In this document: positions 1-64,000 of the stretch, in pieces
Layout of the letters: each line of letters begins with the position of its first letter
How positions within the stretch are numbered: position 1 is the first letter of the stretch
Assembly (NCBI RefSeq): GCF_030063305.1
Contig: NZ_JASISV010000002.1
Coordinates: 186,001-250,000 of the forward strand
Length of the DNA: 64,000 nt
Direction of reading: 5' to 3'
Source: Salinibacterium sp. G-O1
Lineage (GTDB): Bacteria > Actinomycetota > Actinomycetes > Actinomycetales > Microbacteriaceae
Made by a program: the position numbers and the translations under genes
The notes under the pieces: model-generated
Seen by the model: the letters and a program-made list of their open reading frames with translations, nothing else
What the model was told of the DNA's origin: nothing
The model's database searches: none

Positions 1-1
1 C

Positions 2-307
2 GTGGGAGCGGCCATCCTGGCCGTTTCGATGCTGCCTTTCCTGTACAACGTCTACATCACCGCGCGCAAGTCGCCCAAGGTGACCGTCAACGACCCGTGG
101 GGCTACGGCCGCTCGCTGGAGTGGGCGACAAGCTGCCCGCCCCCGCGCCACAACTTCACCTCCATTCCCCGTATTCGTTCCGAGGCTCCCGCCTTCGACC
201 TGAATCACCCTGAAGCTGGGATCCCGGTCGGGATCGGCGGAGTGGGACCGTTGAAAGACGCTCCTGATGCGCCGGTGTACGACCTCGGCGACGAGAAAGT
301 CAAATAA
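2..307 (+). CDS. ctaD: Cytochrome c oxidase subunit I, C-terminal end (partial)
   Basis: The 5' part lies outside the window. The visible 101 residues hold the end of a last membrane helix ([18 protein letters not shown]) and a cytoplasmic tail with the actinobacterial signature [18 protein letters not shown] and a following [17 protein letters not shown] stretch, typical of CtaD. CtaD is the heme a / heme a3-CuB subunit of the aa3 terminal oxidase, which reduces oxygen in the cytoplasmic membrane. The heme and copper ligands are upstream and cannot be checked. ctaF follows after 2 nt, so the two are one operon. The rest of the supercomplex (ctaE-qcrCAB) is nearby on the other strand. Confidence 0.95.
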
Positions 308-309
308 GC

Positions 310-750
310 ATGGGAACCAACGCACGCCTCTTCTGGGTATTGGCAGGATTCTTCTTCCTCGCCGACGCCATCTACATCGTCTGGTCGCTTCTCGTCTCGA
401 CGAGCCCTGCGGCCCAGACCGCCCCGACAATCGAGTGGGTGGGCACGGTCGCCATTGGGCTGACCGGTGCGCTCTCCGCGCTGATTGCTTTCTATCTCGG
501 TCGCATCCATAAGGCACAGGGGGGCGAGCTTCCCGAAGACCGCCTCGACGCAAACATCGATGACGGCGACGCCGAGCAGGGCTTCTTCAGCCCCTGGAGC
601 TGGTGGCCGATCGTTTTGGCTACCAGTGCCGCGCTGACCTTCCTTGGTCTTGCGATCGGACCGTGGATCGCCTTCATCGGGGTTGCGATCTTCCTGATCA
701 GCATCGTGGGGTGGATTTTTGAGTACTACCGCGGATACTTCGCCCGCTAG
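310..750 (+). CDS. ctaF: Cytochrome c oxidase subunit IV (actinobacterial type)
   Basis: 146 residues with four hydrophobic segments (about 8-28, 43-65, 98-115 and 118-140) and a charged middle loop, the usual size and layout of actinobacterial CtaF. This small subunit belongs to the aa3 oxidase in the bcc-aa3 supercomplex and has no redox center. The last residues (GWIFEYYRGYFAR) are the conserved family tail. It starts 2 nt after the ctaD stop and its 3' end overlaps the next gene by 32 nt. Assignment is firm from family pattern and context. Confidence 0.93.
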   Translation: MGTNARLFWVLAGFFFLADAIYIVWSLLVSTSPAAQTAPTIEWVGTVAIGLTGALSALIAFYLGRIHKAQGGELPEDRLDANIDDGDAEQGFFSPWSWWPIVLATSAALTFLGLAIGPWIAFIGVAIFLISIVGWIFEYYRGYFAR

Positions 751-1180
751 CACCTTCAGTCTCCGACCGGCGGTCGAAGCTGACTACTTACGCGTCTTTG
801 CCCTCTTGCAGCAGCTCGAGGGGTATTCGCCCGAGCAGGAAGCATTCGACAAGAACTTCGCACTGCTGCTGCACGACGAGGCGACCACGCTTCTGCTTGT
901 CAGCACAGATTCTGAGGGCTCGGTTGTGGGTTACGCCCTGACGACGATCACACCCCTGTTGCACGTCAACGGGAGTTCTGCCCAGCTGCAGGAACTTGCA
1001 GTGGATGTCGCCCGCCAGGGCGAAGGTATCGGTACCGCCCTGGTCGAAGAAGTCGAACGACTGTGTCGCGAGCGTGAGGTGCGGCAGCTGACGGTGCCGA
1101 GCCGCCGCTCAGCGGACTTCTACGAGCGGATCGGTTACCGCTCCACCGCCGACTTCCTCAAGCGCACACTCGACGACTGA
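719..1180 (+). CDS. GNAT family N-acetyltransferase
   Basis: 153 residues forming a single GNAT domain (from about residue 13, FSLRPAVEADYLRV) with acetyl-CoA-binding motif A around residues 89-106 (LAVDVARQGEGIGTALVEE, a variant of RxxGxG/A) and the later FYERIGYR motif. It would transfer an acetyl group from acetyl-CoA to an amine; the substrate cannot be told. The best start is a TTG at 719 inside ctaF, with a GGGGTGG Shine-Dalgarno 5 nt upstream. Translation is probably coupled to ctaF through the 32-nt overlap. No link to respiration is implied beyond position. Confidence 0.82.
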   Translation: MSTTADTSPASTFSLRPAVEADYLRVFALLQQLEGYSPEQEAFDKNFALLLHDEATTLLLVSTDSEGSVVGYALTTITPLLHVNGSSAQLQELAVDVARQGEGIGTALVEEVERLCREREVRQLTVPSRRSADFYERIGYRSTADFLKRTLDD

Positions 1181-1185
1181 GGCCC

Positions 1186-1824
1186 CTAGCGCGACGTTCT
1201 GCCCAAGAATGTCGGCGCTCCCGGGCCGGCAAACTCAGCCGCGGGCACGGGTCGTCCGGAAACCGCGAGCAAGAGCGCGATCGCGGTGGAGCGGACCTCA
1301 GGCCCGCTGCCGTGCTCACATCCGGCATCGGTAGCGACCAGGCGTAAACCCTGGGCGCGTTCCTTTCCACCGCCCATCGTGACGCCGGTGCGGACCTGAT
1401 AGGAAAGAGCGGACGCAACATGCTCAGGCGGGTAGTCGCGGCCGATTCCGAGCGGGCGACGGATGTCTTCGCCGTGCACGAATGCCTCCACCAGCCGCGT
1501 GGCCAATGCAGCCGGTGGGGAGGAGGTGTGCAGTAGCACCCTCCTGAACTCGGAGAGAGTTTCGCGAGGGTCGGATCTCTTCTCCCGAGCCACACCCTCC
1601 GCGTTGTCGCGATCGAAGTCGAACCTGGCGGAAAACATCCGCTTGATGAAGCCCAGACGGGTTGTTTTCGCAGTGTCGACAAGATGCGCCACAACGTCAT
1701 GAACATCCCAGTCAGGGCACAGCGACTGGGTGGCCCACTGCGCGGATTCAAGGGACGACATGTCGTCGATCAGCGCTTCACGCTCGATGTGGACCGCGGC
1801 CCAGGTTGGATCAGGGTGAGTCAT
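1186..1824 (-). CDS. Maleylpyruvate isomerase / DinB-like mycothiol-dependent family protein
   Basis: 212 residues. The N-terminal half is the four-helix DinB-like fold of the TIGR03083 (maleylpyruvate isomerase) family: LCPDWDVHDVVAHLVD carries the first His pattern and VEAFVHGEDIRRPLG a later HxxD/E motif that binds metal in this fold. Family members use mycothiol as cofactor or are uncharacterised thiol-dependent enzymes; the substrate here is unknown. mshC in the same window shows the organism makes mycothiol. Start ATG 1824 is preceded by GGGAAGA. It lies downstream of the qcrB terminator and is probably its own unit. Confidence 0.8.
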   Translation of the reverse strand: MTHPDPTWAAVHIEREALIDDMSSLESAQWATQSLCPDWDVHDVVAHLVDTAKTTRLGFIKRMFSARFDFDRDNAEGVAREKRSDPRETLSEFRRVLLHTSSPPAALATRLVEAFVHGEDIRRPLGIGRDYPPEHVASALSYQVRTGVTMGGGKERAQGLRLVATDAGCEHGSGPEVRSTAIALLLAVSGRPVPAAEFAGPGAPTFLGRTSR

Positions 1825-1845
1825 AGCTTCATCTTCCCGGGAAAT

Positions 1846-1883
1846 GATGAACGCCGCCGACCCGTGGGTCAGCGGCGTTCATC
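1846..1883 (-). terminator. Stem-loop terminator of the ctaE-qcrCAB operon
   Basis: A 12-bp perfect stem, GATGAACGCCGC at 1846-1857 paired with its complement at 1872-1883, encloses a second 5-bp stem (GACCC/GGGTC). It begins 10 nt after the qcrB stop codon. On the minus strand the stem is followed by ATTTCCC, a short weak U-run, so it fits a terminator for the respiratory operon, perhaps Rho-assisted. Confidence 0.75.
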
Positions 1884-1893
1884 GTGAATCGGA

Positions 1894-3513
1894 TCAGTGC
1901 TCGTGGTGCGAGCTCTCGATCTCCTTGCTGGTAACGGGCGCGATGCGGTCTTCGAAGAACCAGCCAGACGCGGCAGCGCGCATCCGCTGGTTGATCGAGA
2001 TGCGGCCATTCGCATCGGGACGGATCATGAGCGGCACGTAGTCCTCGTAGCTCACGAGCTTCCAACGCTGGTACTCGTCGAGCTGCTCGTGCACCTCGAT
2101 GTACTCGCCACCGGGGAGGCGAACGATGCGGCCGGACTCGAACCCGTGCAGGGCGATCTCGCGGTCCTTCTTCTGGAGACCGATGCAGATGCGCTTTGTC
2201 ATGAAGTAGGCGATGATCGGGCCGACGATCAGCAGCACCTGGCAACCGTGGATGACGCCCTCGATCGACAGCCTGAAGTGGGTCGCGATGAGGTCAGAAC
2301 TCGCGGCCGCCCACAGCATGGCGTAGAAGGTCACTCCTGCCGCGCCGATGGCGGTGCGGGTCGGCGCGTTGCGGGGACGGTCGGCGATGTGGTGTTCGCG
2401 CTTGTCGCCGGTGATCCACGCCTCGATGAACGGGTAGAAAGCGACGAGTCCAAGGAAGACGGGCAAGATCAGCAGCGGAACAATGATGTTCCATGAGAAC
2501 GTGGCGCCGAGGAACTCGGTCTCCCACCCTGGCGGAACCAGCCTCAGCGCACCGTCGGCAAAGCCGATGTACCAGTCAGGTTGGGTTCCTGCGGAGACCG
2601 GAGACGGGTCGTACGGCCCGTAGGTCCACACCGGGTTGATCTGGAAGAGCGAGGCGATCAGCATGATCACGCCGAAGATGATGAAGAAGAATCCACCGGC
2701 CTTCGCAGCAAACACGGGCATGATCGGCACACCGACGACGTTGTCGTTGGTGCGGCCGGGGCCGGCGAACTGGGTGTGCTTGTTGATGATCAACAGCAGC
2801 ATGTGCACGCCGATCGCGGCGACCAGGATGGCCGGCAGGATCAGGATGTGGAGAACGTACAGTCGCCCGACAATGTCGACGCCGGGGAACTCTCCACCGA
2901 ACAGCAGGTACGAAATCCATGTTCCGATGACCGGGATGCCCTTGACCATGCCGTCGATGATGCGCAGGCCGTTGCCCGAGAGCAGATCGTCGGGGAGAGA
3001 GTATCCGGTGAAACCCTCGGCCATTGCGAGGACGAACAGCACGAAACCGATAAGCCAGTTGATCTCACGCGGCTTGCGGTACGCACCGGTGAAGTAGATG
3101 CGCAGCATGTGCAGGCCAATGGATGCCACGAACAGCAGTGCGGCCCAATGGTGCACCTGGCGCATGAGGAGGCCACCGCGGATGTCGAACGACAGGTCGA
3201 GAGTGGAGGCCATGGCGGCCGACATCTCGATTCCCTTCAGCGGTACGTACGAGCCCTCGTACTCGACCTCGACCATGGTGGCCTGGAAGAAGAAGGTCAG
3301 GAAGGTACCCGAGAGGAGGATGACGATGAAGCTGTATAGCGCCACCTCGCCGAGCATGAACGACCAGTGGTCGGGGAAGATCTTGCGACCGACCTCTTTG
3401 ACGATCCCAGAGATGCTGGTGCGCTCGTCAATGTAGTTGGCGGCCCAACCGGTGAAACGTGTTCCGCGGCTCTTCTGCACGGCGACGGCCGGGCGTTCCT
3501 CGGTGGTGGTCAT
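1894..3513 (-). CDS. qcrB: Cytochrome bc1 (bcc) complex cytochrome b subunit
   Basis: 539 residues. QcrB carries the two b hemes and both menaquinone sites of the actinobacterial bcc complex. Visible markers are the two heme-ligand His pairs (HHWAALLFVASIGLHM and LHILILPAILVAAIGVHM), the Qo-site motif as PDWY (QPDWYIGFADG), at least eight membrane segments and the long cytoplasmic tail typical of actinobacteria. An upstream extension is open, but the real start is ATG 3513, which overlaps the qcrA stop as ATGA and begins with the usual MTTTEERP-type N-terminus. It is the last gene of ctaE-qcrC-qcrA-qcrB. Confidence 0.97.
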   Translation of the reverse strand: MTTTEERPAVAVQKSRGTRFTGWAANYIDERTSISGIVKEVGRKIFPDHWSFMLGEVALYSFIVILLSGTFLTFFFQATMVEVEYEGSYVPLKGIEMSAAMASTLDLSFDIRGGLLMRQVHHWAALLFVASIGLHMLRIYFTGAYRKPREINWLIGFVLFVLAMAEGFTGYSLPDDLLSGNGLRIIDGMVKGIPVIGTWISYLLFGGEFPGVDIVGRLYVLHILILPAILVAAIGVHMLLLIINKHTQFAGPGRTNDNVVGVPIMPVFAAKAGGFFFIIFGVIMLIASLFQINPVWTYGPYDPSPVSAGTQPDWYIGFADGALRLVPPGWETEFLGATFSWNIIVPLLILPVFLGLVAFYPFIEAWITGDKREHHIADRPRNAPTRTAIGAAGVTFYAMLWAAASSDLIATHFRLSIEGVIHGCQVLLIVGPIIAYFMTKRICIGLQKKDREIALHGFESGRIVRLPGGEYIEVHEQLDEYQRWKLVSYEDYVPLMIRPDANGRISINQRMRAAASGWFFEDRIAPVTSKEIESSHHEH

Positions 3514-4586
3514 AGCTTGCGCTCCCAGAAGCTTGGTCCAACTGGTTCGGTGAAGTCGCTCTTTGCGACAAGGTAGCCCTCGGCATCCACCGTGATGGGG
3601 AGCTGGGGGAGCGGACGCTTGGCTGGTCCGAAGATCACCGCTGCCTCCTGAGTGATGTCGAACTGCGACTGGTGGCACGGGCACAGCAGATGATGGGTCT
3701 GCTTCTCGTACAGGGCCACAGGGCATCCGACGTGGGTGCAAATCTTCGAGTAGGCGATGATGCCTTCGTAGTTCCAGTCCTCGCGACCGGCAGACACATT
3801 CAGGTCTTCTGGCTTGAGGCGCATGACGAGCACGGCGGCCTTGGCCTTCTCTTCCAGCTTGTGCTCCGACTCGTCGAGACCTTCCGGAATGACGTGGAAG
3901 GCGGAGCCGAGTGTGACGTCTGACGCCTTGATCGGGGTTCCTGATGGGTCGCGGGTGAGCCTGACTCCCTCAGCCCACAGCGTGTGCTTCAACAGCGGCA
4001 CTGGGTCTTCGGCGGGCGCCAAGTCGCGGAACAGGGCGATGGCAGGAACGGGCGATACGACCAGGGCGCCGATCAGCGTGTTGCGGATAAGCGTGCGGCG
4101 TCCGAAGCCGGACTCCTTGTTGCCGAGGGTGAAGACTTCGACGGCCTTTGCGCGGGTGGCGTCGGTGCCGCGCGTGCCGTGACGCTGCTCGACCATGTCG
4201 TGGCCATCCATGAGCGCCTTCGACCAGTGAACTGCGCCGATACCGATCGCCAGCAGCCCCAGCGCAATGCTGATGCCGAGCAGGAGGTTGTTCAGTCGAA
4301 CGGACTCCATGTCGCCCGGGATGATCGGGAACAGGATGTAGACCACTACGGCCGCGATGCTGCCGATGATCGAGACGAAAAACAGCGCAGAAACGCGGCG
4401 CTCCTGAGCCTTCTCGACGGCTGGATCGAGATCAGACACCCGGGGGCGGTATGGCTCGAAGCCCGGGTTCTGAATTCGGTCAGACACCACGACGGCGGTG
4501 CCCGCGTGCGGCGGGTTGTTGCCGTGCTTCTCCACGGTCGTGCCGACGATGGAGCTGTCGGGGGTGCCGTCGTGGTCGTTCGCCAT
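3510..4586 (-). CDS. qcrA: Rieske iron-sulfur protein of the bcc complex
   Basis: 358 residues. Three predicted membrane helices (about 66-90, 99-120, 167-187) mark the actinobacterial form, which has two more than the mitochondrial protein. The Rieske fold follows, with CTHVGC at 283-288 and CPCH at 302-305: C283, H285, C302 and H305 bind the 2Fe-2S cluster, and C288 and C304 form the stabilising disulfide. It takes electrons from menaquinol and passes them to QcrC. A GFGRRTLIRN stretch just before the third helix resembles the Tat-type signal used by multi-span Rieske proteins. Start ATG 4586 has GGGAAGAG upstream. The stop overlaps qcrB by 4 nt. Confidence 0.97.
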   Translation of the reverse strand: MANDHDGTPDSSIVGTTVEKHGNNPPHAGTAVVVSDRIQNPGFEPYRPRVSDLDPAVEKAQERRVSALFFVSIIGSIAAVVVYILFPIIPGDMESVRLNNLLLGISIALGLLAIGIGAVHWSKALMDGHDMVEQRHGTRGTDATRAKAVEVFTLGNKESGFGRRTLIRNTLIGALVVSPVPAIALFRDLAPAEDPVPLLKHTLWAEGVRLTRDPSGTPIKASDVTLGSAFHVIPEGLDESEHKLEEKAKAAVLVMRLKPEDLNVSAGREDWNYEGIIAYSKICTHVGCPVALYEKQTHHLLCPCHQSQFDITQEAAVIFGPAKRPLPQLPITVDAEGYLVAKSDFTEPVGPSFWERKL

Positions 4587-4625
4587 TCTCTTCCCTACGT
4601 TTGCGTTGCTGTTCGAGATCGTGCG

Positions 4626-5435
4626 TTAGTTCGAGCGGGCGGTCAGCCAGATCGTGATGGCCACGATCGCGCCGAGACCGAAGATCCAGATGAACAGACC
4701 TTCGGATACCGGGCCGAGGTTTCCGAGGCCGAAGCCACCAACGGAAGGCGTCTCATCGAGGTACTTGAGGTACGTGATGATGTTTGCCTTCTGCTCAGGC
4801 GTGATGTTGGTGTCGTTGAACACCGGCATGTTCTGAGGGCCGACCAGCATCGCGTCGTAGACGTGGTTGGCGGCGACGTCGGCCAGCGGTGGCGCGAACT
4901 TACCTTCGGTCAACGCGCCGCCAGCGCCGGCGACGTTGTGGCACATGGCGCAGTTGATGCGGAACAGCTCTGCGCCTTCAGCGGCATCGCCATCACCCTG
5001 GAGATATTCGTCAGAGGGGATTGCCGGGCCCGGGGCCTTCGAGGCGACGTACTCTGCGAGTGCCGACACCTGCTCTTCGGTGAACTGCACAGGCTTCTTT
5101 TCTGCCTGCGGACCGGTTGCGGCCAGCGGCATGCGGCCGGTGCCGACCTGGAAATCGACGGATGCTGCGCCGACACCGATGAGGCTTGGCCCCTGTGTCG
5201 AGCCCTGAAGGTTCAGACCGTGACAGGTGGCGCAGTTGGCGGCAAAGAGCTTGTTGCCATCCTCGATCGTCGCCTCGGCGGCGGCACTGGTCTCGGCCGT
5301 TGCGCTCGTCGTGAAGAGTGCGTACGTTCCACCGGTGGCGAGGAGGCCGACCACAATGAGGGCGACAGTGGCAAGCGGATGGCGGCGCCCTGTCGGTCGC
5401 TGCCTGCGGTTCTGTCGTGCTGGCTTTGTGGCCAT
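4626..5435 (-). CDS. qcrC: Di-heme cytochrome c subunit of the bcc complex
   Basis: 269 residues from ATG 5435, chosen because AGGAA lies upstream; an in-frame ATG at 5459 is an alternative. A basic N-terminus and a signal-anchor helix (about 19-41) lead to two c-type heme motifs, CATCH at 68-72 and CAMCH at 162-166, then a C-terminal helix (GLFIWIFGLGAIVAITIWL). QcrC replaces soluble cytochrome c in actinobacteria: its two hemes carry electrons directly from the Rieske center to CtaC of the oxidase. It sits between ctaE (29 nt to its ORF) and qcrA. Confidence 0.96.
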   Translation of the reverse strand: MATKPARQNRRQRPTGRRHPLATVALIVVGLLATGGTYALFTTSATAETSAAAEATIEDGNKLFAANCATCHGLNLQGSTQGPSLIGVGAASVDFQVGTGRMPLAATGPQAEKKPVQFTEEQVSALAEYVASKAPGPAIPSDEYLQGDGDAAEGAELFRINCAMCHNVAGAGGALTEGKFAPPLADVAANHVYDAMLVGPQNMPVFNDTNITPEQKANIITYLKYLDETPSVGGFGLGNLGPVSEGLFIWIFGLGAIVAITIWLTARSN

Positions 5436-5488
5436 GCTGCGTGGGGTTCCTTTGTTCATCAGGGTGCCGGTTTCGTGTCTCTGGCCGA

Positions 5489-6124
5489 CTATTTCAGCAG
5501 GTAGATAACAGCGAACAGGCCGATCCAGACCACGTCGACGAAGTGCCAGTAGTACGACACGACTATCGCGCTCGTTGCTTCCTTGTGTCCGAAGTTCTTG
5601 ACTGCGAATCCGCGGCCGATCACGAGCAGGAAGGCGATGAGCCCGCCGGTGACGTGCAGACCGTGGAATCCGGTGGTCATGTAGAACGCGGAGCCGTACG
5701 AGTCGCTCGAGAGGCTCACGTGCTCAGCCACGAGGGTGGCGTACTCGAAGATCTGCCCGGCGACAAAGGTGGCCCCCATGGCGTAGGTGAGGTAGAACCA
5801 CTCGACCATGCCCCACTTCCAGAACTGACCGAGAGTTCCGGAACGGCGAGCCTGGAGCCGCTCTGCGGCGAAGACGCCCGCCTGGCAGGTGAACGACGAA
5901 AGAACCAGAACGATCGTGTTGACGGCGGCAAACGTCACGTTGAGCTTGGCCGTCTCTTCAGCCCACAGTCCGGGAGAGGTGGACTTGAGAGTGAAGTACA
6001 TCGCGAAGAGACCGGCGAAGAACATCACCTCGCTGCCGAGCCATACGATCGTTCCCACAGCGACGACGTTCGGGCGGTTAACCGTCTGGGCTCCGAGCGA
6101 GCGAGTTAATGAGGCAGTAGTCAC
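5489..6124 (-). CDS. ctaE: Cytochrome c oxidase subunit III
   Basis: 211 residues with seven predicted membrane helices and the subunit III pattern (FHGLHVTGG near residue 155 and a terminal [14 protein letters not shown]). It stabilises the aa3 oxidase core. GTG 6124 is preferred to the ATG at 6163: the protein then begins [10 protein letters not shown] as in relatives, and a CATAAT -10 hexamer (6131-6136) sits exactly 6 nt upstream, so the mRNA would be leaderless. It is the first gene of the minus-strand operon and divergent from trpD. Confidence 0.95.
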
Positions 6125-6202
6125 CCGTCCATTATGGCTGATTTCCAGCGCGGGTTTTGTCATTCGGCGGGTCTGTCGCGACCGGATCGTTAGGATTTGA
6201 CC

Positions 6203-7258
6203 ATGTCACGCGAGCGAACATGGCCCGGTATCCTCACTTCTCTGGTCGACGGCGATGACCTCTCCATCAGCGACGCCGAATGGGCCATGCACAGCGTGAT
6301 GGCGGGGGAGGCGACATCCGCCCAACTCGCCGGGCTTCTCGTCTCGCTTCGGATCAAGGGTGAAACTGTCGACGAAATCGTCGGATTCAGGGACGCCGTG
6401 CTGTCGAAGGCGCTTCCGCTGGACGTCGACTCCATGGTTCTCGACATCGTGGGCACGGGCGGTGACCCATATGGGGCCGTCCTTAACATTTCCTCTGTCG
6501 CCTCGGTTATTGCGGCTGCGGCGGGCGTCCCCGTCGTGAAACACGGCAATCGCGGCGCCAGTTCGGCGTCAGGGGCATCCGATGTGCTCTCGGCGCTCGG
6601 CGTGAATCTCGACATCCAGCCAGCGAGGGTGGCCGAGGTTCTGGGGGAGACGGGCATCACTTTCGCCTTCGCGGCGCTCTTCCACCCGGGGTTTCGGCAC
6701 GCGGGGCCGACCCGAAAAGAGCTGGGAATTTCGACGCTGTTCAACATCCTCGGGCCGCTCTGCAACCCAGCGCGTCCGGAAGCGTCTGCGGTGGGTGTTG
6801 CGTCGCTCGAGCGCGTGCCCCTGGTCGTCGGAGTGTTCCGGTCGCGGGGCGCAACGGCTCTGGTCTACCGCGGTGATGACGGCATCGACAAGCTCACCAC
6901 CACGGGGCACAGCCACATCTGGGAGGTTTCCCGAGGTTTTGTCAGTGAATACGATCTCGATCCCGCTGACCTTGGGATTGCGCGAGCAGACATCCGGTCA
7001 TTGCTGGGGGCAGACCCACAGCACAATGCCGGCGTGGCCAGGGGAGTGCTTGCGGGGGAGACCGGGCCAGTCCGCGACATCGTGCTGCTCAATGCTGCCG
7101 CAGGTCTCGTCGCGTTCGACCTTGCGCAGAACCCCGAGCAGTTGCACCAGCCGATTCTGGGCAGACTCGCGCAGCAATACGAGCGGGCGGCCGCCGTGGT
7201 TGATTCAGGGCAGGCCGAGCAGAAACTAGCCGACTGGGCTGCCGCTACCCATCGCTAG
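6203..7258 (+). CDS. trpD: Anthranilate phosphoribosyltransferase
   Basis: 351 residues. TrpD joins anthranilate to PRPP in tryptophan synthesis. Visible: DIVGTGGD around residues 82-89 (PRPP pyrophosphate loop), [15 protein letters not shown] (105-125 region) and a C-terminal glycosyltransferase-3 domain with [15 protein letters not shown]. The length is normal for the family. ATG 6203 is chosen over TTG 6197 because TAGGAT at 6191-6196 lies 6 nt upstream, giving a leaderless start. It stands alone with no other trp gene here and no visible leader peptide or attenuator; its position next to ctaE is common in actinobacteria. Confidence 0.95.
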
Positions 7259-7272
7259 GTCCGCTGAACGGG

Positions 7273-8793
7273 TCAGAGCACGTCCCCATCGACCCAGTCG
7301 AGAGTCTTGCTGACGGCTTTCGACCAGTTGCGCATGATCCTGGCGCGTTCGTCGGCGTCCATATTGGGCTCCCAGCGCTCGCCCTCCTGCCAGTTTGAGC
7401 GCAGCTCGTCACGGTCGCTCCAGAAGCCGACGGCGAGCCCGGCAGCGTAGGCGGCACCGAGCGCAGTCGTTTCGGCGACGACCGGTCGGATGACCGGAAT
7501 ATCCAGCAGGTCAGCCTGAAACTGCATCAGCGCGCCGTTCGCCACCATTCCGCCGTCGACCTTGAGCTCGGCGATATCGACTCCGAAGTCGGCATTCACC
7601 GCGTCGAGTACCTCACGCGTCTGGAAGGCGGTCGCCTCGAGGGCGGCACGCGCGATGTGACCCCGGTTCGCGAACCTGGTGAGTCCGAGAATGGCGCCAC
7701 GGGCATCCGGGCGCCAATGTGGCGCGAAAAGCCCGGAGAACGCCGGCACGAAATAGACACCGCCATTGTCGTCAACGCTGGCGGCCAACGACTCCACCTC
7801 CTCGGAGGTGGAGATGATCCCGAGATTGTCACGCAACCACTGAACGAGCGATCCGGTCACCGCGATGGAACCTTCGAGCGCATACCGTGGCGCTTCGGTT
7901 CCCAGCTGATACGCAACGGTGGTGATCAGCCCGTTGTCGGAGCGCACGATCTCCTCCCCGGTGTTGACGATGAGGAAGTTGCCGGTGCCGTAGGTGTTCT
8001 TGGATTCGCCCTTATCGAAGGCAGCCTGCCCGAACGTGGCGGCCTGCTGATCGCCGAGAATTCCGGCCACGGGCACCTCGCGCAGCAGGCTCGATGGCTC
8101 CACCGTGCCGTACACCTCCGACGAGCTGCGGATCTCCGGGAGCATCGATGCGGGGATCCCGAACAGGTCAAGCAGCTCGCTGTCCCAGGCGAGGGTCTCG
8201 AGATCCATGAGCAGGGTGCGGCTCGCGTTGGTGACATCCGTCACGTGAACGCCGCCGTTCTTGCCTCCGGTGAGGTTCCACAGCACCCAGGTGTCTGTCG
8301 TTCCGAACGCAAGTTCGCCGGCCTCCGCGCGCTGCCGGGCCCCGTCGACGTTGTCGAGGATCCAGACGATCTTGCTTGCCGAAAAATAGGTGGCGAGGGG
8401 GAGGCCGGTCTTCTCTTTCAGCCGGTCTGGGTCCCCATCGGCGATGCCGTCGATGATGGACTGCGTGCGGGTGTCTTGCCACACAATCGCGTTGTAGACG
8501 GCCTCGCCGGTCGCGCGATCCCAGACAACCGTCGTCTCGCGCTGGTTCGTGATGCCCACCGCCGCGATGTCATGGCGGGTCAGGTTGGCCTTGCTCAACG
8601 CCTGGCCGATCACCTCGCGTGTGTTGTCCCAGAGCGCCTTGGGGTCGTGTTCGACCCATCCAGCGTGTGGGAAGATCTGGCGGTGTTCCAGCTGGCCGGT
8701 CGAGACCACCGACCCGCTGTGGTCGAAGATGATCGCCCGGCTGCTTGTCGTGCCCTGGTCGATCGAGATCACGTACTGGGGGTCGTCTGACAT
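7273..8793 (-). CDS. glpK: Glycerol kinase
   Basis: 506 residues, a standard FGGY-family sugar kinase. The N-terminal ATPase motif [13 protein letters not shown], the substrate loop ([14 protein letters not shown]) and [15 protein letters not shown] near residue 265 identify GlpK, which makes glycerol-3-phosphate from glycerol and ATP. The actinobacterial C-terminal half is complete ([16 protein letters not shown]). ATG 8793 is preferred to 8823: AAGGAG lies 9 nt upstream. There is no glpF or glpD next to it; a glycerophosphodiesterase gene lies 15 kb away. It converges on trpD with 14 nt between stops. Confidence 0.95.
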
Positions 8794-8829
8794 CGCTTCA
8801 GCTCCTTCGCTCGGCATGTTCACCGCACC

Positions 8830-9219
8830 CTACTCGACCACACCCGCGACATAGCTCCAAGCCCCTGATTCGCGCACGAAGCGGCTGATCTCGTGCTGGG
8901 AGCCTGACCCCGACTCTGATCGGAAGTGGGCAATGAACTCGACGGTCCCCTCAGTGTCGAGCATTCCTCCGCGGCTGCGGCCGAGGATGTCGAGCCGGGT
9001 CCAGCGGATGTCGGCATCAAGGGCCAACTCGACGGGTCTCGTTGATGGATGCCACGTTGCCAGCAGGTAGTTGACGTCACCCACCGCGAACGCACTGAAT
9101 CGTGATCGCATGAGCCGTTCTGCGGTGGATGCGGGGGAGTGGCCCGAGTGGGCAGGGCCACAGCACTCGCCGAAGGGGAGCCCCGAGAGGCAAGGACAGC
9201 GGGAGTCGGGGGTGATCAC
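8830..9219 (-). CDS. YchJ family (UPF0225) metal-binding protein
   Basis: 129 residues. The N-terminus holds the SEC-C-like zinc motif CPCLSGLPFGECCGP (residues 8-22), followed by the NTF2-like YchJ domain (MRSRFSAFAVGDVNYLLATWHPSTRP). Function is unknown across the family. The likely start is GTG 9219. It sits 36 nt upstream of glpK on the same strand, so it may share a transcript, but no functional link is known. Confidence 0.85.
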   Translation of the reverse strand: MITPDSRCPCLSGLPFGECCGPAHSGHSPASTAERLMRSRFSAFAVGDVNYLLATWHPSTRPVELALDADIRWTRLDILGRSRGGMLDTEGTVEFIAHFRSESGSGSQHEISRFVRESGAWSYVAGVVE

Positions 9220-9241
9220 AGTGCTCTCACCGTCGTCCGCG

Positions 9242-9673
9242 CTACTTGAGGCCGTCGACCGCTTGTGTCACCAGGGCGATAATCCGCTTCTCGGTAGCGG
9301 AAGTCAGAGCATTGATGGCATAGGAGGTCGGCCACAGGTCGCCGTCATCCAAATTTGCCTGGTCGCTGAAACCGAGGGTCGCATACCGGGTCTTGAATTT
9401 CTCAGCGCCCTGAAAGAAGCACACGATCTTGCCGTCCGCGTTCGCGTAGGCCGGCATTCCATACCAGGTCTTGGGGGAGAGGCTCGGAGCGCTGCCCGTG
9501 ATGAGTTCGTGGAGTCGCTCGGCGATCGGCCGATCAGTATCAGAAAGCTCGGCGATTTTGGCGAGGACCTCGTTGGCTGCTTCCTCCTTACTGGCGTTGG
9601 CTTTGAGTTCGCGCGCACGTTCCTTCATGGCTGCGCGCTCTTCTGCGGAGAATCCTTCTGTTTTCGCATTCAT
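9242..9673 (-). CDS. DUF1801 (YdhG-like) protein
   Basis: 143 residues. A charged helical N-terminus (residues 9-45, rich in Glu/Lys/Ala) precedes a DUF1801 domain recognisable from PKTWYGMPAYANADGKIVCF and the end YAINALTSATEKRIIALV. The family is related to frataxin-like iron chaperones, but no reaction is established. ATG 9673 has TAGGAT at 9680-9685, exactly 6 nt upstream, so it is probably leaderless; that hexamer overlaps the stop codon of the MerR regulator gene. Confidence 0.8.
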   Translation of the reverse strand: MNAKTEGFSAEERAAMKERARELKANASKEEAANEVLAKIAELSDTDRPIAERLHELITGSAPSLSPKTWYGMPAYANADGKIVCFFQGAEKFKTRYATLGFSDQANLDDGDLWPTSYAINALTSATEKRIIALVTQAVDGLK

Positions 9674-9682
9674 GAGCCGATC

Positions 9683-9991
9683 CTAATTGTGTGGCTCGCG
9701 GTCGGCGTCGATTAACCGCGCCAAATGCGCGCGCAGCTGCCGGTTGCTTGCCTCAAGGGCAAGCACGCGACCAACACCGGCGAGGTTTAAACCTTCGGCG
9801 AGCAGCTCGACCACGCGGATCAGCACGGTCACATCATCGTCGCTGTAGCGGCGAGTTCCACCTGCCGTGCGTAGCGGGGTGAGCAGCCCCCGTCGTTCGT
9901 AGAGGCGCAGGGTTTGTTCGCCCACGCCGGCCATTTCCGCAGCGACAGTGATGCCATACAGCCCTCGGCTGCCCGGAGAAATCCCGTTCAT
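9683..9991 (-). CDS. MerR-family regulator, HspR-like
   Basis: 102 residues. The MerR winged-helix domain runs from about residue 11 (GLYGITVAAEMAGVGEQTL-RLYERRGLL) through the wing TAGGTRRYSDDDV, followed by GLNLAGVGRVLALE, the block shared with HspR repressors, and a short coiled coil. Divergence from hsp20, 121 bp away, supports a role as repressor of that gene. The HspR consensus operator (CTTGAGT-N7-ACTCAAG) is absent between the genes; other palindromes are present instead. Start ATG 9991 follows GGAGG. Confidence 0.85.
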   Translation of the reverse strand: MNGISPGSRGLYGITVAAEMAGVGEQTLRLYERRGLLTPLRTAGGTRRYSDDDVTVLIRVVELLAEGLNLAGVGRVLALEASNRQLRAHLARLIDADREPHN

Positions 9992-10019
9992 TTTTCCTCC
10001 TTAAATTTTCAAAATCGAC

Positions 10020-10049
10020 TTGCATTACCTGCCGCAGCGGAGGTATAAA
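10020..10049 (+). promoter_or_regulatory. Putative hsp20 promoter
   Basis: A -35-like TTGCAT at 10020-10025 and -10-like TATAAA at 10044-10049 are separated by 18 bp. This leaves a 5' UTR of about 55 nt before the hsp20 start. The -10 lies inside the inverted repeat GGTATA-N5-TATACC, so a bound regulator would block the promoter. Confidence 0.5.
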
Positions 10050-10058
10050 ACCTATACC
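10042..10058. promoter_or_regulatory. Inverted repeat GGTATA-N5-TATACC, candidate HspR-like operator
   Basis: A perfect 6-bp inverted repeat with a 5-bp spacer, centered on the proposed hsp20 -10 element. A second imperfect repeat, TTGACACA-GA-TGTGTCGA, lies at 10061-10078, and an 8-bp palindrome GTTCGAAC at 10081-10088. Any of these could bind the divergent MerR-type regulator; the first is the best placed. Confidence 0.5.
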
Positions 10059-10112
10059 AGTTGACACAGATGTGTCGACGGTTCGAACAAGTGAATTGGA
10101 GGAGATCAAAAA

Positions 10113-10553
10113 ATGCTGTTGCAACATGACCCGTTCCGCGACCTCGACCGGCTCACGCAGCAGGTGTTCGGAACCGCAGCCAGGCCGACTGGCATGCAGC
10201 TGGATGCGTGGCGGGAGGGTGACGAGTTCGTCGTCGAGCTCGACTTGCCCGGAATTGACCAGGACAAGCTCGACATCGACGTGGAACGCAACGTACTGAC
10301 GATTCGTGCCGAGCGGCTGAGCCGCATGCCTGATGCCGCGAATGCTGTCGCGACTGAACGCTCCTGGGGTGTCTTCAGCCGTCAGCTGGTGCTCGGTGAT
10401 GCGCTGGATACCGAGAACGTCGACGCCGAATACACGGCCGGCGTGCTCCGACTGCGGATCCCGATCGCCGAACGGGCGAAGCCTCGAAAGATCAGCATTG
10501 CGCGCCGAGACGAGGCCGACTACAGAGAGAACGAAAAGAGCATCAGCTCGTAG
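10113..10553 (+). CDS. Small heat-shock protein (Hsp20 / alpha-crystallin)
   Basis: 146 residues. The alpha-crystallin domain spans about residues 28-125 ([26 protein letters not shown]... to [19 protein letters not shown]), with the GVLxLxIP-like motif seen as [11 protein letters not shown]. The N-terminus [20 protein letters not shown] is typical of bacterial class A Hsp20. It acts as an ATP-independent holdase for unfolding proteins. GGAGGAGATC lies 6-16 nt before ATG 10113. It is controlled from the shared intergenic region with the MerR regulator. Confidence 0.93.
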
Positions 10554-10565
10554 CTGGGACGCTCC

Positions 10566-10577
10566 AAGGAGGTGATC
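10566..10577 (+). promoter_or_regulatory. Full-length Shine-Dalgarno AAGGAGGTGATC
   Basis: This 12-mer is fully complementary to the conserved 3' end of bacterial 16S rRNA (GAUCACCUCCUU). It sits with GGAGG 8 nt before the ATG at 10581. Most genes in the window have only weak or no Shine-Dalgarno sequence. Confidence 0.7.
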
Positions 10578-10580
10578 AGG

Positions 10581-10856
10581 ATGATGCTGCTCAGCGCACT
10601 CGTCGAGCCCGACCAGAGCGCCCCATTTGCGTCTGTGGAACTCATCCTCGATGACAGGGCGTGGCTCGAGAGTGAGTTTTTGGACATCATGAACGCCTCC
10701 GGGTTTGGTCATTCACTCGTCGTTGGGACCATCCCGCGCCCGTGGCAGCGACCTTGTGTCCCGGTGACGACTGACGAGTCTCGGTGGAGCGGGAGTGCTG
10801 ACTGCTCAGGCAAGCCGGCATCTGACGCGAGGGTGCGATCACCTCCGGAGGAATGA
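10581..10856 (+). CDS. Hypothetical 91-aa protein behind a perfect Shine-Dalgarno
   Basis: I do not recognise it. The N-terminal 50 residues look like a compact domain (LLSALVEPDQSAPFASVELI then a short helix DRAWLESEFLDIMNASG), while the last 35 are Ser/Arg/Pro-rich and low in hydrophobics, so the stop may not reflect a conserved end. It begins 27 nt after hsp20 with a complete Shine-Dalgarno and is probably co-transcribed with it; a strong stem-loop follows. The ribosome site is the main evidence that it is translated, probably under heat shock. Confidence 0.5.
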   Translation: MMLLSALVEPDQSAPFASVELILDDRAWLESEFLDIMNASGFGHSLVVGTIPRPWQRPCVPVTTDESRWSGSADCSGKPASDARVRSPPEE

Positions 10857-10865
10857 GGAACGAAG

Positions 10866-10895
10866 CGCCCGGAGCCCGGCAGGAGGCTCCGGGCG
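10866..10895. terminator. Strong GC stem-loop after the hsp20 transcript
   Basis: An 11-bp perfect stem (CGCCCGGAGCC at 10866-10876 with its complement at 10885-10895) has an 8-nt loop. There is no U-run after it, so it may be a Rho-assisted terminator or an mRNA-stabilising structure between the 91-aa ORF and the next gene. Confidence 0.5.
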
Positions 10896-10923
10896 GGGGA
10901 CCGGGGGAGAGGGAGCATTCCGA

Positions 10924-11247
10924 ATGACAATCGCGGTCCAGGCGGGCATCCGCCTTCCTTCTATCGCTGTCCCCGCACGTTCTACCACTCCAGTCACGAT
11001 CTACTCACGGTGGTGGAGCCGCAGGGGACACCGCGTCCGCCGAGTTCTCGAGCGTGCGGGCGTTTCATATCAGTTCGTCCACGTCGGGCCGCACCCCGAG
11101 GCCGAGAGCCTCTGCGGGCGGGCGGCACGCTGTGCACTCAAATTCCCCATCGTCTACGTGGACGGCGAATGGCTGGCTCAACCCACCATCGAGCAGCTGG
11201 AGGACTCGTTGCGTCGACACGGTCTCTGCCGATCCAACTCGGCGTAA
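10924..11247 (+). CDS. Glutaredoxin-like protein without catalytic cysteines
   Basis: 107 residues from ATG 10924, with GGGAGAGGGAG upstream. From about residue 23 the sequence follows a glutaredoxin/mycoredoxin: TPVTIYSRWWSRRGHRVRRV aligns with the TxYtxxWCPYCxR region, and KFPIVYVDGEWL holds the cis-proline and following strand. Both cysteines of the expected CxxC are replaced (WSRRG), so it cannot do thiol exchange there; two other Cys (LCGRAARC) lie further on. It could be a binding-only thioredoxin fold or a decaying gene. It lies downstream of the hsp20 unit. Confidence 0.6.
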   Translation: MTIAVQAGIRLPSIAVPARSTTPVTIYSRWWSRRGHRVRRVLERAGVSYQFVHVGPHPEAESLCGRAARCALKFPIVYVDGEWLAQPTIEQLEDSLRRHGLCRSNSA

Positions 11248-11250
11248 AAG

Positions 11251-11820
11251 TCACACTGTGGTCGCCGTCAGGCCGCGAATATCGTCAGCGACAGCGCGAA
11301 GGTCGTCTCCCAGTTGGTGCCCGCCCGCGGTGGTGCGAACTTCGGCCCGGGGAATGGCCGCGGCGAAAAGGTCACGATGTGCAAACGGAACGATCTCATC
11401 ATCTTCGCTGGCGTAAAAAATGATCGGCGCATCAGGCGGGAGTCGCTCGTCGAGGTCTGTGGGCAGTTCGAAACCGTCGAAGGTCCAGTCCTGGTCACTC
11501 CCGGGGAACGGCGCAGCGATGATGCAGATCCCGGCTATCTCGGTGGTGTGGCGCCGCAGTGCGAGCTGCTTGAGCAGCATGTAACCGCCGGCGGAGTGTC
11601 CGACGAGGACCGCCGGACGTGACGCACGAGAAATCGCGGCGCCGATGGCCTCGAGCCACAGATCATCGCCGGAATCCTCGTCTTCGGGCAGGTAGGGCAA
11701 CGTAACCGAAAATCCGTCGCCCAGATGTCGTGCGAGATTCTCGGCGAGTTTTTCATCCGCCTCGCGAGCTCCGGCTCCGGCGCCGTGGAAAAAGATGACA
11801 TCGACAGGTGCGCTGGACAT
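11251..11820 (-). CDS. Small alpha/beta hydrolase
   Basis: 189 residues. The early oxyanion motif FFHGAGAG (10-17), nucleophile elbow GHSAGG (about 74-79, Ser nucleophile), acid in ASEDDEIVPF and a late His in TTAGGHQLGDD complete the catalytic triad. Size and pattern resemble RBBP9/YdeN-type serine hydrolases; the substrate is unknown. ATG 11820 has TAGGGT at 11827-11832, 6 nt upstream, so it is probably leaderless. It overlaps nothing, and converges on the glutaredoxin-like gene with 3 nt between. Confidence 0.85.
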   Translation of the reverse strand: MSSAPVDVIFFHGAGAGAREADEKLAENLARHLGDGFSVTLPYLPEDEDSGDDLWLEAIGAAISRASRPAVLVGHSAGGYMLLKQLALRRHTTEIAGICIIAAPFPGSDQDWTFDGFELPTDLDERLPPDAPIIFYASEDDEIVPFAHRDLFAAAIPRAEVRTTAGGHQLGDDLRAVADDIRGLTATTV

Positions 11821-11882
11821 GGACCAACCCTATGTAGACATCGTACACATATCAAGATCGTCGAATTGAGGATTTTGCTGGA

Positions 11883-11922
11883 GCCCGCCAGCCCGCCAGC
11901 CCGCCAGCCAACCAGCCAGCCA
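11883..11922. repeat. Five tandem octamers (GCCCGCCA x3, GCCAACCA, GCCAGCCA)
   Basis: Five consecutive 8-bp units of pattern GCCNNCCA, the first three identical, lie 62-102 bp upstream of the hydrolase start within a 235-bp gene-free stretch (11821-12055). Copy number could vary by slippage. The unit is not a multiple of 3 and lies outside genes, so any effect would be on promoter spacing. Confidence 0.75.
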
Positions 11923-11988
11923 ACCGAGCGGGGAGCGTCTCACGCCTGATTTCCCTGGGCGATAGGAGCTGAATATCAGTTACTTGAC

Positions 11989-12002
11989 ATAATGTGCATT
12001 AT
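11989..12002. promoter_or_regulatory. Perfect palindrome ATAATG-TG-CATTAT
   Basis: An AT-rich 14-bp palindrome in the intergenic region between terC (3' end) and the hydrolase promoter. It is preceded by TTGACAT on the plus strand. It could be an operator for an upstream element of the hydrolase gene; no gene starts to its right, so its target is unclear. Confidence 0.35.
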
Positions 12003-12055
12003 CGGATGTTGCGTAGCCCCGATTGAAGCGGGAATTTACGCTCTCGACGAGACTG

Positions 12056-13060
12056 TCAACTCGTCCGTTCGGAGTCGGCTGCGCCATCTCCCGTGAGCGA
12101 GCCAGCGTGTGCGCGAGCTGTGGGGTTTAGGCGAACTTTGATCAGACTGGCGATCGTCGTCACTGTCAAAACCACGCCGATGACGAGAAGACTGACGTTG
12201 GTGCTGATCTCTGGCACGTTGTCGTCCAGTCCATGCCCCCAATGCAGGACGAGTTTCACGCCGATAAAAGCCAGAATGAGCGCCAGGCCGGTAGAGAGAT
12301 ACACCAGCCTGTCCAGCAGTCCCTTGACGAGGAAGAACAGCGCCCGCAGCCCGAGCAGGGCGAAGGCGTTGGCGGTAAAGACGATGTACGGCTCATCGGT
12401 GATGCCGAAAATCGCCGGAATTGAGTCGAGTGCGAATAGCAGGTCGGTGCTGCCGATTGCCAGGAGCACGATGAAAAGCGGCGTCACCGCCCGGCGGCCG
12501 ACGGCGCGCGTAAACATTCGCCCGCCCTCGTACTCCTTTGTGACCGTTAGTGCACGTCTGGCTACCCGGACCAGTACGTTGTCGTGCACGTCGGGGTCGA
12601 CGTTTCGATGCCGGAAAAGCTGGACGGCCGTCACGATCAACACCAGACCGAAGATCAGGAACATAAACGAGAACAGCGAGAGCAATGCGGCGCCCAGGGC
12701 GATGAAAATCGCCCGCAGGACCAGGGCCATCGCTATTCCGAAGATGAGGACCTTCTGCTGGTACTTCTCCGGCACGGCGAAGGTCGACATGATTATCACG
12801 AAGACGAAGAGGTTGTCGATGGACAGGCTCTTCTCGACGATATAGCCCGCGAAGTATTCCGCCCCGAAGTCCCAGCCCACTTGCGCGGCGAAAACCAGGC
12901 CGAACACGATCGCGACCGCGATGTAGAGCACCGATGAGATTGCCGCCTCGCGGAACTTGACAACGTGCGGTCGCGCGGTGGCCAGGCCCAGGTCGAGAGC
13001 AAGCAATCCGAGAATGAGTCCGATGGTGAGCGTCCAGCGGAGCGCAGTGACGTCGAGCAC
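12056..13060 (-). CDS. TerC/Alx family membrane protein
   Basis: 334 residues with about nine membrane helices. Family signatures include FAGYIVEKSLSIDNLFVFVII (about 70-90) and the matching acidic motif STDLLFALDSIPAIFGITDEP (about 206-226); the conserved Asp residues in both lie in the membrane and probably bind metal. TerC/Alx proteins act in metal (often manganese) export and in loading secreted enzymes. I see no yybP-ykoY riboswitch in the 68-bp leader. GTG 13060 follows GGAAGG. It lies 68 nt downstream of sbtB on the same strand and may be co-transcribed. Confidence 0.9.
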   Translation of the reverse strand: MLDVTALRWTLTIGLILGLLALDLGLATARPHVVKFREAAISSVLYIAVAIVFGLVFAAQVGWDFGAEYFAGYIVEKSLSIDNLFVFVIIMSTFAVPEKYQQKVLIFGIAMALVLRAIFIALGAALLSLFSFMFLIFGLVLIVTAVQLFRHRNVDPDVHDNVLVRVARRALTVTKEYEGGRMFTRAVGRRAVTPLFIVLLAIGSTDLLFALDSIPAIFGITDEPYIVFTANAFALLGLRALFFLVKGLLDRLVYLSTGLALILAFIGVKLVLHWGHGLDDNVPEISTNVSLLVIGVVLTVTTIASLIKVRLNPTARAHAGSLTGDGAADSERTS

Positions 13061-13128
13061 TTTTGGCCTTCCTATCGTCCTTCGACTGCAGTTGTGCGGT
13101 TATCCAGGTGATTTGCACCGGATGGGGT

Positions 13129-13440
13129 TCAGAACTTCTCCGGGCGAAGCACGGCGATGTCGCTCATAAACAGGATCATGGCGTAGTCGTCGTAGTAATG
13201 CTCCCGTAAATAGGCGGCGATTGCCGTGGCCGTCTCGGCGTCACACACAACCTCGACGCGGATATTGCCGCTCGCCTCCCAGCCGGCATCTCGCACGCCT
13301 CGATTCCCTTTGCCGCGCGCGTCGGTGATGGTGTATCCGTGCGCATTCAACCGATCCAGATCGCGGACGAGTGTGCCCTCGAGTGCTGCTTCGGTGATAA
13401 CGGTCAGGAGCTTGCGGGTATGGCTGTGCATGTGTCTCAT
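13129..13440 (-). CDS. sbtB: PII-like protein SbtB
   Basis: 103 residues from ATG 13440, which overlaps the sbtA stop as ATGA; the longer open frame upstream is inside sbtA and is rejected. The ferredoxin-like PII fold is seen as KLLTVITEAALEGTLVRDL, the T-loop region DARGKGNRGVRDAGWEASGN and VEVVCDAETATAIAAYL. SbtB proteins bind adenine nucleotides and gate the SbtA bicarbonate transporter. The C-terminal redox (CGPxGC) extension of many cyanobacterial SbtBs is absent: this one ends at RPEKF. Assignment rests on fold pattern plus the coupling with sbtA. Confidence 0.85.
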   Translation of the reverse strand: MRHMHSHTRKLLTVITEAALEGTLVRDLDRLNAHGYTITDARGKGNRGVRDAGWEASGNIRVEVVCDAETATAIAAYLREHYYDDYAMILFMSDIAVLRPEKF

Positions 13441-14381
13441 CCTCTCGCGAATGTATGTGCCCACTCGGCGAGCGCGTAGTAGATCGGGATGCCGAGCAGC
13501 ACATTGAATGGGAACGTGATTCCGAGCGCCGCTGATAGTGACAGTGTGGGATTGGCCTCGGGCACGGAGATGCGCATCGCCGCCGGTACCGCGATGTACG
13601 AAGCGCTGGCCGCCAGCGTCGCGAGGATCGCCGTCCCCCCGACGGACAGGCCCATGGCCCACCCGAGCCCGACTCCCACCAGTGCCGAAAACAGCGGCAT
13701 CACAATTCCAAACCCGATGAGGAACGGTCCATAGAGGCGAAGGCTGCCCAATTGTTTCGCGGTGATCAGCCCCATCTCCAGCAGAAACACTGCGAGGAAT
13801 CCCTTGAAGAGATCGAAGAACAGCGGTTCGATCGGTTTCAGCCCTTCCGGCCCCGCCGCCCAGCCGATGAGCAGTCCCCCGAGCAGCAGGACGATCCCCT
13901 TGCCCAGGAATACCTCGTGCGCCACGGACTTCCAGCGCGTCTCGCGCGAGAGGCCTCGAGCGAGCACGATTCCCACCAGGATGGCTGGCACCTCCAGCAT
14001 GACCAGGAGCAGCGGCATGTGTTCTTCGAACGCGATCTGGCGGCTGCCGAGGTAGGCAACCACCACGGCGAATGTTCCGACGCTTACCGAGCCGTAGTGT
14101 GCGGCGATGGAGGCCGCATCCGCACGCTTGAAGCGGCCCAGATACCTAAGCACGGGGAAAGCAACCAGCGTGAGCACGAAGCCCATAGCGATGACGACCA
14201 GCATGTGCGGCAACAGGCTGAGGAACGGCTGCTTCGCGAGTTCGACGCCGCCCTTGAGGCCGATCGCGAGCAACAGCACGATGCTGACGAATTCGTAGAC
14301 GGCCGCCGGGAGGCGCAACTCCGACCGCAGCAGCCCGGCGACCGCTCCGAGCAGGAAGAAAAGGATGATGGGATCGATCAC
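13437..14381 (-). CDS. sbtA: Sodium-dependent bicarbonate transporter SbtA
   Basis: 314 residues with about ten membrane helices in two inverted halves. Recognisable blocks are KGGVELA (about 43-49), AHYGSVSVGTFAVVVAYL (about 94-111), the second-half ASASYIAVPAAMRISVPEAN and a final FPFNVLLGIPIYY. SbtA (formerly DUF897) imports bicarbonate with sodium; in heterotrophs it would feed anaplerotic carboxylation. Start GTG 14381, with AGAGAG upstream. It is divergent from a winged-helix regulator over a dense set of repeated half-sites and translationally coupled to sbtB. Confidence 0.88.
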   Translation of the reverse strand: MIDPIILFFLLGAVAGLLRSELRLPAAVYEFVSIVLLLAIGLKGGVELAKQPFLSLLPHMLVVIAMGFVLTLVAFPVLRYLGRFKRADAASIAAHYGSVSVGTFAVVVAYLGSRQIAFEEHMPLLLVMLEVPAILVGIVLARGLSRETRWKSVAHEVFLGKGIVLLLGGLLIGWAAGPEGLKPIEPLFFDLFKGFLAVFLLEMGLITAKQLGSLRLYGPFLIGFGIVMPLFSALVGVGLGWAMGLSVGGTAILATLAASASYIAVPAAMRISVPEANPTLSLSAALGITFPFNVLLGIPIYYALAEWAHTFARG

Positions 14382-14467
14382 GTGGTGGCTCTCTTGTTCG
14401 AAACAGCCCGTGGTGAGAAGGTGAACCCCGACCCCATTGACGAGTGCACCCTCAATGCACGCGCTGC

Positions 14468-14535
14468 AATACGTGCTAAATAATGCGTGCTACAGAATAC
14501 GCGCTAAGCATAGCGTGTATTCCATAACGTGTGTC
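14468..14535. promoter_or_regulatory. Operator array: five 14-bp-phased half-sites between sbtA and its divergent regulator
   Basis: Three direct copies of AATRCGYGCTA start at 14468, 14482 and 14496, each 14 bp apart. Two copies in the opposite orientation follow, TAGCGTGTATT at 14511 and the weaker TAACGTGTGTC at 14525, again 14 bp apart. The central pair makes a near-perfect palindrome at 14495-14522 (11 of 12 arm bases pair, 4-bp center). A minus-strand TTGACA (complement of 14532-14537) and a TATGCT 19 bp downstream could be the sbtA promoter, so bound protein would cover it. The plus-strand -10 for the regulator (14539-14544) starts just outside the array. Confidence 0.75.
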
Positions 14536-14550
14536 AACTATGATTGCGAG

Positions 14551-14835
14551 ATGGCCGACTGGACGTTTCTCACCAACCACGCGCACGTATTGCTGTGCGT
14601 CTCGAAGGATCCGGGAATGCGGCTGCGGGACATCGCGGAGGCGGTAGGCATCACCGAACGTGCCGCCCAGCGCATCATTGCCGAACTCGTCGCCGACGGT
14701 TACCTCACACGAGAGCGCGACGGACGTCGCAACCGCTACCAGCTCTACCCGGAGTTACCGCTTCGGCATCCCCTGGAACATAACCACCAGATTGGTGAAC
14801 TTCTCATGACGCTTGGATCTGACCCCCGCCACTAG
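14551..14835 (+). CDS. Small winged-helix regulator, divergent from sbtAB
   Basis: 94 residues, almost only a MarR/ArsR-like winged helix: LTNHAHVLLCVSKDPGMRLR, then the recognition region DIAEAVGITERAAQRIIAEL and the wing VADGYLTRERDGRRNRYQL. There is no sensor domain, so it may sense through a partner or through its short C-terminal tail. ATG 14551 is chosen over the longer frame from 14437: TATGAT at 14539-14544 lies 6 nt upstream (leaderless), and the longer frame would run through the operator array. Position and array suggest it represses sbtAB and itself. Confidence 0.8.
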   Translation: MADWTFLTNHAHVLLCVSKDPGMRLRDIAEAVGITERAAQRIIAELVADGYLTRERDGRRNRYQLYPELPLRHPLEHNHQIGELLMTLGSDPRH

Positions 14836-14857
14836 CGGCTGGGATCGATCGGCATGC

Positions 14858-15343
14858 TTAGCCCTTGGGGCTGATGCTTGCTCCATACCGCGCCAGGGCC
14901 TCTGCCGCGGCCTCGTGATCGATGGCGTCGGGTTCGCCCGACATCGTGATCGTCCCCACAACGGCGCCGCCGACACGCAGCGGAATGGATCCACCATGCG
15001 CCTTGTAGATGTCGTGATCGATATCCGTTCGTTCGGCAAACGGCGTGCCCGCCTCAAGGTGACGAAGTTTTACTAGAAGCGACGGCTCACCGAATCGCAC
15101 GGCCGTGGCGGCCTTGCCGGCGAGCCAAGGATCGTTTCCGGCATCTGTCGATTTGAACTTCGCCCTGAACACCAAATCGTCGCCCAGGACGATGTCGACC
15201 GCAAGCGCCAGGTCCCACTGCCGAATGACGTCAACGGCGATCAGCCCCAACGCAACGGCATCGTCATTGGTCATGCGAGGAAACTGCATGGAGTTGAGAT
15301 ATTCAAGGTCGGCCGCGGTGTATGCGGGAACGTTATGTGTCAT
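14858..15343 (-). CDS. UPF0303 (HbpS-like heme-binding/degrading domain) protein
   Basis: 161 residues, full-length single domain: FKSTDAGNDPWLAGKAATAVRF, HDIYKAHGGSIPLRVGGAVVG and the end GEPDAIDHEAAAEALARY are typical of UPF0303, related to the HbpS/GlcG fold. Some relatives bind heme; others sit in catabolic operons with unknown roles. ATG 15343 follows GGGAGAAGA. It is divergent from the ABC transporter operon, with the TGTGCAA palindrome in the shared region, so it may be part of the same regulon. Confidence 0.82.
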   Translation of the reverse strand: MTHNVPAYTAADLEYLNSMQFPRMTNDDAVALGLIAVDVIRQWDLALAVDIVLGDDLVFRAKFKSTDAGNDPWLAGKAATAVRFGEPSLLVKLRHLEAGTPFAERTDIDHDIYKAHGGSIPLRVGGAVVGTITMSGEPDAIDHEAAAEALARYGASISPKG

Positions 15344-15700
15344 TAAATCTTCTCCCTGTGGCGCGAGCGATGCGCTCGATCAATTCTGCAGCGTCTCAAG
15401 TCCGGGTGCGAACCCGCCCACTTCCGCCTGAAACCTGAACCATCTGTCAGTTTTGGAGCTCTTGCCACCTCGCGACTGCGTCTGGACCTGACCACCGCAT
15501 CGTTAAAACTCGCCAACCATGTGTGCAAAATTGCACAGCCGCCACGATGGTGTGGAGCATTCTTCTCACATACCTTGTGATGAGTCGCGCAGCAGAATGC
15601 GGTCACCTCTCCCCCCCCAGTCGCGGGTCTGGTGACCCGAGCATCTGAATTTCGACTCCCTCCCCTGCACCAACCGCATCACAAACACAAAGGAGTAATT
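15344..15700. other. 357-bp regulatory region between UPF0303 gene and ABC operon
   Basis: No convincing gene is present; the short open frames on both strands lack ribosome sites or domain patterns. The stretch holds the 16-bp palindrome at 15522-15537 and must contain promoters for both divergent units, but I cannot place -35/-10 pairs with confidence. Confidence 0.5.
15522..15537. promoter_or_regulatory. Palindrome TGTGCAA-AA-TTGCACA, candidate LysR operator
   Basis: A perfect 7-bp inverted repeat with a 2-bp center, 164 bp before the substrate-binding protein gene. It matches at 14 of 16 positions a second palindrome at the other end of the transporter cluster (21379-21394), right at the 5' end of the lysR gene. 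Confidence 0.7.
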
Positions 15701-16933
15701 GTGAAAAGTAGAACCGTGCCTATGATCGCCGTAACATTCGTCTCGGCGGCGATGCTGGCCGGCTGTGCAGGCGGACCGCCCGCACAAGACGGATCAGCAC
15801 TCAGCGACGGCAAAGTCGTCATCGGAATCCTCAATGACCAGTCCGGCGTGTACCGCGACCTCTCCGGACCGAACAGCCGTGTCGCCGTTGAGCTCGCCAT
15901 CGCCGACTATGAGGCCAAGTACGGCGATGAGGCAGTCGCAACGGACATTGAGATCATCACCTCGGACCACCAGAACAAGCCGGATGTCGCCAACACGCAG
16001 GCGCAGCAGATGTACGACCGCCGTGGCGCTGACATCATCCTCGACGTTCCGACCTCGTCTGCGGCATTAGCCGTCGCAGAGGTTGCCGCGGCGAAGAAGC
16101 GACTGTTCATCGATGTCGGCGCAGCCACGATGGAACTCACCGGCGCCGCCTGCAACCCGTACACCTTCCACTGGGCGTACAACACGGAGATGCTCGCCAA
16201 GGGCGCGAGCGGGGTCGTTGACAACGGCGGAGAGTCGTGGGTCATCATTTACCCCGACTACGCATTCGGCCAGGGCATGAACGCATCCTTCACCGCGTCC
16301 ATCGAGGGCGCGGGCGGAACGGTTCTGGAGAGCATCGCCACGCCGTTCCCGAACGACAACTTCTCGACGTTCATCACTCGCGCGGCCGCTCAGAACCCGG
16401 ACGTGATTGGCATCATGGCGGCGGGTGGCGACCTGATCAACTTCGTCAAGCAGTACAACCAGGCGGGGATGCAGGATCAGGCCGCCCTGGCGGTCGGTCT
16501 GATGTTCATCACCGACATCAACTCTCTCGGCGTCGAAGAGTTCCAGGGCACCACGTTCACCGACGCGTGGTACTGGGACTACGACGAGCAGAACCGTGAG
16601 TTCGCCGACCGCTTCCTGCAGCTCACCGACGCGCGTCCGACGTTCGCCCACGCGGGCAACTACTCGGCAGCATTCCAGTACCTCGAAGCGATCCAACGGG
16701 CCGGAACCGACGACGCCGACGCGGTCATTGCAGAGCTGGAAGGCGCCAAGCTCGAGGACCTGTTCCTTCGCAACGGCGAGGTGCGCAGCGACCACAGCGT
16801 GGTGCACGACTCCTATGTCGCCCGGGTGAAGCCGGCCGCTGATGTCGCCGAGGCGTGGGACTACGAGGAGATCATCTCGACGATCCCCGCAGAGGAAGCA
16901 TTCTCGCCGGTGAACTCCGCCTGCACGATGTAG
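15701..16933 (+). CDS. Lipoprotein substrate-binding protein of a branched-chain-amino-acid-type ABC transporter
   Basis: 410 residues from GTG 15701, 5 nt after AAGGAG. A lipoprotein signal ends at LAGC (cysteine near residue 22), then a type-1 periplasmic-binding fold starts (VVIGILNDQSGVYRDLSGPNSRVAVELA). It delivers the ligand to the permease encoded downstream. The ligand is unclear: members of this subgroup bind amino acids, amides, urea or aromatic acids, and the neighbours (UPF0303, LysR) suggest a catabolic substrate rather than bulk amino acids. An 8-bp hairpin follows before the permease gene, as often seen when the binding protein must be made in excess. Confidence 0.88.
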   Translation: MKSRTVPMIAVTFVSAAMLAGCAGGPPAQDGSALSDGKVVIGILNDQSGVYRDLSGPNSRVAVELAIADYEAKYGDEAVATDIEIITSDHQNKPDVANTQAQQMYDRRGADIILDVPTSSAALAVAEVAAAKKRLFIDVGAATMELTGAACNPYTFHWAYNTEMLAKGASGVVDNGGESWVIIYPDYAFGQGMNASFTASIEGAGGTVLESIATPFPNDNFSTFITRAAAQNPDVIGIMAAGGDLINFVKQYNQAGMQDQAALAVGLMFITDINSLGVEEFQGTTFTDAWYWDYDEQNREFADRFLQLTDARPTFAHAGNYSAAFQYLEAIQRAGTDDADAVIAELEGAKLEDLFLRNGEVRSDHSVVHDSYVARVKPAADVAEAWDYEEIISTIPAEEAFSPVNSACTM

Positions 16934-16970
16934 TTTCTTCTCCAGCTAGTCGACTTATCCCCCTCAATGG

Positions 16971-16997
16971 TGAGCGGGGCGGGACCCGTCCCGCTCA
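16971..16997 (+). other. Intercistronic stem-loop after the binding-protein gene
   Basis: TGAGCGGG and CCCGCTCA form an 8-bp stem; an alternative 7-bp stem GCGGGAC/GTCCCGC with a 2-nt loop lies within. It is 37 nt after the stop codon and has no U-run, so it fits an attenuator or mRNA 3'-end protector. Confidence 0.55.
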
Positions 16998-17018
16998 TCA
17001 GGAAGTGACCTCGCGATT

Positions 17019-17888
17019 ATGGACGCGTTTATCCAATACACAGCCCAAGGCCTCGCGGCTGGCGGCTTCTATGCCCTTGCCGCGCTGGGGCTGGCCGTCA
17101 TCTTCGGAGCGCTCAACGTAGTCAACTTCGCGCATGGGGCGTTCTACATGCTCGGTGCGGTGCTTACCGCCGTGCTGCTGGACGTCGCTGGCATCAATTT
17201 CTGGGTCGCGCTCGTGCTCGTTCCCGTCATTCTGTTTGGCTTCGGAATAATCATCGAGCGGCTGCTCGTGCAGTGGCTGCTCGGTCTTGACAACCTCTAT
17301 TCGTTCCTGCTGACCTTCGGGATCTCGCTGGTCCTGGTCGACGTCATCAAGATCCGGTACGGCGTGTCAGGCCTGCCGTACGGGCAGCCACCCGGCCTCG
17401 AGGGACTCATCCGGATAGGTGCCGTTCAGCTGCCGGTCTATCAGGTATTCGTCTTCGTCTTCTCGGTGCTGGTCTGTCTGGGAGTGTGGTTGCTGCTCGC
17501 TAAGACTCGCGTAGGAGTCATCGTGCGCGCGGCGACAGAAGAACCCGAAAGGGCTCGCGCTCTCGGAATCAACGTCGGCCTCTGGGTGACGCCCGTGTTT
17601 GGCTTCGGTGTCGCTCTCGCAGGAATCGCAGGCGTTCTCGCGGCTCCGTTCCGCGCCATCACCGCCACGATGGGGTCGAGCTTCATCATCATCCTGTTCG
17701 CGATCGTCGTGATTGGCGGGCTGGGTTCCATTCTCGGCTCGGTGGTGGCGGGCTTCCTGGTCGGCCTTGTCGAGGCGTACGGTCAGGGCTACGCGAGCAC
17801 CTTCTCCCAGATCATCATTTTCGTGCTCATGGCCGTCGTGATTCTGGTTCGACCGGCGGGCCTGTTCGGAAGGAAGGAGTCGGCATGA
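17019..17888 (+). CDS. ABC transporter permease, LivH type
   Basis: 289 residues with about eight membrane helices. LivH family pattern: QGLAAGGFYALAALGLAVIF at the N-terminus, NVVNFAHGAFYMLGA (about 32-46), and the coupling-helix segment TEEPERARALGINV. It forms half of the membrane channel with the LivM-type permease. GGAAGTG lies upstream of ATG 17019. The stop overlaps the next gene by 4 nt (ATGA). Helix count and hydrophobic layout are normal. Confidence 0.92.
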   Translation: MDAFIQYTAQGLAAGGFYALAALGLAVIFGALNVVNFAHGAFYMLGAVLTAVLLDVAGINFWVALVLVPVILFGFGIIIERLLVQWLLGLDNLYSFLLTFGISLVLVDVIKIRYGVSGLPYGQPPGLEGLIRIGAVQLPVYQVFVFVFSVLVCLGVWLLLAKTRVGVIVRAATEEPERARALGINVGLWVTPVFGFGVALAGIAGVLAAPFRAITATMGSSFIIILFAIVVIGGLGSILGSVVAGFLVGLVEAYGQGYASTFSQIIIFVLMAVVILVRPAGLFGRKESA

Positions 17889-18991
17889 CCACCTCCCCTT
17901 CGTCGGCGGTTCGAACCTTCCCCCTCGCGCCGACGCCTCGATCACGCTGGCGGGTCGCTCGACTCATCATGTGGCCCACCATCGCGTTCGTGGCGCTGCT
18001 GGTGCTCCCATGGGTCGTGTATCCCCCGATCGCCATGGACATCGCCGCCTGGGCGCTGTTCGCCATGTCCATTGACCTGCTCCTCGGTTTTGGCGGTGTT
18101 CTGTCATTCGGGCATGCTGCCTATTGGGGCAGCTCGGCGTACCTGACCGGGTGGGTGGCGGTGAATACCGGTGTGCCTTTTCCGGTCGCCATCCTGATCG
18201 GTGCGCTCGGGGCGATGGTCCTCGCTGTACCGATCGGGATGCTGTCGGTCCGCCGCTCTGGCATCTATTTCGCGATGGTGACACTCGCCTTCGGGCAGAT
18301 GATCTACTTCATTGCGAATCAACTGAGCGTGATCACGGGTGGTGAGAACGGACTGCAGGGAGTGCCGAAGACATTCTTCGGGATCGAAGCGGTCGAGAAG
18401 GAGTCGTTCTTCTTCTACTACGCAGCCATCCCGATTGTCGTACTCGGCGCCCTGGCCGCCTGGCGCATTGTCCACTCCCCCTTCGGGCGTGTGCTGTCAG
18501 GCATTCGGGATAATCCAGAGCGCGTCCGGGCGCTGGGCTATGACGTTGAGCGCTACAAGCTCATCGCCTTTGTCCTGTCGGCCGGGCTTGCCGGTCTCGC
18601 CGGTGGTGTCTACGCGGTGAGCCACGGATTCGTCTCCCTTCAGGAGGTCGACTGGACCACCTCCGGAAAGGTCGTCCTGATGACCGTCCTCGGCGGGATC
18701 GGAACTCTCTGGGGTGGTCCGATCGGCGCAGCGATCATCGTGTTGCTCGAGGACTACCTCGCGTCTGCCGGCTTCGAGGGAATCGGCATCGTCACGGGAC
18801 TGATCTTCATCGTCTGCGTAGTCCTGTTCCGTAAGGGCATTCTGGGGACCATCCTGGCATTCGTTGATCGGGCAAGGACGGGCGGGCGCGGGATGCCGCG
18901 ATTCGGGCGCGCAGATCGGCTTGCTGCCCCGGACTCGGTGACCGCGACCAATACCGCACACGACGAGGAAGGCAATCATGCACCCCGATGA
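17885..18991 (+). CDS. ABC transporter permease, LivM type
   Basis: 368 residues, about ten membrane helices after a basic N-terminus. LLGFGGVLSFGHAAYWGSSAY (about 61-81) and the coupling loop IRDNPERVRALGYDVERYKL (about 204-223) are diagnostic. A hydrophilic tail of about 40 residues follows the last helix. It pairs with the LivH-type permease. The 3' end overlaps the LivG-type gene by 14 nt. Confidence 0.92.
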   Translation: MTTSPSSAVRTFPLAPTPRSRWRVARLIMWPTIAFVALLVLPWVVYPPIAMDIAAWALFAMSIDLLLGFGGVLSFGHAAYWGSSAYLTGWVAVNTGVPFPVAILIGALGAMVLAVPIGMLSVRRSGIYFAMVTLAFGQMIYFIANQLSVITGGENGLQGVPKTFFGIEAVEKESFFFYYAAIPIVVLGALAAWRIVHSPFGRVLSGIRDNPERVRALGYDVERYKLIAFVLSAGLAGLAGGVYAVSHGFVSLQEVDWTTSGKVVLMTVLGGIGTLWGGPIGAAIIVLLEDYLASAGFEGIGIVTGLIFIVCVVLFRKGILGTILAFVDRARTGGRGMPRFGRADRLAAPDSVTATNTAHDEEGNHAPR

Positions 18992-19754
18992 CACGTCGGC
19001 CGCTGGCGATGTAATCCTGCACGCCAAGGGCCTCACGAAGACGTTCCGCGACTTTACCGCGGTAGACGCAGTAGACCTGTCGGTGAAACGAGGGACTATT
19101 CACGCCCTCGTCGGACCGAACGGAGCAGGAAAGACCACCCTGTTCAACCTGCTGTCCGGGTTCCTCAAGCCCAGCGGTGGAACCATCACCTTCGACGGCC
19201 GAGACATCACCGGGATGCAGCCCGAAAACATCGCGCATCTGGGAATCGCTCGCTCGTTCCAGATCACGAGCCTGTTCGAGAAGCTCACTGCGCTCCAGCA
19301 TCTCGAGCTGGCGCTGGGAAGCCCTACCGGCGTGGGCTTCCAGTTCTGGCGATCGGAGAAGCGACTGGCTCGCTTCCGCGACCGGGCGATGGACCTGCTT
19401 GACCAGGTCGGCATGGCGAGTCTTGCCGACCGTGAGGTGGGCCACTTCGCCTACGGGCAGAAGCGTGCCGTTGAACTCGCACTCGCTCTGGCCCTCGACC
19501 CGCAGCTGCTTCTGCTCGATGAACCGACGGCGGGCATGGGCATCGAAGATGTCGAGCGCACGATCGAGCTAGTCGACAGGATCTCGGCCGGGCGCACTGT
19601 CGTGTTCGTCGACCACAACATGCACGTCGTCGGCACCCTCGCCGACCGGGTTACCGTGCTCCAGCAGGGCGCGATCCTGGTCGAGGGAAGCTACGACGAG
19701 GTACGCAATGACGAGAAGGTCATCACCGCATATTTAGGGCAGGCGAATGTTTGA
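18978..19754 (+). CDS. ABC transporter ATP-binding protein, LivG type
   Basis: 258 residues with a complete ATPase: Walker A GPNGAGKTT (about 46-54), a signature region FAYGQKRAVELALAL in place of the textbook LSGGQ, as usual in LivG, Walker B LLLLDEPTAGMG, and the switch His in VVFVDHNMHVV. It drives uptake together with the LivF-type subunit. ATG 18978 overlaps the permease gene, and its stop overlaps the next gene by 8 nt, so the four genes are tightly coupled. Confidence 0.92.
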   Translation: MHPDDTSAAGDVILHAKGLTKTFRDFTAVDAVDLSVKRGTIHALVGPNGAGKTTLFNLLSGFLKPSGGTITFDGRDITGMQPENIAHLGIARSFQITSLFEKLTALQHLELALGSPTGVGFQFWRSEKRLARFRDRAMDLLDQVGMASLADREVGHFAYGQKRAVELALALALDPQLLLLDEPTAGMGIEDVERTIELVDRISAGRTVVFVDHNMHVVGTLADRVTVLQQGAILVEGSYDEVRNDEKVITAYLGQANV

Positions 19755-20439
19755 AATTTCGGGTCTCTCCGCACACTACGGTGAGGCGGCCGCTTTGCAC
19801 GACGTCTCTCTCACGGTCGGGCGCGGGGAGGTCGTCACGCTTGTCGGCCGAAATGGCGCGGGCAAGACCACGCTTTTGCGCTGCGCGATGGGACTACATC
19901 GCGACAGTGTGGGCGCCATCACGTTCGACGGTGCGCGAGTCGAACAACTCAGCCCGGACCGCCGGGCAAAGGCCGGCATCGGCTGGGTTCCGGATGATCG
20001 CGGAATCTACTCGACGCTGACGGTGTTCGAGAACCTCACGCTCCCCCCGGTCGTCAGCAAGGAGGCGTGGTCGCTCGACAGGATCTTCGAGGCATTCCCC
20101 GCTTTGCGGAATCGCCGGTCATCTATGGGAACCCAACTGTCGGGCGGCGAGCAGCAGATGCTCGCCATCGCGCGGGTGCTTCGCAGCGGCGCGAAGTTGT
20201 TGCTGCTCGACGAGCCAAGCGAAGGTCTGGCGCCGGTCATCGTGCAGCAGATCGGACACATCATTCGCGAGGCGAAAGCGTCGGGTACCTCAATCCTGCT
20301 TGTTGAGCAGAACGTCAAGTTCGCTGCGACGGTGGCCGATCGGCACTACATTCTGGCGGAGGGCCGGGTGGTCGAGAGCCTCGACAACTCCGAATTCCAG
20401 CGTCGCGAAGGCGAGCTTCTGGTGCACCTCGGTCTCTAG
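19747..20439 (+). CDS. ABC transporter ATP-binding protein, LivF type
   Basis: 230 residues. Walker A GRNGAGKTT (about 37-45), signature LSGGEQQMLAIARVL, Walker B LLLLDEPSEGLAP and switch LLVEQNVKFA identify LivF. It is the last gene of the transporter operon and meets the convergent lysR gene with a 4-nt overlap of stops, leaving no room for a terminator between them. Confidence 0.92.
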   Translation: MFEISGLSAHYGEAAALHDVSLTVGRGEVVTLVGRNGAGKTTLLRCAMGLHRDSVGAITFDGARVEQLSPDRRAKAGIGWVPDDRGIYSTLTVFENLTLPPVVSKEAWSLDRIFEAFPALRNRRSSMGTQLSGGEQQMLAIARVLRSGAKLLLLDEPSEGLAPVIVQQIGHIIREAKASGTSILLVEQNVKFAATVADRHYILAEGRVVESLDNSEFQRREGELLVHLGL

Positions 20440-21395
20440 GCGTTGACCTGGCGTGCTCGGGCGGAGGCTCGCGCCTCACCGAGCAGCGTCGGCCTCACCT
20501 CGTCGAGCCTCTCGCGCAGCGCGTCAAGATAGGCCGCCACAACGGGCAGTGCATGCACCTCGCTGGGGGCGATCAACCAGTACGGCAGGCGCTGCTCGAC
20601 CTGGTCAGGCAGCACGCGAACCAGGTTGGTCTCGCGGTCGGCCAGGAAGCAGGGAAGCAGGCCGAAGCCCGCGCCGGCGAGGGTTGCTTCCACGTGGACA
20701 AAAACGTTCGTGCTTGTGACGGCGTCGATCATGTCCGGAATTCCCTGCCTCGCGTCATCGAGGGCGTCGACTTGCAGCATCGACTCGATGAAGTAGACCA
20801 GCGGTGCTCCAGCGAGCTCGTCAAAGGTGCCGGGCGTGCCGTGCCCGGCGAGGAATTCGCGGGACGCGTAGAGACCCAGCGCGTAGTCGGCGAGGCGCAC
20901 CGCTTTCGCGTTTCTGACCTCGGGTCGTCCCACGACGACCTCGAGGTCGACCCCGGAACGATGCAGAGACGCATGCCGTGTCTTGGTGACAATTTGCAGC
21001 GAGATGCCCGGATGCCGGCGCCTCAGTGCGGCCATCGCCGGTGCCGCGATGTAGGCACTGAACCCGTCGGTCGCGGAGAGCCTGATGGCGCCCCGGAGTT
21101 CGGCGCCATCCCCGTCGAGTTGGGACAGCGCAGACTCGACGTGCTCCCCCGCGGCGGCCGCGTGCCCGCCGAGCGGCGTGAGCTGCCACCCTGCGGTCCC
21201 GCGTACGAGTACGCGCCCGCCAAGGGCGCGCTCGAGCGCGCTGATTCTTCGCGCAATCGTCGTGTGCGTCACTCCGAGCTGGCGGGCGGCGGTGGTGTAC
21301 CGGCCAGACCTCGCCACGGCGAGCAGCACGAGCAGATCGTCTGCGGTGGCTCCGCTTGCCGAAAGGTTCACTGTCACCTGTGCAGGATTGCACAT
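20436..21395 (-). CDS. LysR-family regulator of the adjacent ABC operon
   Basis: 319 residues from ATG 21395. An N-terminal helix-turn-helix (LVLLAVARSGRYTTAARQLG then VTHTTIARRISALERALGGR) is followed by a substrate-binding domain from about residue 95 (LRGAIRLSATDGFSAYIAAP). It probably responds to the transported compound. The start is uncertain: a GTG at 21377 would put the palindrome 21379-21394 just upstream of the coding sequence, while ATG 21395 places it within the first codons. Either way the palindrome sits where LysR autoregulation sites lie. Confidence 0.88.
   Translation of the reverse strand: MCNPAQVTVNLSASGATADDLLVLLAVARSGRYTTAARQLGVTHTTIARRISALERALGGRVLVRGTAGWQLTPLGGHAAAAGEHVESALSQLDGDGAELRGAIRLSATDGFSAYIAAPAMAALRRRHPGISLQIVTKTRHASLHRSGVDLEVVVGRPEVRNAKAVRLADYALGLYASREFLAGHGTPGTFDELAGAPLVYFIESMLQVDALDDARQGIPDMIDAVTSTNVFVHVEATLAGAGFGLLPCFLADRETNLVRVLPDQVEQRLPYWLIAPSEVHALPVVAAYLDALRERLDEVRPTLLGEARASARARQVNA
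21379..21394. promoter_or_regulatory. Palindrome TGTGCA-GGAT-TGCACA at the lysR start
   Basis: Perfect 6-bp inverted repeat with a 4-bp center, nearly identical to the palindrome at 15522-15537 in front of the transporter operon. Its position at the lysR 5' end suggests autoregulation. Confidence 0.65.
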
Positions 21396-21433
21396 GAATT
21401 AGTGGAAGGTGATCACAATCGTGCTACGAACGA

Positions 21434-21916
21434 TCACGGCGTCAGCTTCGTCAGGACATCGATGAGTTCGCTCGGCTCGTACGGTTCGGTCGTCGTCGCG
21501 AGTTCTTCCAGCGTCCACCAGCGGTGTGCGAGCACATCGACTCGTTCCTCGTCGGTCCACAGTGCATCGGACGGCGAGAACGCATCGACCGTCGCCGCGT
21601 AGAACTCGGCGTGACCCGTATCGTGGTCGGCGGCATCCCATTGCACGTCGAAATCATGTGCCCAGACGGGCTCCCCGAGGTTCTCGATGAGGAGTCCCGT
21701 CTCCTCCTCGAGCTCACGCACGGCGGCCTGATGATGGGTCTCCCCCGCATCGACCCCGCCACCCGGTGTCAGCCAGCGAGCGACTCCGCTCGTGTCTGGT
21801 GCCGTCGTGAGAAACATCAGGATTCGACCATCGCGATCGAACAGGAGCACCCGGCTGGTGAGCCGGTTCACTCCAGATACCGTCACGCTGTCAGGCGTCC
21901 AGAAAGTCGGAGACAT
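21434..21916 (-). CDS. NUDIX hydrolase
   Basis: 160 residues. The Nudix box is present as GGGVDAGETHHQAAVRELEE plus ETGL (GX5EX7REUXEEXGU, about residues 52-74). It would hydrolyse a nucleoside diphosphate linked to another group; the substrate cannot be told. The start is unsure: ATG 21916 lies inside the 3' end of the SDR gene (26-nt overlap), and GTG 21886, 4 nt after the SDR stop, is equally possible. It is probably translated with the SDR gene. Confidence 0.88.
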   Translation of the reverse strand: MSPTFWTPDSVTVSGVNRLTSRVLLFDRDGRILMFLTTAPDTSGVARWLTPGGGVDAGETHHQAAVRELEEETGLLIENLGEPVWAHDFDVQWDAADHDTGHAEFYAATVDAFSPSDALWTDEERVDVLAHRWWTLEELATTTEPYEPSELIDVLTKLTP

Positions 21917-22670
21917 CCCCTACGTAGCGGGTGTGGTTCTCCGGGACGGGCTCGACGGCGGCAGCAGCCACCTCGGCGGCGAACTCGCTGACGTTGTACA
22001 GACGGCCGGCGGCCTCTTTGCGAGCCTCGATAGCGCCCGGGTTCGCGCGCTGAAGCAGCGTGGCGGTGATGGTGCCCTCGATCATGTCGCCGGAGACGAC
22101 AACGAATTCGATTCCGGCGTCGTCGAGCGTCGGGATGAGGTCGCGCAGCGCATCCTCTCCCGCCCTCTTGCTGAGTGCGACAGGCAGGTACTCTGGCATC
22201 GTTTCTACGGTCTTGATGAAGTGCGCCTGATGGCTGGTCACAAAGACGATGCGCGATCCGCTGTGGAGCAGGGGCATCATCGCGGCCAGGAAGTCGACCT
22301 GAGCGTCGCGATTCAGCTTCATCGCGTAATCCTCCGACATGCCGCTTTCCATGCCGCCAGAGGCATTGAGAACGAGAACGTCGAGCTCGCCGTACGCAGC
22401 GCGAATCTGTTCAGCCATGGATGCCACGGAGGCAGGGTCGGTCAGGTCGGCGCCGATGGCGATCGCCTCGGCGCCCCCCTCCTCCAGTTTCGCCACAAGC
22501 TTCAGCGCCCTGGCTTCTTTATTGCGGAAGTTGATCACGACGCGTGCGCCTGCTTCAGCGAAGTAGGTGACGGTGTCTGCTCCAATTCCGCGCGACGATC
22601 CCGTTACGAGGATTCGCTTTCCGTCGAGTGAATGAGGGGCGAGTGGGTTGCTGGATTCGGAGCTGGTCAC
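21891..22670 (-). CDS. Short-chain dehydrogenase/reductase family protein, atypical active site
   Basis: 259 residues. The cofactor motif TGSSRGIG (19-26), NASG and the Ser-containing VFVTSHQ are in place, so it is a Rossmann SDR. The catalytic YxxxK is altered: the segment reads LPVALSKRAGED, with Val where Tyr is expected, although a Tyr lies 3 residues earlier (EYLPV). It may be a binding-only or mechanistically different member. GTG 22670 has TACAGT at 22677-22682, 6 nt upstream, so it is likely leaderless. The NUDIX gene follows. Confidence 0.82.
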   Translation of the reverse strand: MTSSESSNPLAPHSLDGKRILVTGSSRGIGADTVTYFAEAGARVVINFRNKEARALKLVAKLEEGGAEAIAIGADLTDPASVASMAEQIRAAYGELDVLVLNASGGMESGMSEDYAMKLNRDAQVDFLAAMMPLLHSGSRIVFVTSHQAHFIKTVETMPEYLPVALSKRAGEDALRDLIPTLDDAGIEFVVVSGDMIEGTITATLLQRANPGAIEARKEAAGRLYNVSEFAAEVAAAAVEPVPENHTRYVGDVSDFLDA

Positions 22671-22770
22671 GCTACGACTGTAGCGCCAACTCCCTGCGCA
22701 CGGCGAAGCTGAGTGATAGCGTCAGGGGCGTAGGCGTGGAAGCCCGAAGTGACGTGAGGAGCCCGGCGGC

Positions 22771-23280
22771 ATGTTGGTGGACCTGACGCAATATCTGTGG
22801 ATCCTGTGGCTCTCGCTCGTCGTGCTGTTTGTCGTGATTGAGCTACTCACGCTCGAGTTCACCTTCCTGATGATTGCAGCGGGCACGCTGATCGGTGGCC
22901 TGGGGGCCAACCTCCTCGGATGGCCGTGGTGGGTGCAAATCGGACTCGCCGCGGTGCTCTCGGCCCTGCTGATCTTCACCATCCGACCCCTCCTCTTGCT
23001 GACCCTTCACAAGGGAGCCGACAACACTCCCTCAAACGTCGCGGCTCTCTACGGCCAGGGCGCTCGCGTCATGCGCGACTTTGTCGAGGGCGCCGGCTCC
23101 GTGAAGCTCGACAACGGCGAGCTGTGGACGGCACGCATCGCTCCTACGGCGGCTCCGGCCGCCTTGCTCGAAGGAAACAGGGTGACCGTTACCAAAATCG
23201 ACGGCGCGATAGCCGAAGTTGTTCCGCTTGTTGTACCAACGGAGGGCCCCGCCCTCGAGGAAGGGACCTCAGATGATTAA
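22771..23280 (+). CDS. NfeD-like membrane protein
   Basis: 169 residues. Two to three membrane helices (about 7-50 and 53-74, with FVVIELLTLEFTFLMIAAG) precede a small beta-barrel OB-like NfeD domain (about 85-150, GQGARVMRDFVEGAGSVKLDNGELWTARI). NfeD short forms work with SPFH/stomatin proteins, as here: the stop overlaps the SPFH gene by 8 nt. GAGGAG lies upstream of ATG 22771. Confidence 0.88.
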   Translation: MLVDLTQYLWILWLSLVVLFVVIELLTLEFTFLMIAAGTLIGGLGANLLGWPWWVQIGLAAVLSALLIFTIRPLLLLTLHKGADNTPSNVAALYGQGARVMRDFVEGAGSVKLDNGELWTARIAPTAAPAALLEGNRVTVTKIDGAIAEVVPLVVPTEGPALEEGTSDD

Positions 23281-24202
23281 CCCGGAAGGATTCATCGGGC
23301 AACTGTTCGTGATCATCCTGCTTGCGATCGTCGCGATCTTTGTGATCGTCGTGCTGTTCCGCGCAATCCGCATCATCCCGCAGGCGAGCGCTGGCGTTGT
23401 CGAGCGCCTCGGGAAGTATCACAAGACGCTCAACCCCGGCCTGAACATCCTCGTTCCCTTTATTGACCGTGTCAGGCCGCTCATCGACATGCGTGAGCAG
23501 GTTGTCTCATTTCCCCCTCAGCCGGTGATCACCGAAGACAACCTCGTGGTCTCCATCGACACTGTCGTCTTCTTCCAGGTCACGGATGCGCGTGCCGCCA
23601 CCTATGAGATCGCCAGCTACCTCAGTGCCGTCGAGCAGTTGACCACCACGACGCTGCGTAACGTCGTCGGTGGCCTGAACCTCGAAGAGGCCCTCACCTC
23701 GCGAGACAACATCAACGGCCAGCTGCGTGTCGTGCTCGACGAGTCCACGGGCAAATGGGGCATCCGCGTCGGCCGGGTTGAACTGAAGGCGATCGATCCG
23801 CCCGTCTCCATCCAGGATTCGATGGAAAAGCAGATGCGAGCCGAGCGCGACCGTCGAGCGCAGATCCTCACCGCGGAGGGCACCAAGCAGGCCGCGATCC
23901 TGCAGGCGGAGGGGTCGCGTCAGGCGAGCATCCTCGAGGCTGAGGGCTACGCCCAGGCTGCGGTGCTCCGCGCGAAGGGTGATGGTGAGGCCATCACAAC
24001 GGTCTTCGGTGCCATCCACCGCGGAGAGCCGACAGCAGACCTGCTTGCCTACCAGTACCTCCAAACTCTTCCGAAACTCGCCGAGGGTGACTCCAACAAG
24101 ATGTGGATCATCCCCTCCGAACTCACTGAGGCGCTCAAGGGCATCAGCGCCGGGTTCCTCGGTGGCGCAGCCGGCCGCGGACCGACTCCGCCCACCCCGT
24201 AG
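23273..24202 (+). CDS. SPFH/stomatin family membrane protein (QmcA-like)
   Basis: 309 residues from ATG 23273 (GAGGAAGGG upstream). One N-terminal helix (about 10-31), the SPFH domain (RIIPQASAGVVERLGKYHKT, then VSIDTVVFFQVTDARAATYEI) and a Glu/Ala/Gln-rich coiled coil (QILTAEGTKQAAILQAEG..., about 200-245) that drives oligomer rings. It ends with GGAAGRGPTPPTP. These proteins scaffold membrane microdomains and protease access. It forms an operon with the NfeD-like gene and a phosphodiesterase gene whose GTG start shares a base with this stop. Confidence 0.92.
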   Translation: MINPEGFIGQLFVIILLAIVAIFVIVVLFRAIRIIPQASAGVVERLGKYHKTLNPGLNILVPFIDRVRPLIDMREQVVSFPPQPVITEDNLVVSIDTVVFFQVTDARAATYEIASYLSAVEQLTTTTLRNVVGGLNLEEALTSRDNINGQLRVVLDESTGKWGIRVGRVELKAIDPPVSIQDSMEKQMRAERDRRAQILTAEGTKQAAILQAEGSRQASILEAEGYAQAAVLRAKGDGEAITTVFGAIHRGEPTADLLAYQYLQTLPKLAEGDSNKMWIIPSELTEALKGISAGFLGGAAGRGPTPPTP

Positions 24203-24972
24203 TGAGTCCATCGCACGCTGCGTCTGCCTACCTCTCCCCCGCTGGCCCCCGCGTGTTCGCGCACCGGGGACTCGCGGTGGATGCGCCGGAGAACACCCTC
24301 CTGGCTTTCGCGCGGGCGGTGGCCGCCGGGGTCAGTTATATCGAGACCGATGTGCACGCCAGCGCCGACGGCATTGCGGTGATCGCTCACGATCCGGACC
24401 TCACGCGAGTCGCTGGGAGCGACCGCAGGGTCGACCAACTCACCCTGGCCGAACTGGAAAAGGTCGAACTGGGTCATGGACAGGCGTTCTGCACCCTTGC
24501 CCGCGCCCTCGATGCGTTCCCCGGCACACGGTTCAACATCGACGTGAAGTCGGCCGATGCGGTCTCCCCCACCATTGACGCGGTGCTCAGTGTGGGTGCC
24601 ACCAAGCGAGTTTTGGTGACGTCGTTCGACGAGCGCCGCCGCAGAGCGGTTGTTCGCGGGCTGCCCGGGGTGGCATCCTCGGCATCGGCTCGCCGTCTCG
24701 CGCCCGCCCTGCTGGCTACGCGTCTCGGCATCACCCCAGCGGCGCGATTGGCCCTGCGGGGGCTGGTGGCAGTCCAGGTGCCCGAGAAAGCGGCGGGCAT
24801 CGCCATCGCCACCCCCGCGATGATCCGGAACTTTCATGCGGCCGGTGTCGAGGTGCACGTGTGGACCGTGAACGAGCCAGCCCGGATGAGCGAACTACTG
24901 GATCTCGGCGTTGACGGCCTCATCACTGACCGCGCTGACCTGGCGCTCGAGGTCGTCCAGCAACGCTCCTGA
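24202..24972 (+). CDS. Glycerophosphodiester phosphodiesterase
   Basis: 256 residues. The GDPD TIM-barrel is shown by FAHRGLAVDAPENTLLAF (metal/catalytic HR and E), YIETDVHAS (ETDVH), VIAHDPDLTR (catalytic HD) and the late VHVWTVNEPARM with DGLITDRAD. No signal peptide is visible, so it is cytosolic. It would release glycerol-3-phosphate from lipid-derived diesters. The GTG start overlaps the SPFH stop by one base; translation is coupled. Confidence 0.9.
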   Translation: MSPSHAASAYLSPAGPRVFAHRGLAVDAPENTLLAFARAVAAGVSYIETDVHASADGIAVIAHDPDLTRVAGSDRRVDQLTLAELEKVELGHGQAFCTLARALDAFPGTRFNIDVKSADAVSPTIDAVLSVGATKRVLVTSFDERRRRAVVRGLPGVASSASARRLAPALLATRLGITPAARLALRGLVAVQVPEKAAGIAIATPAMIRNFHAAGVEVHVWTVNEPARMSELLDLGVDGLITDRADLALEVVQQRS

Positions 24973-24990
24973 GCGGGATCGAGGCGTCCG

Positions 24991-25014
24991 AAGTTTCCTC
25001 ATAAACCGAAACTT
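24991..25014. terminator. AT-rich stem-loop after the NfeD-SPFH-GDPD operon
   Basis: AAGTTTC at 24991-24997 pairs with GAAACTT at 25008-25014 over a 10-nt loop, 18 nt after the stop. The stem is weak and only TCCTG follows, so its termination strength is doubtful. Nothing else obvious occupies 25015-25085 apart from a TATACC (25073-25078) that may be the rbpA -10. Confidence 0.35.
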
Positions 25015-25113
25015 TCCTGTGAACCGGCTGGGAAGTGGCGTGCGCTTGAAAGCTTATGTCCAGCTTGTGGGTTTATACCTGTAACGACCGCGAAATTTGA
25101 AGGAGGCCACACG

Positions 25114-25479
25114 ATGGCAGATCGAAGTTTACGCGGGATGAGACTTGGCACTCAGAGCCTACAGAGCGAAGAGGGCGTGGAATTTTCCCCGCGAAAGAAA
25201 AGTGTTTACCGTGCTGCTGATGGCACCACCTTCGAGGTGATCTTCTCCGCTGATGCGGAGGTTCCGCAGCAGTGGGAATCCCCTAAGTCGGGTCTTGAGG
25301 GCGTGCTCCTGACGGATGACGGCGAGCCCGTCGTTCTCGATGAAACTGAGACGAAAGTTCCACGAAGCCACTGGGACATGCTCCTTGAGCGCCGCACCCG
25401 TGCCGAGCTTGAAGAGCTCCTGCAGGAACGCCTCGACTACCTTCGCTCGCGTAAAGGCCAGCAGAAGGTCGGCGCGTAG
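25114..25479 (+). CDS. rbpA: RNA polymerase-binding protein RbpA
   Basis: 121 residues. RbpA binds the beta' subunit and group I sigma factors and stabilises the open promoter complex; it is unique to actinobacteria. Seen here are the basic N-terminus (SLRGMRLGTQSLQSEEGVEF), the core domain ending VPQQWESPKSG, the basic linker (ETKVPRSHWDMLLERRT) and the sigma-interaction helix pair ELEELLQERLDYLRSRKG. The protein has no cysteine at all: the core-domain zinc ligands known from Streptomyces RbpA are replaced. AAGGAGG lies before ATG 25114. Confidence 0.95.
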   Translation: MADRSLRGMRLGTQSLQSEEGVEFSPRKKSVYRAADGTTFEVIFSADAEVPQQWESPKSGLEGVLLTDDGEPVVLDETETKVPRSHWDMLLERRTRAELEELLQERLDYLRSRKGQQKVGA

Positions 25480-25492
25480 TAGCGCTGCCTGA

Positions 25493-26251
25493 TTAGTTCG
25501 ATCCGGCTCCCGATCTGTCGGGATTGCCCTTCTTCTGAGGTCTCAGGGTCGCCGCTATCCCCCACGCGGTGACCCTGAGCAAAGCCTCAACGACGATACC
25601 GGTGTGCATTTTCGACTGCCCTGTCTCCCGCTCAACGAAGGTGATGGGGTGTTCTGCTATCCGGTGACCGGTTCGCTCCAGCCGCCAGGCCATCTCCACC
25701 TGGAAGCAGTAGCCCTGTGACGAGATGGCGTGAAGGTCGAGGTCCCGAAGCGCGCCCGCCCTAAATACCCGGAATCCGGCGGTGATGTCTCGGATCCGCG
25801 ATCTCAGCATGACGCCTGAGTACCAGTTGCCGGTGCGGGAAATGGCTTTTCGCATCCTCGGCCAGTTGACGACCGATCCCCCGTCGACCCAGCGTGAGCC
25901 GATCACGAGGTCGGCGCCATCCGCGGCCAGCGCGATCATGGCGGGTAGCGATTCGGGGTCGTGGGATCCGTCGGCATCCATCTCCACCACGAACAGGTAG
26001 CCCCCGCTCCTGGCCACCTCGAATCCAGCCAGGTAGGCCTGCCCCAGCCCGTCTTTGCCGGCCCGATGAAGCACCCGGATAGCGGGGTCGGCTGCGGCAA
26101 GCCGATCGCCGAGCTCGCCGGTGCCGTCCGGGCTCGAATCATCAACGATGAGCACGTCGGCATCGGGAACGGCGGAGCGAATCCGGGCCATGATTCGCTC
26201 GAGGCCGTCGATTTCGTTGTAGGTGGGCACGATGATGAGGGTGTCAGCCAC
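25493..26251 (-). CDS. ppm1: Polyprenol monophosphomannose synthase
   Basis: 252 residues from GTG 26251, with AGGAG 6 nt upstream; the start overlaps the lnt stop by 8 nt. GT2 fold: TLIIVPTYNEIDGLERI, ADVLIVDDSSPDGTG, the metal-binding MDADGSHDP and GSRWVDGG. It transfers mannose from GDP-mannose to polyprenyl phosphate for cell-envelope glycans and protein mannosylation. In mycobacteria this domain is fused to Lnt; here they are separate but coupled genes. It converges on rbpA. Confidence 0.93.
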   Translation of the reverse strand: MADTLIIVPTYNEIDGLERIMARIRSAVPDADVLIVDDSSPDGTGELGDRLAAADPAIRVLHRAGKDGLGQAYLAGFEVARSGGYLFVVEMDADGSHDPESLPAMIALAADGADLVIGSRWVDGGSVVNWPRMRKAISRTGNWYSGVMLRSRIRDITAGFRVFRAGALRDLDLHAISSQGYCFQVEMAWRLERTGHRIAEHPITFVERETGQSKMHTGIVVEALLRVTAWGIAATLRPQKKGNPDRSGAGSN

Positions 26252-27875
26252 GTCGTCTCCTGACGGTAAATCCGGCAATGGCGATGCTCGCCAGGCCGAG
26301 GGCGGAGACGAACCATTCCAGTTCGCGACCGAGGGTGACAGCGGGAGTTATCGTGCTGCTCAACGAGACATCCTGCACCATGCTGCCTGGTGTGTACCAC
26401 GGCAGTTGCTGGACGATAGAACCGTCGGGGGCGATCACGGCGCTGAGCCCCACCGTCGAAATATTGACGACGCTGCGACCAAGCTCCATTGCCCTGATGC
26501 GAGCGATCGCCAACTGCTGGGCGCTCTCATCGGTCCTGCCGAAGTCCGCATTGTTCGATGATGCGAAAATCACCCTGGCACCCTCGTCGACCGAGTCTGT
26601 GAGAAGTTGGTCGTCGACGATATCGAAACAGATATTCACCCCGACCGTCACACCGTCGACATCGAAGACCATGTCGGTCGTACCGGGAGTGTATTCCCGC
26701 CCGATGAGGTCGATGAGGTCTGGTGCGAATGGTCGCCAGAACGCCCGATCGGGCACATATTCGCCAAAGGGCACCGGGTGCTTCTTGTTATAGAGGTCGA
26801 GCGCGCCCTGTCCGGACTTCCAGAGCATCACAGTGTTGAAGTACTTGTCACCGCTGTTCGTGACACCCTGCGCGATGAGAGGGGCGTTCATCTGTTCAGA
26901 GACGTAGTCGAAAACCTGCCCGGTGTACCTGTCGGTGATCGGGTCGAGGTAGGTGGTGCCCTCCGGCCACAACACAACGTCGACCTGTTCGCCGAAAATA
27001 GGCACAGTCGCATCGAGTTGCGCCTGCAAAAGCTCGTTGGCGGTCGAACCGTCGAAATAGCCAGCCTTGCCTGCGCCCTGAACAGCGGCGACCCTCAGCG
27101 AGCCGTCAGTGGAAACCTGCCATGCAGGGACGACCAGCAGAGCGGCCGCCACACCGACCGGGACTGTGGCGCGGGCAATCCGGGGCGCCCCGACCGCACG
27201 GAGGCTTTCGACGGTGACCGCGACAAGCAACACCATCACGAAGCTGACTCCGGACATCCCTAACCAGCCGAAAAGCTGGGCGAAAGGACTGTCGGCCTGC
27301 GACATCGCAGCTCTCCCCCACGAGAATCCGCCGTACGGCCACACGGCCGCCCAGGCCTCACGCCCAGTCCAGAGGCCGGCGACTGCGACCGGAAGCAGCG
27401 CAAACCTGCCCAGAACGCCGGGCCAGGCTCGTGGCATCCACCGGTATGCCATCGTGATGGCCAGCCCGCCGAGGGCAGCGAAGAGTGACTCGAGAACCGA
27501 CAGGGCGGCCATGGGGAGCAACCCCAGGAACAGCGATGCCCAGGAAATCTGGGTGAGGTAAAACGCCAGGCTCGCGACGAATCCGACGAGCAGGGCGCTG
27601 GAATTGCGCCGGCCGATGAGGCTCACCAGGACGAGGCCGATTCCGACGAAGGTGAGGGGCCAGAATCCCTTGTCGGGGAATCCGGCGTCCATGACCGGTC
27701 CGGATGCCGCGGAAACGACCAGAGCCGCCCACAGTGGCAGCACGGCGCGAGTGTGGGGCGCCGGCCTGAGGCCCTCGAAGGTGAAGATCCCGACGGTGGG
27801 ACGCGTCGTCAGGTTGATGCTCACAAAGGTAGAGCCTATTTCTTTCGAGAGGGGTGTAGCTGTGAGCGAGGACAC
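26244..27875 (-). CDS. lnt: Apolipoprotein N-acyltransferase
   Basis: 543 residues. About seven N-terminal membrane helices are followed by a nitrilase-like domain with the triad visible as E (VVLWPEGTTY), K (NKKHPVPFGEY) and C (VNICFDIV). Lnt adds a third acyl chain to lipoproteins, several of which are encoded in this window. GTG 27875 lies 7 nt beyond the helY stop; GTG 27824 is an alternative start. It forms an operon with helY upstream and ppm1 downstream. Confidence 0.93.
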   Translation of the reverse strand: MSSLTATPLSKEIGSTFVSINLTTRPTVGIFTFEGLRPAPHTRAVLPLWAALVVSAASGPVMDAGFPDKGFWPLTFVGIGLVLVSLIGRRNSSALLVGFVASLAFYLTQISWASLFLGLLPMAALSVLESLFAALGGLAITMAYRWMPRAWPGVLGRFALLPVAVAGLWTGREAWAAVWPYGGFSWGRAAMSQADSPFAQLFGWLGMSGVSFVMVLLVAVTVESLRAVGAPRIARATVPVGVAAALLVVPAWQVSTDGSLRVAAVQGAGKAGYFDGSTANELLQAQLDATVPIFGEQVDVVLWPEGTTYLDPITDRYTGQVFDYVSEQMNAPLIAQGVTNSGDKYFNTVMLWKSGQGALDLYNKKHPVPFGEYVPDRAFWRPFAPDLIDLIGREYTPGTTDMVFDVDGVTVGVNICFDIVDDQLLTDSVDEGARVIFASSNNADFGRTDESAQQLAIARIRAMELGRSVVNISTVGLSAVIAPDGSIVQQLPWYTPGSMVQDVSLSSTITPAVTLGRELEWFVSALGLASIAIAGFTVRRRRG

Positions 27876-27881
27876 AGCCGC

Positions 27882-30314
27882 TCAGGCGACCGAGCTGTAG
27901 GCGACGATCCCCCGGCGAATCGAATCGAGCGCCGTGCGAGCGGTGCGTCCCACGTCGCCGTCCGCCACGACCGACAGCTGGTCGAGAAGGTCGATGACCT
28001 GTTTCGTGACGCGCACGAAGTCGCCAGCGGCCATGTCTGCTTCTCGCAGGACTGCATCGAGGCTGGTGCCGCTCGCCCACCGGTACATCGCCAGCGCGAG
28101 ACCGGCCGACAGCGGCTGGCTTCCCGGCAGCCTGTTGAAGCGTTCGAGGTCGTCGAGCTCGCTCCACAACAGACCGGTGCGATCGAACGCCTCGCGGAAC
28201 CGCCCCCGAGGCAGATGCCGGTCGCCCAGCTGCCCTTCCTCGCGCCGCGGCTCGTAGACCAGGGTGGTGGCCATGGCAGCGAGGGAGGCCGGATCCAGGT
28301 CGCTCCAGAAGCCGCGCCGCAGGGACTCGGCCACGAGTAGGTCTCGCTCCCCGTAGATGCGCCGCAGCATCCGGCCATTCGCGTTGAGGGTGAGGTCGCC
28401 CTCGTCGTTGGTGGCCAGGTATCCGAGGTGGGAGAGCACGTCGGTGACCCGGTCGAAGACCTTGGCGACGGCGCCGGTACGACTGCGAATCTGGCTGGAC
28501 AGCTGGTCGGTCTCGCGCTTCAGCTTCCACCAGCGCTCCGCCCAGCGGGCATGCTGTTCGCGCTCAGGGCACGCGTGGCATGGATGCTGCTTCATCCGGC
28601 GACGAAGCTCGGTGAGTTGCCGCTGACGGCGATCGCGCTCGCCCCGGCTCGAAGTCTCTGCGCGTGACTGTCCCTTGCGCTCCAGGTCGGTCAGTTCGCG
28701 CCGGATGCCCGAATATTCGGTGTAGTCGCCCACGTGGCAGCTCATCGATTTCGCATAGCCTTCGAGTGATTGCTCCTGCGATCGCACCTTGCGGGCAAGT
28801 TCGACGACGGCACGGTCTGCCTGGAATTGGGCGAAGCTGGACTCGAGAATCTCGCGGGTTCTCTCTCGCCCGAACTGGTCGATGAGGTTCACGGCCATGT
28901 TGTAGGTGGGCTTGAAACTGGAGTTCAACGGATAGGTGCGCCGCGACGCGAGGGATGCCACGGCCTGCGGGTCGAGTCCGTCGACCCACTGGATGACGGA
29001 ATGGCCCTCGACGTCGATACCGCGGCGGCCGGCCCTGCCGGTGAGCTGCGTGTACTCCCCCGGGGTGATCGGCACTCGCGCCTCGCCGTTGAATTTTTCC
29101 AACTTCTCAAGCACGACGGTTCGCGCTGGCATGTTGATGCCAAGCGCCAGGGTCTCTGTCGCAAAGACGACCTTGACCAGCTTCTTCTGGAAGAGTTCTT
29201 CCACCACCTCTTTGAACGCGGGCAACAGCCCGGCATGGTGCGCTGCGACTCCACGTTCGAGACCACTGAGCCACTCCCAGTAGCCGAGAACCCCGAGATC
29301 TTCGTCGAGCAGGGTACGGCAACGCTCCTCCACGATGGCGCGGATCTCGTTGCGCTCTTCGATGGTCGTCACGCTGATGCCAGCGCGGAGCACTTTCGCG
29401 ACGGCCTGGTCGCAGCCGACCCTGGAAAAGATGAAGAAGATGGCAGGCAGCAGGTTCTTGCTGTCGAGCAGCTTCACCACATCGGGCCGGTCCATCCTCA
29501 GTGATTCCGGACGGCCGCTCCGCGAATAGGTGCGACCGGAACCCTTCGATTGGCGGGAACCGTTGGGGCGCCCGCCGAACTTCGCCAACTGGGTGAGTTC
29601 CGGGTTGACCCTGTGGGTGGCCGCGAGCCCCGAACTGTCGAACAGGTCGACCAGTTTTGTGCGCATCAGAATGTGCTGGTCGAGGGGCACTGGTCGTTCT
29701 TCCGAGACGATGACCTCGGTGTCGCCCCGGACGGCCTGCAACCAGTCACCGAATTCTTCAGCATTCGACACCGTCGCACTGAGCGACACCATCGTGACGT
29801 GCTGCGGGAGGTGGATGATGACCTCTTCCCACACTGCTCCGCGAAAGCGGTCGGCGAGAAAATGCACTTCGTCCATGACGACGCAGCTGAGATTTTTGAG
29901 TAGATCCGAGTCTGCATACGACATGTTGCGCAGCACCTCGGTGGTCATGACCACGATGCGCGCGTGCGAGTTGATGTTGGTGTCACCCGTAAGAAGGCCG
30001 ACGGCATCCTCCCCGTATTCGGCCTGCAGCTCCTGAAATTTCTGGTTGCTCAGCGCCTTCATCGGGGCTGTGTAGAAAACCTTGTCGCTCTCCTGTTGCA
30101 TCGCCCGGTAGATGGCGAATTCGGCGATGATCGTCTTTCCCGCACCGGTGGGGGCCGCGACCAACACGCTCTTGCCGCTTTCGACGACGGCGCACGCCGC
30201 TACCTGATATTCATCGAGGTCGAAGCGCTGCGCCGCCCTGAAGGCCCCAAGAACGGGCAGTTCGCGGTTCTTCTTGGCAGCCGCGTATCGTTCGGCCGGA
30301 GACGTCTCGCTCAT
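27882..30314 (-). CDS. helY: DEAD/DEAH-box RNA helicase HelY (Ski2/Mtr4-like)
   Basis: 810 residues. Motif I APTGAGKT (about 54-61), DEVH box VVMDEVHFLADRFRG, motif III SATVSN, and helicase domain 2 with VKVVFATETLALGINMPARTVVLEK and QLTGRAGRRGID identify a Ski2-like RNA helicase with C-terminal DSHCT domain. An insertion rich in Arg/Gln with CHACPEREQHARWAERWW lies in the arch region. It probably remodels structured RNA. ATG 30314 has TAGGCT at 30322-30327, 7 nt upstream, so it may be leaderless. Placement after tatC is conserved in actinobacteria. Confidence 0.93.
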   Translation of the reverse strand: MSETSPAERYAAAKKNRELPVLGAFRAAQRFDLDEYQVAACAVVESGKSVLVAAPTGAGKTIIAEFAIYRAMQQESDKVFYTAPMKALSNQKFQELQAEYGEDAVGLLTGDTNINSHARIVVMTTEVLRNMSYADSDLLKNLSCVVMDEVHFLADRFRGAVWEEVIIHLPQHVTMVSLSATVSNAEEFGDWLQAVRGDTEVIVSEERPVPLDQHILMRTKLVDLFDSSGLAATHRVNPELTQLAKFGGRPNGSRQSKGSGRTYSRSGRPESLRMDRPDVVKLLDSKNLLPAIFFIFSRVGCDQAVAKVLRAGISVTTIEERNEIRAIVEERCRTLLDEDLGVLGYWEWLSGLERGVAAHHAGLLPAFKEVVEELFQKKLVKVVFATETLALGINMPARTVVLEKLEKFNGEARVPITPGEYTQLTGRAGRRGIDVEGHSVIQWVDGLDPQAVASLASRRTYPLNSSFKPTYNMAVNLIDQFGRERTREILESSFAQFQADRAVVELARKVRSQEQSLEGYAKSMSCHVGDYTEYSGIRRELTDLERKGQSRAETSSRGERDRRQRQLTELRRRMKQHPCHACPEREQHARWAERWWKLKRETDQLSSQIRSRTGAVAKVFDRVTDVLSHLGYLATNDEGDLTLNANGRMLRRIYGERDLLVAESLRRGFWSDLDPASLAAMATTLVYEPRREEGQLGDRHLPRGRFREAFDRTGLLWSELDDLERFNRLPGSQPLSAGLALAMYRWASGTSLDAVLREADMAAGDFVRVTKQVIDLLDQLSVVADGDVGRTARTALDSIRRGIVAYSSVA

Positions 30315-30335
30315 TGATTCCAGCCTAGGCGAACG

Positions 30336-31124
30336 CTATGCGAGGGATGCCTCGAGCACGGCCGCCTTGCGCGCGGCCCGGCGATCGTGCACCCAGGCTA
30401 TGAGGGCCGCGGCGAAGTAGAGCACCACCATCGGTATGGCAAGCAGGAACATCGAGATCACGTCGGCGGCCGGTGTCGCGATCGCCGTGAAGATGCAGAT
30501 CGCCAGGATGGCAAGGCGCCAGCCCTTGAGGATCATCTGAGCCGAGAGTACCCCGACGAAATTGAGCAGCACGAGGAACACCGGCAGAACGAAGCCGATT
30601 CCGATGGCCAGCACGAGTTTGATGACGAAGTCGTAGTAGACCTTCGCGTCTAAAAAGGTGGCCTCCTCATTCGAGGAGAACGACGTCAGCAGTTCCACCA
30701 TGTGCGGGAACAAATACCAGCCAGCCGCGGCACCGGCGAAGAAAAGCGGTACCGCGGAAAAGAAGAACCCGAAGGTGTACTTCTTCTCCTTGCCAGTAAG
30801 GCCGGGAACCATGAACGCGAAGATTTGGTACAGCCAAACGGGGCTGGCGATCACGATGGCGATGGTGATGGCGATCGCTATCCGCAGATCGAAGGCGCCC
30901 GTGACTGTCGTATAGATGATCTGGGCGTTTCGGTCCTCGGCGATCTGATTGATCGGTACCCGTAGCGCGTCGATGACGAACGGAGCGAGTAAGAATCCGA
31001 CGATGGCGGCGACGAGAATCGCGGCGGCCGAGATGACGAGCCGCTTGCGGAGCTCCCGCAGATGGTCGCCGAGCGACATCCGCTCATCGGCCTTGTTGCG
31101 CCACCGTCCAGTACGGACGGCCAC
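30336..31124 (-). CDS. tatC: Sec-independent translocase subunit TatC
   Basis: 262 residues from GTG 31124, 5 nt after the tatA stop; the longer frame from 31202 would overlap tatA by 74 nt and is unlikely. Six membrane helices and the family blocks MSLGDHLRELRKRLVIS (N-terminal cytoplasmic loop that reads the twin-arginine signal) and FAFMVPGLTGKEKKYTFGFF. TatC is the signal-peptide receptor for export of folded proteins. tatB is not here; actinobacteria encode it elsewhere. Confidence 0.95.
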   Translation of the reverse strand: MAVRTGRWRNKADERMSLGDHLRELRKRLVISAAAILVAAIVGFLLAPFVIDALRVPINQIAEDRNAQIIYTTVTGAFDLRIAIAITIAIVIASPVWLYQIFAFMVPGLTGKEKKYTFGFFFSAVPLFFAGAAAGWYLFPHMVELLTSFSSNEEATFLDAKVYYDFVIKLVLAIGIGFVLPVFLVLLNFVGVLSAQMILKGWRLAILAICIFTAIATPAADVISMFLLAIPMVVLYFAAALIAWVHDRRAARKAAVLEASLA

Positions 31125-31128
31125 AGTG

Positions 31129-31371
31129 CTAGGACTTCGGCTCTGTTGGATTGCTCTTAGGGGCGGCCTTGGCGGTGGGCGACTCATCGCCGGCGTCGTC
31201 ATCGACGACGACGTTGCCGTTCTCGTCTTTCATCGTCTTCACTTCCGAGCGGAAGATGCGCATCGACTGTCCGACGCTACGGGCAAGACCTGGAAGCTTG
31301 GGAGCGCCGAATAGGAGCACAACTACGAGGAGGATGATTATTAAATGCCAGCCCTGAAGGTTGCCAAGCAT
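31129..31371 (-). CDS. tatA: Sec-independent translocase subunit TatA
   Basis: 80 residues from ATG 31371 (MLGNLQGWHLI, the usual N-terminus; GAGGA 8 nt upstream). One membrane helix (about 8-22), the FGAPKLPGLARSVGQSMRIF amphipathic helix and an acidic/Lys tail define TatA, which forms the transport pore. The FG hinge motif is intact. It is followed at once by tatC. Confidence 0.95.
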   Translation of the reverse strand: MLGNLQGWHLIIILLVVVLLFGAPKLPGLARSVGQSMRIFRSEVKTMKDENGNVVVDDDAGDESPTAKAAPKSNPTEPKS

Positions 31372-31454
31372 GGGGGTCACGTCCTCTTTGTAGGGTCAAT
31401 ATCTCGGATAAGTATAGCTTCCCGGGCGACTCGATGAATTCGGTCGACTCGCAG

Positions 31455-31817
31455 CTAGACGGGAGCTCGGGTGAACGCGACCCGGAACCAGCGGTTCGAT
31501 TCGCCGAATGCGACCAGGACATACTCGTCACGGCTGGTGCGATCGGGATGGAAGACCACGCGAATCCGCTTGTTGACGAGTTGTTCGTCGCCGGCACTCG
31601 CGATCAACTTGCGCACGCTGCGTGTTGTGCCGTTGCTGTCCGTATAAGTGACCACGACCGACGGGGCTCGGCCGAAGCGACCAGCGATCAGTTCGGCGCG
31701 TCCCGAGGTTTGCATACCCGTCGCCATCAGATAGGTGCGCAGCGCTCGTCGACGCAGCGCGAAAAGTATCCACAGCAAAGCCAGGAAGGCTATGCAGACG
31801 GCCACGATTGTGCCCAT
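31455..31817 (-). CDS. Membrane-anchored protein, DUF3592-like
   Basis: 120 residues from ATG 31817. One N-terminal helix (TIVAVCIAFLALLWILFAL), then a beta-rich domain (TSGRAELIAGRFGRAPSVVV, TYTDSNGTTRSVRKL, RIRVVFHPDRTSRDEYVLVAF) that resembles DUF3592. Function unknown. It sits between tatA and another small membrane protein in a run of same-strand genes. The upstream extension of the open frame overlaps the neighbour and lacks family pattern. Confidence 0.7.
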   Translation of the reverse strand: MGTIVAVCIAFLALLWILFALRRRALRTYLMATGMQTSGRAELIAGRFGRAPSVVVTYTDSNGTTRSVRKLIASAGDEQLVNKRIRVVFHPDRTSRDEYVLVAFGESNRWFRVAFTRAPV

Positions 31818-31824
31818 CGGTGGC

Positions 31825-32226
31825 CTACTTAGGCGCCCGGTTGGACCACCGCGCACGAGCTGCGGACACGAGGGCCGATTTCGCGACGGGGTCGAGTCCT
31901 GCAATTGCGTGCGCCCGTGCCATCCGCGCGTCGTGACGATCCTGTCGCCGCTGGGCGCGGTGGCGCTTGCGGGCGGCCTCACGTTCGCGGACATCCTTCG
32001 TTTCAGCCAGCACCGCTAGCGATGTCTTCGGCAGTCGTGGCTCCTGCTCCCCCGAATCGAGGATGCCGACCTGATCCGTCAGGTCGGCCAGATCGTCGAG
32101 CAACGCGAGAAACTTGCGGAACAGCCGCCACGCGAAGAGCGCCAGCATGGCCACCAGCGCGAGTACGAGCCCAGTCCAGATGAGCAACCATCCCCACCAG
32201 GCGATTCCCTCCGGCACGGCCGTCAC
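31825..32226 (-). CDS. Hypothetical single-span membrane protein with basic helix
   Basis: 133 residues from GTG 32226, which overlaps the pafC stop as GTGA. One helix (WWGWLLIWTGLVLALVAMLALFAW, about 9-33 with flanks) is followed by a short acidic region and a very basic segment (REREAARKRHRAQRRQDRHDAR). I do not know a function. Conserved position between pafC and tatA suggests a core actinobacterial membrane protein. Confidence 0.75.
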   Translation of the reverse strand: MTAVPEGIAWWGWLLIWTGLVLALVAMLALFAWRLFRKFLALLDDLADLTDQVGILDSGEQEPRLPKTSLAVLAETKDVREREAARKRHRAQRRQDRHDARMARAHAIAGLDPVAKSALVSAARARWSNRAPK

Positions 32227-33236
32227 TTCGCTTCTCGACGCGCCGGAACCGGCGCGGTGGGGTCCAGATATCGCGCCGCCCCGGCGGCAGCCCATTCCTG
32301 CACCACGGCGCGAGCTTCGGCCGGCTCGATGACGGTGGCCACACCGGGCATGCGCGCGATGAGTCTTTTTAGGCCGTGGTAATGCGACACACGCACCGTG
32401 GTGCGCACTATGCCGTCGTGTTCCGAGCTGACGGTGTCATCGGGAACGTAATCTGCGATCAGCGGCAACGCAGCGGCGGCGATGTCGATCGTGACGATCA
32501 GGTCGTCGGCTGAGCCCTCGAAAAGGGCATCCGGCAACGGAACATCCCGCGCCTCGTGGGTGATGGGCTTGGTCGTCATGGCTGGATCCGACATGCGATC
32601 CAGCCTGAACGTGCGAACGGCTTCCCGTCCGTGATCCCAACCGCGCAGGTACCAGTCGGCATCGATCGATTCGATCCGGAGTGGATCAACCACCCGGCGC
32701 TCACCCTGCCCCTGCGAGTTCAGGTAGCCAAACTCGAAACGAACACCCTTCTCGACCGACATCCGGATGAGAGCGAGGGTCGCGTCGGTCTCGCTGGCCT
32801 CGACACCCACCGAGCTTGGCGCGGCTGACGCCCCCCTGGACAACTTCGAGCTGAGGCTCGCAATCGCCTCGCGATCCGCATGCTCCGGAAGCGATGACAG
32901 GTACTGCAGGCCGGCAATGAGTGCGGCTGCCTCGCGCGCCGAGAATCTTGGCGACTCATCGATGGCAACCAGGTTGGTCAACACGATCTCATCGGTCTCT
33001 TCGAAGGTGTCCCATGCGATATCAAAAAGATCACCGTGTTGGTACGTCGCAGTCTCGCCGGGAATGCCGGACACGCCGATGAGACGCACGGCGTCCCTGA
33101 TCTGTTCTGGCGGAACCCCGAAGTGCGCGGCGGCGTCGACCACACTCACCCTGTCGTGATCCATCAGGTACGGCACGAGCGACAGCAGGAACGCAAGCTT
33201 GTCCTGGGCGAGCCGTGGAGGATTCTGCTTAGCCAT
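32223..33236 (-). CDS. pafC: WYL-domain transcription factor PafC
   Basis: 337 residues from ATG 33236. A winged-helix N-terminus (KLAFLLSLVPYLMDHDRVSV then DAAAHFGVPPEQIRDAVRLI) leads to the WYL domain (SIDADWYLRGWDHGREAVRTF, about 205-225) and a C-terminal WCX extension. PafB and PafC act together as an activator of LexA-independent DNA-damage genes. The start overlaps the pafB stop by 8 nt. There is no pafA nearby despite the name. Confidence 0.92.
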   Translation of the reverse strand: MAKQNPPRLAQDKLAFLLSLVPYLMDHDRVSVVDAAAHFGVPPEQIRDAVRLIGVSGIPGETATYQHGDLFDIAWDTFEETDEIVLTNLVAIDESPRFSAREAAALIAGLQYLSSLPEHADREAIASLSSKLSRGASAAPSSVGVEASETDATLALIRMSVEKGVRFEFGYLNSQGQGERRVVDPLRIESIDADWYLRGWDHGREAVRTFRLDRMSDPAMTTKPITHEARDVPLPDALFEGSADDLIVTIDIAAAALPLIADYVPDDTVSSEHDGIVRTTVRVSHYHGLKRLIARMPGVATVIEPAEARAVVQEWAAAGAARYLDPTAPVPARREAK

Positions 33237-34224
33237 GGTCCGCCGCCGTCCGTTCGAGTCGCGATCGCACAGCATCACGAAGCTCGGGCGGTGAAACGAC
33301 GAGCGCCTCCGGACCATAGCCAGCCAATTCATCCGCAAAAATGTTCAAGTCGGAGTAGTGCAGGTTGAGGGTGCCCGGAGCCGAGGTGCTCGATCCCCGG
33401 CGCTTTTCCAGTCGTGTGGCGGCGTCCGTGCCCGGCTCGACCTCGACGACGGCCGTATTCGAGTTCCACACTGCCTCGAGCTCAGTAAGGGCGATGTCTG
33501 CCTGACCCGGCGCCGGAGGCTCGAAAGTGGCTGGCAGCGTCGCGACCTGCGTCACGATTCGCCTGAGCAGGAAGGTTCGGGTTGTGGACGTCTCGGGATC
33601 ATTCGCGAACAGGTGCCAGCGGCCCTGGTGCTGCACCAGGGCGAGCGGCTCGACGGTGCGCGTCTGTGCCTCGCTCTCGCCGGGCTTCAGGTACCCGAAT
33701 CGAACGACCTGGCGCCTCTCAAGGGCGGTTCCGAGTGGATCGAACGCGGATTCGCGCACGCGGACGCGCGGGGCGTACCCCACGACAGGCTCGGTGGTGG
33801 TGACGCCGAGAGACCGAAGCTTGAGGATTGCCCGTCGCGATTCCGCGGACAGTGAGCCTTCCCGCCAGACCATCGCCGCGAGGTTCAGCAGCGTCGTCTC
33901 TTCAGGGGAAAACCGGATGTCTGTCGGCAGCTCGTAGGCACCGCGAGGGATGCGATATCTCAGGTTGTGGTTGTCGCCAGCATGCCCGGGGCTATCGACG
34001 GTCTCGAGGGGCACCCCGAGGTCGCGAATGTCGTCCTTATCGCGTTCGAATTGTCGCTCAAGGTTGGCGTTGTCGCCCGATCGCGAGAACTTCTGGCGAT
34101 AGCCCTGCACTGTCGACAGGATGTCGGTCTTCGTGAGGCCGGCGTCGGTTGCGAGCAGGGCGAGCACCAGGCTGAAGAGTCGCTCCTCCGCCGGGATTCG
34201 TGATCCTGCGCCAGCCTGTGCCAC
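33229..34224 (-). CDS. pafB: WYL-domain transcription factor PafB
   Basis: 331 residues. N-terminal HTH (RLFSLVLALLATDAGLTKTD, ILSTVQGYR), WYL domain around HQGRWHLFANDPETSTTRTF (about 205-225, with W-H-L in place of W-Y-L), and a WCX-like C-terminus (LEKRRGSSTSAPGTLNLHYSD). It forms the PafBC heterodimer. GTG 34224 follows AAAGGA. It lies 9 nt after the FKBP gene. Confidence 0.92.
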   Translation of the reverse strand: MAQAGAGSRIPAEERLFSLVLALLATDAGLTKTDILSTVQGYRQKFSRSGDNANLERQFERDKDDIRDLGVPLETVDSPGHAGDNHNLRYRIPRGAYELPTDIRFSPEETTLLNLAAMVWREGSLSAESRRAILKLRSLGVTTTEPVVGYAPRVRVRESAFDPLGTALERRQVVRFGYLKPGESEAQTRTVEPLALVQHQGRWHLFANDPETSTTRTFLLRRIVTQVATLPATFEPPAPGQADIALTELEAVWNSNTAVVEVEPGTDAATRLEKRRGSSTSAPGTLNLHYSDLNIFADELAGYGPEALVVSPPELRDAVRSRLERTAADHG

Positions 34225-34233
34225 GGGAATCCT

Positions 34234-35220
34234 TTATTCGATGCCGAGGATGTCGAAGACGAAGACCATCGTCGAACCATCAGGGACGCTGGTGGGAGCC
34301 GCCCCTGCCGGGTATCCCTCACTCGGAGGAATCACGGCTATGACCTGGGAGCCGACCCGCTTACCGATCAGGGCCTTGGCGAAGCCAGGAACGAGACCGC
34401 CATCGGAATCCTCGAGGCTCACGGCAGGCAACACAGCCGGGGTGTTTCGCTCCCAGGTGGAGTCGAAGACCTCTTGGGTGTCCCACAGGACGCCGGTGTA
34501 GTGGAGGACGACATTGTCGCCCTCCGCGACCTTCGCGCCAGCGCCGGCCTTCAGTTGCTCGATCTTCAGGTCTGTCGGCGGGGTGGGATCTGCAAAAGTG
34601 AATCCGGGACGTCCGTCTGGTGCGAGAACGATCGACGGGAATCCGGCCTGGAGGATCTGGTCTGCACCGTTCGCCTTGCCGAGATAGACCGACTGGACAT
34701 CCACGATGATCACGACCGTGTCATCCGCCGCCAGTGACAGTCCGTTCTGCTGGATTGCGCTGTCACCGATGAGATCACCGGCAGTCCCAACCGCCGCGAC
34801 CCGCGAGCCAACCCTCGCGCACTGGGCGATGGTGGCGAACGCTGGCGTCGAGTCGATGGCGCTGAAGATAGCTCCAGACCCTTCGTAATCGGTCGCGATG
34901 ATCGCGTCGCCGGATGTGCCGTCGTAGATGGTGATCTGCACGACGACGGTGGCGCCAGGATCGACGCGTTTGCCGTTGCCGTTGCCGTCCGAAATGACGT
35001 GCACCTGGCTGGCATCGGCGGCCACGACCGGTGTCGGGAAGGATGCCTTCGGTTCGTTGCCGAAAAGACCGCTGGCGCTCACCAGGGCGGCGTTTGAGCC
35101 GGCGGCAAACGTCGGGGTGCAGCCGTCGATGCTGGCGGGGCCCGTCGCGCACGCCGAGAGGGAGATCAGCAGGCCTGCGGCCGCAATAAAGGCTGGAAGC
35201 TTTCGCACGAGAACTCTCAT
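34234..35220 (-). CDS. Lipoprotein peptidyl-prolyl isomerase, FKBP type
   Basis: 328 residues from ATG 35220. A lipoprotein signal ends at LSAC (about residue 24). A degenerate FKBP-like region (about 75-180) is followed by a C-terminal FKBP domain (DNVVLHYTGVLWDTQEVFDS to GSQVIAVIPPSEGYPAGAAP, then DGSTMVFVFDILGIE), which keeps the active-site aromatic and the usual end. It would fold exported proteins. In related actinobacteria this gene precedes pafB and follows the Pup-proteasome genes, which are missing here. Confidence 0.9.
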   Translation of the reverse strand: MRVLVRKLPAFIAAAGLLISLSACATGPASIDGCTPTFAAGSNAALVSASGLFGNEPKASFPTPVVAADASQVHVISDGNGNGKRVDPGATVVVQITIYDGTSGDAIIATDYEGSGAIFSAIDSTPAFATIAQCARVGSRVAAVGTAGDLIGDSAIQQNGLSLAADDTVVIIVDVQSVYLGKANGADQILQAGFPSIVLAPDGRPGFTFADPTPPTDLKIEQLKAGAGAKVAEGDNVVLHYTGVLWDTQEVFDSTWERNTPAVLPAVSLEDSDGGLVPGFAKALIGKRVGSQVIAVIPPSEGYPAGAAPTSVPDGSTMVFVFDILGIE

Positions 35221-35258
35221 TTCTTTGCCATGCGATGTCGCCCGGCTACCCAAATACT

Positions 35259-36257
35259 CTACTGGTCGGTTGTGGTGCTGCCTGTGGCGGCACGAGCCGC
35301 GGCCTGGGCCTCACGAGCGGTCTTGCGCAGTCGTTTTGCGCTGGAGGTGCGCTCCCCCAATGCTCCGGGGGTCCAGGCCTCCACGTCTTCGTCACTGAAA
35401 TCGGACTTCGACGCACGACGCTTGAGCGCGGGAAGAACGGCGCCGGGGGCGAGCCTGCGGGCCGTCATCAGGAACCCGGTGTGGCCGATCATCCTGTGGT
35501 CAGGACGAACGGCGAGACCCTCGACATGCCAGGTGCGCACCATCGTCTCGCTCGGTTCCGGGTCGGTGAACGCGCCGGTTTCGCGGATGGCCTCGGCCAC
35601 CCGCGACAGCTGAGTCACAGTGGCGATGTAGCAGATAAGGACGCCGCCGGGCGTGAGCGCATCCGCGCATTCGTCGAGGCATTCCCAGGGCGCAAGCATG
35701 TCGAGCACTATCCGGTCGACAGAGCCATCGGGCACGGTGGCCGGCATCGCCTCCTGGAGGTCTCCGACGGTGACGGTCCAGTTCGCTGGCTCCGCGCCGA
35801 GAAATGCGGTGACGTTGGCCTTGGCCACGTCGGAGAATTCGTCTCGACGCTCAAACGAGTGCAGGGTGCCCGTGGGGCCGATTGCCCGCAAGAGCCACAG
35901 TGACAGTGCGCCCGAACCGACCCCAGCCTCCACGACGGTTGCGCCGGGGAAGATGTCTGCCTGCCCGAGGATCTGGGCGGCGTCTTTCGGGTAGATGATG
36001 GCGGCGCCGCGAGGCATCGACATCACGAAATCGGTGAGCAGCGGCCTCATTGCGAGGTATTCGACACCGTTGGTCGACTCGACGACCGAGGCATCCGGCT
36101 GACCGATGATCGCGTCGTGGCTGAGAACGCCGCGGTGACTGTGGAAGGTGCCACCCGCTTCGAGCGTGACGGTGTTGAGGTTGCCTTTCGGGCCCGTGAG
36201 TTGAACGCGGTCCCCCACGCGGAACTCACCGCTCTGCCGGCGGAAACCGTCGCTCAT
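35259..36257 (-). CDS. trmI: tRNA (adenine-N1)-methyltransferase TrmI
   Basis: 332 residues. The N-terminal barrel (FRVGDRVQLTGPKGNLNTV) and class I methyltransferase domain are clear: PKDAAQILGQADIFPGATVV, then EAGVGSGALSLWLLRAIG (SAM loop) and the catalytic block DRIVLDMLAPWECLD. It makes m1A58 in the T-loop of tRNAs. A Lys/Ala-rich tail follows. The start overlaps the HAD gene stop by 4 nt. In many actinobacteria its 3' neighbour is the proteasomal ATPase; here it is the FKBP gene. Confidence 0.94.
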   Translation of the reverse strand: MSDGFRRQSGEFRVGDRVQLTGPKGNLNTVTLEAGGTFHSHRGVLSHDAIIGQPDASVVESTNGVEYLAMRPLLTDFVMSMPRGAAIIYPKDAAQILGQADIFPGATVVEAGVGSGALSLWLLRAIGPTGTLHSFERRDEFSDVAKANVTAFLGAEPANWTVTVGDLQEAMPATVPDGSVDRIVLDMLAPWECLDECADALTPGGVLICYIATVTQLSRVAEAIRETGAFTDPEPSETMVRTWHVEGLAVRPDHRMIGHTGFLMTARRLAPGAVLPALKRRASKSDFSDEDVEAWTPGALGERTSSAKRLRKTAREAQAAARAATGSTTTDQ

Positions 36258-36925
36258 CGCGCACCCTCAATCGTGAATGTTGCCGAAATGTCGGCGACCG
36301 ACCGCCCGTCGAGGGTGGGCCACAGCACATCGGCCTTCGACCCATCCAGTTCGACCATGAACGGCACGCCGATGACGAATGCGCCTGCGCTGCTGGCGGA
36401 GGTGACACCAGGCGGTGAGTCCTCGATAGCAACACAGCGAGTGATATCGACACCGAGAAGTTCAGCACCGCGCAGGTATGCCTCGGGATGCGGCTTGCTG
36501 TTGGCGACATCATCACCGGAGACCACGGCGTCGAACCCGACGAAACCGAGTCGGTCCGCGACGTGGTGCGCCATTCTGCTCACAGACATGGTCACCAGCG
36601 CGGTAGGGATCTTTTCCTCACGCAGCGCCGTCAGCAGTTCCCTCGCGCCCGGGCGCCAGGGGATGCCGAATTCGACCAGCTGTTCAAGCACCCGCTCCGT
36701 GAGGTTATCGATGATCTCGACCTCGGTGAGCTCTACGCCCTTGCTCTGCATGATCTGGGCGGATTTCCACAGACCTGAGCCCACGAGTTCGAGGGCCTCC
36801 TCGTGCGTCCACGAGCCGCCGAACGATTCGATGATCTCGGTTTCGGCGGCGATCCAGTAGGGCTCGGTGTTGACGAGGGTGCCATCCATGTCCCAGAGAA
36901 CGGCGGCGGGTACGTTATGAGTCAC
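36254..36925 (-). CDS. HAD-superfamily phosphatase (beta-phosphoglucomutase-like)
   Basis: 223 residues from GTG 36925. HAD motifs: DMDGTLVNTEP (13-23, nucleophile and acid Asp), VTMSVSRMAHH region for motif II, and motif IV in CVAIEDSPPGVTSASSAG; the cap is helical. It is a sugar-phosphate or nucleotide phosphatase of unknown substrate. TACGAT lies 8 nt upstream on the minus strand. It is coupled to trmI and divergent from the PAC2 gene, sharing a 67-bp control region. Confidence 0.88.
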   Translation of the reverse strand: MTHNVPAAVLWDMDGTLVNTEPYWIAAETEIIESFGGSWTHEEALELVGSGLWKSAQIMQSKGVELTEVEIIDNLTERVLEQLVEFGIPWRPGARELLTALREEKIPTALVTMSVSRMAHHVADRLGFVGFDAVVSGDDVANSKPHPEAYLRGAELLGVDITRCVAIEDSPPGVTSASSAGAFVIGVPFMVELDGSKADVLWPTLDGRSVADISATFTIEGAR

Positions 36926-36992
36926 AACGCACCATCGTAGTTCTATCCTTGACAGATACCCGGTCACTCGATTCGGGCGAGGAAGGAAACTC

Positions 36993-37928
36993 GTGACTGA
37001 CAGCCAATTCGGTAGCGGCCGGCTGCTCGTCGTCGCGTTCGAGGGCTGGAACGATGCTGGCGAAGCCGCCAGCGGTGCCGTACGCGCACTCAAAGAACTG
37101 CTCGATCTCTACCCCATCGCCGAGGTGGACCCCGAAGACTACTTCGATTACCAGTTCAATCGCCCATCGGTTGCCTTCGACGACGATGGCAACCGCAAGA
37201 TTGTCTGGCCAGGCGTCACCGTGTACGGCCCAACCCGGCCCAACAGCGCCCCTGCGGTGGGAATCGCCGACGACGCCGAACTCTCCGTGAGCGGCGCGAA
37301 CGGCCCCAACATCTACCTGATGCTCGGCACGGAGCCGTCCAGGGGCTGGAAGACCTTTACCCGCGAAATCATCGACGTGATCGAGATGAATGAGATCTCT
37401 TCCGTCGTCTTTCTCGGCGCGATGCTCGCCGATGTGCCGCATTCCCGACCGATTTCGGTCTTCACCAGCAGTGAAAATGTCAACGTGCGTCAACAGCTTT
37501 CGATCGAACGCAGCGCGTACGAAGGCCCCGTCGGAATCCTTTCAGTACTGGGTGCGGCCGCCGAGACGGCCGGCGTCACAACCATGTCGATCTGGGCGTC
37601 GGTGCCTCACTACGTGCACAATGCGCCCTCGCCCAAGGCGACGCTCGCCATTCTCGACAAGCTTGAAGAAATCGTGGATGTCGTCATCCCCCGCGGCGAC
37701 CTTGTGACCGAGGCGCAGGCGTGGGAATCGGGAATCGACGCGCTCGCCGGAGACGACGACGACATGGCCTCGTACATCGAGCAGCTGGAGCAGGCCCGCG
37801 ACACCGTGGACTCGCCGGAGGCCAGCGGCGAGGCAATCGCCCAGGAGTTCGAGAAATACCTTCGCCGCACCGACGACAAGCCGGGCGAGGGAACTGCCGG
37901 AGATGAACCCTGGCGGCCCAAGGAATAG
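36993..37928 (+). CDS. PAC2 family protein
   Basis: 311 residues. The PAC2 fold is recognised from LLVVAFEGWNDAGEAASGAV at the N-terminus, FLGAMLADVPHSRP and the PHYVHNAPSPKATLAIL block. PAC2 proteins relate to the archaeal/eukaryal proteasome assembly chaperone 2; in actinobacteria the role is unknown. GTG 36993 follows GAGGAAGG. The end is acidic and low in hydrophobics. Confidence 0.9.
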   Translation: MTDSQFGSGRLLVVAFEGWNDAGEAASGAVRALKELLDLYPIAEVDPEDYFDYQFNRPSVAFDDDGNRKIVWPGVTVYGPTRPNSAPAVGIADDAELSVSGANGPNIYLMLGTEPSRGWKTFTREIIDVIEMNEISSVVFLGAMLADVPHSRPISVFTSSENVNVRQQLSIERSAYEGPVGILSVLGAAAETAGVTTMSIWASVPHYVHNAPSPKATLAILDKLEEIVDVVIPRGDLVTEAQAWESGIDALAGDDDDMASYIEQLEQARDTVDSPEASGEAIAQEFEKYLRRTDDKPGEGTAGDEPWRPKE

Positions 37929-37959
37929 CAGCGCCAGTGCGCCCCCGGCTGAGCTCCCA

Positions 37960-39174
37960 CTAGCGCAGCGAGATTCCCAGCAGGGCGTGGATCGCGGCCA
38001 GATCGACAGGTGTAGCTACGGCTCCGGAGGCGATGCGAGCATCCACTGCGGCCACCGCGGCGGGGGTGTCGAGGTCGTCGGCCAGGGCATCCCGCAACGG
38101 AGACAGGATGTCGGAGCCTTCGCCCGTCTCGGTGGCCCACCGCTCCCAGGAGGCGAGTCGTGCCTCAGCGAGAGTGAGCACGTCGTCTGTCCACTCCCAG
38201 TCGGTGCGGTAGTGCTGGGCGAGGATCGCCAGCCTGATTGCGCGCGGATCGACGCCGCCCGCGGTGAGAGTTGAGACGAAGACAAGGTTGCCGAGTGACT
38301 TGCTCATCTTCTCGCCGCGATACGAGACAAGCCCGGCGTGCACGTGTGCCAGCGCATGATCGCGGCCGGCGAGTGCAGCGGTGTGAGCCGCGGTGAATTC
38401 ATGGTGCGGGAAGGTCAGGTCGCGCCCGCCACCAGCAACCGTCATGGGAATGTCGAGAAAGTCCTGGGCGATGATCGAACATTCGATGTGCCAGCCGGGG
38501 CGGCCGTCGCCCAGCTCGCTCGGCCAGAACGGTTCTCCCGGTCTGGCGCCCATCCACAGCATCGGATCGAGCGGGTCGCGCTTGCCTTCGCGCTCGGGAT
38601 CGCCGCCCCGCTCCGCGGCCAGGGCGAGCATCGTGGCCCGGTCAAGCTGGCTCACCTGCCCCAGGTGCCAGGGTGACGCGGCCCCGGCGGCAGCGCTGTC
38701 GAAGTAAACGTCTTCCCCAAGCCGGTATGCGATGCCGATGTCGAGCAGCCGCCTCACCGCGTGGGCGACAGGGATGACGATGTCTGTCACTGCGACGTAA
38801 TGATCCGGAGGAACGAGTCCGAGTGCCTGCATGTCTCCGCGGAATAGCTCGATCTGGCCCGCCGCGAGGTCGCGCCAGTCCACGCCGATCGCCGTCGCCC
38901 TCGCCAGCAGTGGATCGTCGACATCTGTCACATTTTGCACGTAGCTGACGTCGTAACCCGCGTCCAGCCAGAGGCGGATGAGGGTGTCGAAGGCGAGATA
39001 GGTGGCCGCGTGACCGATGTGGGTCGCGTCGTACGGCGTGATGCCGCAGACGTAGAGCCCGGCCAGCGCGATGGGTTCAGTGTCGAGCATCGAACCGGTG
39101 GAGGTGTCGAAGACTCGAGGAATGGCGCCGTGACCTGGCAACCGCGGAACCTCGGGCCGGTTCCAGGATTTCAC
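37960..39174 (-). CDS. mshC: L-cysteine:1D-myo-inositol 2-amino-2-deoxy-alpha-D-glucopyranoside ligase
   Basis: 404 residues. This cysteinyl-tRNA-synthetase-like enzyme adds cysteine to GlcN-Ins with ATP, the third core step of mycothiol synthesis. Motifs: YVCGITPYDATHIGHAATYL (zinc Cys, HIGH), PGWHIECSI, FPHHEFTAAH and KMSKS in RGEKMSKSLGN. It lacks the tRNA-binding C-terminus, as expected for MshC. GTG 39174 has TAGGCT at 39181-39186, 6 nt upstream, so it is likely leaderless; that hexamer overlaps the uppP stop codon. Confidence 0.95.
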   Translation of the reverse strand: MKSWNRPEVPRLPGHGAIPRVFDTSTGSMLDTEPIALAGLYVCGITPYDATHIGHAATYLAFDTLIRLWLDAGYDVSYVQNVTDVDDPLLARATAIGVDWRDLAAGQIELFRGDMQALGLVPPDHYVAVTDIVIPVAHAVRRLLDIGIAYRLGEDVYFDSAAAGAASPWHLGQVSQLDRATMLALAAERGGDPEREGKRDPLDPMLWMGARPGEPFWPSELGDGRPGWHIECSIIAQDFLDIPMTVAGGGRDLTFPHHEFTAAHTAALAGRDHALAHVHAGLVSYRGEKMSKSLGNLVFVSTLTAGGVDPRAIRLAILAQHYRTDWEWTDDVLTLAEARLASWERWATETGEGSDILSPLRDALADDLDTPAAVAAVDARIASGAVATPVDLAAIHALLGISLR

Positions 39175-39183
39175 TCTGTAAGC

Positions 39184-40035
39184 CTAGAGCGGCTGGATGA
39201 CCCCATTTGACAACAGCACGAGCAGAACGGCTCCGAGCAACACCCGGTAGATGACGAAAGGCAGGAACGATCGCTTCTCGATGTAACGCATCAGGAACGC
39301 GATGACGGCGTATCCGACCACGAAGGCCACCACTGTGGCCGCAAGCGTTTCGGGGTAGCCGTAGACCCCGGCGGGTTCGCCGAAGCTGTGCACGAGCTCG
39401 TACAGGCCGCTGCCGAACACCGCGGGAATGGCAAGCAGGAAGCCGTATCTGGCCGCGGCGGGACGCGTGTATCCCAGGGAGCGTCCCATCGTCATGGTCG
39501 CGCCGGAACGTGAGACGCCGGGAATCAGGGCGAGCACCTGCGCGAGCCCGATCGCGATTCCGTGCTTGTAGGTCATCTCTTCGATGGGGCGAACCTTTTT
39601 GCCGAGGTAGTCGGCAATCCCCAGAATGATGCCGAACACGATCAGGACGATCGCAATGAGCCACAACGACCGGAACGCGCTGCGGATGGTTTCTTGTGCA
39701 AGAAACCCAATCACCACGATCGGCAGGGTTCCGATGATGATGAGCCATCCGAGTCGCACATCCGGATCGTTCTTGGGAATCTCGACAGAATGTGCGCCAC
39801 CCCGAGAGCCGAAGTGCTTGAACCAGCGGCTGATGATCCGCACGATGTCTTTGCGGAAGTAGAGGATGACCGCGAGCTCGGTGCCGATCTGGGTGATGGC
39901 TGTGAATGTCGCGCCAGGGTCGTTGGCGCCCGGCAGGAACTCCCCCACGATGCGCAGATGCGCGCTCGAGGAGATCGGCAGGAACTCTGTGAGCCCCTGA
40001 ACGAGTCCGAGAATGATTGCTTCGATGAAGCCCAC
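39184..40035 (-). CDS. uppP: Undecaprenyl-diphosphatase UppP (BacA)
   Basis: 283 residues with about eight membrane helices. Diagnostic motifs: [16 protein letters not shown] (14-29) and [17 protein letters not shown] (about 176-192), which form the active site. It recycles the lipid carrier for peptidoglycan and gives bacitracin tolerance. GGAGGGG lies upstream of the start at 40035. Gene order (M20 peptidase, uppP, mshC) is conserved in actinobacteria. Confidence 0.95.
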
Positions 40036-40060
40036 GGGCCCCTCCTCGGTTACGCCGGCG

Positions 40061-41365
40061 TTAGTAGTTCAGAAACAAGTCCCCGAGAACCTGCCTGCCA
40101 AAGACTAATGCGTCTAACGGCACCCGTTCGTCAACGCCGTGGAACATTGCGGGAAAGTCGAGATCCGGTGGCAGTTGCAGGGGCGCGAACCCGTAACCCT
40201 TGATGCCCAGCTTCGACAGCGCCTTGTTGTCGGTTCCGCCGGAGAGCAGGTACGGCAACACCTCGGCTCCGGGATCGCGGCCCTTGAGTGCACCGATCAT
40301 CGAGTCGACCAGCGGGCCGTCGAAGCTGTTCTCGAGCCCGATGTCGCGGTGCATGACAACGATCTCGATGTCGTCGCCGATCAGTTCGCGCACGCGTGCA
40401 AGCACGGCATCCTCTTCCCCGGGCAGGGTGCGGATGTCGATCAGGGCTTCAGCGACATCCGGGATGACGTTGTGCTTGTAGCCGGCGTTGAGCAGCGTCG
40501 GGTTGGTGGTGGTGCGCAGCGTACCCAGCACGAACCCGGCCGCCGTACCCGAACTGAGTACGACCTGATCCGGACCTACGACCTCGGGGTCGACGTTCAT
40601 CAGACGTGCAAGCTCGGCGACCAACTGGCTGGTCGTTGCAGTCAGCTCGACGGGCCACTCCTGCTGCCCGATTGTCGCGACGGCCTGCGCGAGCTTGGTG
40701 ACGGCATTGTTGTGGATGACACGGCTACCGTGGGCGGCGGTGCCCCGCGCGATCAGCTTGATCCACACGAGTGCCTTCTCGCCGGTCTGCAGCAGGTAGG
40801 CGCGTTGGCCGTTGACGTGCACGGAGTAGCCGCCCACCTCGCTGATGGCCTCAGTGGCGCCGGAAAACAGCTCAGGGCGGGTGTCGACGATGTGGTGGGA
40901 GCCGAAGTCTCCCCCGTTTTCTTCGTCAGAGAAGAACGCGATGATGAGATCTCGCGCGGGCTGCCTGCCCGACCCGAGAATGTCCTGCAGCGCCGTGATG
41001 ATCATGGCGTCCATGTTTTTCATGTCGACCGCCCCACGGCCCCACAGCAGGCCGTCACGGATCTCTCCGGCGAACGGATCGACGCTCCAGTTGGCGGGAT
41101 CCGCCGGAACGACGTCGGTGTGGCCATGCACGACAAGAGCAGGCTTGCTGCCGTCGGCACCGGGAACCCTGGCGATGACGCTCGTGCGTCGCGGAGCGGC
41201 ATCCACGTACTCGGTGGTGAGGCCCATGCCCTCGAGGATTGCGCCCAAATACTCGGCGGCCTCAGTTTCGCCGTTGGACTTTCCGTCCCCGTAGTTCGAC
41301 GTATCGAACCGGATCAGATCGCGCGCAATGCTGGCTGTGGATTCGAGCTCGGACGTGTCTGCCAT
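40061..41365 (-). CDS. M20 family metallopeptidase
   Basis: 434 residues. [10 protein letters not shown] (first zinc His and Asp), [15 protein letters not shown] (bridging Asp), [15 protein letters not shown] (catalytic Glu pair) and a late [10 protein letters not shown] region show a full dinuclear-zinc M20 peptidase with dimerisation domain in the middle. It probably cleaves dipeptides or acyl-amino acids in the cytosol. ATG 41365 has TAAGGT at 41372-41377, 6 nt upstream; the intervening GGAGG is too close to serve as a Shine-Dalgarno, so it is probably leaderless. Confidence 0.9.
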
Positions 41366-41450
41366 GCCTCCACCTTAGGTGTGTGCATCGGAGGTGTCGG
41401 AAGGGTGCTATTCTCGTACCTCGGTGGTCCTGCGAAGGATTCACCAATGC

Positions 41451-41535
41451 GCGCGGATGGCGGAAATGGCAGACGCGCTAGCTTGAGGTGCTAGTGCCCG
41501 TATAGGGCGTGGGGGTTCAAGTCCCCCTTCGCGCA
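41451..41535 (+). tRNA. tRNA-Leu (anticodon GAG)
   Basis: 85 nt. Acceptor stem GCGCGGA (41451-41457) pairs with TTCGCGC (41528-41534, two G-U/A-U closing pairs), discriminator A at 41535, no encoded CCA. The anticodon loop TTGAGGT lies between CTAGC and GCTAG, giving GAG. A long variable arm (GCCCGTATAGGGC) and the T arm GGGGG-TTCAAGT-CCCCC are standard for a class II tRNA. It reads CUC and CUU codons. Confidence 0.97.
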
Positions 41536-41556
41536 CGTTGTTGAGACAGCGAACAG

Positions 41557-41590
41557 AAAGACCCCGCAGACAGTGTCTGCGGGGTCTTTT
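41557..41590. terminator. Strong bidirectional terminator after tRNA-Leu
   Basis: AAAGACCCCGCAGA and TCTGCGGGGTCTTT form a 14-bp perfect stem with a 5-nt loop. It ends in a T-run on the plus strand and, by symmetry, gives a U-run on the minus strand. It starts 21 nt after the tRNA. Confidence 0.93.
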
Positions 41591-41710
41591 CTGTGTTGGG
41601 CCAACTGCGGTCCCGTGGCTGTGTCGGGCAACTTTGCACCGCTGCCCGATGGGCCCTTGGGCCTGTGGCAAGCTCGGGATCACAAACACCGACTACTGGG
41701 ACGTGACATT

Positions 41711-42043
41711 GTGCAGAAAACATCGTTGACCGCGCTCGCAAGAACCGAATTGGAAGCGGCCCTGACCGCTCCCAGCGGACGAAGTGCAAAGACCGTGTAC
41801 GGCGGTCACGAGCACCTGCTTCGCCAGACCGTGATCGCTCTTCGGGCGGGTGAAAAGCTGGCCGAACACGAGAATCCGGGCGAAGCGACCGTGCAGGTGC
41901 TGCACGGTCGCGTGATGCTCACGGCGGGTGACGACTCCTGGTCGGGGTGGGATGGCGACTTGATCACCATTCCGAACTCACGCCATTCGCTGACGGCGGT
42001 GGAGGATTCGACCATCTTGCTCACCGTGGTCAAGCATCGGTAA
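41711..42043 (+). CDS. Small cupin-domain protein
   Basis: 110 residues from GTG 41711. A single cupin barrel: LRQTVIALRAGEKLAEHENPGEA (motif 1 with H and E, one of the usual His missing) and VLHGRVMLTAGDDSWSGWDGDLITIPNSRHSLTAVEDS (motif 2 with the final His). It is a metal- or ligand-binding protein of unknown role. The open frame continues upstream into the terminator and is not used. No clear Shine-Dalgarno. Confidence 0.8.
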   Translation: MQKTSLTALARTELEAALTAPSGRSAKTVYGGHEHLLRQTVIALRAGEKLAEHENPGEATVQVLHGRVMLTAGDDSWSGWDGDLITIPNSRHSLTAVEDSTILLTVVKHR

Positions 42044-42057
42044 GTCGTGCAAGCCAG

Positions 42058-42756
42058 TTAGGCCGCAGCTTCACCACTCGAGATCGCGCCGTATGAGGCC
42101 CTGACGAGGATGGGGATGTGATCTGAGGAGCCGCGCGGCATGGTCTGCACATCCTCGATCGTGAAGCCCTGCGACGTTACGAAGTCGAAGTGGCCGCGGA
42201 AGAACTTGTACGCCGTATACGTCTGGCGGTCGCTCAAGGTCAGGTCGTAGCCGGATTTCGCGACCCGGTTGGACAGCCCGTCCTTGAAGAGCGGGTAGTT
42301 GTAGTCACCGACCATGAGGATGGGCACGCCTGAACCGAGTTCCTGCAGCAACTCGTGAGCGGCCTTGATCTGCTTACGGCGAAGCGAGTTGAGTGCCGTC
42401 AGCGGCGCGGCATGGAACGATGCGAGCACAAGTTCGTGCCCCGAGTCCCGGTCGAGCAGCTTGGTGCCGACGAGTCGTTCCGGGGTCGGCGTGAAGATCA
42501 GGTCATGGAGCGATTTCTTCAACTCGAAAGACTTGCTTGCTATCTGCTCGTATCGGTCTTTGCGGTAGTACACCGCAAGACCCAGCCTGTTGCGCTTAGT
42601 TGAATCGGCGAGGTGGAGGTTGCCGATCTCGGCCGGCAATTCAGACGCAATGCATTCCTGAAGGCAGAGAGCGTCGAGGTCTGGTGTCTTCGCGAGTTCC
42701 GCGAGTTCGATGCTCGCCCGGTTCTTGCGGAGGTTGTAACTAATGACGCGGATCAC
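42058..42756 (-). CDS. Endonuclease/exonuclease/phosphatase family protein
   Basis: 232 residues from GTG 42756. EEP fold: RVISYNLRKN (Asn), LCLQECIAS (metal-binding Glu), MVGDYNYPLFKDG (Asp/Asn pair) and the terminal SSDHIPILV (Asp-His). It is a Mg-dependent phosphodiesterase; a DNA-repair-type or lipid substrate cannot be told apart from sequence. It has no signal peptide. GAGGAAAGAGGG lies upstream. Confidence 0.85.
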   Translation of the reverse strand: MIRVISYNLRKNRASIELAELAKTPDLDALCLQECIASELPAEIGNLHLADSTKRNRLGLAVYYRKDRYEQIASKSFELKKSLHDLIFTPTPERLVGTKLLDRDSGHELVLASFHAAPLTALNSLRRKQIKAAHELLQELGSGVPILMVGDYNYPLFKDGLSNRVAKSGYDLTLSDRQTYTAYKFFRGHFDFVTSQGFTIEDVQTMPRGSSDHIPILVRASYGAISSGEAAA

Positions 42757-42839
42757 GATGCTGAATCCCTCTTTCCTCACGCGAAGACACCAGCTTAAGG
42801 TGTCTACGTCTATTCGAAGTCACCGACTCGAGCGACTGG

Positions 42840-43595
42840 TTATTTTCGGGCCTCGATGAAGGCTCGCTCGCCCCTGGACACAAATGATCCATGCTGGGCG
42901 ATGTGCTCGTGCATCGCGCGCAACCTGTCGCGGTACTTCTCCGCCGAGAAGTCGGGCACGGTCCAGATCACCTTGCGCAGGAAAACGACCACCGCTGCAA
43001 CGTCAAAGAATTCCAGGCGCGGCGACTCCTGTCGGAGGTCGACGACAGCGAGTCCCGCCGCCCGCGCACCAGTTTCCAGCCGTTCGATCGTAGAAACGGG
43101 ATCGACCCATTGCGGGCCCATCATGAACTCGTACAGGTCACGATTGGTTCCATGACCGACCTGTTGGGAGAGAAAAGTACCTCCCGGTCGAAGCACCCGG
43201 GCGATTTCGGTCCAGGGGGTGATGGTGGGCAGTCGCGACATCACCACATCGAACGTCTCGTCCTCGTACGGCAGCGGTGCGTCATTGGCGACCTCGGCCA
43301 CGCTTCCGCCGAGCGGTGCGAGCCGCGCCCTGGCGATGGCCAGGTTGGGAGGCCAGGCCTCGGTGGCGGCGATCACGTCTGGTTTGTTGACGGCCCGGTT
43401 GAGGGCAAAGGAGTACACCTCAGCGCCGCCGGTCTCAATGTCGAGGCTGGCGCTGGCCGCACTGAGCCGCGCCGAGGCCATCGTCGCGTAGCCCCAGGAC
43501 GTGCGTTGCTCGGTGGCGCGACCGTGAAACCACGAGAAATCCCAGCCGTCGACATCGACAGACTCACCCTCAGCCAGAAGTTCGTCGAACGTCAC
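42840..43595 (-). CDS. Class I SAM-dependent methyltransferase
   Basis: 251 residues from GTG 43595. The Rossmann methyltransferase core shows a modified SAM loop (LDIETGGAEVYSFAL), the acidic strand end VIAATEAWPPNLAIAR, the DETFDVVMSR motif IV region and RVLRPGGTFLSQQVG. Its target is unknown; the pattern is like small-molecule or UbiE-type enzymes. TAACGT at 43603-43608 lies 7 nt upstream, so it is probably leaderless, although the gene starts only 22 nt after the DnaJ-like gene. Confidence 0.85.
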   Translation of the reverse strand: MTFDELLAEGESVDVDGWDFSWFHGRATEQRTSWGYATMASARLSAASASLDIETGGAEVYSFALNRAVNKPDVIAATEAWPPNLAIARARLAPLGGSVAEVANDAPLPYEDETFDVVMSRLPTITPWTEIARVLRPGGTFLSQQVGHGTNRDLYEFMMGPQWVDPVSTIERLETGARAAGLAVVDLRQESPRLEFFDVAAVVVFLRKVIWTVPDFSAEKYRDRLRAMHEHIAQHGSFVSRGERAFIEARK

Positions 43596-43617
43596 GATGT
43601 CAACGTTAGCTCTGGTG

Positions 43618-44532
43618 TCAGACGAACCGAACGCCATCCGCGACACGCGTGCGGACGTCGAAGAGCTCGTTGCCGCCGATGGGCGCAGACCCCGGGATTC
43701 CCTGGCGCAGCAGCATCGCGAGGGACGTCTGAGTCACAGCGAGGGTGGCGGCACCGCGCACGCTGCCCAGTTGCGTAACGGACTCGGCGAGTGCGTCATC
43801 CGGAAGCACGATGACCAGTCCGGTGAATCGCACCCGCAACTGCCGGGACAGCACCTTCGCGCGGACGGCGAGCTCATGCATGGGGCGCTCCCCCGCAATG
43901 ACGTCGCCGATCAGCTCTCCTCTGCGGATGCGCACCGGCCCACCGAAGTCTTCGGAGAGCATCGCGAACAAGCCGGTCGGCCCGAGAACCACATGGTCGA
44001 TCTTCGACTCGGGCTCCCCCGTCGAGACGTCATGCCATACCGTGAACCCGATGCCGAGCGTGCTGAGGGTTCGAGCGGTGGACTCCTCGGCAAGCGCGTC
44101 TGCCAGTGTGCGCCTGATCTCGCGAGGGGCGCTTCGCACTAACGCGGGGTCGTAGGGGTCGGTGATCTCGACTCCCCTGCCCACCCACTCCCGCAACTGG
44201 CCGAGAAACTTCTCGCGTCTCCACCCTCCCGGGTGCCCGTGTGAGCGGGCCTTTGGCCTGGTGTCCTGGCGCGGTCGGGCGGCCTGTGTCGTGAATGTCT
44301 CGTGCGTGCGGGAATGGATGCCACGACCACTGTCGTACGCCGCCCGCTTCTGTGCGGTCCCGACGTAATCCCACGCCTCCTGCACGGCATTGAAGCGACC
44401 GGGATCGCCGCCCGTGTCAGGGTGAGTCTCCCGCAGCGCCTTGCGGAATGCGCGACGAAGCTCATCATCCGAGGCGGATGCCGCGACGCCGAGCACCTCG
44501 TAGGGGCTCGCCGACAGGGGGCTCTCTGGCAT
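43618..44532 (-). CDS. J-domain protein with NERD-like nuclease-related domain
   Basis: 304 residues from ATG 44532. The N-terminal J domain (SPYEVLGVAASASDDELRRA, with HPD in the ETHPDTGGDPGRF loop, about 36-38) is followed by a Gly/Arg/His linker and a NERD-like domain from about residue 140 (TARTLSTLGIGFTVWHDVST, then KIDHVVLGPTGLFAM). It lacks the zinc and C-terminal domains of DnaJ, so it is a DnaJ-like co-chaperone linked to a putative nuclease or nucleic-acid module. Confidence 0.82.
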   Translation of the reverse strand: MPESPLSASPYEVLGVAASASDDELRRAFRKALRETHPDTGGDPGRFNAVQEAWDYVGTAQKRAAYDSGRGIHSRTHETFTTQAARPRQDTRPKARSHGHPGGWRREKFLGQLREWVGRGVEITDPYDPALVRSAPREIRRTLADALAEESTARTLSTLGIGFTVWHDVSTGEPESKIDHVVLGPTGLFAMLSEDFGGPVRIRRGELIGDVIAGERPMHELAVRAKVLSRQLRVRFTGLVIVLPDDALAESVTQLGSVRGAATLAVTQTSLAMLLRQGIPGSAPIGGNELFDVRTRVADGVRFV

Positions 44533-44681
44533 TCGATCACTTTCGACGGGATTTGCGGGCGTGCCCACACTACCCAGCCAGCGTGGGTGATTGCTGGTAC
44601 GCCCTGCTGTTCGGCGCTGAACACGCGACCGAAGTCGAGGATTTGCCGCGTACACACAGGTGACCGGCGTACGTTGTTGTC

Positions 44682-45173
44682 GTGACCACTATCTCCGACA
44701 TTCCCCTCACCACAATCGACGGAAACACCACGAGCCTCGCTGAATTCGGTGACAAGGTGGTGCTCATCGTCAACGTCGCATCCCGTTGCGGCCTCGCGCC
44801 CCAATACGAGAAGCTCGAGGCGCTGCAGAAGGCGTACGGTGAGCGCGGTTTCACGGTCCTGGGCTTCCCCAGCAACCAGTTTTTGCAGGAGTTGAGCACT
44901 GAGGACAAGATCAAGGAGTACTGCTCCATGACCTGGGGCGTTACCTTCCCTATGTTTGAGAAGGTGAAACTCAACGGCAAGGATGCTCATCCGCTCTTCC
45001 AGGAGCTCACGAAGACTGCCGACGCCGCCGGCAAGGCCGGTAAGGTCAAGTGGAATTTCGAGAAGTTTGTCGTCACCCCCCACGGTGATGTTCACAGGTT
45101 CCGTCCCATGGTCGAACCTGATGCTCCCGAAATCGTTGCTCTGATCGAGGGTTCCCTGCCCGCCCCGGCATAG
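44682..45173 (+). CDS. Glutathione peroxidase family thiol peroxidase
   Basis: 163 residues. The peroxidatic Cys is in NVASRCGLAPQY (about 30-41), so this is a Cys, not selenocysteine, enzyme. The usual GFPCNQF block reads GFPSNQF. A Cys in KEYCSMTWGVTFPMF is placed like the resolving Cys of thioredoxin-dependent members; mycothiol or thioredoxin would be the reductant. WNFEKFVV keeps the catalytic Trp-Asn. GTG 44682 has TACGTT at 44670-44675, 6 nt upstream (leaderless). Confidence 0.92.
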   Translation: MTTISDIPLTTIDGNTTSLAEFGDKVVLIVNVASRCGLAPQYEKLEALQKAYGERGFTVLGFPSNQFLQELSTEDKIKEYCSMTWGVTFPMFEKVKLNGKDAHPLFQELTKTADAAGKAGKVKWNFEKFVVTPHGDVHRFRPMVEPDAPEIVALIEGSLPAPA

Positions 45174-45182
45174 TCTTCTCTC

Positions 45183-45875
45183 GTGCGTCTACTTCTCATC
45201 AGGCATGGCCAAACCCCGGCGAACGTCGAGGGACGACTCGACACCGCACGGCCGGGCCCCGGGCTCACCGAACTCGGGACGCGCCAGGCGGCCGCCCTCC
45301 CCGAGGCTCTGAGAAACGACGTGGTCGACGGAATCTACGTCAGCTCGCTCGTGCGCACCCACCTCACCGCCGCGCCGTTGGCCGCCGATCGTGGCCTTGA
45401 GCCGATCGAACTGCCAGGCATCCACGAAATCGGTGCCGGGGACCTGGAAAACAACAACGACGCAGAGTCAATTCGGATCTACCATCGCACCGCATTTGCG
45501 TGGGGCCTCGGAGACCTCGATGTCACCATGCCCGGCGGCGCGGATGGACACGAATTCTTTGCTCGCTATGACGCAGACATCGCGCGTGTTTTTGCCGACC
45601 TCGAGCCAGCAGACGACGACAGTCCGGGTGTTTCTCGCTCTGCCGTGGTCATCAGCCACGGAGCGGCCATTCGCGTGTGGGTGGCAGCCCGCGTCACCAA
45701 TGTGCCGCCGAGCTTCTCGGGCGAGAACGAGATCGGCAACACTGGCGTTATTGAGCTTGAAGGTAACCCGGTCGACGGCTGGGTGTTGCTCTCCTGGCAG
45801 GGCAGCCCGGTGGGTGGCTCAGACCTTGTGGATTCCGCGGCGATTGACCCCACAGGCGAATCGCTGCTCGACTGA
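45183..45875 (+). CDS. Histidine phosphatase family protein
   Basis: 230 residues. The RHG motif is LLIRHGQTPANVEGRLD (3-19), and the second catalytic His lies in AVVISHGAAIRVW. It belongs to the phosphoglycerate-mutase-like phosphatases; substrate unknown. GTG 45183 has TAGTCT at 45171-45176, 6 nt upstream, so it can be transcribed on its own as a leaderless mRNA even though it starts 9 nt after the peroxidase stop. Confidence 0.9.
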   Translation: MRLLLIRHGQTPANVEGRLDTARPGPGLTELGTRQAAALPEALRNDVVDGIYVSSLVRTHLTAAPLAADRGLEPIELPGIHEIGAGDLENNNDAESIRIYHRTAFAWGLGDLDVTMPGGADGHEFFARYDADIARVFADLEPADDDSPGVSRSAVVISHGAAIRVWVAARVTNVPPSFSGENEIGNTGVIELEGNPVDGWVLLSWQGSPVGGSDLVDSAAIDPTGESLLD

Positions 45876-45906
45876 CGCTGATCCGGCCAGGCTTGGCAGA
45901 GTCCGG

Positions 45907-47736
45907 CTAGCGGCCTCCGCCCCCGCCTCCGCCGCCTCCTCCTCCGGAGAACCCGCCGCCGGATGAACCTCCGCTGAACGAACCACCGCCACTCCCGCCC
46001 CAACTCGAGGTCGAGGCTGGCGGGGTCATTGCCGTCGAGAAACCGCGCAGGGTGTTCGAGAATACGACGGCGTTAAATCCGTTGGTACCCACAAACCAGT
46101 CTGGCTGTTCGGGCTGCGCTTGCACGCGCACCTCGAGCTCGCGCATCCATTGGTCTTCCACGCCCCAGAGCACCGCCCAGGGCAGGAGTTTCTCGTACAG
46201 CTTGATCATCTCGAGGTTGTTTCCGACATCGACGCGAACGGCACCACTGGGACTTTGCAGCGCCCTCAGCCTGTCTTTCTCGGCGAGGGTCAGATACATA
46301 CGCATCCCCTCGAGGTATTCGCGCGCTTCCGCGCCCTGGCGGGTCGGACGCAGTGGCCGGATCGACAGGGCGATGCTCACGATCAAGGCGACCACGCCGA
46401 AAGCCATCACCGGCAGCAGTATCGGGCTGGAGTTGAGATAGATCTCGCTCGTGATGATGAGGATGGCGATCGCGATGACGCCAAGGATGATTTGCCCCGC
46501 GACGATCGCGCCGCCCACGCCGCGCCCTGGGGTTGGCTCCAGAAAGCCCGAAGCCGTGAGTGACGATTTTGCGTCGGATGACCTCTTCGTCAATGACGAC
46601 ATGAGACCCGTCTCGCCCTGGCCGAATTCGCGCAAAGCACCGGGTTCGGGAGCAGAACCGAACAGCACTCTGAGCAACTCGGCATCCTCGGGGTTCGTGC
46701 CCTGATCCCCGAGATACTGCAGGGTGTACGGCTCACCACCGGCCTTGACTGCGTACGCCAGAATGCGGATATTCCTGCGGACCGCCAGTCTCACCAGAGC
46801 GGCGGGAATTACAGTTTGTGCGCGGCCCATGAGGTGAGCGGACTGCATGATCGTGATGTTGCCAGGCTCGCTGTATTGAGGGATGACGATGCCTCGTCCC
46901 TTTGCGCCTCGCCCAGCGCGTATGCGCGAGACGATGGCCGCGACCACTCCGCCGAGACTGAACAGCCCCACCCCTCCCGCAGCCAGGTCGAAGCCGAGGG
47001 GAACCGCCCGGGGAACGTTGACCGTGGGTTCCGGTGTGACGAAGGTGTCCGGGTTGAACCCGATGGCAACGGTCAGGGTCTGGCGGGGCGAGAGGTTCGC
47101 TGCGCTCGCCGTGAAGGTGCGCTCGGACCCGGAAGCCGTTTCATCGATCGGGCAGGTCGCTCCATCGCCCTGGAATCCCACGTAGCATGCCGCGTTTCCG
47201 GTGTACTCCCCCGCAACCGAACCGTCGACATGCACCACGGCGGTGACGCTCCCAAAAGGCTGATCCCATCCGACTCCGTTGACGTCCCAATAGAACTCGT
47301 CAGAGGCGGTGTCGTCGAACGACCGCACGACGTTCTGTTGTGAATACGAGATCACATAGGTCACTGCACCGTGAACGAAATCGTCTGTACCCAGTGCGAG
47401 CTGCACAAAACCGTCTGAGTATTCCTGGGCGAACGGCACGGCCGTTCCATTCTCATCGGTGACCGAGCTCACGGTGGTGCGAAGATCAACGCCATCGAAA
47501 TCGTCCGGAATGGCTCGAATGATCCCCCGGTTCTGGTCGAAGTCAGGAAACCTCGCGACGATCGTCTCAATCACTTCGAGTTGGGATGTGCCATCGGCGA
47601 GGCGACTCAGCGTGTAGTCAGCATCGAAGGAGTCGAACGTGAAGTCGCTGGTATCGGCCGCGGCTGGCAGCGGCGCCGATAGTGCAACAACACCGCCGAC
47701 CAGCAGGAGGAAGGCTGACGTGAGTAGTTTTCGCAT
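45907..47736 (-). CDS. DUF2207 secreted/membrane protein with Gly-rich tail
   Basis: 609 residues from ATG 47736. A signal peptide (MRKLLTSAFLLLVGGVVALS) leads to the extracellular DUF2207 beta domain (about 30-240), one membrane helix (about 255-275), a cytosolic region, two more helices (about 410-455) and a tail of almost only Gly/Ser (last 35 residues). Role unknown in all bacteria. TAGGCT at 47744-47749 lies 7 nt upstream (leaderless). It is divergent from a small GNAT gene. Confidence 0.88.
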   Translation of the reverse strand: MRKLLTSAFLLLVGGVVALSAPLPAAADTSDFTFDSFDADYTLSRLADGTSQLEVIETIVARFPDFDQNRGIIRAIPDDFDGVDLRTTVSSVTDENGTAVPFAQEYSDGFVQLALGTDDFVHGAVTYVISYSQQNVVRSFDDTASDEFYWDVNGVGWDQPFGSVTAVVHVDGSVAGEYTGNAACYVGFQGDGATCPIDETASGSERTFTASAANLSPRQTLTVAIGFNPDTFVTPEPTVNVPRAVPLGFDLAAGGVGLFSLGGVVAAIVSRIRAGRGAKGRGIVIPQYSEPGNITIMQSAHLMGRAQTVIPAALVRLAVRRNIRILAYAVKAGGEPYTLQYLGDQGTNPEDAELLRVLFGSAPEPGALREFGQGETGLMSSLTKRSSDAKSSLTASGFLEPTPGRGVGGAIVAGQIILGVIAIAILIITSEIYLNSSPILLPVMAFGVVALIVSIALSIRPLRPTRQGAEAREYLEGMRMYLTLAEKDRLRALQSPSGAVRVDVGNNLEMIKLYEKLLPWAVLWGVEDQWMRELEVRVQAQPEQPDWFVGTNGFNAVVFSNTLRGFSTAMTPPASTSSWGGSGGGSFSGGSSGGGFSGGGGGGGGGGGR

Positions 47737-47789
47737 CGATGCGAGCCTAACTGTCAGCACCAGCATCACGCGGATATTATTCTGGGTGC

Positions 47790-48074
47790 ATGTCGAAGAT
47801 CTTCACCCATGAGCCGGATGCGAGCCGCTATACGCTCACAATCGAGGGGCAGCTTGTCGCACTGGCCGACTACCGGATCAACGGGAATTCAATTTCGTTC
47901 AACCACACATTCACGCAGCCGAACCACCGGGGACGAGGCTTAGCGGGAGAGCTGGTCGAGTTCGCCATCAACGATGTCGAGGCAATGTCAGAGCGCCGGA
48001 TCGTGCCGATGTGCTGGTATGTGGCCGACTGGTTCGACGCTCGACCGGCACGCGGCGGGCTCCTGACTCGCTAG
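47790..48074 (+). CDS. GNAT-like N-acetyltransferase (YidJ/Gtt1-like short form)
   Basis: 94 residues, the short N-acetyltransferase-domain type. Pattern: LADYRINGNSISFNHTFTQP, then the acetyl-CoA motif NHRGRGLAGELVEFAINDV and the C-terminal RIVPMCWYVADWF. The substrate is unknown. ATG 47790 has TATTCT at 47778-47783, 6 nt upstream (leaderless). Confidence 0.88.
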   Translation: MSKIFTHEPDASRYTLTIEGQLVALADYRINGNSISFNHTFTQPNHRGRGLAGELVEFAINDVEAMSERRIVPMCWYVADWFDARPARGGLLTR

Positions 48075-48179
48075 CACGAGCATCGACGGCCGGGGGCAGC
48101 CGTAGCACTCATTCGGAGGTAGACAGCTGACTTCACCCTTGTAATGGGGATCGTATGGCTTCGAATCGGTGCCTAATGT

Positions 48180-48196
48180 CGTAGCTAAGAACTACG
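48180..48196 (+). promoter_or_regulatory. Small hairpin in the leader of a DUF2510 gene
   Basis: CGTAG-N7-CTACG stem just before a G6 ribosome site (GGGGGGCC). The 136-bp stretch 48075-48210 otherwise holds no gene; a TAATGT at 48174-48179 may be a -10. A related leader arrangement precedes the second DUF2510 gene at 53564. Confidence 0.4.
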
Positions 48197-48210
48197 GCGG
48201 GGGGCCGAAA

Positions 48211-48558
48211 ATGTCACTAATTCAACACGCACACGTGCCGGCTGGCTGGTATCCCGACGGGGTAGCAGACGACAGCTTGCGATGGTGGGATGGCACAGAC
48301 TGGACCAACGATGTCCGTTCAGTCGCCGCACCCATCCTCGTCGCTGTGCCACCCATGGATGTTGAGTATGTACCCGCGGAGTCGCTGGCCATTGAGCCCA
48401 CTCCCGTCACCGCGCCCGAGGCGGTATCCGAACTTCTGACGCCTGTCCCCGAACGACAGGCGTCAGATCAGCATGCAGACGCCCCGGTACTCAGCCGCCG
48501 CCAGTTGCGCGAGATGCTGGGTGGCCCGCTCGTGACCGAAACGCCGATCAACCTGTAG
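48211..48558 (+). CDS. DUF2510 domain protein
   Basis: 115 residues from ATG 48211. An N-terminal DUF2510 module (PAGWYPDGVADDSLRWWDGTD then WTNDVRS, residues 10-36) is followed by a Pro/Val/Glu-rich, probably disordered region and a short conserved-looking end (RRQLREMLGGPLVTETPINL). No membrane helix is present, unlike most DUF2510 proteins. The ribosome site is G-rich (GGGGGGCC). The 3' end overlaps the convergent gene by 11 nt. Confidence 0.75.
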   Translation: MSLIQHAHVPAGWYPDGVADDSLRWWDGTDWTNDVRSVAAPILVAVPPMDVEYVPAESLAIEPTPVTAPEAVSELLTPVPERQASDQHADAPVLSRRQLREMLGGPLVTETPINL

Positions 48559-48874
48559 GGCTATCCCGATCATTGCTCGGGCTAGTTGACAGCGAATTCC
48601 AGCGAGCTCCGTTGCGCACGGTGGCACGCCACGACTCAACCACCGCGAGTGTTCCGGTCACGGATGCCACGTGCTGTGCGACCTGCGCCGCGATGTCGTC
48701 ATCGTCGGCCGTGAATCGCACCACGATCCGAGCCTGGCCGCTCACCACGTGAAGGTCGACAGCCTCGACGACGACCAACTCCAGAGCAGCGGCCTTCGCA
48801 GCCGGGAGCACGCTGTCAGGAGCTACACCGGCTGCCAGCGCGCCGATGGCCATGGTCACTCGATATGAGGGCAT
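48548..48874 (-). CDS. Conserved-looking hypothetical protein, divergent from RNase H gene
   Basis: 108 residues from ATG 48874; the longer open frame is antisense to the RNase H gene and is rejected. I do not recognise a family. The core (YRVTMAIGALAAGVAPDSVL to LHVVSGQARIVVRFTADDDD then IAAQVAQHVASVTG) alternates strands and helices like a small ferredoxin-like fold, with a disordered Ser/Asp tail. TAGGGT on the minus strand (48882-48887) lies 7 nt upstream: leaderless, with a -10 that overlaps that of the RNase H gene. Confidence 0.68.
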   Translation of the reverse strand: MPSYRVTMAIGALAAGVAPDSVLPAAKAAALELVVVEAVDLHVVSGQARIVVRFTADDDDIAAQVAQHVASVTGTLAVVESWRATVRNGARWNSLSTSPSNDRDSPTG

Positions 48875-48880
48875 GCTCGC

Positions 48881-48887
48881 TACCCTA
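48881..48887. promoter_or_regulatory. Shared -10 heptamer TACCCTA of two divergent leaderless genes
   Basis: TACCCT (48881-48886) reads as the plus-strand -10 for RNase H, 7 nt before ATG 48894. The complement of 48882-48887, TAGGGT, reads as the minus-strand -10, 7 nt before ATG 48874. Only 19 bp separate the two start codons. Confidence 0.65.
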
Positions 48888-48893
48888 GAGGTG

Positions 48894-49538
48894 ATGACTA
48901 TCACTGCTGCTGCCGACGGTTCCGCGCTGGGCAACCCTGGGCCCGCCGGGTGGGCCTGGTACATCGACGATGAGACCTGGGCTGCGGGTGGCTGGCCCCA
49001 TGGCACGAACAATATGGGCGAGTTGAAGGCAGTTCTCGAGTTGTTTCGGGCTACCGCCAGCATTGACGACGACCTGCACATCCTTTGTGACAGCCAGTAC
49101 GTCATCAACTCCGTGACCAAGTGGATGCCGGGCTGGAAGAAGAAGGGCTGGCGCAAGGGTGACGGCAAGCAAGTGATGAATCTCGACCTGCTTATGGAGC
49201 TCGACGAGGCGATCGCGGGTCGGCGGTACAGATTCGAGTGGGTCAAGGGACACGTCGGTCACGTTCTCAATGAAGCAGCGGATGTGCGTGCCCGAGGTGC
49301 TGCCGAGGCGTATCAGCGCCGCGCCCCGGTGCCAGAAGGCCCCGGATTCCCCGGTGCGGCAGCGACCCGTCCGGCCTCACCCACCACTGCCGCGGTGCAG
49401 GCGCCCAGCCTGTTCGAGTTGGATGAACCGGACCACCCGGTAACCGTGAACTTCAGCTCGAGTGAATACTCGCGGTTGGTTGCGAGAGCGACGAGTGCGG
49501 GAATTACCGTCGACGAGTTGATTCGCGGTCTCGCGTAA
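48894..49538 (+). CDS. RNase H family protein with C-terminal extension
   Basis: 214 residues from ATG 48894. RNase H1 active-site residues are visible: ADGSALGNPGPAGWAWY (D), NNMGELKAVLELF (E), ILCDSQYVINS (D) and HVLNEAADVRARGA (final D). It degrades RNA in RNA-DNA hybrids. After residue 150 comes an Ala/Pro-rich linker and a short end (VNFSSSEYSRLVARATSAGI, TVDELIRGLA) that may be a small DNA- or protein-binding helix pair. The likely mRNA is leaderless. Confidence 0.9.
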   Translation: MTITAAADGSALGNPGPAGWAWYIDDETWAAGGWPHGTNNMGELKAVLELFRATASIDDDLHILCDSQYVINSVTKWMPGWKKKGWRKGDGKQVMNLDLLMELDEAIAGRRYRFEWVKGHVGHVLNEAADVRARGAAEAYQRRAPVPEGPGFPGAAATRPASPTTAAVQAPSLFELDEPDHPVTVNFSSSEYSRLVARATSAGITVDELIRGLA

Positions 49539-49548
49539 CTTCCGACGC

Positions 49549-51120
49549 CTACCTCTGCTTCTGCAGTTGCGCGAGCAGAGTGGGTCCTCGGCGGTCGAGG
49601 ATGGCTCCGCCCTGCCGAATGCCGATGACCAACAGGGTGGAACCCAGGGTGATCCCCACAACAAGCGATAGCCACCCCAGCGCGGCGATGTCGAGAGCGA
49701 ATCCGACGACCGCCAACACCAGCTCGGGAAGGATCAGAATTCCCAGGATGCTCCACGTCGCGAACATCGACAGCATCAAGCTGACGCCCCCTCCGGGCTT
49801 TGAGGTGAACGGACTCTCCCCCGGTGCCGGAACCATGAAGACAAACCGCGCAGAGATCACTGACGACACACCGAATCCAGTGAGCAAAATGCCGATCGTG
49901 ATGCCAAGAAGTCCGGGCAGGATCTCCCAGGTGTTGGCCGCCCAGACGGAGCCGATGGCAAGCACGACACACACCGGGACGGCGAAGACGGCGAGAGCAA
50001 GCACCCGTCCGACGCGATCGGCTCGACCACTGACACCTGTTTGCAGGTGCAACGCGAACGCAGTGTTGTCGTACGAAACGTCTGTGTAGATCGACAGAGA
50101 GAGAAGCACGGCGATGATCGGGGCCACAACGTTCAGCGGCGCCAGGTTTCCGTTAGTCCCCGCGTAAACGAAGATCAATATCGGCACCAGCGGAACCGTG
50201 ATGAGGGACTGCGCATAGCGAGGATCACGCATCCAGTACGTGAGCGCTCTGGAGGCAACCGCACCAGATGGTGTGTCGGGGAAGATGGCGAACAGCCCGA
50301 GCCCTCGTGCAGCGGCCCTCGTCTGTGTCGAGTGATGTGGAGACTCCAGCGCACGGGCCAGCCCCCAACGCCAGAGCAGGAGAAACGCGCCGAGTGTGCC
50401 GATTCCGATCAGAAACTCAAGTCCGGCCCGGCCGGGATTCCCGGAGGCGATATCTGCAGGCACAGCCCAGATCGCGCCCAGCGGGGTCCACGACACAACA
50501 TTCGCGATTCGAGGCAGCAGGTCAGCGGCATCCCTGAACTGCTGGGAGACCCACAGGATGATCGGCCCGAGCATCAGGAGAGGGACGAAAATCAGGATGC
50601 CTTTCGCCTCGCGGGCGCGGCGACCCGCACTGATCCGCGAGCTCAGGGCTACGAGCATCCGTGACCCCACTACGCACGTGAGCACGCCAATAACGGCACA
50701 CACGACCGCGGCAAGTGCGGCCAGCGGGTGACCCCACCACGTGCCAGCCGTGGCCAAAGCTGCGACGAGCGTCACCAGTCCCGGAACGCCCAGTACCCCA
50801 CTGATCGCCAATGACAGCAGCAGGGTATTGAGAGGGATGGGGAAGGTCGCGAGCCTGGCGGGTTCTACCGTCTGGTCGATGCCGGAGGTCAGCACGGGCA
50901 GGACGGTCCACCCCACGACGAGCGCAGCGCCCGCCAGGACGGTGACCGAGCGGGCAAATTCGATATCGGCGAATCTCAAGACGAACAGCCCGGCGATGGC
51001 GAGCACGAGCAATCCGAGTCCGTAGAGTCCGCCAAGAATGACGGCAACCAGCTGCCACGGGCTTTTCCTGAGCGAGTTCGCCAGCAGAAGGAAGCGCAAT
51101 TTTACGAGAGTCGCAACCAT
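49549..51120 (-). CDS. ABC exporter membrane protein
   Basis: 523 residues with about twelve hydrophobic segments in an ABC-2-like arrangement and no soluble domain. It follows the ATPase gene with a 19-nt overlap and must be its membrane partner. I cannot name a substrate. Blocks such as LRKSPWQLVAVILGGLYGLG at the N-terminus match large actinobacterial transporter permeases of unknown role. Confidence 0.82.
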   Translation of the reverse strand: MVATLVKLRFLLLANSLRKSPWQLVAVILGGLYGLGLLVLAIAGLFVLRFADIEFARSVTVLAGAALVVGWTVLPVLTSGIDQTVEPARLATFPIPLNTLLLSLAISGVLGVPGLVTLVAALATAGTWWGHPLAALAAVVCAVIGVLTCVVGSRMLVALSSRISAGRRAREAKGILIFVPLLMLGPIILWVSQQFRDAADLLPRIANVVSWTPLGAIWAVPADIASGNPGRAGLEFLIGIGTLGAFLLLWRWGLARALESPHHSTQTRAAARGLGLFAIFPDTPSGAVASRALTYWMRDPRYAQSLITVPLVPILIFVYAGTNGNLAPLNVVAPIIAVLLSLSIYTDVSYDNTAFALHLQTGVSGRADRVGRVLALAVFAVPVCVVLAIGSVWAANTWEILPGLLGITIGILLTGFGVSSVISARFVFMVPAPGESPFTSKPGGGVSLMLSMFATWSILGILILPELVLAVVGFALDIAALGWLSLVVGITLGSTLLVIGIRQGGAILDRRGPTLLAQLQKQR

Positions 51121-51899
51121 GCCGGCCCCTCCCCCGTGCGGCGACCGCCCACCAGCTCGACGAACCGGTCTTCCAGCGTCGAATCGCCGCGAATCTCATC
51201 GATCGTTCCCGCCGCGAGCACTCGACCCTGGGCGATGATCGCGACGTGGTCGCACATCCGTTGCACCAGATCCATTGCATGGCTCGACACGATGACGGTG
51301 CCACCTGATGCCACGAATCCCTCGAGGATGTCCCGAATGTTCGCCGAAGACACGGGATCGACAGATTCGAAGGGTTCATCCAGCACGAGCAGTTTCGGGG
51401 CGTGCACGAGAGCGCAGGCGAGAGCGATTTTCTTGATCATGCCCGCCGAGTAGTCGATGACCAACGTGCCTCCTGCACCCTCGAGGTCGAGGAGTTGCAA
51501 AAGGTCATGCGCTCGCTCGACCACGACTTCCCGGGTCATCCCGCTCAGAAGACCGGCATAGGTGACCAGCTGCAGACCGGTGAGCCGGTCAAAAAGTCTC
51601 ACTCCATCGCTGAGGTTGCCCACCAGTCGCTTCGCTTCCACGAGGTGTGACCACACGTCGACACCATGGACGCTCACCTGGCCGGCATCCGGCCTCAGCA
51701 AACCTGTGGCCATCGACAGCGTCGTGGTTTTGCCTGCCCCATTGGGGCCGACAAGTCCGAAGAACGAACCACTGGGCACCGTCAGGTCGAGATTGTCGAC
51801 GGCCGGCTTGTCGCCGAAATATTTGACGAGACCGCGAATGGACAGAGCCGGAATGGGGTGCATTGCGAGTTCATCCGATCCTGAGGAATTCTGGGTCAT
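51102..51899 (-). CDS. ABC transporter ATP-binding protein (exporter type)
   Basis: 265 residues. Walker A GPNGAGKTT (about 50-58), signature DYSAGMIKKIALACALVHAP (a YSAGM variant), Walker B LLVLDEPFESVDP and switch VIVSSHAMDLVQ are all present. It energises the permease encoded by the overlapping downstream gene. Start ATG 51899 or the adjacent GTG 51902; the ATG is chosen. Confidence 0.9.
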   Translation of the reverse strand: MTQNSSGSDELAMHPIPALSIRGLVKYFGDKPAVDNLDLTVPSGSFFGLVGPNGAGKTTTLSMATGLLRPDAGQVSVHGVDVWSHLVEAKRLVGNLSDGVRLFDRLTGLQLVTYAGLLSGMTREVVVERAHDLLQLLDLEGAGGTLVIDYSAGMIKKIALACALVHAPKLLVLDEPFESVDPVSSANIRDILEGFVASGGTVIVSSHAMDLVQRMCDHVAIIAQGRVLAAGTIDEIRGDSTLEDRFVELVGGRRTGEGPAWLRLS

Positions 51900-51925
51900 C
51901 ACAACCCTACGCGGGAGCTATCAAC

Positions 51926-52768
51926 TCACCGTGGTGTGAGAACGACTCTCGCCTGGACAGGAAGGTGATCTGACCCCACCACACCGGCAAGAGTGGCCGG
52001 ATTGATCCCGATCGCCCGCACATCGACCCCTCCGTTGGTGAGGATCCAGTCGATGCGTTTTCGGCCCAGAGTGGGTGGGCGGTAGTTCGGGTACGTGCCC
52101 CACGCCGGGGTGAGTTGTGTGCCTGCGGTGACCCACGCGTCCAGCAACTTTCCGTCCAGCACCAGTTCGCTGTACGGCGTCGTGCCGATCGACGTATTGA
52201 AGTCGCCTGTCACGATGGCCGGTCCGATGCTGGCGTCGACGAGTTGGCGCACCATCCCAGCGGCACGCACGCGGGACCGGCGTGATTGATGGTCGAGGTG
52301 GGTGTTGAGCATGCGGAACTCGGTGCCGGTGGCCAGATCGGCGAAGAGAGCCCAGACGAGAATGCGCGGGATGCGGTTGCCCCAGCTCCTCGACCCCGGA
52401 ACGCGGGGCGTGTCGGACAACGCAACCTGCCTCCACTGCTGCAATTCGACGCGGCGGGCATCGTAGAAGATGGGGCAGGCCTCGCCCGTGCCGTCCGCGT
52501 CGCGACCGCTGCCCACCCACCGGTAGTGGCTGCCCAGGCTGTGACCTATGAAATCAGACTGGTCGGGAAGGGCTTCCTGCACTCCGAGGATGGTGGGCTG
52601 TTCCGTCGACAGCATGTGCAGCAACGCGGGCGCCCGATGGGTCCAGCGATCGGCGCGGCGCGGTCTGGGCATCCTTCGGCGGATGTTGTACGTCATGACG
52701 TGCAATTCAGGCTCATCGATCGGGCCGATGAGCGGCGAGTCCACCATGAACCAAGCGTATGTCGTCAT
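51926..52768 (-). CDS. Endonuclease/exonuclease/phosphatase family protein
   Basis: 280 residues from ATG 52768 (an ATG at 52747 is an alternative). EEP core: ELHVMTYNIRRRMPR, TILGVQEALPDQ (Glu), FRMLNTHLDHQSRRSR, IVTGDFNTSIGTTPYS, RIDWILTNGG and the terminal VGSDHLPVQARV. All catalytic positions are there. No signal peptide is visible. The open frame upstream to 53329 is antisense to the NAD(P)-binding protein gene and is not used. It is divergent from that gene. Confidence 0.9.
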   Translation of the reverse strand: MTTYAWFMVDSPLIGPIDEPELHVMTYNIRRRMPRPRRADRWTHRAPALLHMLSTEQPTILGVQEALPDQSDFIGHSLGSHYRWVGSGRDADGTGEACPIFYDARRVELQQWRQVALSDTPRVPGSRSWGNRIPRILVWALFADLATGTEFRMLNTHLDHQSRRSRVRAAGMVRQLVDASIGPAIVTGDFNTSIGTTPYSELVLDGKLLDAWVTAGTQLTPAWGTYPNYRPPTLGRKRIDWILTNGGVDVRAIGINPATLAGVVGSDHLPVQARVVLTPR

Positions 52769-52813
52769 GGCGCCTCTCACGGGCCACCCAGCCTGTGCTG
52801 GGAGACTCACACA

Positions 52814-53482
52814 ATGTCGACTCCACATCACACCCCCCTTCGCGTAGCCATCCTGGGCGGCAGCGGCAAGGTCGCTCACGAGCTGATCGTGCAGCTTCGA
52901 CGTCGCGGCGACGATGCCGTACCCATTTTTCGCAATGCCGACAGAGTCGATGAACTGTTGGAGCTTGGCGCGATTCCGGTCGTTCTCGACATCGAGAAGG
53001 CCACCACCGCGCAGTTGGCCACAGCACTGGCCGGCTCCGATGCTGTGGTGTTCGCAGCTGGGGCTGGCGGCGGCAACCCTGCCCGCACCCGCGCCGTTGA
53101 CTACGAAGGGGCAGTGCTGGCAATGGCGGCAGCATCCGCAGTGAAGGTCAGCCGCTTTGTGATGGTCTCTTCCGTCGGTGCCGGAGGGCCGGTGCCCACC
53201 GAAGGTGACATGGCGCCGTACCTTCAGGCCAAGCATGATGCCGACGAGAAACTCAAGGCGACCGAATTGCGCTGGACCATCCTGCGACCCGGCGCGTTGA
53301 CCGATGAGCCGGCCACGGGGCTGGTGCATCTCGCGGATACCGTGGACGGTGGCTCAATTCCCCGCGCGGATGTTGCGGCGGTGATCCTCGCCGCTCTCGA
53401 CGAGAGAAGCGCCGTGGGCCAGGTGTGGGAATTTGTGAGCGGCTCCCAGCCCATCGCAGACGCCCTCGGCGCGCAAAGCTAG
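52814..53482 (+). CDS. NAD(P)-binding atypical SDR (NmrA/YwnB-like)
   Basis: 222 residues from ATG 52814, with GGGAG upstream. LRVAILGGSGKVAHELIVQL (about 9-28, GxxGxxA/G loop), VVLDIEKATTAQLATALAGS and RFVMVSSVGAG are typical of the atypical SDRs that bind NAD(P) without a full catalytic triad; YLQAKHDADEKL holds the YxxxK. It ends with the conserved IPRADVAAVILAALDE. Function: sugar-nucleotide-like or redox sensing, unproven. Confidence 0.9.
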   Translation: MSTPHHTPLRVAILGGSGKVAHELIVQLRRRGDDAVPIFRNADRVDELLELGAIPVVLDIEKATTAQLATALAGSDAVVFAAGAGGGNPARTRAVDYEGAVLAMAAASAVKVSRFVMVSSVGAGGPVPTEGDMAPYLQAKHDADEKLKATELRWTILRPGALTDEPATGLVHLADTVDGGSIPRADVAAVILAALDERSAVGQVWEFVSGSQPIADALGAQS

Positions 53483-53486
53483 TCTT

Positions 53487-53501
53487 CCCCCCAAAGGGGG
53501 G
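53487..53501 (+). terminator. C6-A3-G6 hairpin
   Basis: Six C and six G flank AAA, 5 nt after the SDR stop codon. There is no U-run. It may halt transcription weakly ahead of the DUF2510 gene. Confidence 0.45.
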
Positions 53502-53563
53502 CATGCCCCAAACGCGCTGATCTCGTAGTGTCAACTGTGTAACGACGGTCGGGGGGCCACGCT

Positions 53564-53758
53564 ATGACACATTCGGGAATGTCATCTTCAGCACTACACA
53601 CAGCAGGTCCAGCAGCAGGCTGGTACCGGGATCCGGTTGACCGCGGTTCCGCGCGTTGGTGGGACGGTGCAGCCTGGACCGGACATACACGCAACATCGC
53701 TCCGCTGGTCGCGGTCGACAACGTGTCAGCCAGTCCAACGCGTCGTTCGCTGCGCTAG
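53564..53758 (+). CDS. Short DUF2510 protein
   Basis: 64 residues: a DUF2510 module (AAGWYRDPVDRGSARWWDGA, AWTGHTRN, about 17-44) with short flanks and nothing else. An internal ATG at 53579 is possible. The ribosome site GGGGGGCC is the same G-rich form seen before the DUF2510 gene at 48211, and both leaders share a CGTAG...ACGG arrangement. Function unknown. Confidence 0.7.
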   Translation: MTHSGMSSSALHTAGPAAGWYRDPVDRGSARWWDGAAWTGHTRNIAPLVAVDNVSASPTRRSLR

Positions 53759-53813
53759 CAGGTTCGCCGGCGGGTATGGGAGATTCCCAGCCGCCCGATC
53801 GTAGTCTTCAAGG

Positions 53814-54068
53814 ATGACTTCATTGAATATTTCTCTGTACGGTGCCGACTGGTGCGGCGACTGCATCCGGGCGAAAGCTCTTCTCGATGCACGCTCGATT
53901 GACTACACCTATTTCGACCTCATCGCGACGCCCGAGCACGCTGATGCTGCCCTCGCGATCAGCGGGCGCACGAATATCCCCGTGATCACCTTTCCCGACG
54001 GCAGCCACCTGGTCGAGCCAAGTAACGCCCAGCTCGAGGCAAAGCTCACAGAGGTCGGCGCTCTCTAA
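53814..54068 (+). CDS. Mycoredoxin/glutaredoxin-like protein
   Basis: 84 residues. Thioredoxin fold with the active site WCGDC (about 12-16), the cis-proline in TNIPVITFPDGS and the end VEPSNAQLEAKL. The CGDC form differs from the CPYC of classical glutaredoxins and is seen in actinobacterial mycoredoxin-like proteins, which reduce mycothiol-mixed disulfides. ATG 53814 has TAGTCT at 53802-53807, 6 nt upstream (leaderless). Confidence 0.88.
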   Translation: MTSLNISLYGADWCGDCIRAKALLDARSIDYTYFDLIATPEHADAALAISGRTNIPVITFPDGSHLVEPSNAQLEAKLTEVGAL

Positions 54069-54087
54069 GAGCGCGATCGTGGCGCTC
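54069..54087. terminator. Stem-loop between convergent genes
   Basis: GAGCGC-N7-GCGCTC, directly after the mycoredoxin stop and 9 nt beyond the stop of the convergent 50-aa ORF. It could end both transcripts. Confidence 0.4.
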
Positions 54088-54095
54088 CGGGCTGG

Positions 54096-54248
54096 CTAGC
54101 GTGCGAGTTCGATGAAAGTCGAGCGTCGGTGTGACGGCTTCGGGGCGAAACGAAGGAAACGACCGAGGAACCCGCGTCGTTTGGGGATCAGCGACAAATG
54201 CCGGACGGCAGCCATCGGCTGAGAGACTGAAACCGTTGTAGTGGTCAT
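54096..54248 (-). CDS. 50-aa cationic small protein (hypothetical)
   Basis: A short open frame with a very good ribosome site: GAGGAG lies 5 nt before ATG 54248. The product has a Thr/Ser/Val N-terminus (MTTTTVSVSQPM) and then many Arg/Lys (IPKRRGFLGRFLRFAPKPSH) with a pattern of alternating hydrophobic and basic residues that could form an amphipathic helix. No family is recognised. It fills most of the 292-bp gap between the mycoredoxin and Eis-like genes; 54249-54360 holds nothing else I can support. Confidence 0.55.
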   Translation of the reverse strand: MTTTTVSVSQPMAAVRHLSLIPKRRGFLGRFLRFAPKPSHRRSTFIELAR

Positions 54249-54360
54249 GGCACTCCTCACAGGGGATGTCAGTGATTCGGAGTGGCCGCTGCGATCGGAT
54301 TGCTCGTAAGCGGAAAGTTACCTCACCGTGACGGTGATCTTCGCTGACGCTGCGGTTCGA

Positions 54361-55683
54361 CTAGAACCAGACCGAGAGCCACGGCGCGCGCGACGAATGG
54401 AACAACGCATCCAGGCGCGCGACAGATTCCTCAGCGCCAACGATGATTCCCGCGGCGGCAAGCGTGGTGGCCGATACTCCGCCGAGGTAGAGCGCAGACA
54501 GGGCGCTCACCGGCAGCGAGATCACATCCGCATCATCGCTATCGCTGTGCGCCGTCACGCGACCAACACCGGCCCCATCCACGTCGAGCAGGAATGTGCC
54601 TGCGGCGTAGCCGAGGTCATCCTGCACACGAAGCACACATCGACCCTCACATGAGAATGAGCGGGCTTCGAGGGTCTCCTTGACGTTCAGGATGCGCAGC
54701 CAGAGGTGATCCCACGTGGAAAGCGTCGCGGCACGCCTGTCGCTGAGGTTCCACGACAGGGGTTCGTCAACCGAACGAAGGCCAGCTCTCACCGTGCCGA
54801 CCAGGTCCATCTCGATGAGGTAGCGCCACAGGGCCGAGTAGGCGTCATCCGTCTCGTGTGACAGGTATTCGACGGTGAGGGTGTGCCTGGCGAAATCGAT
54901 GGCGTCGTCACTGCTATCGCCGACGACGCGGTAGAGGGCCAGGCCGCGCACCTTTCCGTGCTGATCGTCATAGCGCACAGCACGCAGGTTCGCATTCTTC
55001 GACGGGTCATCATCGGTGAGTCCCGCCAGCCTGTCCCAGAGCCGGTCCCACCCGACAATCTGACCGGGGCTGTCGAGACGCATCCGTTCGTGCATCGTGG
55101 CGACATCCATTCGGAATTGCTCTCGGGTGATGAAGTGCACGCGACCGGGCACGTCGGGGCCGATCCATCTCGCACGGGTTGTGTCGATCGTCAGATCGGT
55201 TGCGAAAGCGGCAGGCGCGAATCCAAAACGGCCGTAGATGGTCGATTCGGACACGGTGAGTGTGGCCATCGGAACGCCCGCCGTGTGGGCCGTGCGCAAC
55301 TCGGCCTCGAGAAGGGCGCGAGCGATGCCCTTGCGACGATGCGTCGGCGAGACTGTGACGGAACTGATTGCCCACGCGTCGATTTTGCGGCGGCCGGGCA
55401 CGGACAGCTCAAGTGGCCATGAACTCACGGTAGCGACAGGCAGAGACGCGTGCGGCACGCTTGAATCCCACACGCCGGTGGTGCGCCTGTCTGCCAGGCC
55501 CGCTATCGAAAGGGCGATTGTCTCGCTGCTCGGTTCTGAACCGTGGAACCCGCGCACGTCTGCGCGTAGCCATGCCTCGAACTCCGCCGGATGCGACGTG
55601 TCTACCAGAGCGAGTTCCAGCCCCTTCGACGCCAGCGTTGTCGAGGAAATCTGATCCAGAGGGGCCTTAATGAGCTCAGTCAT
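54361..55683 (-). CDS. Eis-type GNAT acetyltransferase
   Basis: 440 residues, the size of Eis. The first GNAT domain carries SSVTVSPTHRRKGIARALLE (about 107-126) and LTVSESTIYGRFGFAPA. The middle degenerate GNAT-like domain (about 180-300) and a C-terminal SCP2-like domain (GRCVLRVQDDLGYAAGTF) follow, ending in SVWF; the C-terminal carboxylate is the general base in Eis enzymes. Such proteins acetylate amines, including aminoglycosides or protein lysines in some species; the native substrate is unknown. ATG 55683 has TACCGT at 55690-55695, 6 nt upstream (leaderless). Confidence 0.9.
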   Translation of the reverse strand: MTELIKAPLDQISSTTLASKGLELALVDTSHPAEFEAWLRADVRGFHGSEPSSETIALSIAGLADRRTTGVWDSSVPHASLPVATVSSWPLELSVPGRRKIDAWAISSVTVSPTHRRKGIARALLEAELRTAHTAGVPMATLTVSESTIYGRFGFAPAAFATDLTIDTTRARWIGPDVPGRVHFITREQFRMDVATMHERMRLDSPGQIVGWDRLWDRLAGLTDDDPSKNANLRAVRYDDQHGKVRGLALYRVVGDSSDDAIDFARHTLTVEYLSHETDDAYSALWRYLIEMDLVGTVRAGLRSVDEPLSWNLSDRRAATLSTWDHLWLRILNVKETLEARSFSCEGRCVLRVQDDLGYAAGTFLLDVDGAGVGRVTAHSDSDDADVISLPVSALSALYLGGVSATTLAAAGIIVGAEESVARLDALFHSSRAPWLSVWF

Positions 55684-55750
55684 CTTTCCACGGTAGCTGC
55701 TCAGCGCCGAGAATTGACAGTTCTCGGGTGGGCCTTGTTATCGTCGGATG

Positions 55751-56056
55751 GTGAGTGAGTTCCGCGTGCAGAGACGAGCCAGTCTCGAGGTTCTGCGCGC
55801 AGAAGCGTCAGAGGAACGAGACACTGTCGTGCATGAGCGGCTGCTCGCCGGGGGCGACCCCTGGGAGTTCATGGAAGAACTTCCGACCGTCGATGAGCTG
55901 GTCATCTACCTGCTGCGCGCCGAGGCGATTATCACCAACGCAGGAATGTCGCCGTCGCCGACGAGGGAATACCGGGTGCTGAGGCAAATTGCGCTCGAAC
56001 ACCCGGCGCTCACCAGAACCGTGTGGAGGATGATCGGCCAGTTCGCCGAGCAATAG
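55751..56056 (+). CDS. Hypothetical alpha-helical protein
   Basis: 101 residues from GTG 55751, with TATCGT at 55739-55744 exactly 6 nt upstream; ATG 55748 is an alternative. I do not recognise a family. It is charged and helical (RASLEVLRAEASEERDTVVH, TVDELVIYLLRAEAIITNAG). It converges on the DarT-like gene with 3 nt between stops, so it is unlikely to be its operon-partner antitoxin. Confidence 0.65.
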   Translation: MSEFRVQRRASLEVLRAEASEERDTVVHERLLAGGDPWEFMEELPTVDELVIYLLRAEAIITNAGMSPSPTREYRVLRQIALEHPALTRTVWRMIGQFAEQ

Positions 56057-56059
56057 CTC

Positions 56060-56779
56060 CTATGGTGCGGATTGGAACCAGGGCGGGTAGACGACAACTT
56101 TGGTCGATGTCATCTTCTTGACACGATCCCGCACCCGATCGTTCGATACGCCGATCAACTGCACAGACTCGAACGGGAATGGACCGACGGCGAGAGCCTC
56201 GGCCTCCTGAACGTCTTCACTGTCATGGAGCCGTTCGAGCATACGCGTGAGCGAATCGCCCGTAGCGAAGCGGGTCAGGCTGTGCGCGGCGTCGCCGTCG
56301 GCAATAACGGAGCCATCGCCCAGCGCCTCAACGGTGCTCACCAGGAACACAAAATCGGAGGACACAGCGGCGCGCGCTGCCGGAGACCACCGGGTCTCAT
56401 CGTCCGCGCCTTCGCGCAGCTGCTCCCAGAGCGTCGCGCTCGGAGTGAGATAAAACGGAATGTATTCAGACACCGTCGGTCCACCGGCGCTCACGTGTGC
56501 GGTGTTGCGCAGCTCCCGAGTCAGCTCGGTGCTCAGATCAACGGAAGGCGTGGCGTCCGCGAGGAGGGCTCCGGTGCTGAGGATGGCCTCAAGATTGTTG
56601 ATGTGTGTGACGTGATAGACGCGTTGCGCGCCGGTGTTGATGGATTTTCTGGATGTCGACACTGAAGCGACTCGAGGCGTTCGTGAGCTCGCGCGCACGA
56701 CTTTCGGTTTCTCTGGAACGGCCTTCGGGAAACAGCTGTCGCACAGCGGAATCTCGAGCCCGTGGATGCAATCTGGCAC
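56060..56779 (-). CDS. DarT-like (DUF4433) ADP-ribosyltransferase family protein
   Basis: 239 residues. From about residue 52 the DUF4433/DarT pattern is clear: QRVYHVTHINNLEAILSTGA (NAD-binding His and NL), VSEYIPFYLTPSATLW, and a late EAEALAVGPFPFE whose first or second Glu aligns with the catalytic Glu region of DarT. An N-terminal Cys/His cluster (C4, H6, C13, C16 in DCIHGLEIPLCDSC) looks like a small zinc motif. DarT toxins ADP-ribosylate thymidine in single-stranded DNA. No DarG macrodomain antitoxin is adjacent. GTG 56779 follows AGAGGA. Confidence 0.75.
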   Translation of the reverse strand: MPDCIHGLEIPLCDSCFPKAVPEKPKVVRASSRTPRVASVSTSRKSINTGAQRVYHVTHINNLEAILSTGALLADATPSVDLSTELTRELRNTAHVSAGGPTVSEYIPFYLTPSATLWEQLREGADDETRWSPAARAAVSSDFVFLVSTVEALGDGSVIADGDAAHSLTRFATGDSLTRMLERLHDSEDVQEAEALAVGPFPFESVQLIGVSNDRVRDRVKKMTSTKVVVYPPWFQSAP

Positions 56780-56861
56780 TGCTGTCCTCTCGAGACATGA
56801 TTGGCGTCTCGACTAACGGTACGGCTAATCCCGGCCACGGGTCGACCAGAGCTTCGAAAAA

Positions 56862-57581
56862 TTAGAAAATCGAATGCTCGCCGCAGGAGTCAAGCTGGCC
56901 CGCCATGATCGGAGCGACCACCGCTGCCCAGCTGGCGTAACGCTCCTCTGATGAGGTGGATGCGGGCGTTCGCGTACCGCTCAGGGGGACGAAGGTCGCA
57001 TTTCTCCGGGATTGGGTAGCTCGAAGCGCTTCCCGATCAAGGTCCCTGAAAAGTTTGTTGGTGAACCACCGTGCGATGGGCGGCATCGCGATGATCGACG
57101 AAAGGGGAACCAGCCCGACCACAAATACTGTGACGCTTGCCGGAGCACCTTCGGTGACGCGATCAATGATGGAATTGACCCGGCGGTGGTAGACGGCAGG
57201 GGGAAGCATGAGAAGAGAATCGATGTCCCCCGGGGTGATGACCACCGCGTCGGTGGACCGTAGTTTCGCGGTCACTGACCGAGCAGGACCCTCCTCGCCG
57301 GCAAGGAAATCGTCGATGGTGACGTTCGCTTCGACGCCACGGCCCGTCAGCTCAGAAATGAACTTTGCCAGTCGGCCGGGAAAAGTGGTGTCTTGAGAGT
57401 CCAGACCCCATCCGGTAGCGACGCCACCGCCCATCACCAGCATTCGGTCAGGGTCTGGACCAGCGACGGTGATCTGCACCATGCTGCCTGGGGACGGGCG
57501 CGTCGCCACCGATGATCCAGACGTGGTGAGCCATCGACTGACGGCCGGTCTCACAACGAGCTCGTGGAGCTTCTCGAGCAT
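56862..57581 (-). CDS. SGNH/GDSL hydrolase-like protein
   Basis: 239 residues. DRMLVMGGGVATGWGLDSQD resembles the GDS block I with Gly in place of the Ser nucleophile (GGG rather than GDS), and DAVVITPGDIDSLLML corresponds to block III (GxND) with Asp for Asn. FVVGLVPLSSI follows block IV spacing. The fold is likely SGNH but the catalytic Ser is doubtful. It is upstream of the DarT-like gene on the same strand (82-nt gap). Confidence 0.65.
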   Translation of the reverse strand: MLEKLHELVVRPAVSRWLTTSGSSVATRPSPGSMVQITVAGPDPDRMLVMGGGVATGWGLDSQDTTFPGRLAKFISELTGRGVEANVTIDDFLAGEEGPARSVTAKLRSTDAVVITPGDIDSLLMLPPAVYHRRVNSIIDRVTEGAPASVTVFVVGLVPLSSIIAMPPIARWFTNKLFRDLDREALRATQSRRNATFVPLSGTRTPASTSSEERYASWAAVVAPIMAGQLDSCGEHSIF

Positions 57582-57586
57582 TCGAT

Positions 57587-57677
57587 GACCCCTCGACGGA
57601 CGGCATGGGCGGATGGCAACGGAACTGCACTGAGTATATTGCGAGTTAGGCTCACGTTGTCTACCCTTCGAGGGGTC
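57587..57677. repeat. Long-range inverted repeat GACCCCTCGA ... TCGAGGGGTC
   Basis: Two perfect 10-bp arms at 57587-57596 and 57668-57677 flank 71 bp in the promoter region of the SGNH-like gene; the first arm starts 5 bp before its start codon. The region between is AT-richer (GAGTATATTGCG). The stretch holds no gene. Confidence 0.5.
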
Positions 57678-57688
57678 GTGCGATAAAA

Positions 57689-58084
57689 CTAGCGGCCGCT
57701 TCCACCCTTGCGGGCCTCAGCTTTGGCCGCGCGCTCCGACTTAATGCGGGCGTTGTCGTCCTGGACCGCAGCATGAGTAGCGCGTTCCACGACGAGCCAT
57801 TCCGGCTTTTGCTCGAGAAGACCCTTGATCTCTGACGAGGTCATCGTGTCTGGTGCGCCGGCCCTTGCGAGCCCCGAGGTGGAGATTCCCAACTTTCGGG
57901 CGACTTCCTGCCGAGGATGCGGGCCGTTCTTACGCAGTTCTAGGAGCCACTCCGGCGGCGTCGACTGCAGTTCGAGGAATTGACTGCGGGTGATCTCCCC
58001 CTCCTGGAACTCTGCAGGTGTCGCGGGGAGGTAGATACCGAGCTTCTTTGCCGCTGTCGCGGGCTTCATGGTCTGGTCTGGCAC
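57689..58084 (-). CDS. DUF5997 family protein
   Basis: 131 residues from GTG 58084. The family block MKPATAAKKLGIYLPATPAE then FQEGEITRSQFLEL is followed by a second similar region (LRKNGPHPRQEVARKLGIST) and a basic C-terminus (AKAEARKGGSGR), possibly a tandem of helix-turn-helix-like units. Function unknown. TACCCT on the minus strand (58091-58096) is 6 nt upstream, so the mRNA is leaderless; it shares two bases with the -10 of the divergent gene. Confidence 0.82.
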   Translation of the reverse strand: MPDQTMKPATAAKKLGIYLPATPAEFQEGEITRSQFLELQSTPPEWLLELRKNGPHPRQEVARKLGISTSGLARAGAPDTMTSSEIKGLLEQKPEWLVVERATHAAVQDDNARIKSERAAKAEARKGGSGR

Positions 58085-58090
58085 AGTGCA

Positions 58091-58100
58091 AGGGTAGCCT
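58091..58100. promoter_or_regulatory. Overlapping -10 elements of the divergent DUF5997 / LysR-like pair
   Basis: The 10-mer AGGGTAGCCT contains the plus-strand TAGCCT (58095-58100, 6 nt before ATG 58107) and the minus-strand TACCCT (complement of 58091-58096, 6 nt before GTG 58084). The two start codons are 22 bp apart. Confidence 0.7.
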
Positions 58101-58106
58101 GTGGCA

Positions 58107-58754
58107 ATGGTCCAGCCTGATAACCCAGCCTTCGGCGCCACTTTGCGGGTCGCATTCGTGGTTGGAGTGACCCCGGGAAAGTGGTCGAAAGTCTGGGCCG
58201 AGCGGCTGCCGCGCACCTACCTTGAACTGCTCCCCTCCACCGCAGACGCCGCAGTGAAAGCGGTGGAGGACGGCGCCGCCGACGCCGCGCTGGTGCGCCT
58301 CCCCGTTGCAGGCGAGCACCTCTCGAGCATCCCTCTTTATGTCGAGCTCTCTGTCGTCGTCGCGCCCAAGGATCACGCGATTGAGGCGGTCGACTCCGTC
58401 AGCATGGCCGATCTCGCCGCAGAGACGATGCTGTCGAACGATGTCAGGGGTGACGACTGGGCGGCGGTCGTCGATCTGGTCGCCACTGGCGCCGGGGTCG
58501 CCGTCATGCCCCAGTCCGTCGCGCGAGCGCTGAGTCGCCGCGATGTGGTCGCCCGGCCCGTGACTGACGGGCCCGAGACTCGAATTGCTCTTGCCTGGCT
58601 GGCCGCCAACAACAACTTCCTTGTCGAGGAATTTATCGGGATCGTTCGGGGCCGCACCGCGAACAGTTCTCGTGGTGCGCAGCCGAAAGCGGAGAAGAAG
58701 CCGAAAGTGGCCAAACCGCGGACGCCAGATCGCAGACCGAGTCGCCGACGCTAG
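58107..58754 (+). CDS. LysR-type substrate-binding domain protein without HTH
   Basis: 215 residues from ATG 58107. It begins directly in a LysR-type type-2 periplasmic-binding domain (LRVAFVVGVTPGKWSKVWAE, later ELSVVVAPKDHAIEAVDSVS, TGAGVAVMPQSVARAL) with no DNA-binding helix-turn-helix, and ends in a Lys/Arg/Pro-rich tail (PKAEKKPKVAKPRTPDRR) that could bind nucleic acid. It is divergent from the DUF5997 gene. Such a pair could form a split regulator; this is inference. The stop overlaps the convergent kinase gene by 4 nt. Confidence 0.85.
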   Translation: MVQPDNPAFGATLRVAFVVGVTPGKWSKVWAERLPRTYLELLPSTADAAVKAVEDGAADAALVRLPVAGEHLSSIPLYVELSVVVAPKDHAIEAVDSVSMADLAAETMLSNDVRGDDWAAVVDLVATGAGVAVMPQSVARALSRRDVVARPVTDGPETRIALAWLAANNNFLVEEFIGIVRGRTANSSRGAQPKAEKKPKVAKPRTPDRRPSRRR

Positions 58755-60088
58755 TTGCTGGCGGCATCCACTCGAACCTCAAGCTCACGAATCACCATCG
58801 CGGCAAGGTCCACCAGGGTAGCCAGCCCTGCGGCATCGATGGTGTGGGGCTCTGTGTCGAGAACGCAGAGCGTACCGATCGCCACATCGTCAGCGGCGAG
58901 CAACGGAACTCCGGCATAAAACCTGAACTCCTCTGCGGCGGGGTGAGCGGGAGCGAGCAGAGGATGTGACGCTGCGCGTGGATCGTCCCTGGCATCCTCA
59001 ATCACCAACGGACCGAGCTCGAGCAGCTCACGCGCGTTGACGGCGGCATCGACCCCTATACGCGTCACATCCAGATCGTGCCGTGAGGTGAACCAGACGC
59101 GGTCGTGGCCAACGATGCTGATGATCGCCAGAGGAACCGCGGCAACTCTTGCCGCCATTGCGGTGATCCGGTCGAACGTCTCATCGGGGAGGGATTCCGG
59201 CAGCACAGGGCTGTCACGGATCTCCGGCATTTTGTGGCGTCCCGACTCGGAGAAGGACAATTGCCTGAGCGCGTGGGCCACGTCGTGGATGTCCGGGCGG
59301 TCCGACGCCTCCCGTGCCGTCATTGCCCGCAGCAACACTCGCCATTCATGAGGAACCTCCTCGGGAATGGCCGGATCGTCGAGTAGCCGCGCCATCGCCG
59401 AGTATTGGGCAGGGCCGGGGAAGGCAAGCTTCGCGGTGAGGCACTGCAGCAACACGAGCCCGAGCGCGTACACATCGCTCGCGGGCCCGACCTCCTCGCC
59501 CCGCGCCTGCTCGGGACTGAAGTACGCCACGGTGCCCGTGACGTGATCATCGTCAGAAATGGCCTCGGCGTTGCCGATCGATGCGATTCCGAAGTCTCCC
59601 AATTGCGCTTCGATCGTCGACCCGTCGTTGCTGAGGGCGGTGAGGATGTTGGCGGGCTTTACGTCGCGGTGCACAATCCCAAGCCCGTGCACATATTCGA
59701 GCGCACCCGCCACCCAATATCCGACCTGCGCCACCTGGCGAATTTTGAGCGGCCCCGAATCGAGCCTGCGTTTGAGGTCGGTGCCTTCCACGAGCTCCAT
59801 CACGTAGAAGACGCGGGCGTTGCCGGGATCAGTGTGGTCGACGCCCGCATCCAGAAGAGTGACAAGGTTCGGATGATTCAAACCCGCCAGCACGTTGACC
59901 TCGACCTCCTGGTTACGAAAGTCCGACTCGGTGGTCGCCGTTGCCCTGAACAGTTTTACCGCGACATCCCTGCCAAGAAATTCGTCGCGAGCCTTATAGA
60001 CGTCGGCGAACCCTCCATGGGCGATGAGCGACAGCGCGGTGTAGCGTCGCCGGAGCCGGGCCGGCCAGTCGGCAGGTTCGTTTGCCAT
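58751..60088 (-). CDS. Serine/threonine protein kinase with C-terminal GAF domain
   Basis: 445 residues from ATG 60088, with GGGAG upstream. Hanks-type kinase domain (about 15-275): ALSLIAHGGFADVYKARDEF (Gly loop), AVKLF (ATP Lys), GIVHRDVKPANIL (catalytic loop), LGDFGIASIG (DFG) and GTVAYFSPEQARGEE. A GAF domain follows (about 300-440; ISIVGHDRVWFTSRH, RFYAGVPLLAADDVAIGTLC). There is no transmembrane helix or PASTA domain, so it is a soluble kinase that may respond to a small ligand or redox signal. Confidence 0.93.
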   Translation of the reverse strand: MANEPADWPARLRRRYTALSLIAHGGFADVYKARDEFLGRDVAVKLFRATATTESDFRNQEVEVNVLAGLNHPNLVTLLDAGVDHTDPGNARVFYVMELVEGTDLKRRLDSGPLKIRQVAQVGYWVAGALEYVHGLGIVHRDVKPANILTALSNDGSTIEAQLGDFGIASIGNAEAISDDDHVTGTVAYFSPEQARGEEVGPASDVYALGLVLLQCLTAKLAFPGPAQYSAMARLLDDPAIPEEVPHEWRVLLRAMTAREASDRPDIHDVAHALRQLSFSESGRHKMPEIRDSPVLPESLPDETFDRITAMAARVAAVPLAIISIVGHDRVWFTSRHDLDVTRIGVDAAVNARELLELGPLVIEDARDDPRAASHPLLAPAHPAAEEFRFYAGVPLLAADDVAIGTLCVLDTEPHTIDAAGLATLVDLAAMVIRELEVRVDAASN

Positions 60089-60227
60089 TGTGGCTCCCCC
60101 GTTCGCTCGGGTTGATGGATGTCTGCTCACAGGATAGGGATCTGCCCGAATATCACGCAGGGGATTCCCTGCGTGGCGCGTTCACGATAAAGGGAGTGAT
60201 CCTTGCTCGCGTTACTATGAACGTGAG

Positions 60228-61646
60228 ATGTCATTCACGCGACGGAGCTTCCTGGTGGGCGCGGGGGCCAGTACCTCGCTGCTGGTACTCACCGCTTGTA
60301 CCGACACGTCGCCTGTGCCAACGGCCAAGCCCACTCCCCAACCCACGAATTCCGTTCCCGCGCCAACGAGCGTGCGGCGAAGCGACTGGTCAAATGACCC
60401 GTTCGCGCTCGGAGCCGTGAGCTTCCTTCCCGTGGGAGCCACTCCCCTGCACCGCGCAAATCTGGCCCAGAGCGTGATGGATCGCGTTTTCTTCGCTGGC
60501 GAGGCGACGGCGGATGACCCATCCACCGTCCGCGGCGCACGGGACACTGGGGCGCGAGCGGCTGCCGAGGTCCTGGAGGTTGTCGGCCCAGGCGAGCGTG
60601 TCGCTGTGATCGGCGCAGGTGCAGCCGGCGCCGAGTGCGCGAGGCGGCTGGCGGCATTGGGCGTCGACGTGGTGGTACTCGAGGCGCGTGATCGCACCGG
60701 GGGGCGCATTCACAGCATCAAGGGCAGTGATGGACAGTTCACCGAACTGGGCGCATGGCGGCTCGGCGTCGATAGTGACGCGGAGGTCATTGCGACGCTG
60801 GCGCGGCTTGACGTTGCCACGGCCCCTCACGCTGGACCCGATCTGATTCGAGAATCTGGCAGCGACGCAGAGGTCCTGACGCCAGCAGGCACGACACCGG
60901 CCAACACCGTCGGCGCCACCGCTGTGGCCAGGGCCACGGAATGGGCCGTCAGTCAGGTTGCCGATTCCACCCTTGCCGACGCGCTGGATGCGTCAGGGGC
61001 ACTGGGCGCCGCGGCTTCTGCCAGCCAGGGCGACCTGGGCGGCGAGGAGCTACTACAGCAGTATCTGCGCTCTCTTTCCGCGACGACAGGAGCCGAGGCA
61101 TCCACGCTCTCTGCCTGGTTCACTCCCCCGCAGCAGACGGAAGAGAACCTGCGGGTCACCGGATCATTCGTGTCGCTCATCGACAGCGACCTCAGTGGCG
61201 TTGAGACGTTCCTCTCCAACGTCGTCGTCGGGGTCTCGTACGACGAAAACGGGGTTCGGTTGCGACTCGGCACCGGAGAGTCGCTCAGCGTCGCCCGGCT
61301 GGTCGTCACGGCGCCTCTCGGCGTGCTGAAGTCGGCCGCCATCGAGTTTGCTCCCCTGCTGCCGTTCGGTCACCGCGCGGCCATCAATGCGATCTCGGTC
61401 GGCGCCATTGACCTCATCCACGTGAGATTCGACGAACCATTCTGGACGACGGATGCCGTCAACTGGAGTCTGGTGGGAACCGACGACCTCATCACCACCT
61501 GGGTGAACCTGATGCCGGGCACCGGCGAACCAGTGCTCATCGGTCTCGTCGGTGGCGATGCAGCGATCGCCCTTGCCGGGCTCACGGAGAAGGAGCTTGC
61601 CGAACTGGTGAGGACGAGCCTCGAGCCTTTCGCCGAACCCGTGTGA
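60228..61646 (+). CDS. Tat-exported lipoprotein amine oxidase with permuted domain order
   Basis: 472 residues. A Tat signal (TRRSFLVG, 4-11) ends in a lipobox LTAC (Cys24). After a Pro/Thr linker comes the segment that normally closes flavin amine oxidases: RSDWSNDPFALG (51-62), FLPVG, then VFFAGEAT (87-94) and VRGARDTGARAA. Only then follows the FAD Rossmann motif that normally opens them: VAVIGAGAAGAECARRLA (125-142) and VVLEARDRTGGRI. The chain ends at LVRTSLEPFAEPV, just where the moved segment would start. It should oxidise amines outside the membrane. The 3' end overlaps the convergent gene by 65 nt. Confidence 0.88.
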   Translation: MSFTRRSFLVGAGASTSLLVLTACTDTSPVPTAKPTPQPTNSVPAPTSVRRSDWSNDPFALGAVSFLPVGATPLHRANLAQSVMDRVFFAGEATADDPSTVRGARDTGARAAAEVLEVVGPGERVAVIGAGAAGAECARRLAALGVDVVVLEARDRTGGRIHSIKGSDGQFTELGAWRLGVDSDAEVIATLARLDVATAPHAGPDLIRESGSDAEVLTPAGTTPANTVGATAVARATEWAVSQVADSTLADALDASGALGAAASASQGDLGGEELLQQYLRSLSATTGAEASTLSAWFTPPQQTEENLRVTGSFVSLIDSDLSGVETFLSNVVVGVSYDENGVRLRLGTGESLSVARLVVTAPLGVLKSAAIEFAPLLPFGHRAAINAISVGAIDLIHVRFDEPFWTTDAVNWSLVGTDDLITTWVNLMPGTGEPVLIGLVGGDAAIALAGLTEKELAELVRTSLEPFAEPV

Positions 61647-62304
61647 GCCACACCATCCCGATGCCCACCACCGCAAACACCAGAAGCGCCAGCCCCGTCA
61701 TCGTGAAGAACTCTTCAGGCCCGGTGAGCTGCCCCGGATCGAGGAAGTAGTAGGGGTACCACCCCACAAGGGTGCCGCGCAGCATCGTCAGTCCGCCCCA
61801 TGTCACCGTGTAGCCAAGCACGAACACGACAACGCGCCAGGCCGCTCGCCCGCGTCCTGGCGACAGCAACCACTCGAGCACAGCAAGCGGTGGCAACCAG
61901 AAGTGCAGCACGAGGTCGGAGGGCGGAACATCGATCGGCACCGTGTCCGAGCCGGCCTGCTGCACGATGATGGCGAAGACGATCCCGGCGGTGACGGTGC
62001 AGGTGAGAATGCACGCCCGCAGGCCTGTGAGCCAGACGGGGTCGCGGTTCGCCCGCATCGCCACCGCGCCCGCGATCGCCATCACGATGACGAAAGCGAT
62101 ATTGCTCTGAATCGTGAGGTAGGCGTAATAGTTGTTCGGTGTGAATGTGGCCGAACCGAGCCCCCAGTTGTAACGCTCGACCAGGGCGATCGCGCAGACC
62201 ACAGCAAAGGCGATCCGGACGGCACCCACAAGCAAACGCGGGCGTAACGCCCTGAGCGGTGGGGGTAGAAGTTTGGCGAAATCCAGCACGCGGGTGGAGG
62301 TCAA
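61582..62304 (-). CDS. Pr6Pr family membrane protein
   Basis: 240 residues with six predicted helices. FTPNNYYAYLTIQSNIAFVI (about 54-73), HFWLPPLAVLEWLL and GWYPYYFLDPGQLTGPEEFF are typical of the Pr6Pr (FAR-17a/AIG1-like) family, whose function is not established in bacteria. Its C-terminal tail (last 21 codons) lies antisense within the amine oxidase gene. Confidence 0.88.
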   Translation of the reverse strand: MTSTRVLDFAKLLPPPLRALRPRLLVGAVRIAFAVVCAIALVERYNWGLGSATFTPNNYYAYLTIQSNIAFVIVMAIAGAVAMRANRDPVWLTGLRACILTCTVTAGIVFAIIVQQAGSDTVPIDVPPSDLVLHFWLPPLAVLEWLLSPGRGRAAWRVVVFVLGYTVTWGGLTMLRGTLVGWYPYYFLDPGQLTGPEEFFTMTGLALLVFAVVGIGMVWLTRVRRKARGSSSPVRQAPSP

Positions 62305-62352
62305 CCGCGGGGATCTACCGGCGGAAAACTCATCCTTTGAGCCTACGCCCCC

Positions 62353-62370
62353 GCGGATGCCCTCATCCGC
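62353..62370 (-). terminator. Hairpin GCGGATG-N4-CATCCGC
   Basis: A perfect 7-bp stem located 9 nt beyond the SRPBCC gene stop codon. It has no U-run on that strand, so it is a possible weak terminator. Confidence 0.4.
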
Positions 62371-62378
62371 AAAACCGC

Positions 62379-62834
62379 CTAGTTCTCGACAGAACCCCGC
62401 CAGGCGCCGTCGGGGGTGCCCTGCTTCTCGATGTATTTCTTGAAGTTGTCGAGTTCGTTTTTCACGACGTGGTCGGGGATGTCGAGTGCGGCGCCAGCCT
62501 TCTCGACGAGCCCACTGGGTTCCCAGTCGATCTGAACGGCGACGCGCGATGTGGTGTCGCTGAGCTTATGGAACGTGACGACTCCGGCGTGGTCAACTTC
62601 ACCGCCGGTGCTCGTCCAGGCGATGCGGTCATCCGGAACCTGTTCACTGATCACCGTGTCAAATTCACGGGTGTTTCCGGCGATGGTCACCACCCAGTGA
62701 TTGTGCTTGTCATCCTGCTGGGTGATCGACTCAACGACGCTCAGGAACTTCGGGAACTCCTCGAACTGGGTCCACTGGTTGTACGAGAGGTTCACGGGAA
62801 CATCAACGTCGATCGTCTGCAGTACTTGTGCCAT
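62379..62834 (-). CDS. SRPBCC family protein
   Basis: 151 residues, a single START/Bet v1-like domain: VLQTIDVDVPVNLSYNQWTQ, EFPKFLSVVESITQQDD, DRIAWTSTGGEVDHAGVVTF and the final helix KNELDNFKKYIEKQG. Proteins of this cyclase/dehydrase subgroup bind hydrophobic ligands; role unknown. The 106 bp between it and the next gene hold no other gene. GGAG lies upstream of ATG 62834. Confidence 0.9.
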   Translation of the reverse strand: MAQVLQTIDVDVPVNLSYNQWTQFEEFPKFLSVVESITQQDDKHNHWVVTIAGNTREFDTVISEQVPDDRIAWTSTGGEVDHAGVVTFHKLSDTTSRVAVQIDWEPSGLVEKAGAALDIPDHVVKNELDNFKKYIEKQGTPDGAWRGSVEN

Positions 62835-62940
62835 GGTGGGCTCCTTCGTGTGCGTGGTTGTCGTTCCACGTTAGGCACAATGGCCCGTGGATGAACGGGG
62901 CTTGATCCTGAGGCCGACGACGGCTATAGGCTCTGAGCCG

Positions 62941-63282
62941 TCAGGCCGACGTGACCCGCAGGGCGGCGAGCTTGCGCTCCCGCATCGCAAGAAACAGTGG
63001 GAAGGTGAACGCGAAAGCGGTGATGCCTGACAGCACGATGTAGAGCCACGCGTGCTTCATCCCGAGCCTGCGTGATTCGACCACGATCAGAATGCAGCCC
63101 GCCACCGCGACGACCAGCAGATCGACGGTCAGCGACGAGACGGCGGGACCGCTGGTCACCCAGTCGCCGAAGAAGTCGCGCAGTTGGATGATCGCCAGCG
63201 TGTTGAACGTCCAGGTGCCGATGAGGCCGGCGACGGCCAGTGCGAGCCAGATGATGGCGAGAGGAGTCCAGTTCTTCGTCAT
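62941..63282 (-). CDS. DUF2834 membrane protein
   Basis: 113 residues with three helices (about 9-29, 45-68, 79-97). IIWLALAVAGLIGTWTFNTL and AWLYIVLSGITAFAFTFPLF are the DUF2834 pattern. Function unknown. It is divergent from the imuA-like gene; about 100 bp separate them and contain the LexA box. Confidence 0.85.
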   Translation of the reverse strand: MTKNWTPLAIIWLALAVAGLIGTWTFNTLAIIQLRDFFGDWVTSGPAVSSLTVDLLVVAVAGCILIVVESRRLGMKHAWLYIVLSGITAFAFTFPLFLAMRERKLAALRVTSA

Positions 63283-63350
63283 ACGACATTGTTGCGCGTC
63301 GAGCCGAGTTTGCCGCTCGGGGCGACACGCCGCTCAAATGTCACCCGCAA

Positions 63351-63379
63351 TTGACACAATCGAACGTATGTTCGAATAT
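63351..63379 (+). promoter_or_regulatory. SOS promoter: LexA box inside a leaderless promoter
   Basis: A consensus -35 TTGACA (63351-63356) and a -10-like GAATAT (63374-63379) are 17 bp apart. The spacer contains the perfect actinobacterial LexA box TCGAAC-GTAT-GTTCGA (63360-63375). The -10 is exactly 6 nt before ATG 63386, so repression by LexA would block polymerase and the derepressed mRNA would be leaderless. Confidence 0.88.
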
Positions 63380-63385
63380 GGAGTT

Positions 63386-64000
63386 ATGACTCCGGCAGCC
63401 GCGACCCTCGACAGTGCTGAGCACGCTGTCGAGAGCAGCGCGCCCGGCAGGGTTGCCGAGCTGCAGGCTCGGATCCGGTCGATGCAGGCAACGAAACTCG
63501 ACTCGAAACTGATCCCCACGCATCCAGCGATCGCCGGCTTGCTGCCCGGTGGTGGGCTTCAACAGGGTGCCGCATACTCCATCGATAGTTCGGCGATGCT
63601 GCTCATGACCCTTCTGGCTGCGCCCTCGGCAGCAGGTTCGTGGTGTGCGGTCGTGGGCATCCCCGAATTTGGGGTCGAGGCGGCCGGTCATGCCGGCGTC
63701 GACCTCGACCGGCTGGTGCTGGTGCCCCGCCCGGCAGAGCAATGGCTCACCGTCACAGCCGCCATCGCAGATGTCATGAGTATCGTCGTCACCCGGCCGC
63801 CCAAGCGCGCGACAGACTCGAGCGTTGCGCGGCTCGCCGCCAGGTTGCGCCAACGCGGAACCACCCTTCTCGTGCTCGGAAGCTGGCCCCAGACCGAAGC
63901 GATGCTGTCGCTCTCCCAGAGCACATGGCACGGCATCGGGGACGGCCATGGGCACCTGTCATCACGCGAGGTGACCATCACGGTGACCAGCCGTATGACG
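63386..64000 (+). CDS. ImuA-like SOS mutagenesis protein (5' part)
   Basis: 205 residues visible, truncated by the window end. It is a degenerate RecA-like protein: LPGGGLQQGAAYSIDSSAML replaces a Walker A loop, then GSWCAVVGIPEFGVEAAGHA and GVDLDRLVLVPRPAEQW, the pattern of actinobacterial ImuA' proteins that are encoded before imuB and dnaE2. These form the error-prone translesion mutasome. ATG 63386 is set by the -10 spacing; an ATG at 63368 is in frame but lies inside the LexA box. Confidence 0.82.
   Translation, partial: MTPAAATLDSAEHAVESSAPGRVAELQARIRSMQATKLDSKLIPTHPAIAGLLPGGGLQQGAAYSIDSSAMLLMTLLAAPSAAGSWCAVVGIPEFGVEAAGHAGVDLDRLVLVPRPAEQWLTVTAAIADVMSIVVTRPPKRATDSSVARLAARLRQRGTTLLVLGSWPQTEAMLSLSQSTWHGIGDGHGHLSSREVTITVTSRMT

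Follow-up and report, generated by a model that had tools for sequence, protein, structure and literature searches.

Flavin amine oxidases and the LSD histone demethylases make up a heavily studied superfamily, in which LSD2 (KDM1B) is a chromatin enzyme with extra domains. Permutation is on record for other flavin binders: FMN-bind1 is presented, in the available part of PMC11334425, as a naturally permuted flavin-binding domain with covalent flavin, and the available part of PMC2395249 refers to a note of 1998 about a flavin-binding domain that is probably circularly permuted. A permuted amine oxidase is absent from the available parts of PMC11334425, PMC2395249, PMC1282579 and PMC2876114, and none was found in the wider literature as judged by titles and the starts of abstracts, most subscription papers lying outside this scope. 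The first-pass annotation of the locus described here knew of no described permuted member, a statement that holds within the literature looked at, which had few subscription papers. The permuted amine oxidase subfamily reported below is real and apparently undescribed.

Order of the two domain parts

The gene lies in a window of 64,000 nucleotides, the whole stretch of Salinibacterium sp. G-O1 DNA that was analysed (Table 1). In the encoded protein the block RSDWSNDPFALG...VFFAGEAT...VRGA..TGARAA at residues 51-113 stands ahead of GAGAAG at 129-134, and the chain ends in SLEPFAEPV, directly before the canonical site of the moved segment. The canonical order, with the Rossmann fold first and the FAD segment last, is not that of the window protein; as in a circular permutant, both pieces are swapped within one chain and the swap is conserved.

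Table 1. Features of the permuted oxidase locus, in window positions
Feature	Position	Strand	Details
Permuted flavin amine oxidase-like protein	60228..61646	+	472 aa plus stop, internal stops absent
Predicted Tat lipoprotein signal	60228..60299	+	RR at residues 5-6, lipobox LTAC, Cys24
Linker rich in Pro/Thr	60300..60377	+	Residues 25-50
Moved block	60378..60581	+	Residues 51-118; usual amine-oxidase C-terminal FAD segment; LSD2 chain 699-775
V64	60417..60419	+	Aromatic position within moved block
Rossmann fold and body	60582..61643	+	Residues 119-472; stops at canonical start point of moved block
GAGAAG dinucleotide-binding motif	60612..60629	+	Residues 129-134; usual N-terminus of fold
L396	61413..61415	+	Flavin-N5 lysine position
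Pr6Pr family membrane protein	61582..62304	-	NF038065, E 9.6e-29; convergent, 65 bp overlap with oxidase 3' end

Searched against the PDB with phmmer, the window protein aligned with LSD2 in two pieces, residues 123-464 with chain positions 337-690 and residues 42-115 with 699-773, the second piece at E 3e-5. A profile built from 18 permuted proteins placed its positions 76-417 on LSD2 chain 332-696 (E 5.7e-66) and its positions 1-75 on 701-775 (E 1.8e-17), covering the LSD2 circle except for 4 chain residues between both pieces. Among the best 60 of 96 PDB matches, with second stretches seen for one, the best stretch never crossed the junction (0/60). The Pfam profile PF01593 scores the window protein at 169.2 bits against a cut-off of 19.8, and its main stretch runs out at profile position 362 of 443, near the C-terminus of the protein; in three further permuted proteins it ends at 364-366, and in the canonical relative L145 a single stretch covers 1-443. 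Because the order is swapped, we assign the protein to a permuted subfamily of PF01593 and not to its ordinary members. In 76 of 80 distinct permuted sequences, 38-40 residues separate the GE motif of the block from GxGxxG.

Against LSD2, the window protein reads as one clean circular permutation. The order claimed by the first-pass annotation, with the FAD segment block before GAGAAG, is confirmed in an intact ORF and by the two-piece LSD2 mapping, and its observation that the protein stops where the moved block would normally begin agrees with the end point of the main PF01593 stretch. The pattern lies far above chance level and is repeated across many genomes. At the level of sequence, these comparisons establish that the protein belongs to the flavin amine oxidase superfamily and is a natural circular permutant whose order is conserved in Actinomycetota.

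Structure prediction with AlphaFold from 17 rows (five permuted proteins plus six canonical proteins each split into two pieces) gave a mean pLDDT of 66.3 and a pTM of 0.54, and with the five permuted sequences alone a pLDDT of 39.5. Taken by tens, pLDDT was 86-95 over model residues 61-110, which span the block end, the linker and the Rossmann part, and it was under 50 for 112 of 429 residues, including residues 10-20 of the moved block. In a Foldseek comparison of this moderate model, made along chain order and without match ranges, LSD2 chains ranked on top (E 1.6e-16, TM by query 0.52) and other amine oxidases came next. Because the AlphaFold model is moderate, we only infer that the moved block packs on the FAD. 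The former termini, both situated at the FAD-binding Rossmann fold, would have been joined through a short linker of near-constant length, and new termini would have opened in the loop ahead of the last FAD segment; with the old termini linked and the new ones placed in a loop, the fold and the FAD site would be kept. A permuted amine oxidase fold with bound FAD is, in our judgement, highly probable.

Distribution in Actinomycetota and number of origins

Our genome searches covered Actinomycetota and Bacteroidota, with a peptide-pattern contig scan that reaches close relatives only, and ORFs were sorted by scripts placing the block and the Rossmann part separately. The searches gave 79 distinct permuted proteins under 12 Actinomycetota family labels, 59 from Microbacteriaceae (label f1, identified by loci shared with named Microbacteriaceae) and 20 from the others, which together with 43 canonical proteins form the comparison set after removal of duplicates and one fragment. 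At E 1e-20 or better, 163 of 398 Microbacteriaceae genomes matched, and a hand count among the matches listed gave the permuted order in about 130 of the 163. Permuted homologues with 75%, 52% and 42% identity occur in Salinibacterium xinjiangense, Glaciihabitans tibetensis and Microbacterium sp. G2-8, respectively. Searches at the order, class and phylum levels recovered permuted proteins from other families within the class (f15, f16, f35, f37, f43, f48, f51 and f54) and from f72, f80 and f82 beyond the class in the same phylum. A junction profile detected the permuted form in 4 of 270 phylum genomes outside the class, each at no fewer than 153 bits, the best match without junction coverage in these genomes being a canonical protein at 92.6 bits. 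In 118 Bacteroidota genomes, 12 of which matched at E 1e-14, no match spanned the whole junction module, and the longest partial matches (1-89 and 49-135) came from genomes with both parts in canonical order. Seven plasmid records matched, none of which covers both parts. L036 and L037, suggested as permuted by their match ranges, proved canonical on the block/Rossmann classification and were rejected.

An odd order taken alone speaks for an artefact, either an assembly rearrangement or a piece of a broken gene pair. The first-pass annotation had instead proposed a natural permutation and denied a gene fragment beside a second copy, and homologues sharing the swapped order, the 79 distinct proteins under 12 family labels, support it on both counts, since recurrence of the order in so many proteins excludes a misassembly as well as a gene fragment. 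None of the ORFs having both parts holds a second block above 8 bits, L032 giving a single trace of 6.7 bits, and with a threshold of E 0.001 the genome has just one other match to the window protein, a weak one over residues 124-176 (E 2.6e-6). Conservation rules the artefact out, and we assign it a vanishingly small probability.

The permutation may have arisen once or up to three times. Repeated permutation at the same loop, with two or three origins, is favoured by the three order changes needed both in a quick tree of 109 rows and in a careful tree of 75 rows, by the bootstrap of the 75-row tree, where 0 of 200 trees unite all permuted proteins on one branch side, and by the starred branches of the first tree, which force two changes. 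It is countered by the AU tests, in which a single permuted clade is not rejected (p 0.265 and p 0.217), by the starred branches of the second tree, which force just one change, and by the f15/f16 rows, which sit on a long branch in both trees. We hold repeated origin to be a serious possibility, though one that falls somewhat short of an even balance. These f15/f16 proteins (L057-L060) are a distinct permuted clade without clear signal, with Trp at the aromatic position, and are a candidate for a second permutation event.

Predicted lipid anchor, catalytic positions and the adjoining Pr6Pr gene

The window protein follows the Tat lipoprotein pattern (twin arginine, hydrophobic stretch and lipobox Cys) as a sequence pattern only, and R5, R6 and C24 are invariant in a five-row alignment. 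With start sites picked by script, and in raw counts that ignore kinship among the proteins, twin arginine plus lipobox was found in 59/59 Microbacteriaceae permuted proteins and 7/20 other permuted proteins (L080, L084, L091 and L138-L141), 66/79 in all, against 8/48 canonical-order ORFs; L117, L120, L122 and L124, counted inside the f1 line of 63, are copies of L138-L141. An N-terminal twin arginine without lipobox is present in L077, L081-L083, L085, L086, L090 and L092, and a clear signal is absent from L057-L060 and L078. The first-pass annotation saw the permutation as placing the FAD-closing segment beside the lipid anchor; the association stands insofar as both features are frequent together, but the anchor is not supported as a general cause of the permutation, given 13/79 permuted proteins without lipobox and the eight canonical ORFs with one. 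The lipid anchor is common in permuted proteins, yet neither required for permutation nor exclusive to it. On IMG/VR contig 2508501111, a canonical-order amine oxidase (L145:2803-4206) has a Tat lipoprotein-like signal by eye. The Microbacteriaceae protein would be exported via Tat, probably with FAD already bound, and lipidated at the lipobox Cys.

The GxGxxG glycines G129, G131 and G134, together with the downstream E152 and with G159 and R160 of the GGR motif, are invariant in all 122 rows (59 + 20 + 43). In the phmmer PDB alignment L396 pairs with a lysine of LSD2 (chain index 615), which we take to be Lys661 of LSD1/LSD2, next to flavin N5; because of this pairing K368 was dropped as the catalytic lysine. 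Lysine occupies this position in 41/43 canonical, 18/20 other permuted and 14/59 Microbacteriaceae proteins, and arginine in 2/43, 2/20 and 3/59, respectively. Thus 42/59 Microbacteriaceae proteins have neither residue, and because 17/59 keep one of them, lysine loss is not defining for the branch. The V64 position, presumably that of LSD1 Tyr761 and MAO-B Tyr398, the aromatic of the flavin-side cage, holds Tyr, Phe or Trp in 43/43 canonical, 20/20 other permuted and 20/59 Microbacteriaceae proteins. The window protein therefore has neither the flavin-N5 lysine nor the cage aromatic of MAO, PAO and LSD enzymes, and loss of the two is almost limited to the Microbacteriaceae branch, whose tree neighbours, the lipoproteins L138 and L140, retain both. 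Near-invariant body residues among the 59 include F374 (59), P376 (59), W425 (58) and W406 (57). The Microbacteriaceae branch has thus retained its FAD motifs, with two catalytic-site positions relaxed.

A convergent Pr6Pr gene lies 3' of the oxidase in 59/59 distinct Microbacteriaceae permuted loci. The two ORF ends overlap in 44 of these loci and come within 150 bp in 56, or in 43 and 55 without L053 (-1781), which is a read-through frame. Neither the 20 other permuted loci nor the surroundings of 52 canonical-order ORFs (duplicates included) showed a Pr6Pr gene, although flanks were short in some cases. Since 128 of 150 Microbacteriaceae genomes carry Pr6Pr, its adjacency and not its presence is informative. 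No further neighbour gene is common to 13 Microbacteriaceae loci compared over 5-kb flanks (ORFs of at least 100 aa, BLAST E 1e-10), and the additional clusters common to them are alternative reading frames over the oxidase and Pr6Pr genes. Thr83, His153, Arg195 and Asp208 of Pr6Pr (aligned-piece numbering) are identical in 59/59, and the position called Thr192 in 58/59. A possible resemblance of Pr6Pr to AIG1-type membrane hydrolases received no support from Pfam, and no paper naming Pr6Pr was found in the literature looked at. The Pr6Pr protein, encoded tail-to-tail, is a likely partner of the permuted oxidase, although being neighbours is in itself no proof that the two act together.

Some other genes near the oxidase were recorded. 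A second Pr6Pr gene is located on the opposite side in L005, L006, L007 and L011. In the window, a Ser/Thr kinase carrying a GAF domain at its C-terminus (58751-60130, minus strand) is divergent from the oxidase, and its homologue also adjoins the oxidase in L032. A DarT-like ADP-ribosyltransferase is encoded at 56060-56779 on the minus strand (Pfam E 9.9e-17, PADLOC E 4.8e-22).

Possible chemistry and comparison with known systems

Because the lysine and the aromatic are mostly lost in Microbacteriaceae (L396 and V64 here), an altered chemistry such as that of a dehydrogenase is suggested, and we prefer it since the FAD motifs are kept and the tree neighbours L138 and L140 still have both residues. 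With less assurance than for the permuted fold, we think that the Microbacteriaceae branch, at the outer face of the membrane, probably serves as an FAD dehydrogenase or uses a different substrate, and is not a classical O2-dependent amine oxidase; a dehydrogenase step alone we propose tentatively, at clearly less than an even chance. A permuted but otherwise classical enzyme would carry out O2-dependent amine oxidation at the cell surface, the missing lysine and aromatic being tolerated or replaced by neighbours. Retained FAD motifs, the lysine and aromatic retained in 18/20 and 20/20 of the other permuted proteins, and LSD2, LSD1 and polyamine oxidases as the best solved relatives are consistent with such an enzyme, but L396 and V64 of the window protein and the 42/59 Microbacteriaceae proteins without Lys or Arg argue against it, and we consider it rather unlikely. 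The same loss of two residues kept by canonical relatives, in the presence of FAD motifs, would also fit a surface flavoprotein without redox catalysis, that is, a pseudoenzyme or an FAD-stabilised scaffold; the near-invariance of F374, P376, W425 and W406 in the 59 proteins speaks against this, though these residues are possibly structural, and we think it unlikely.

Combined with altered chemistry, the broadest picture would be a permuted FAD fold across Actinomycetota whose anchored Microbacteriaceae branch works without lysine-dependent oxidase chemistry and is paired with Pr6Pr in a two-part system for redox reactions or lipid processing at the surface, the permutation being possibly repeated at the same loop; as a whole, we regard this picture as speculative and improbable in all its parts together. 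The conserved permuted lineage means that the closing FAD segment can precede the Rossmann fold in nature, and it provides a naturally occurring case for testing folding order and FAD loading during Tat export as well as new termini for engineering. It also exposes an annotation gap, since order-blind profiles label permuted proteins plain amine oxidases and permuted members go under that name.

FMN-bind1, as far as the available part of PMC11334425 describes it, is a permuted flavin binder like the window protein, yet an unrelated domain with covalent flavin. L145 shares the Pfam family and a Tat/lipobox-like signal with the window protein, but has the canonical order. The FAD motifs are common to the window protein and the PF01593 flavin amine oxidases (MAO, polyamine, spermine and putrescine oxidases), and unlike their canonical members it has the FAD segment in front and is without the lysine and the aromatic. 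Among solved structures LSD2/KDM1B (PDB 4gu0, 4hsu) is the best match in sequence and fold, with both amine oxidase domain parts present as in the window protein; LSD2 has the canonical order and the flavin lysine, whereas the window protein is permuted and has L396.
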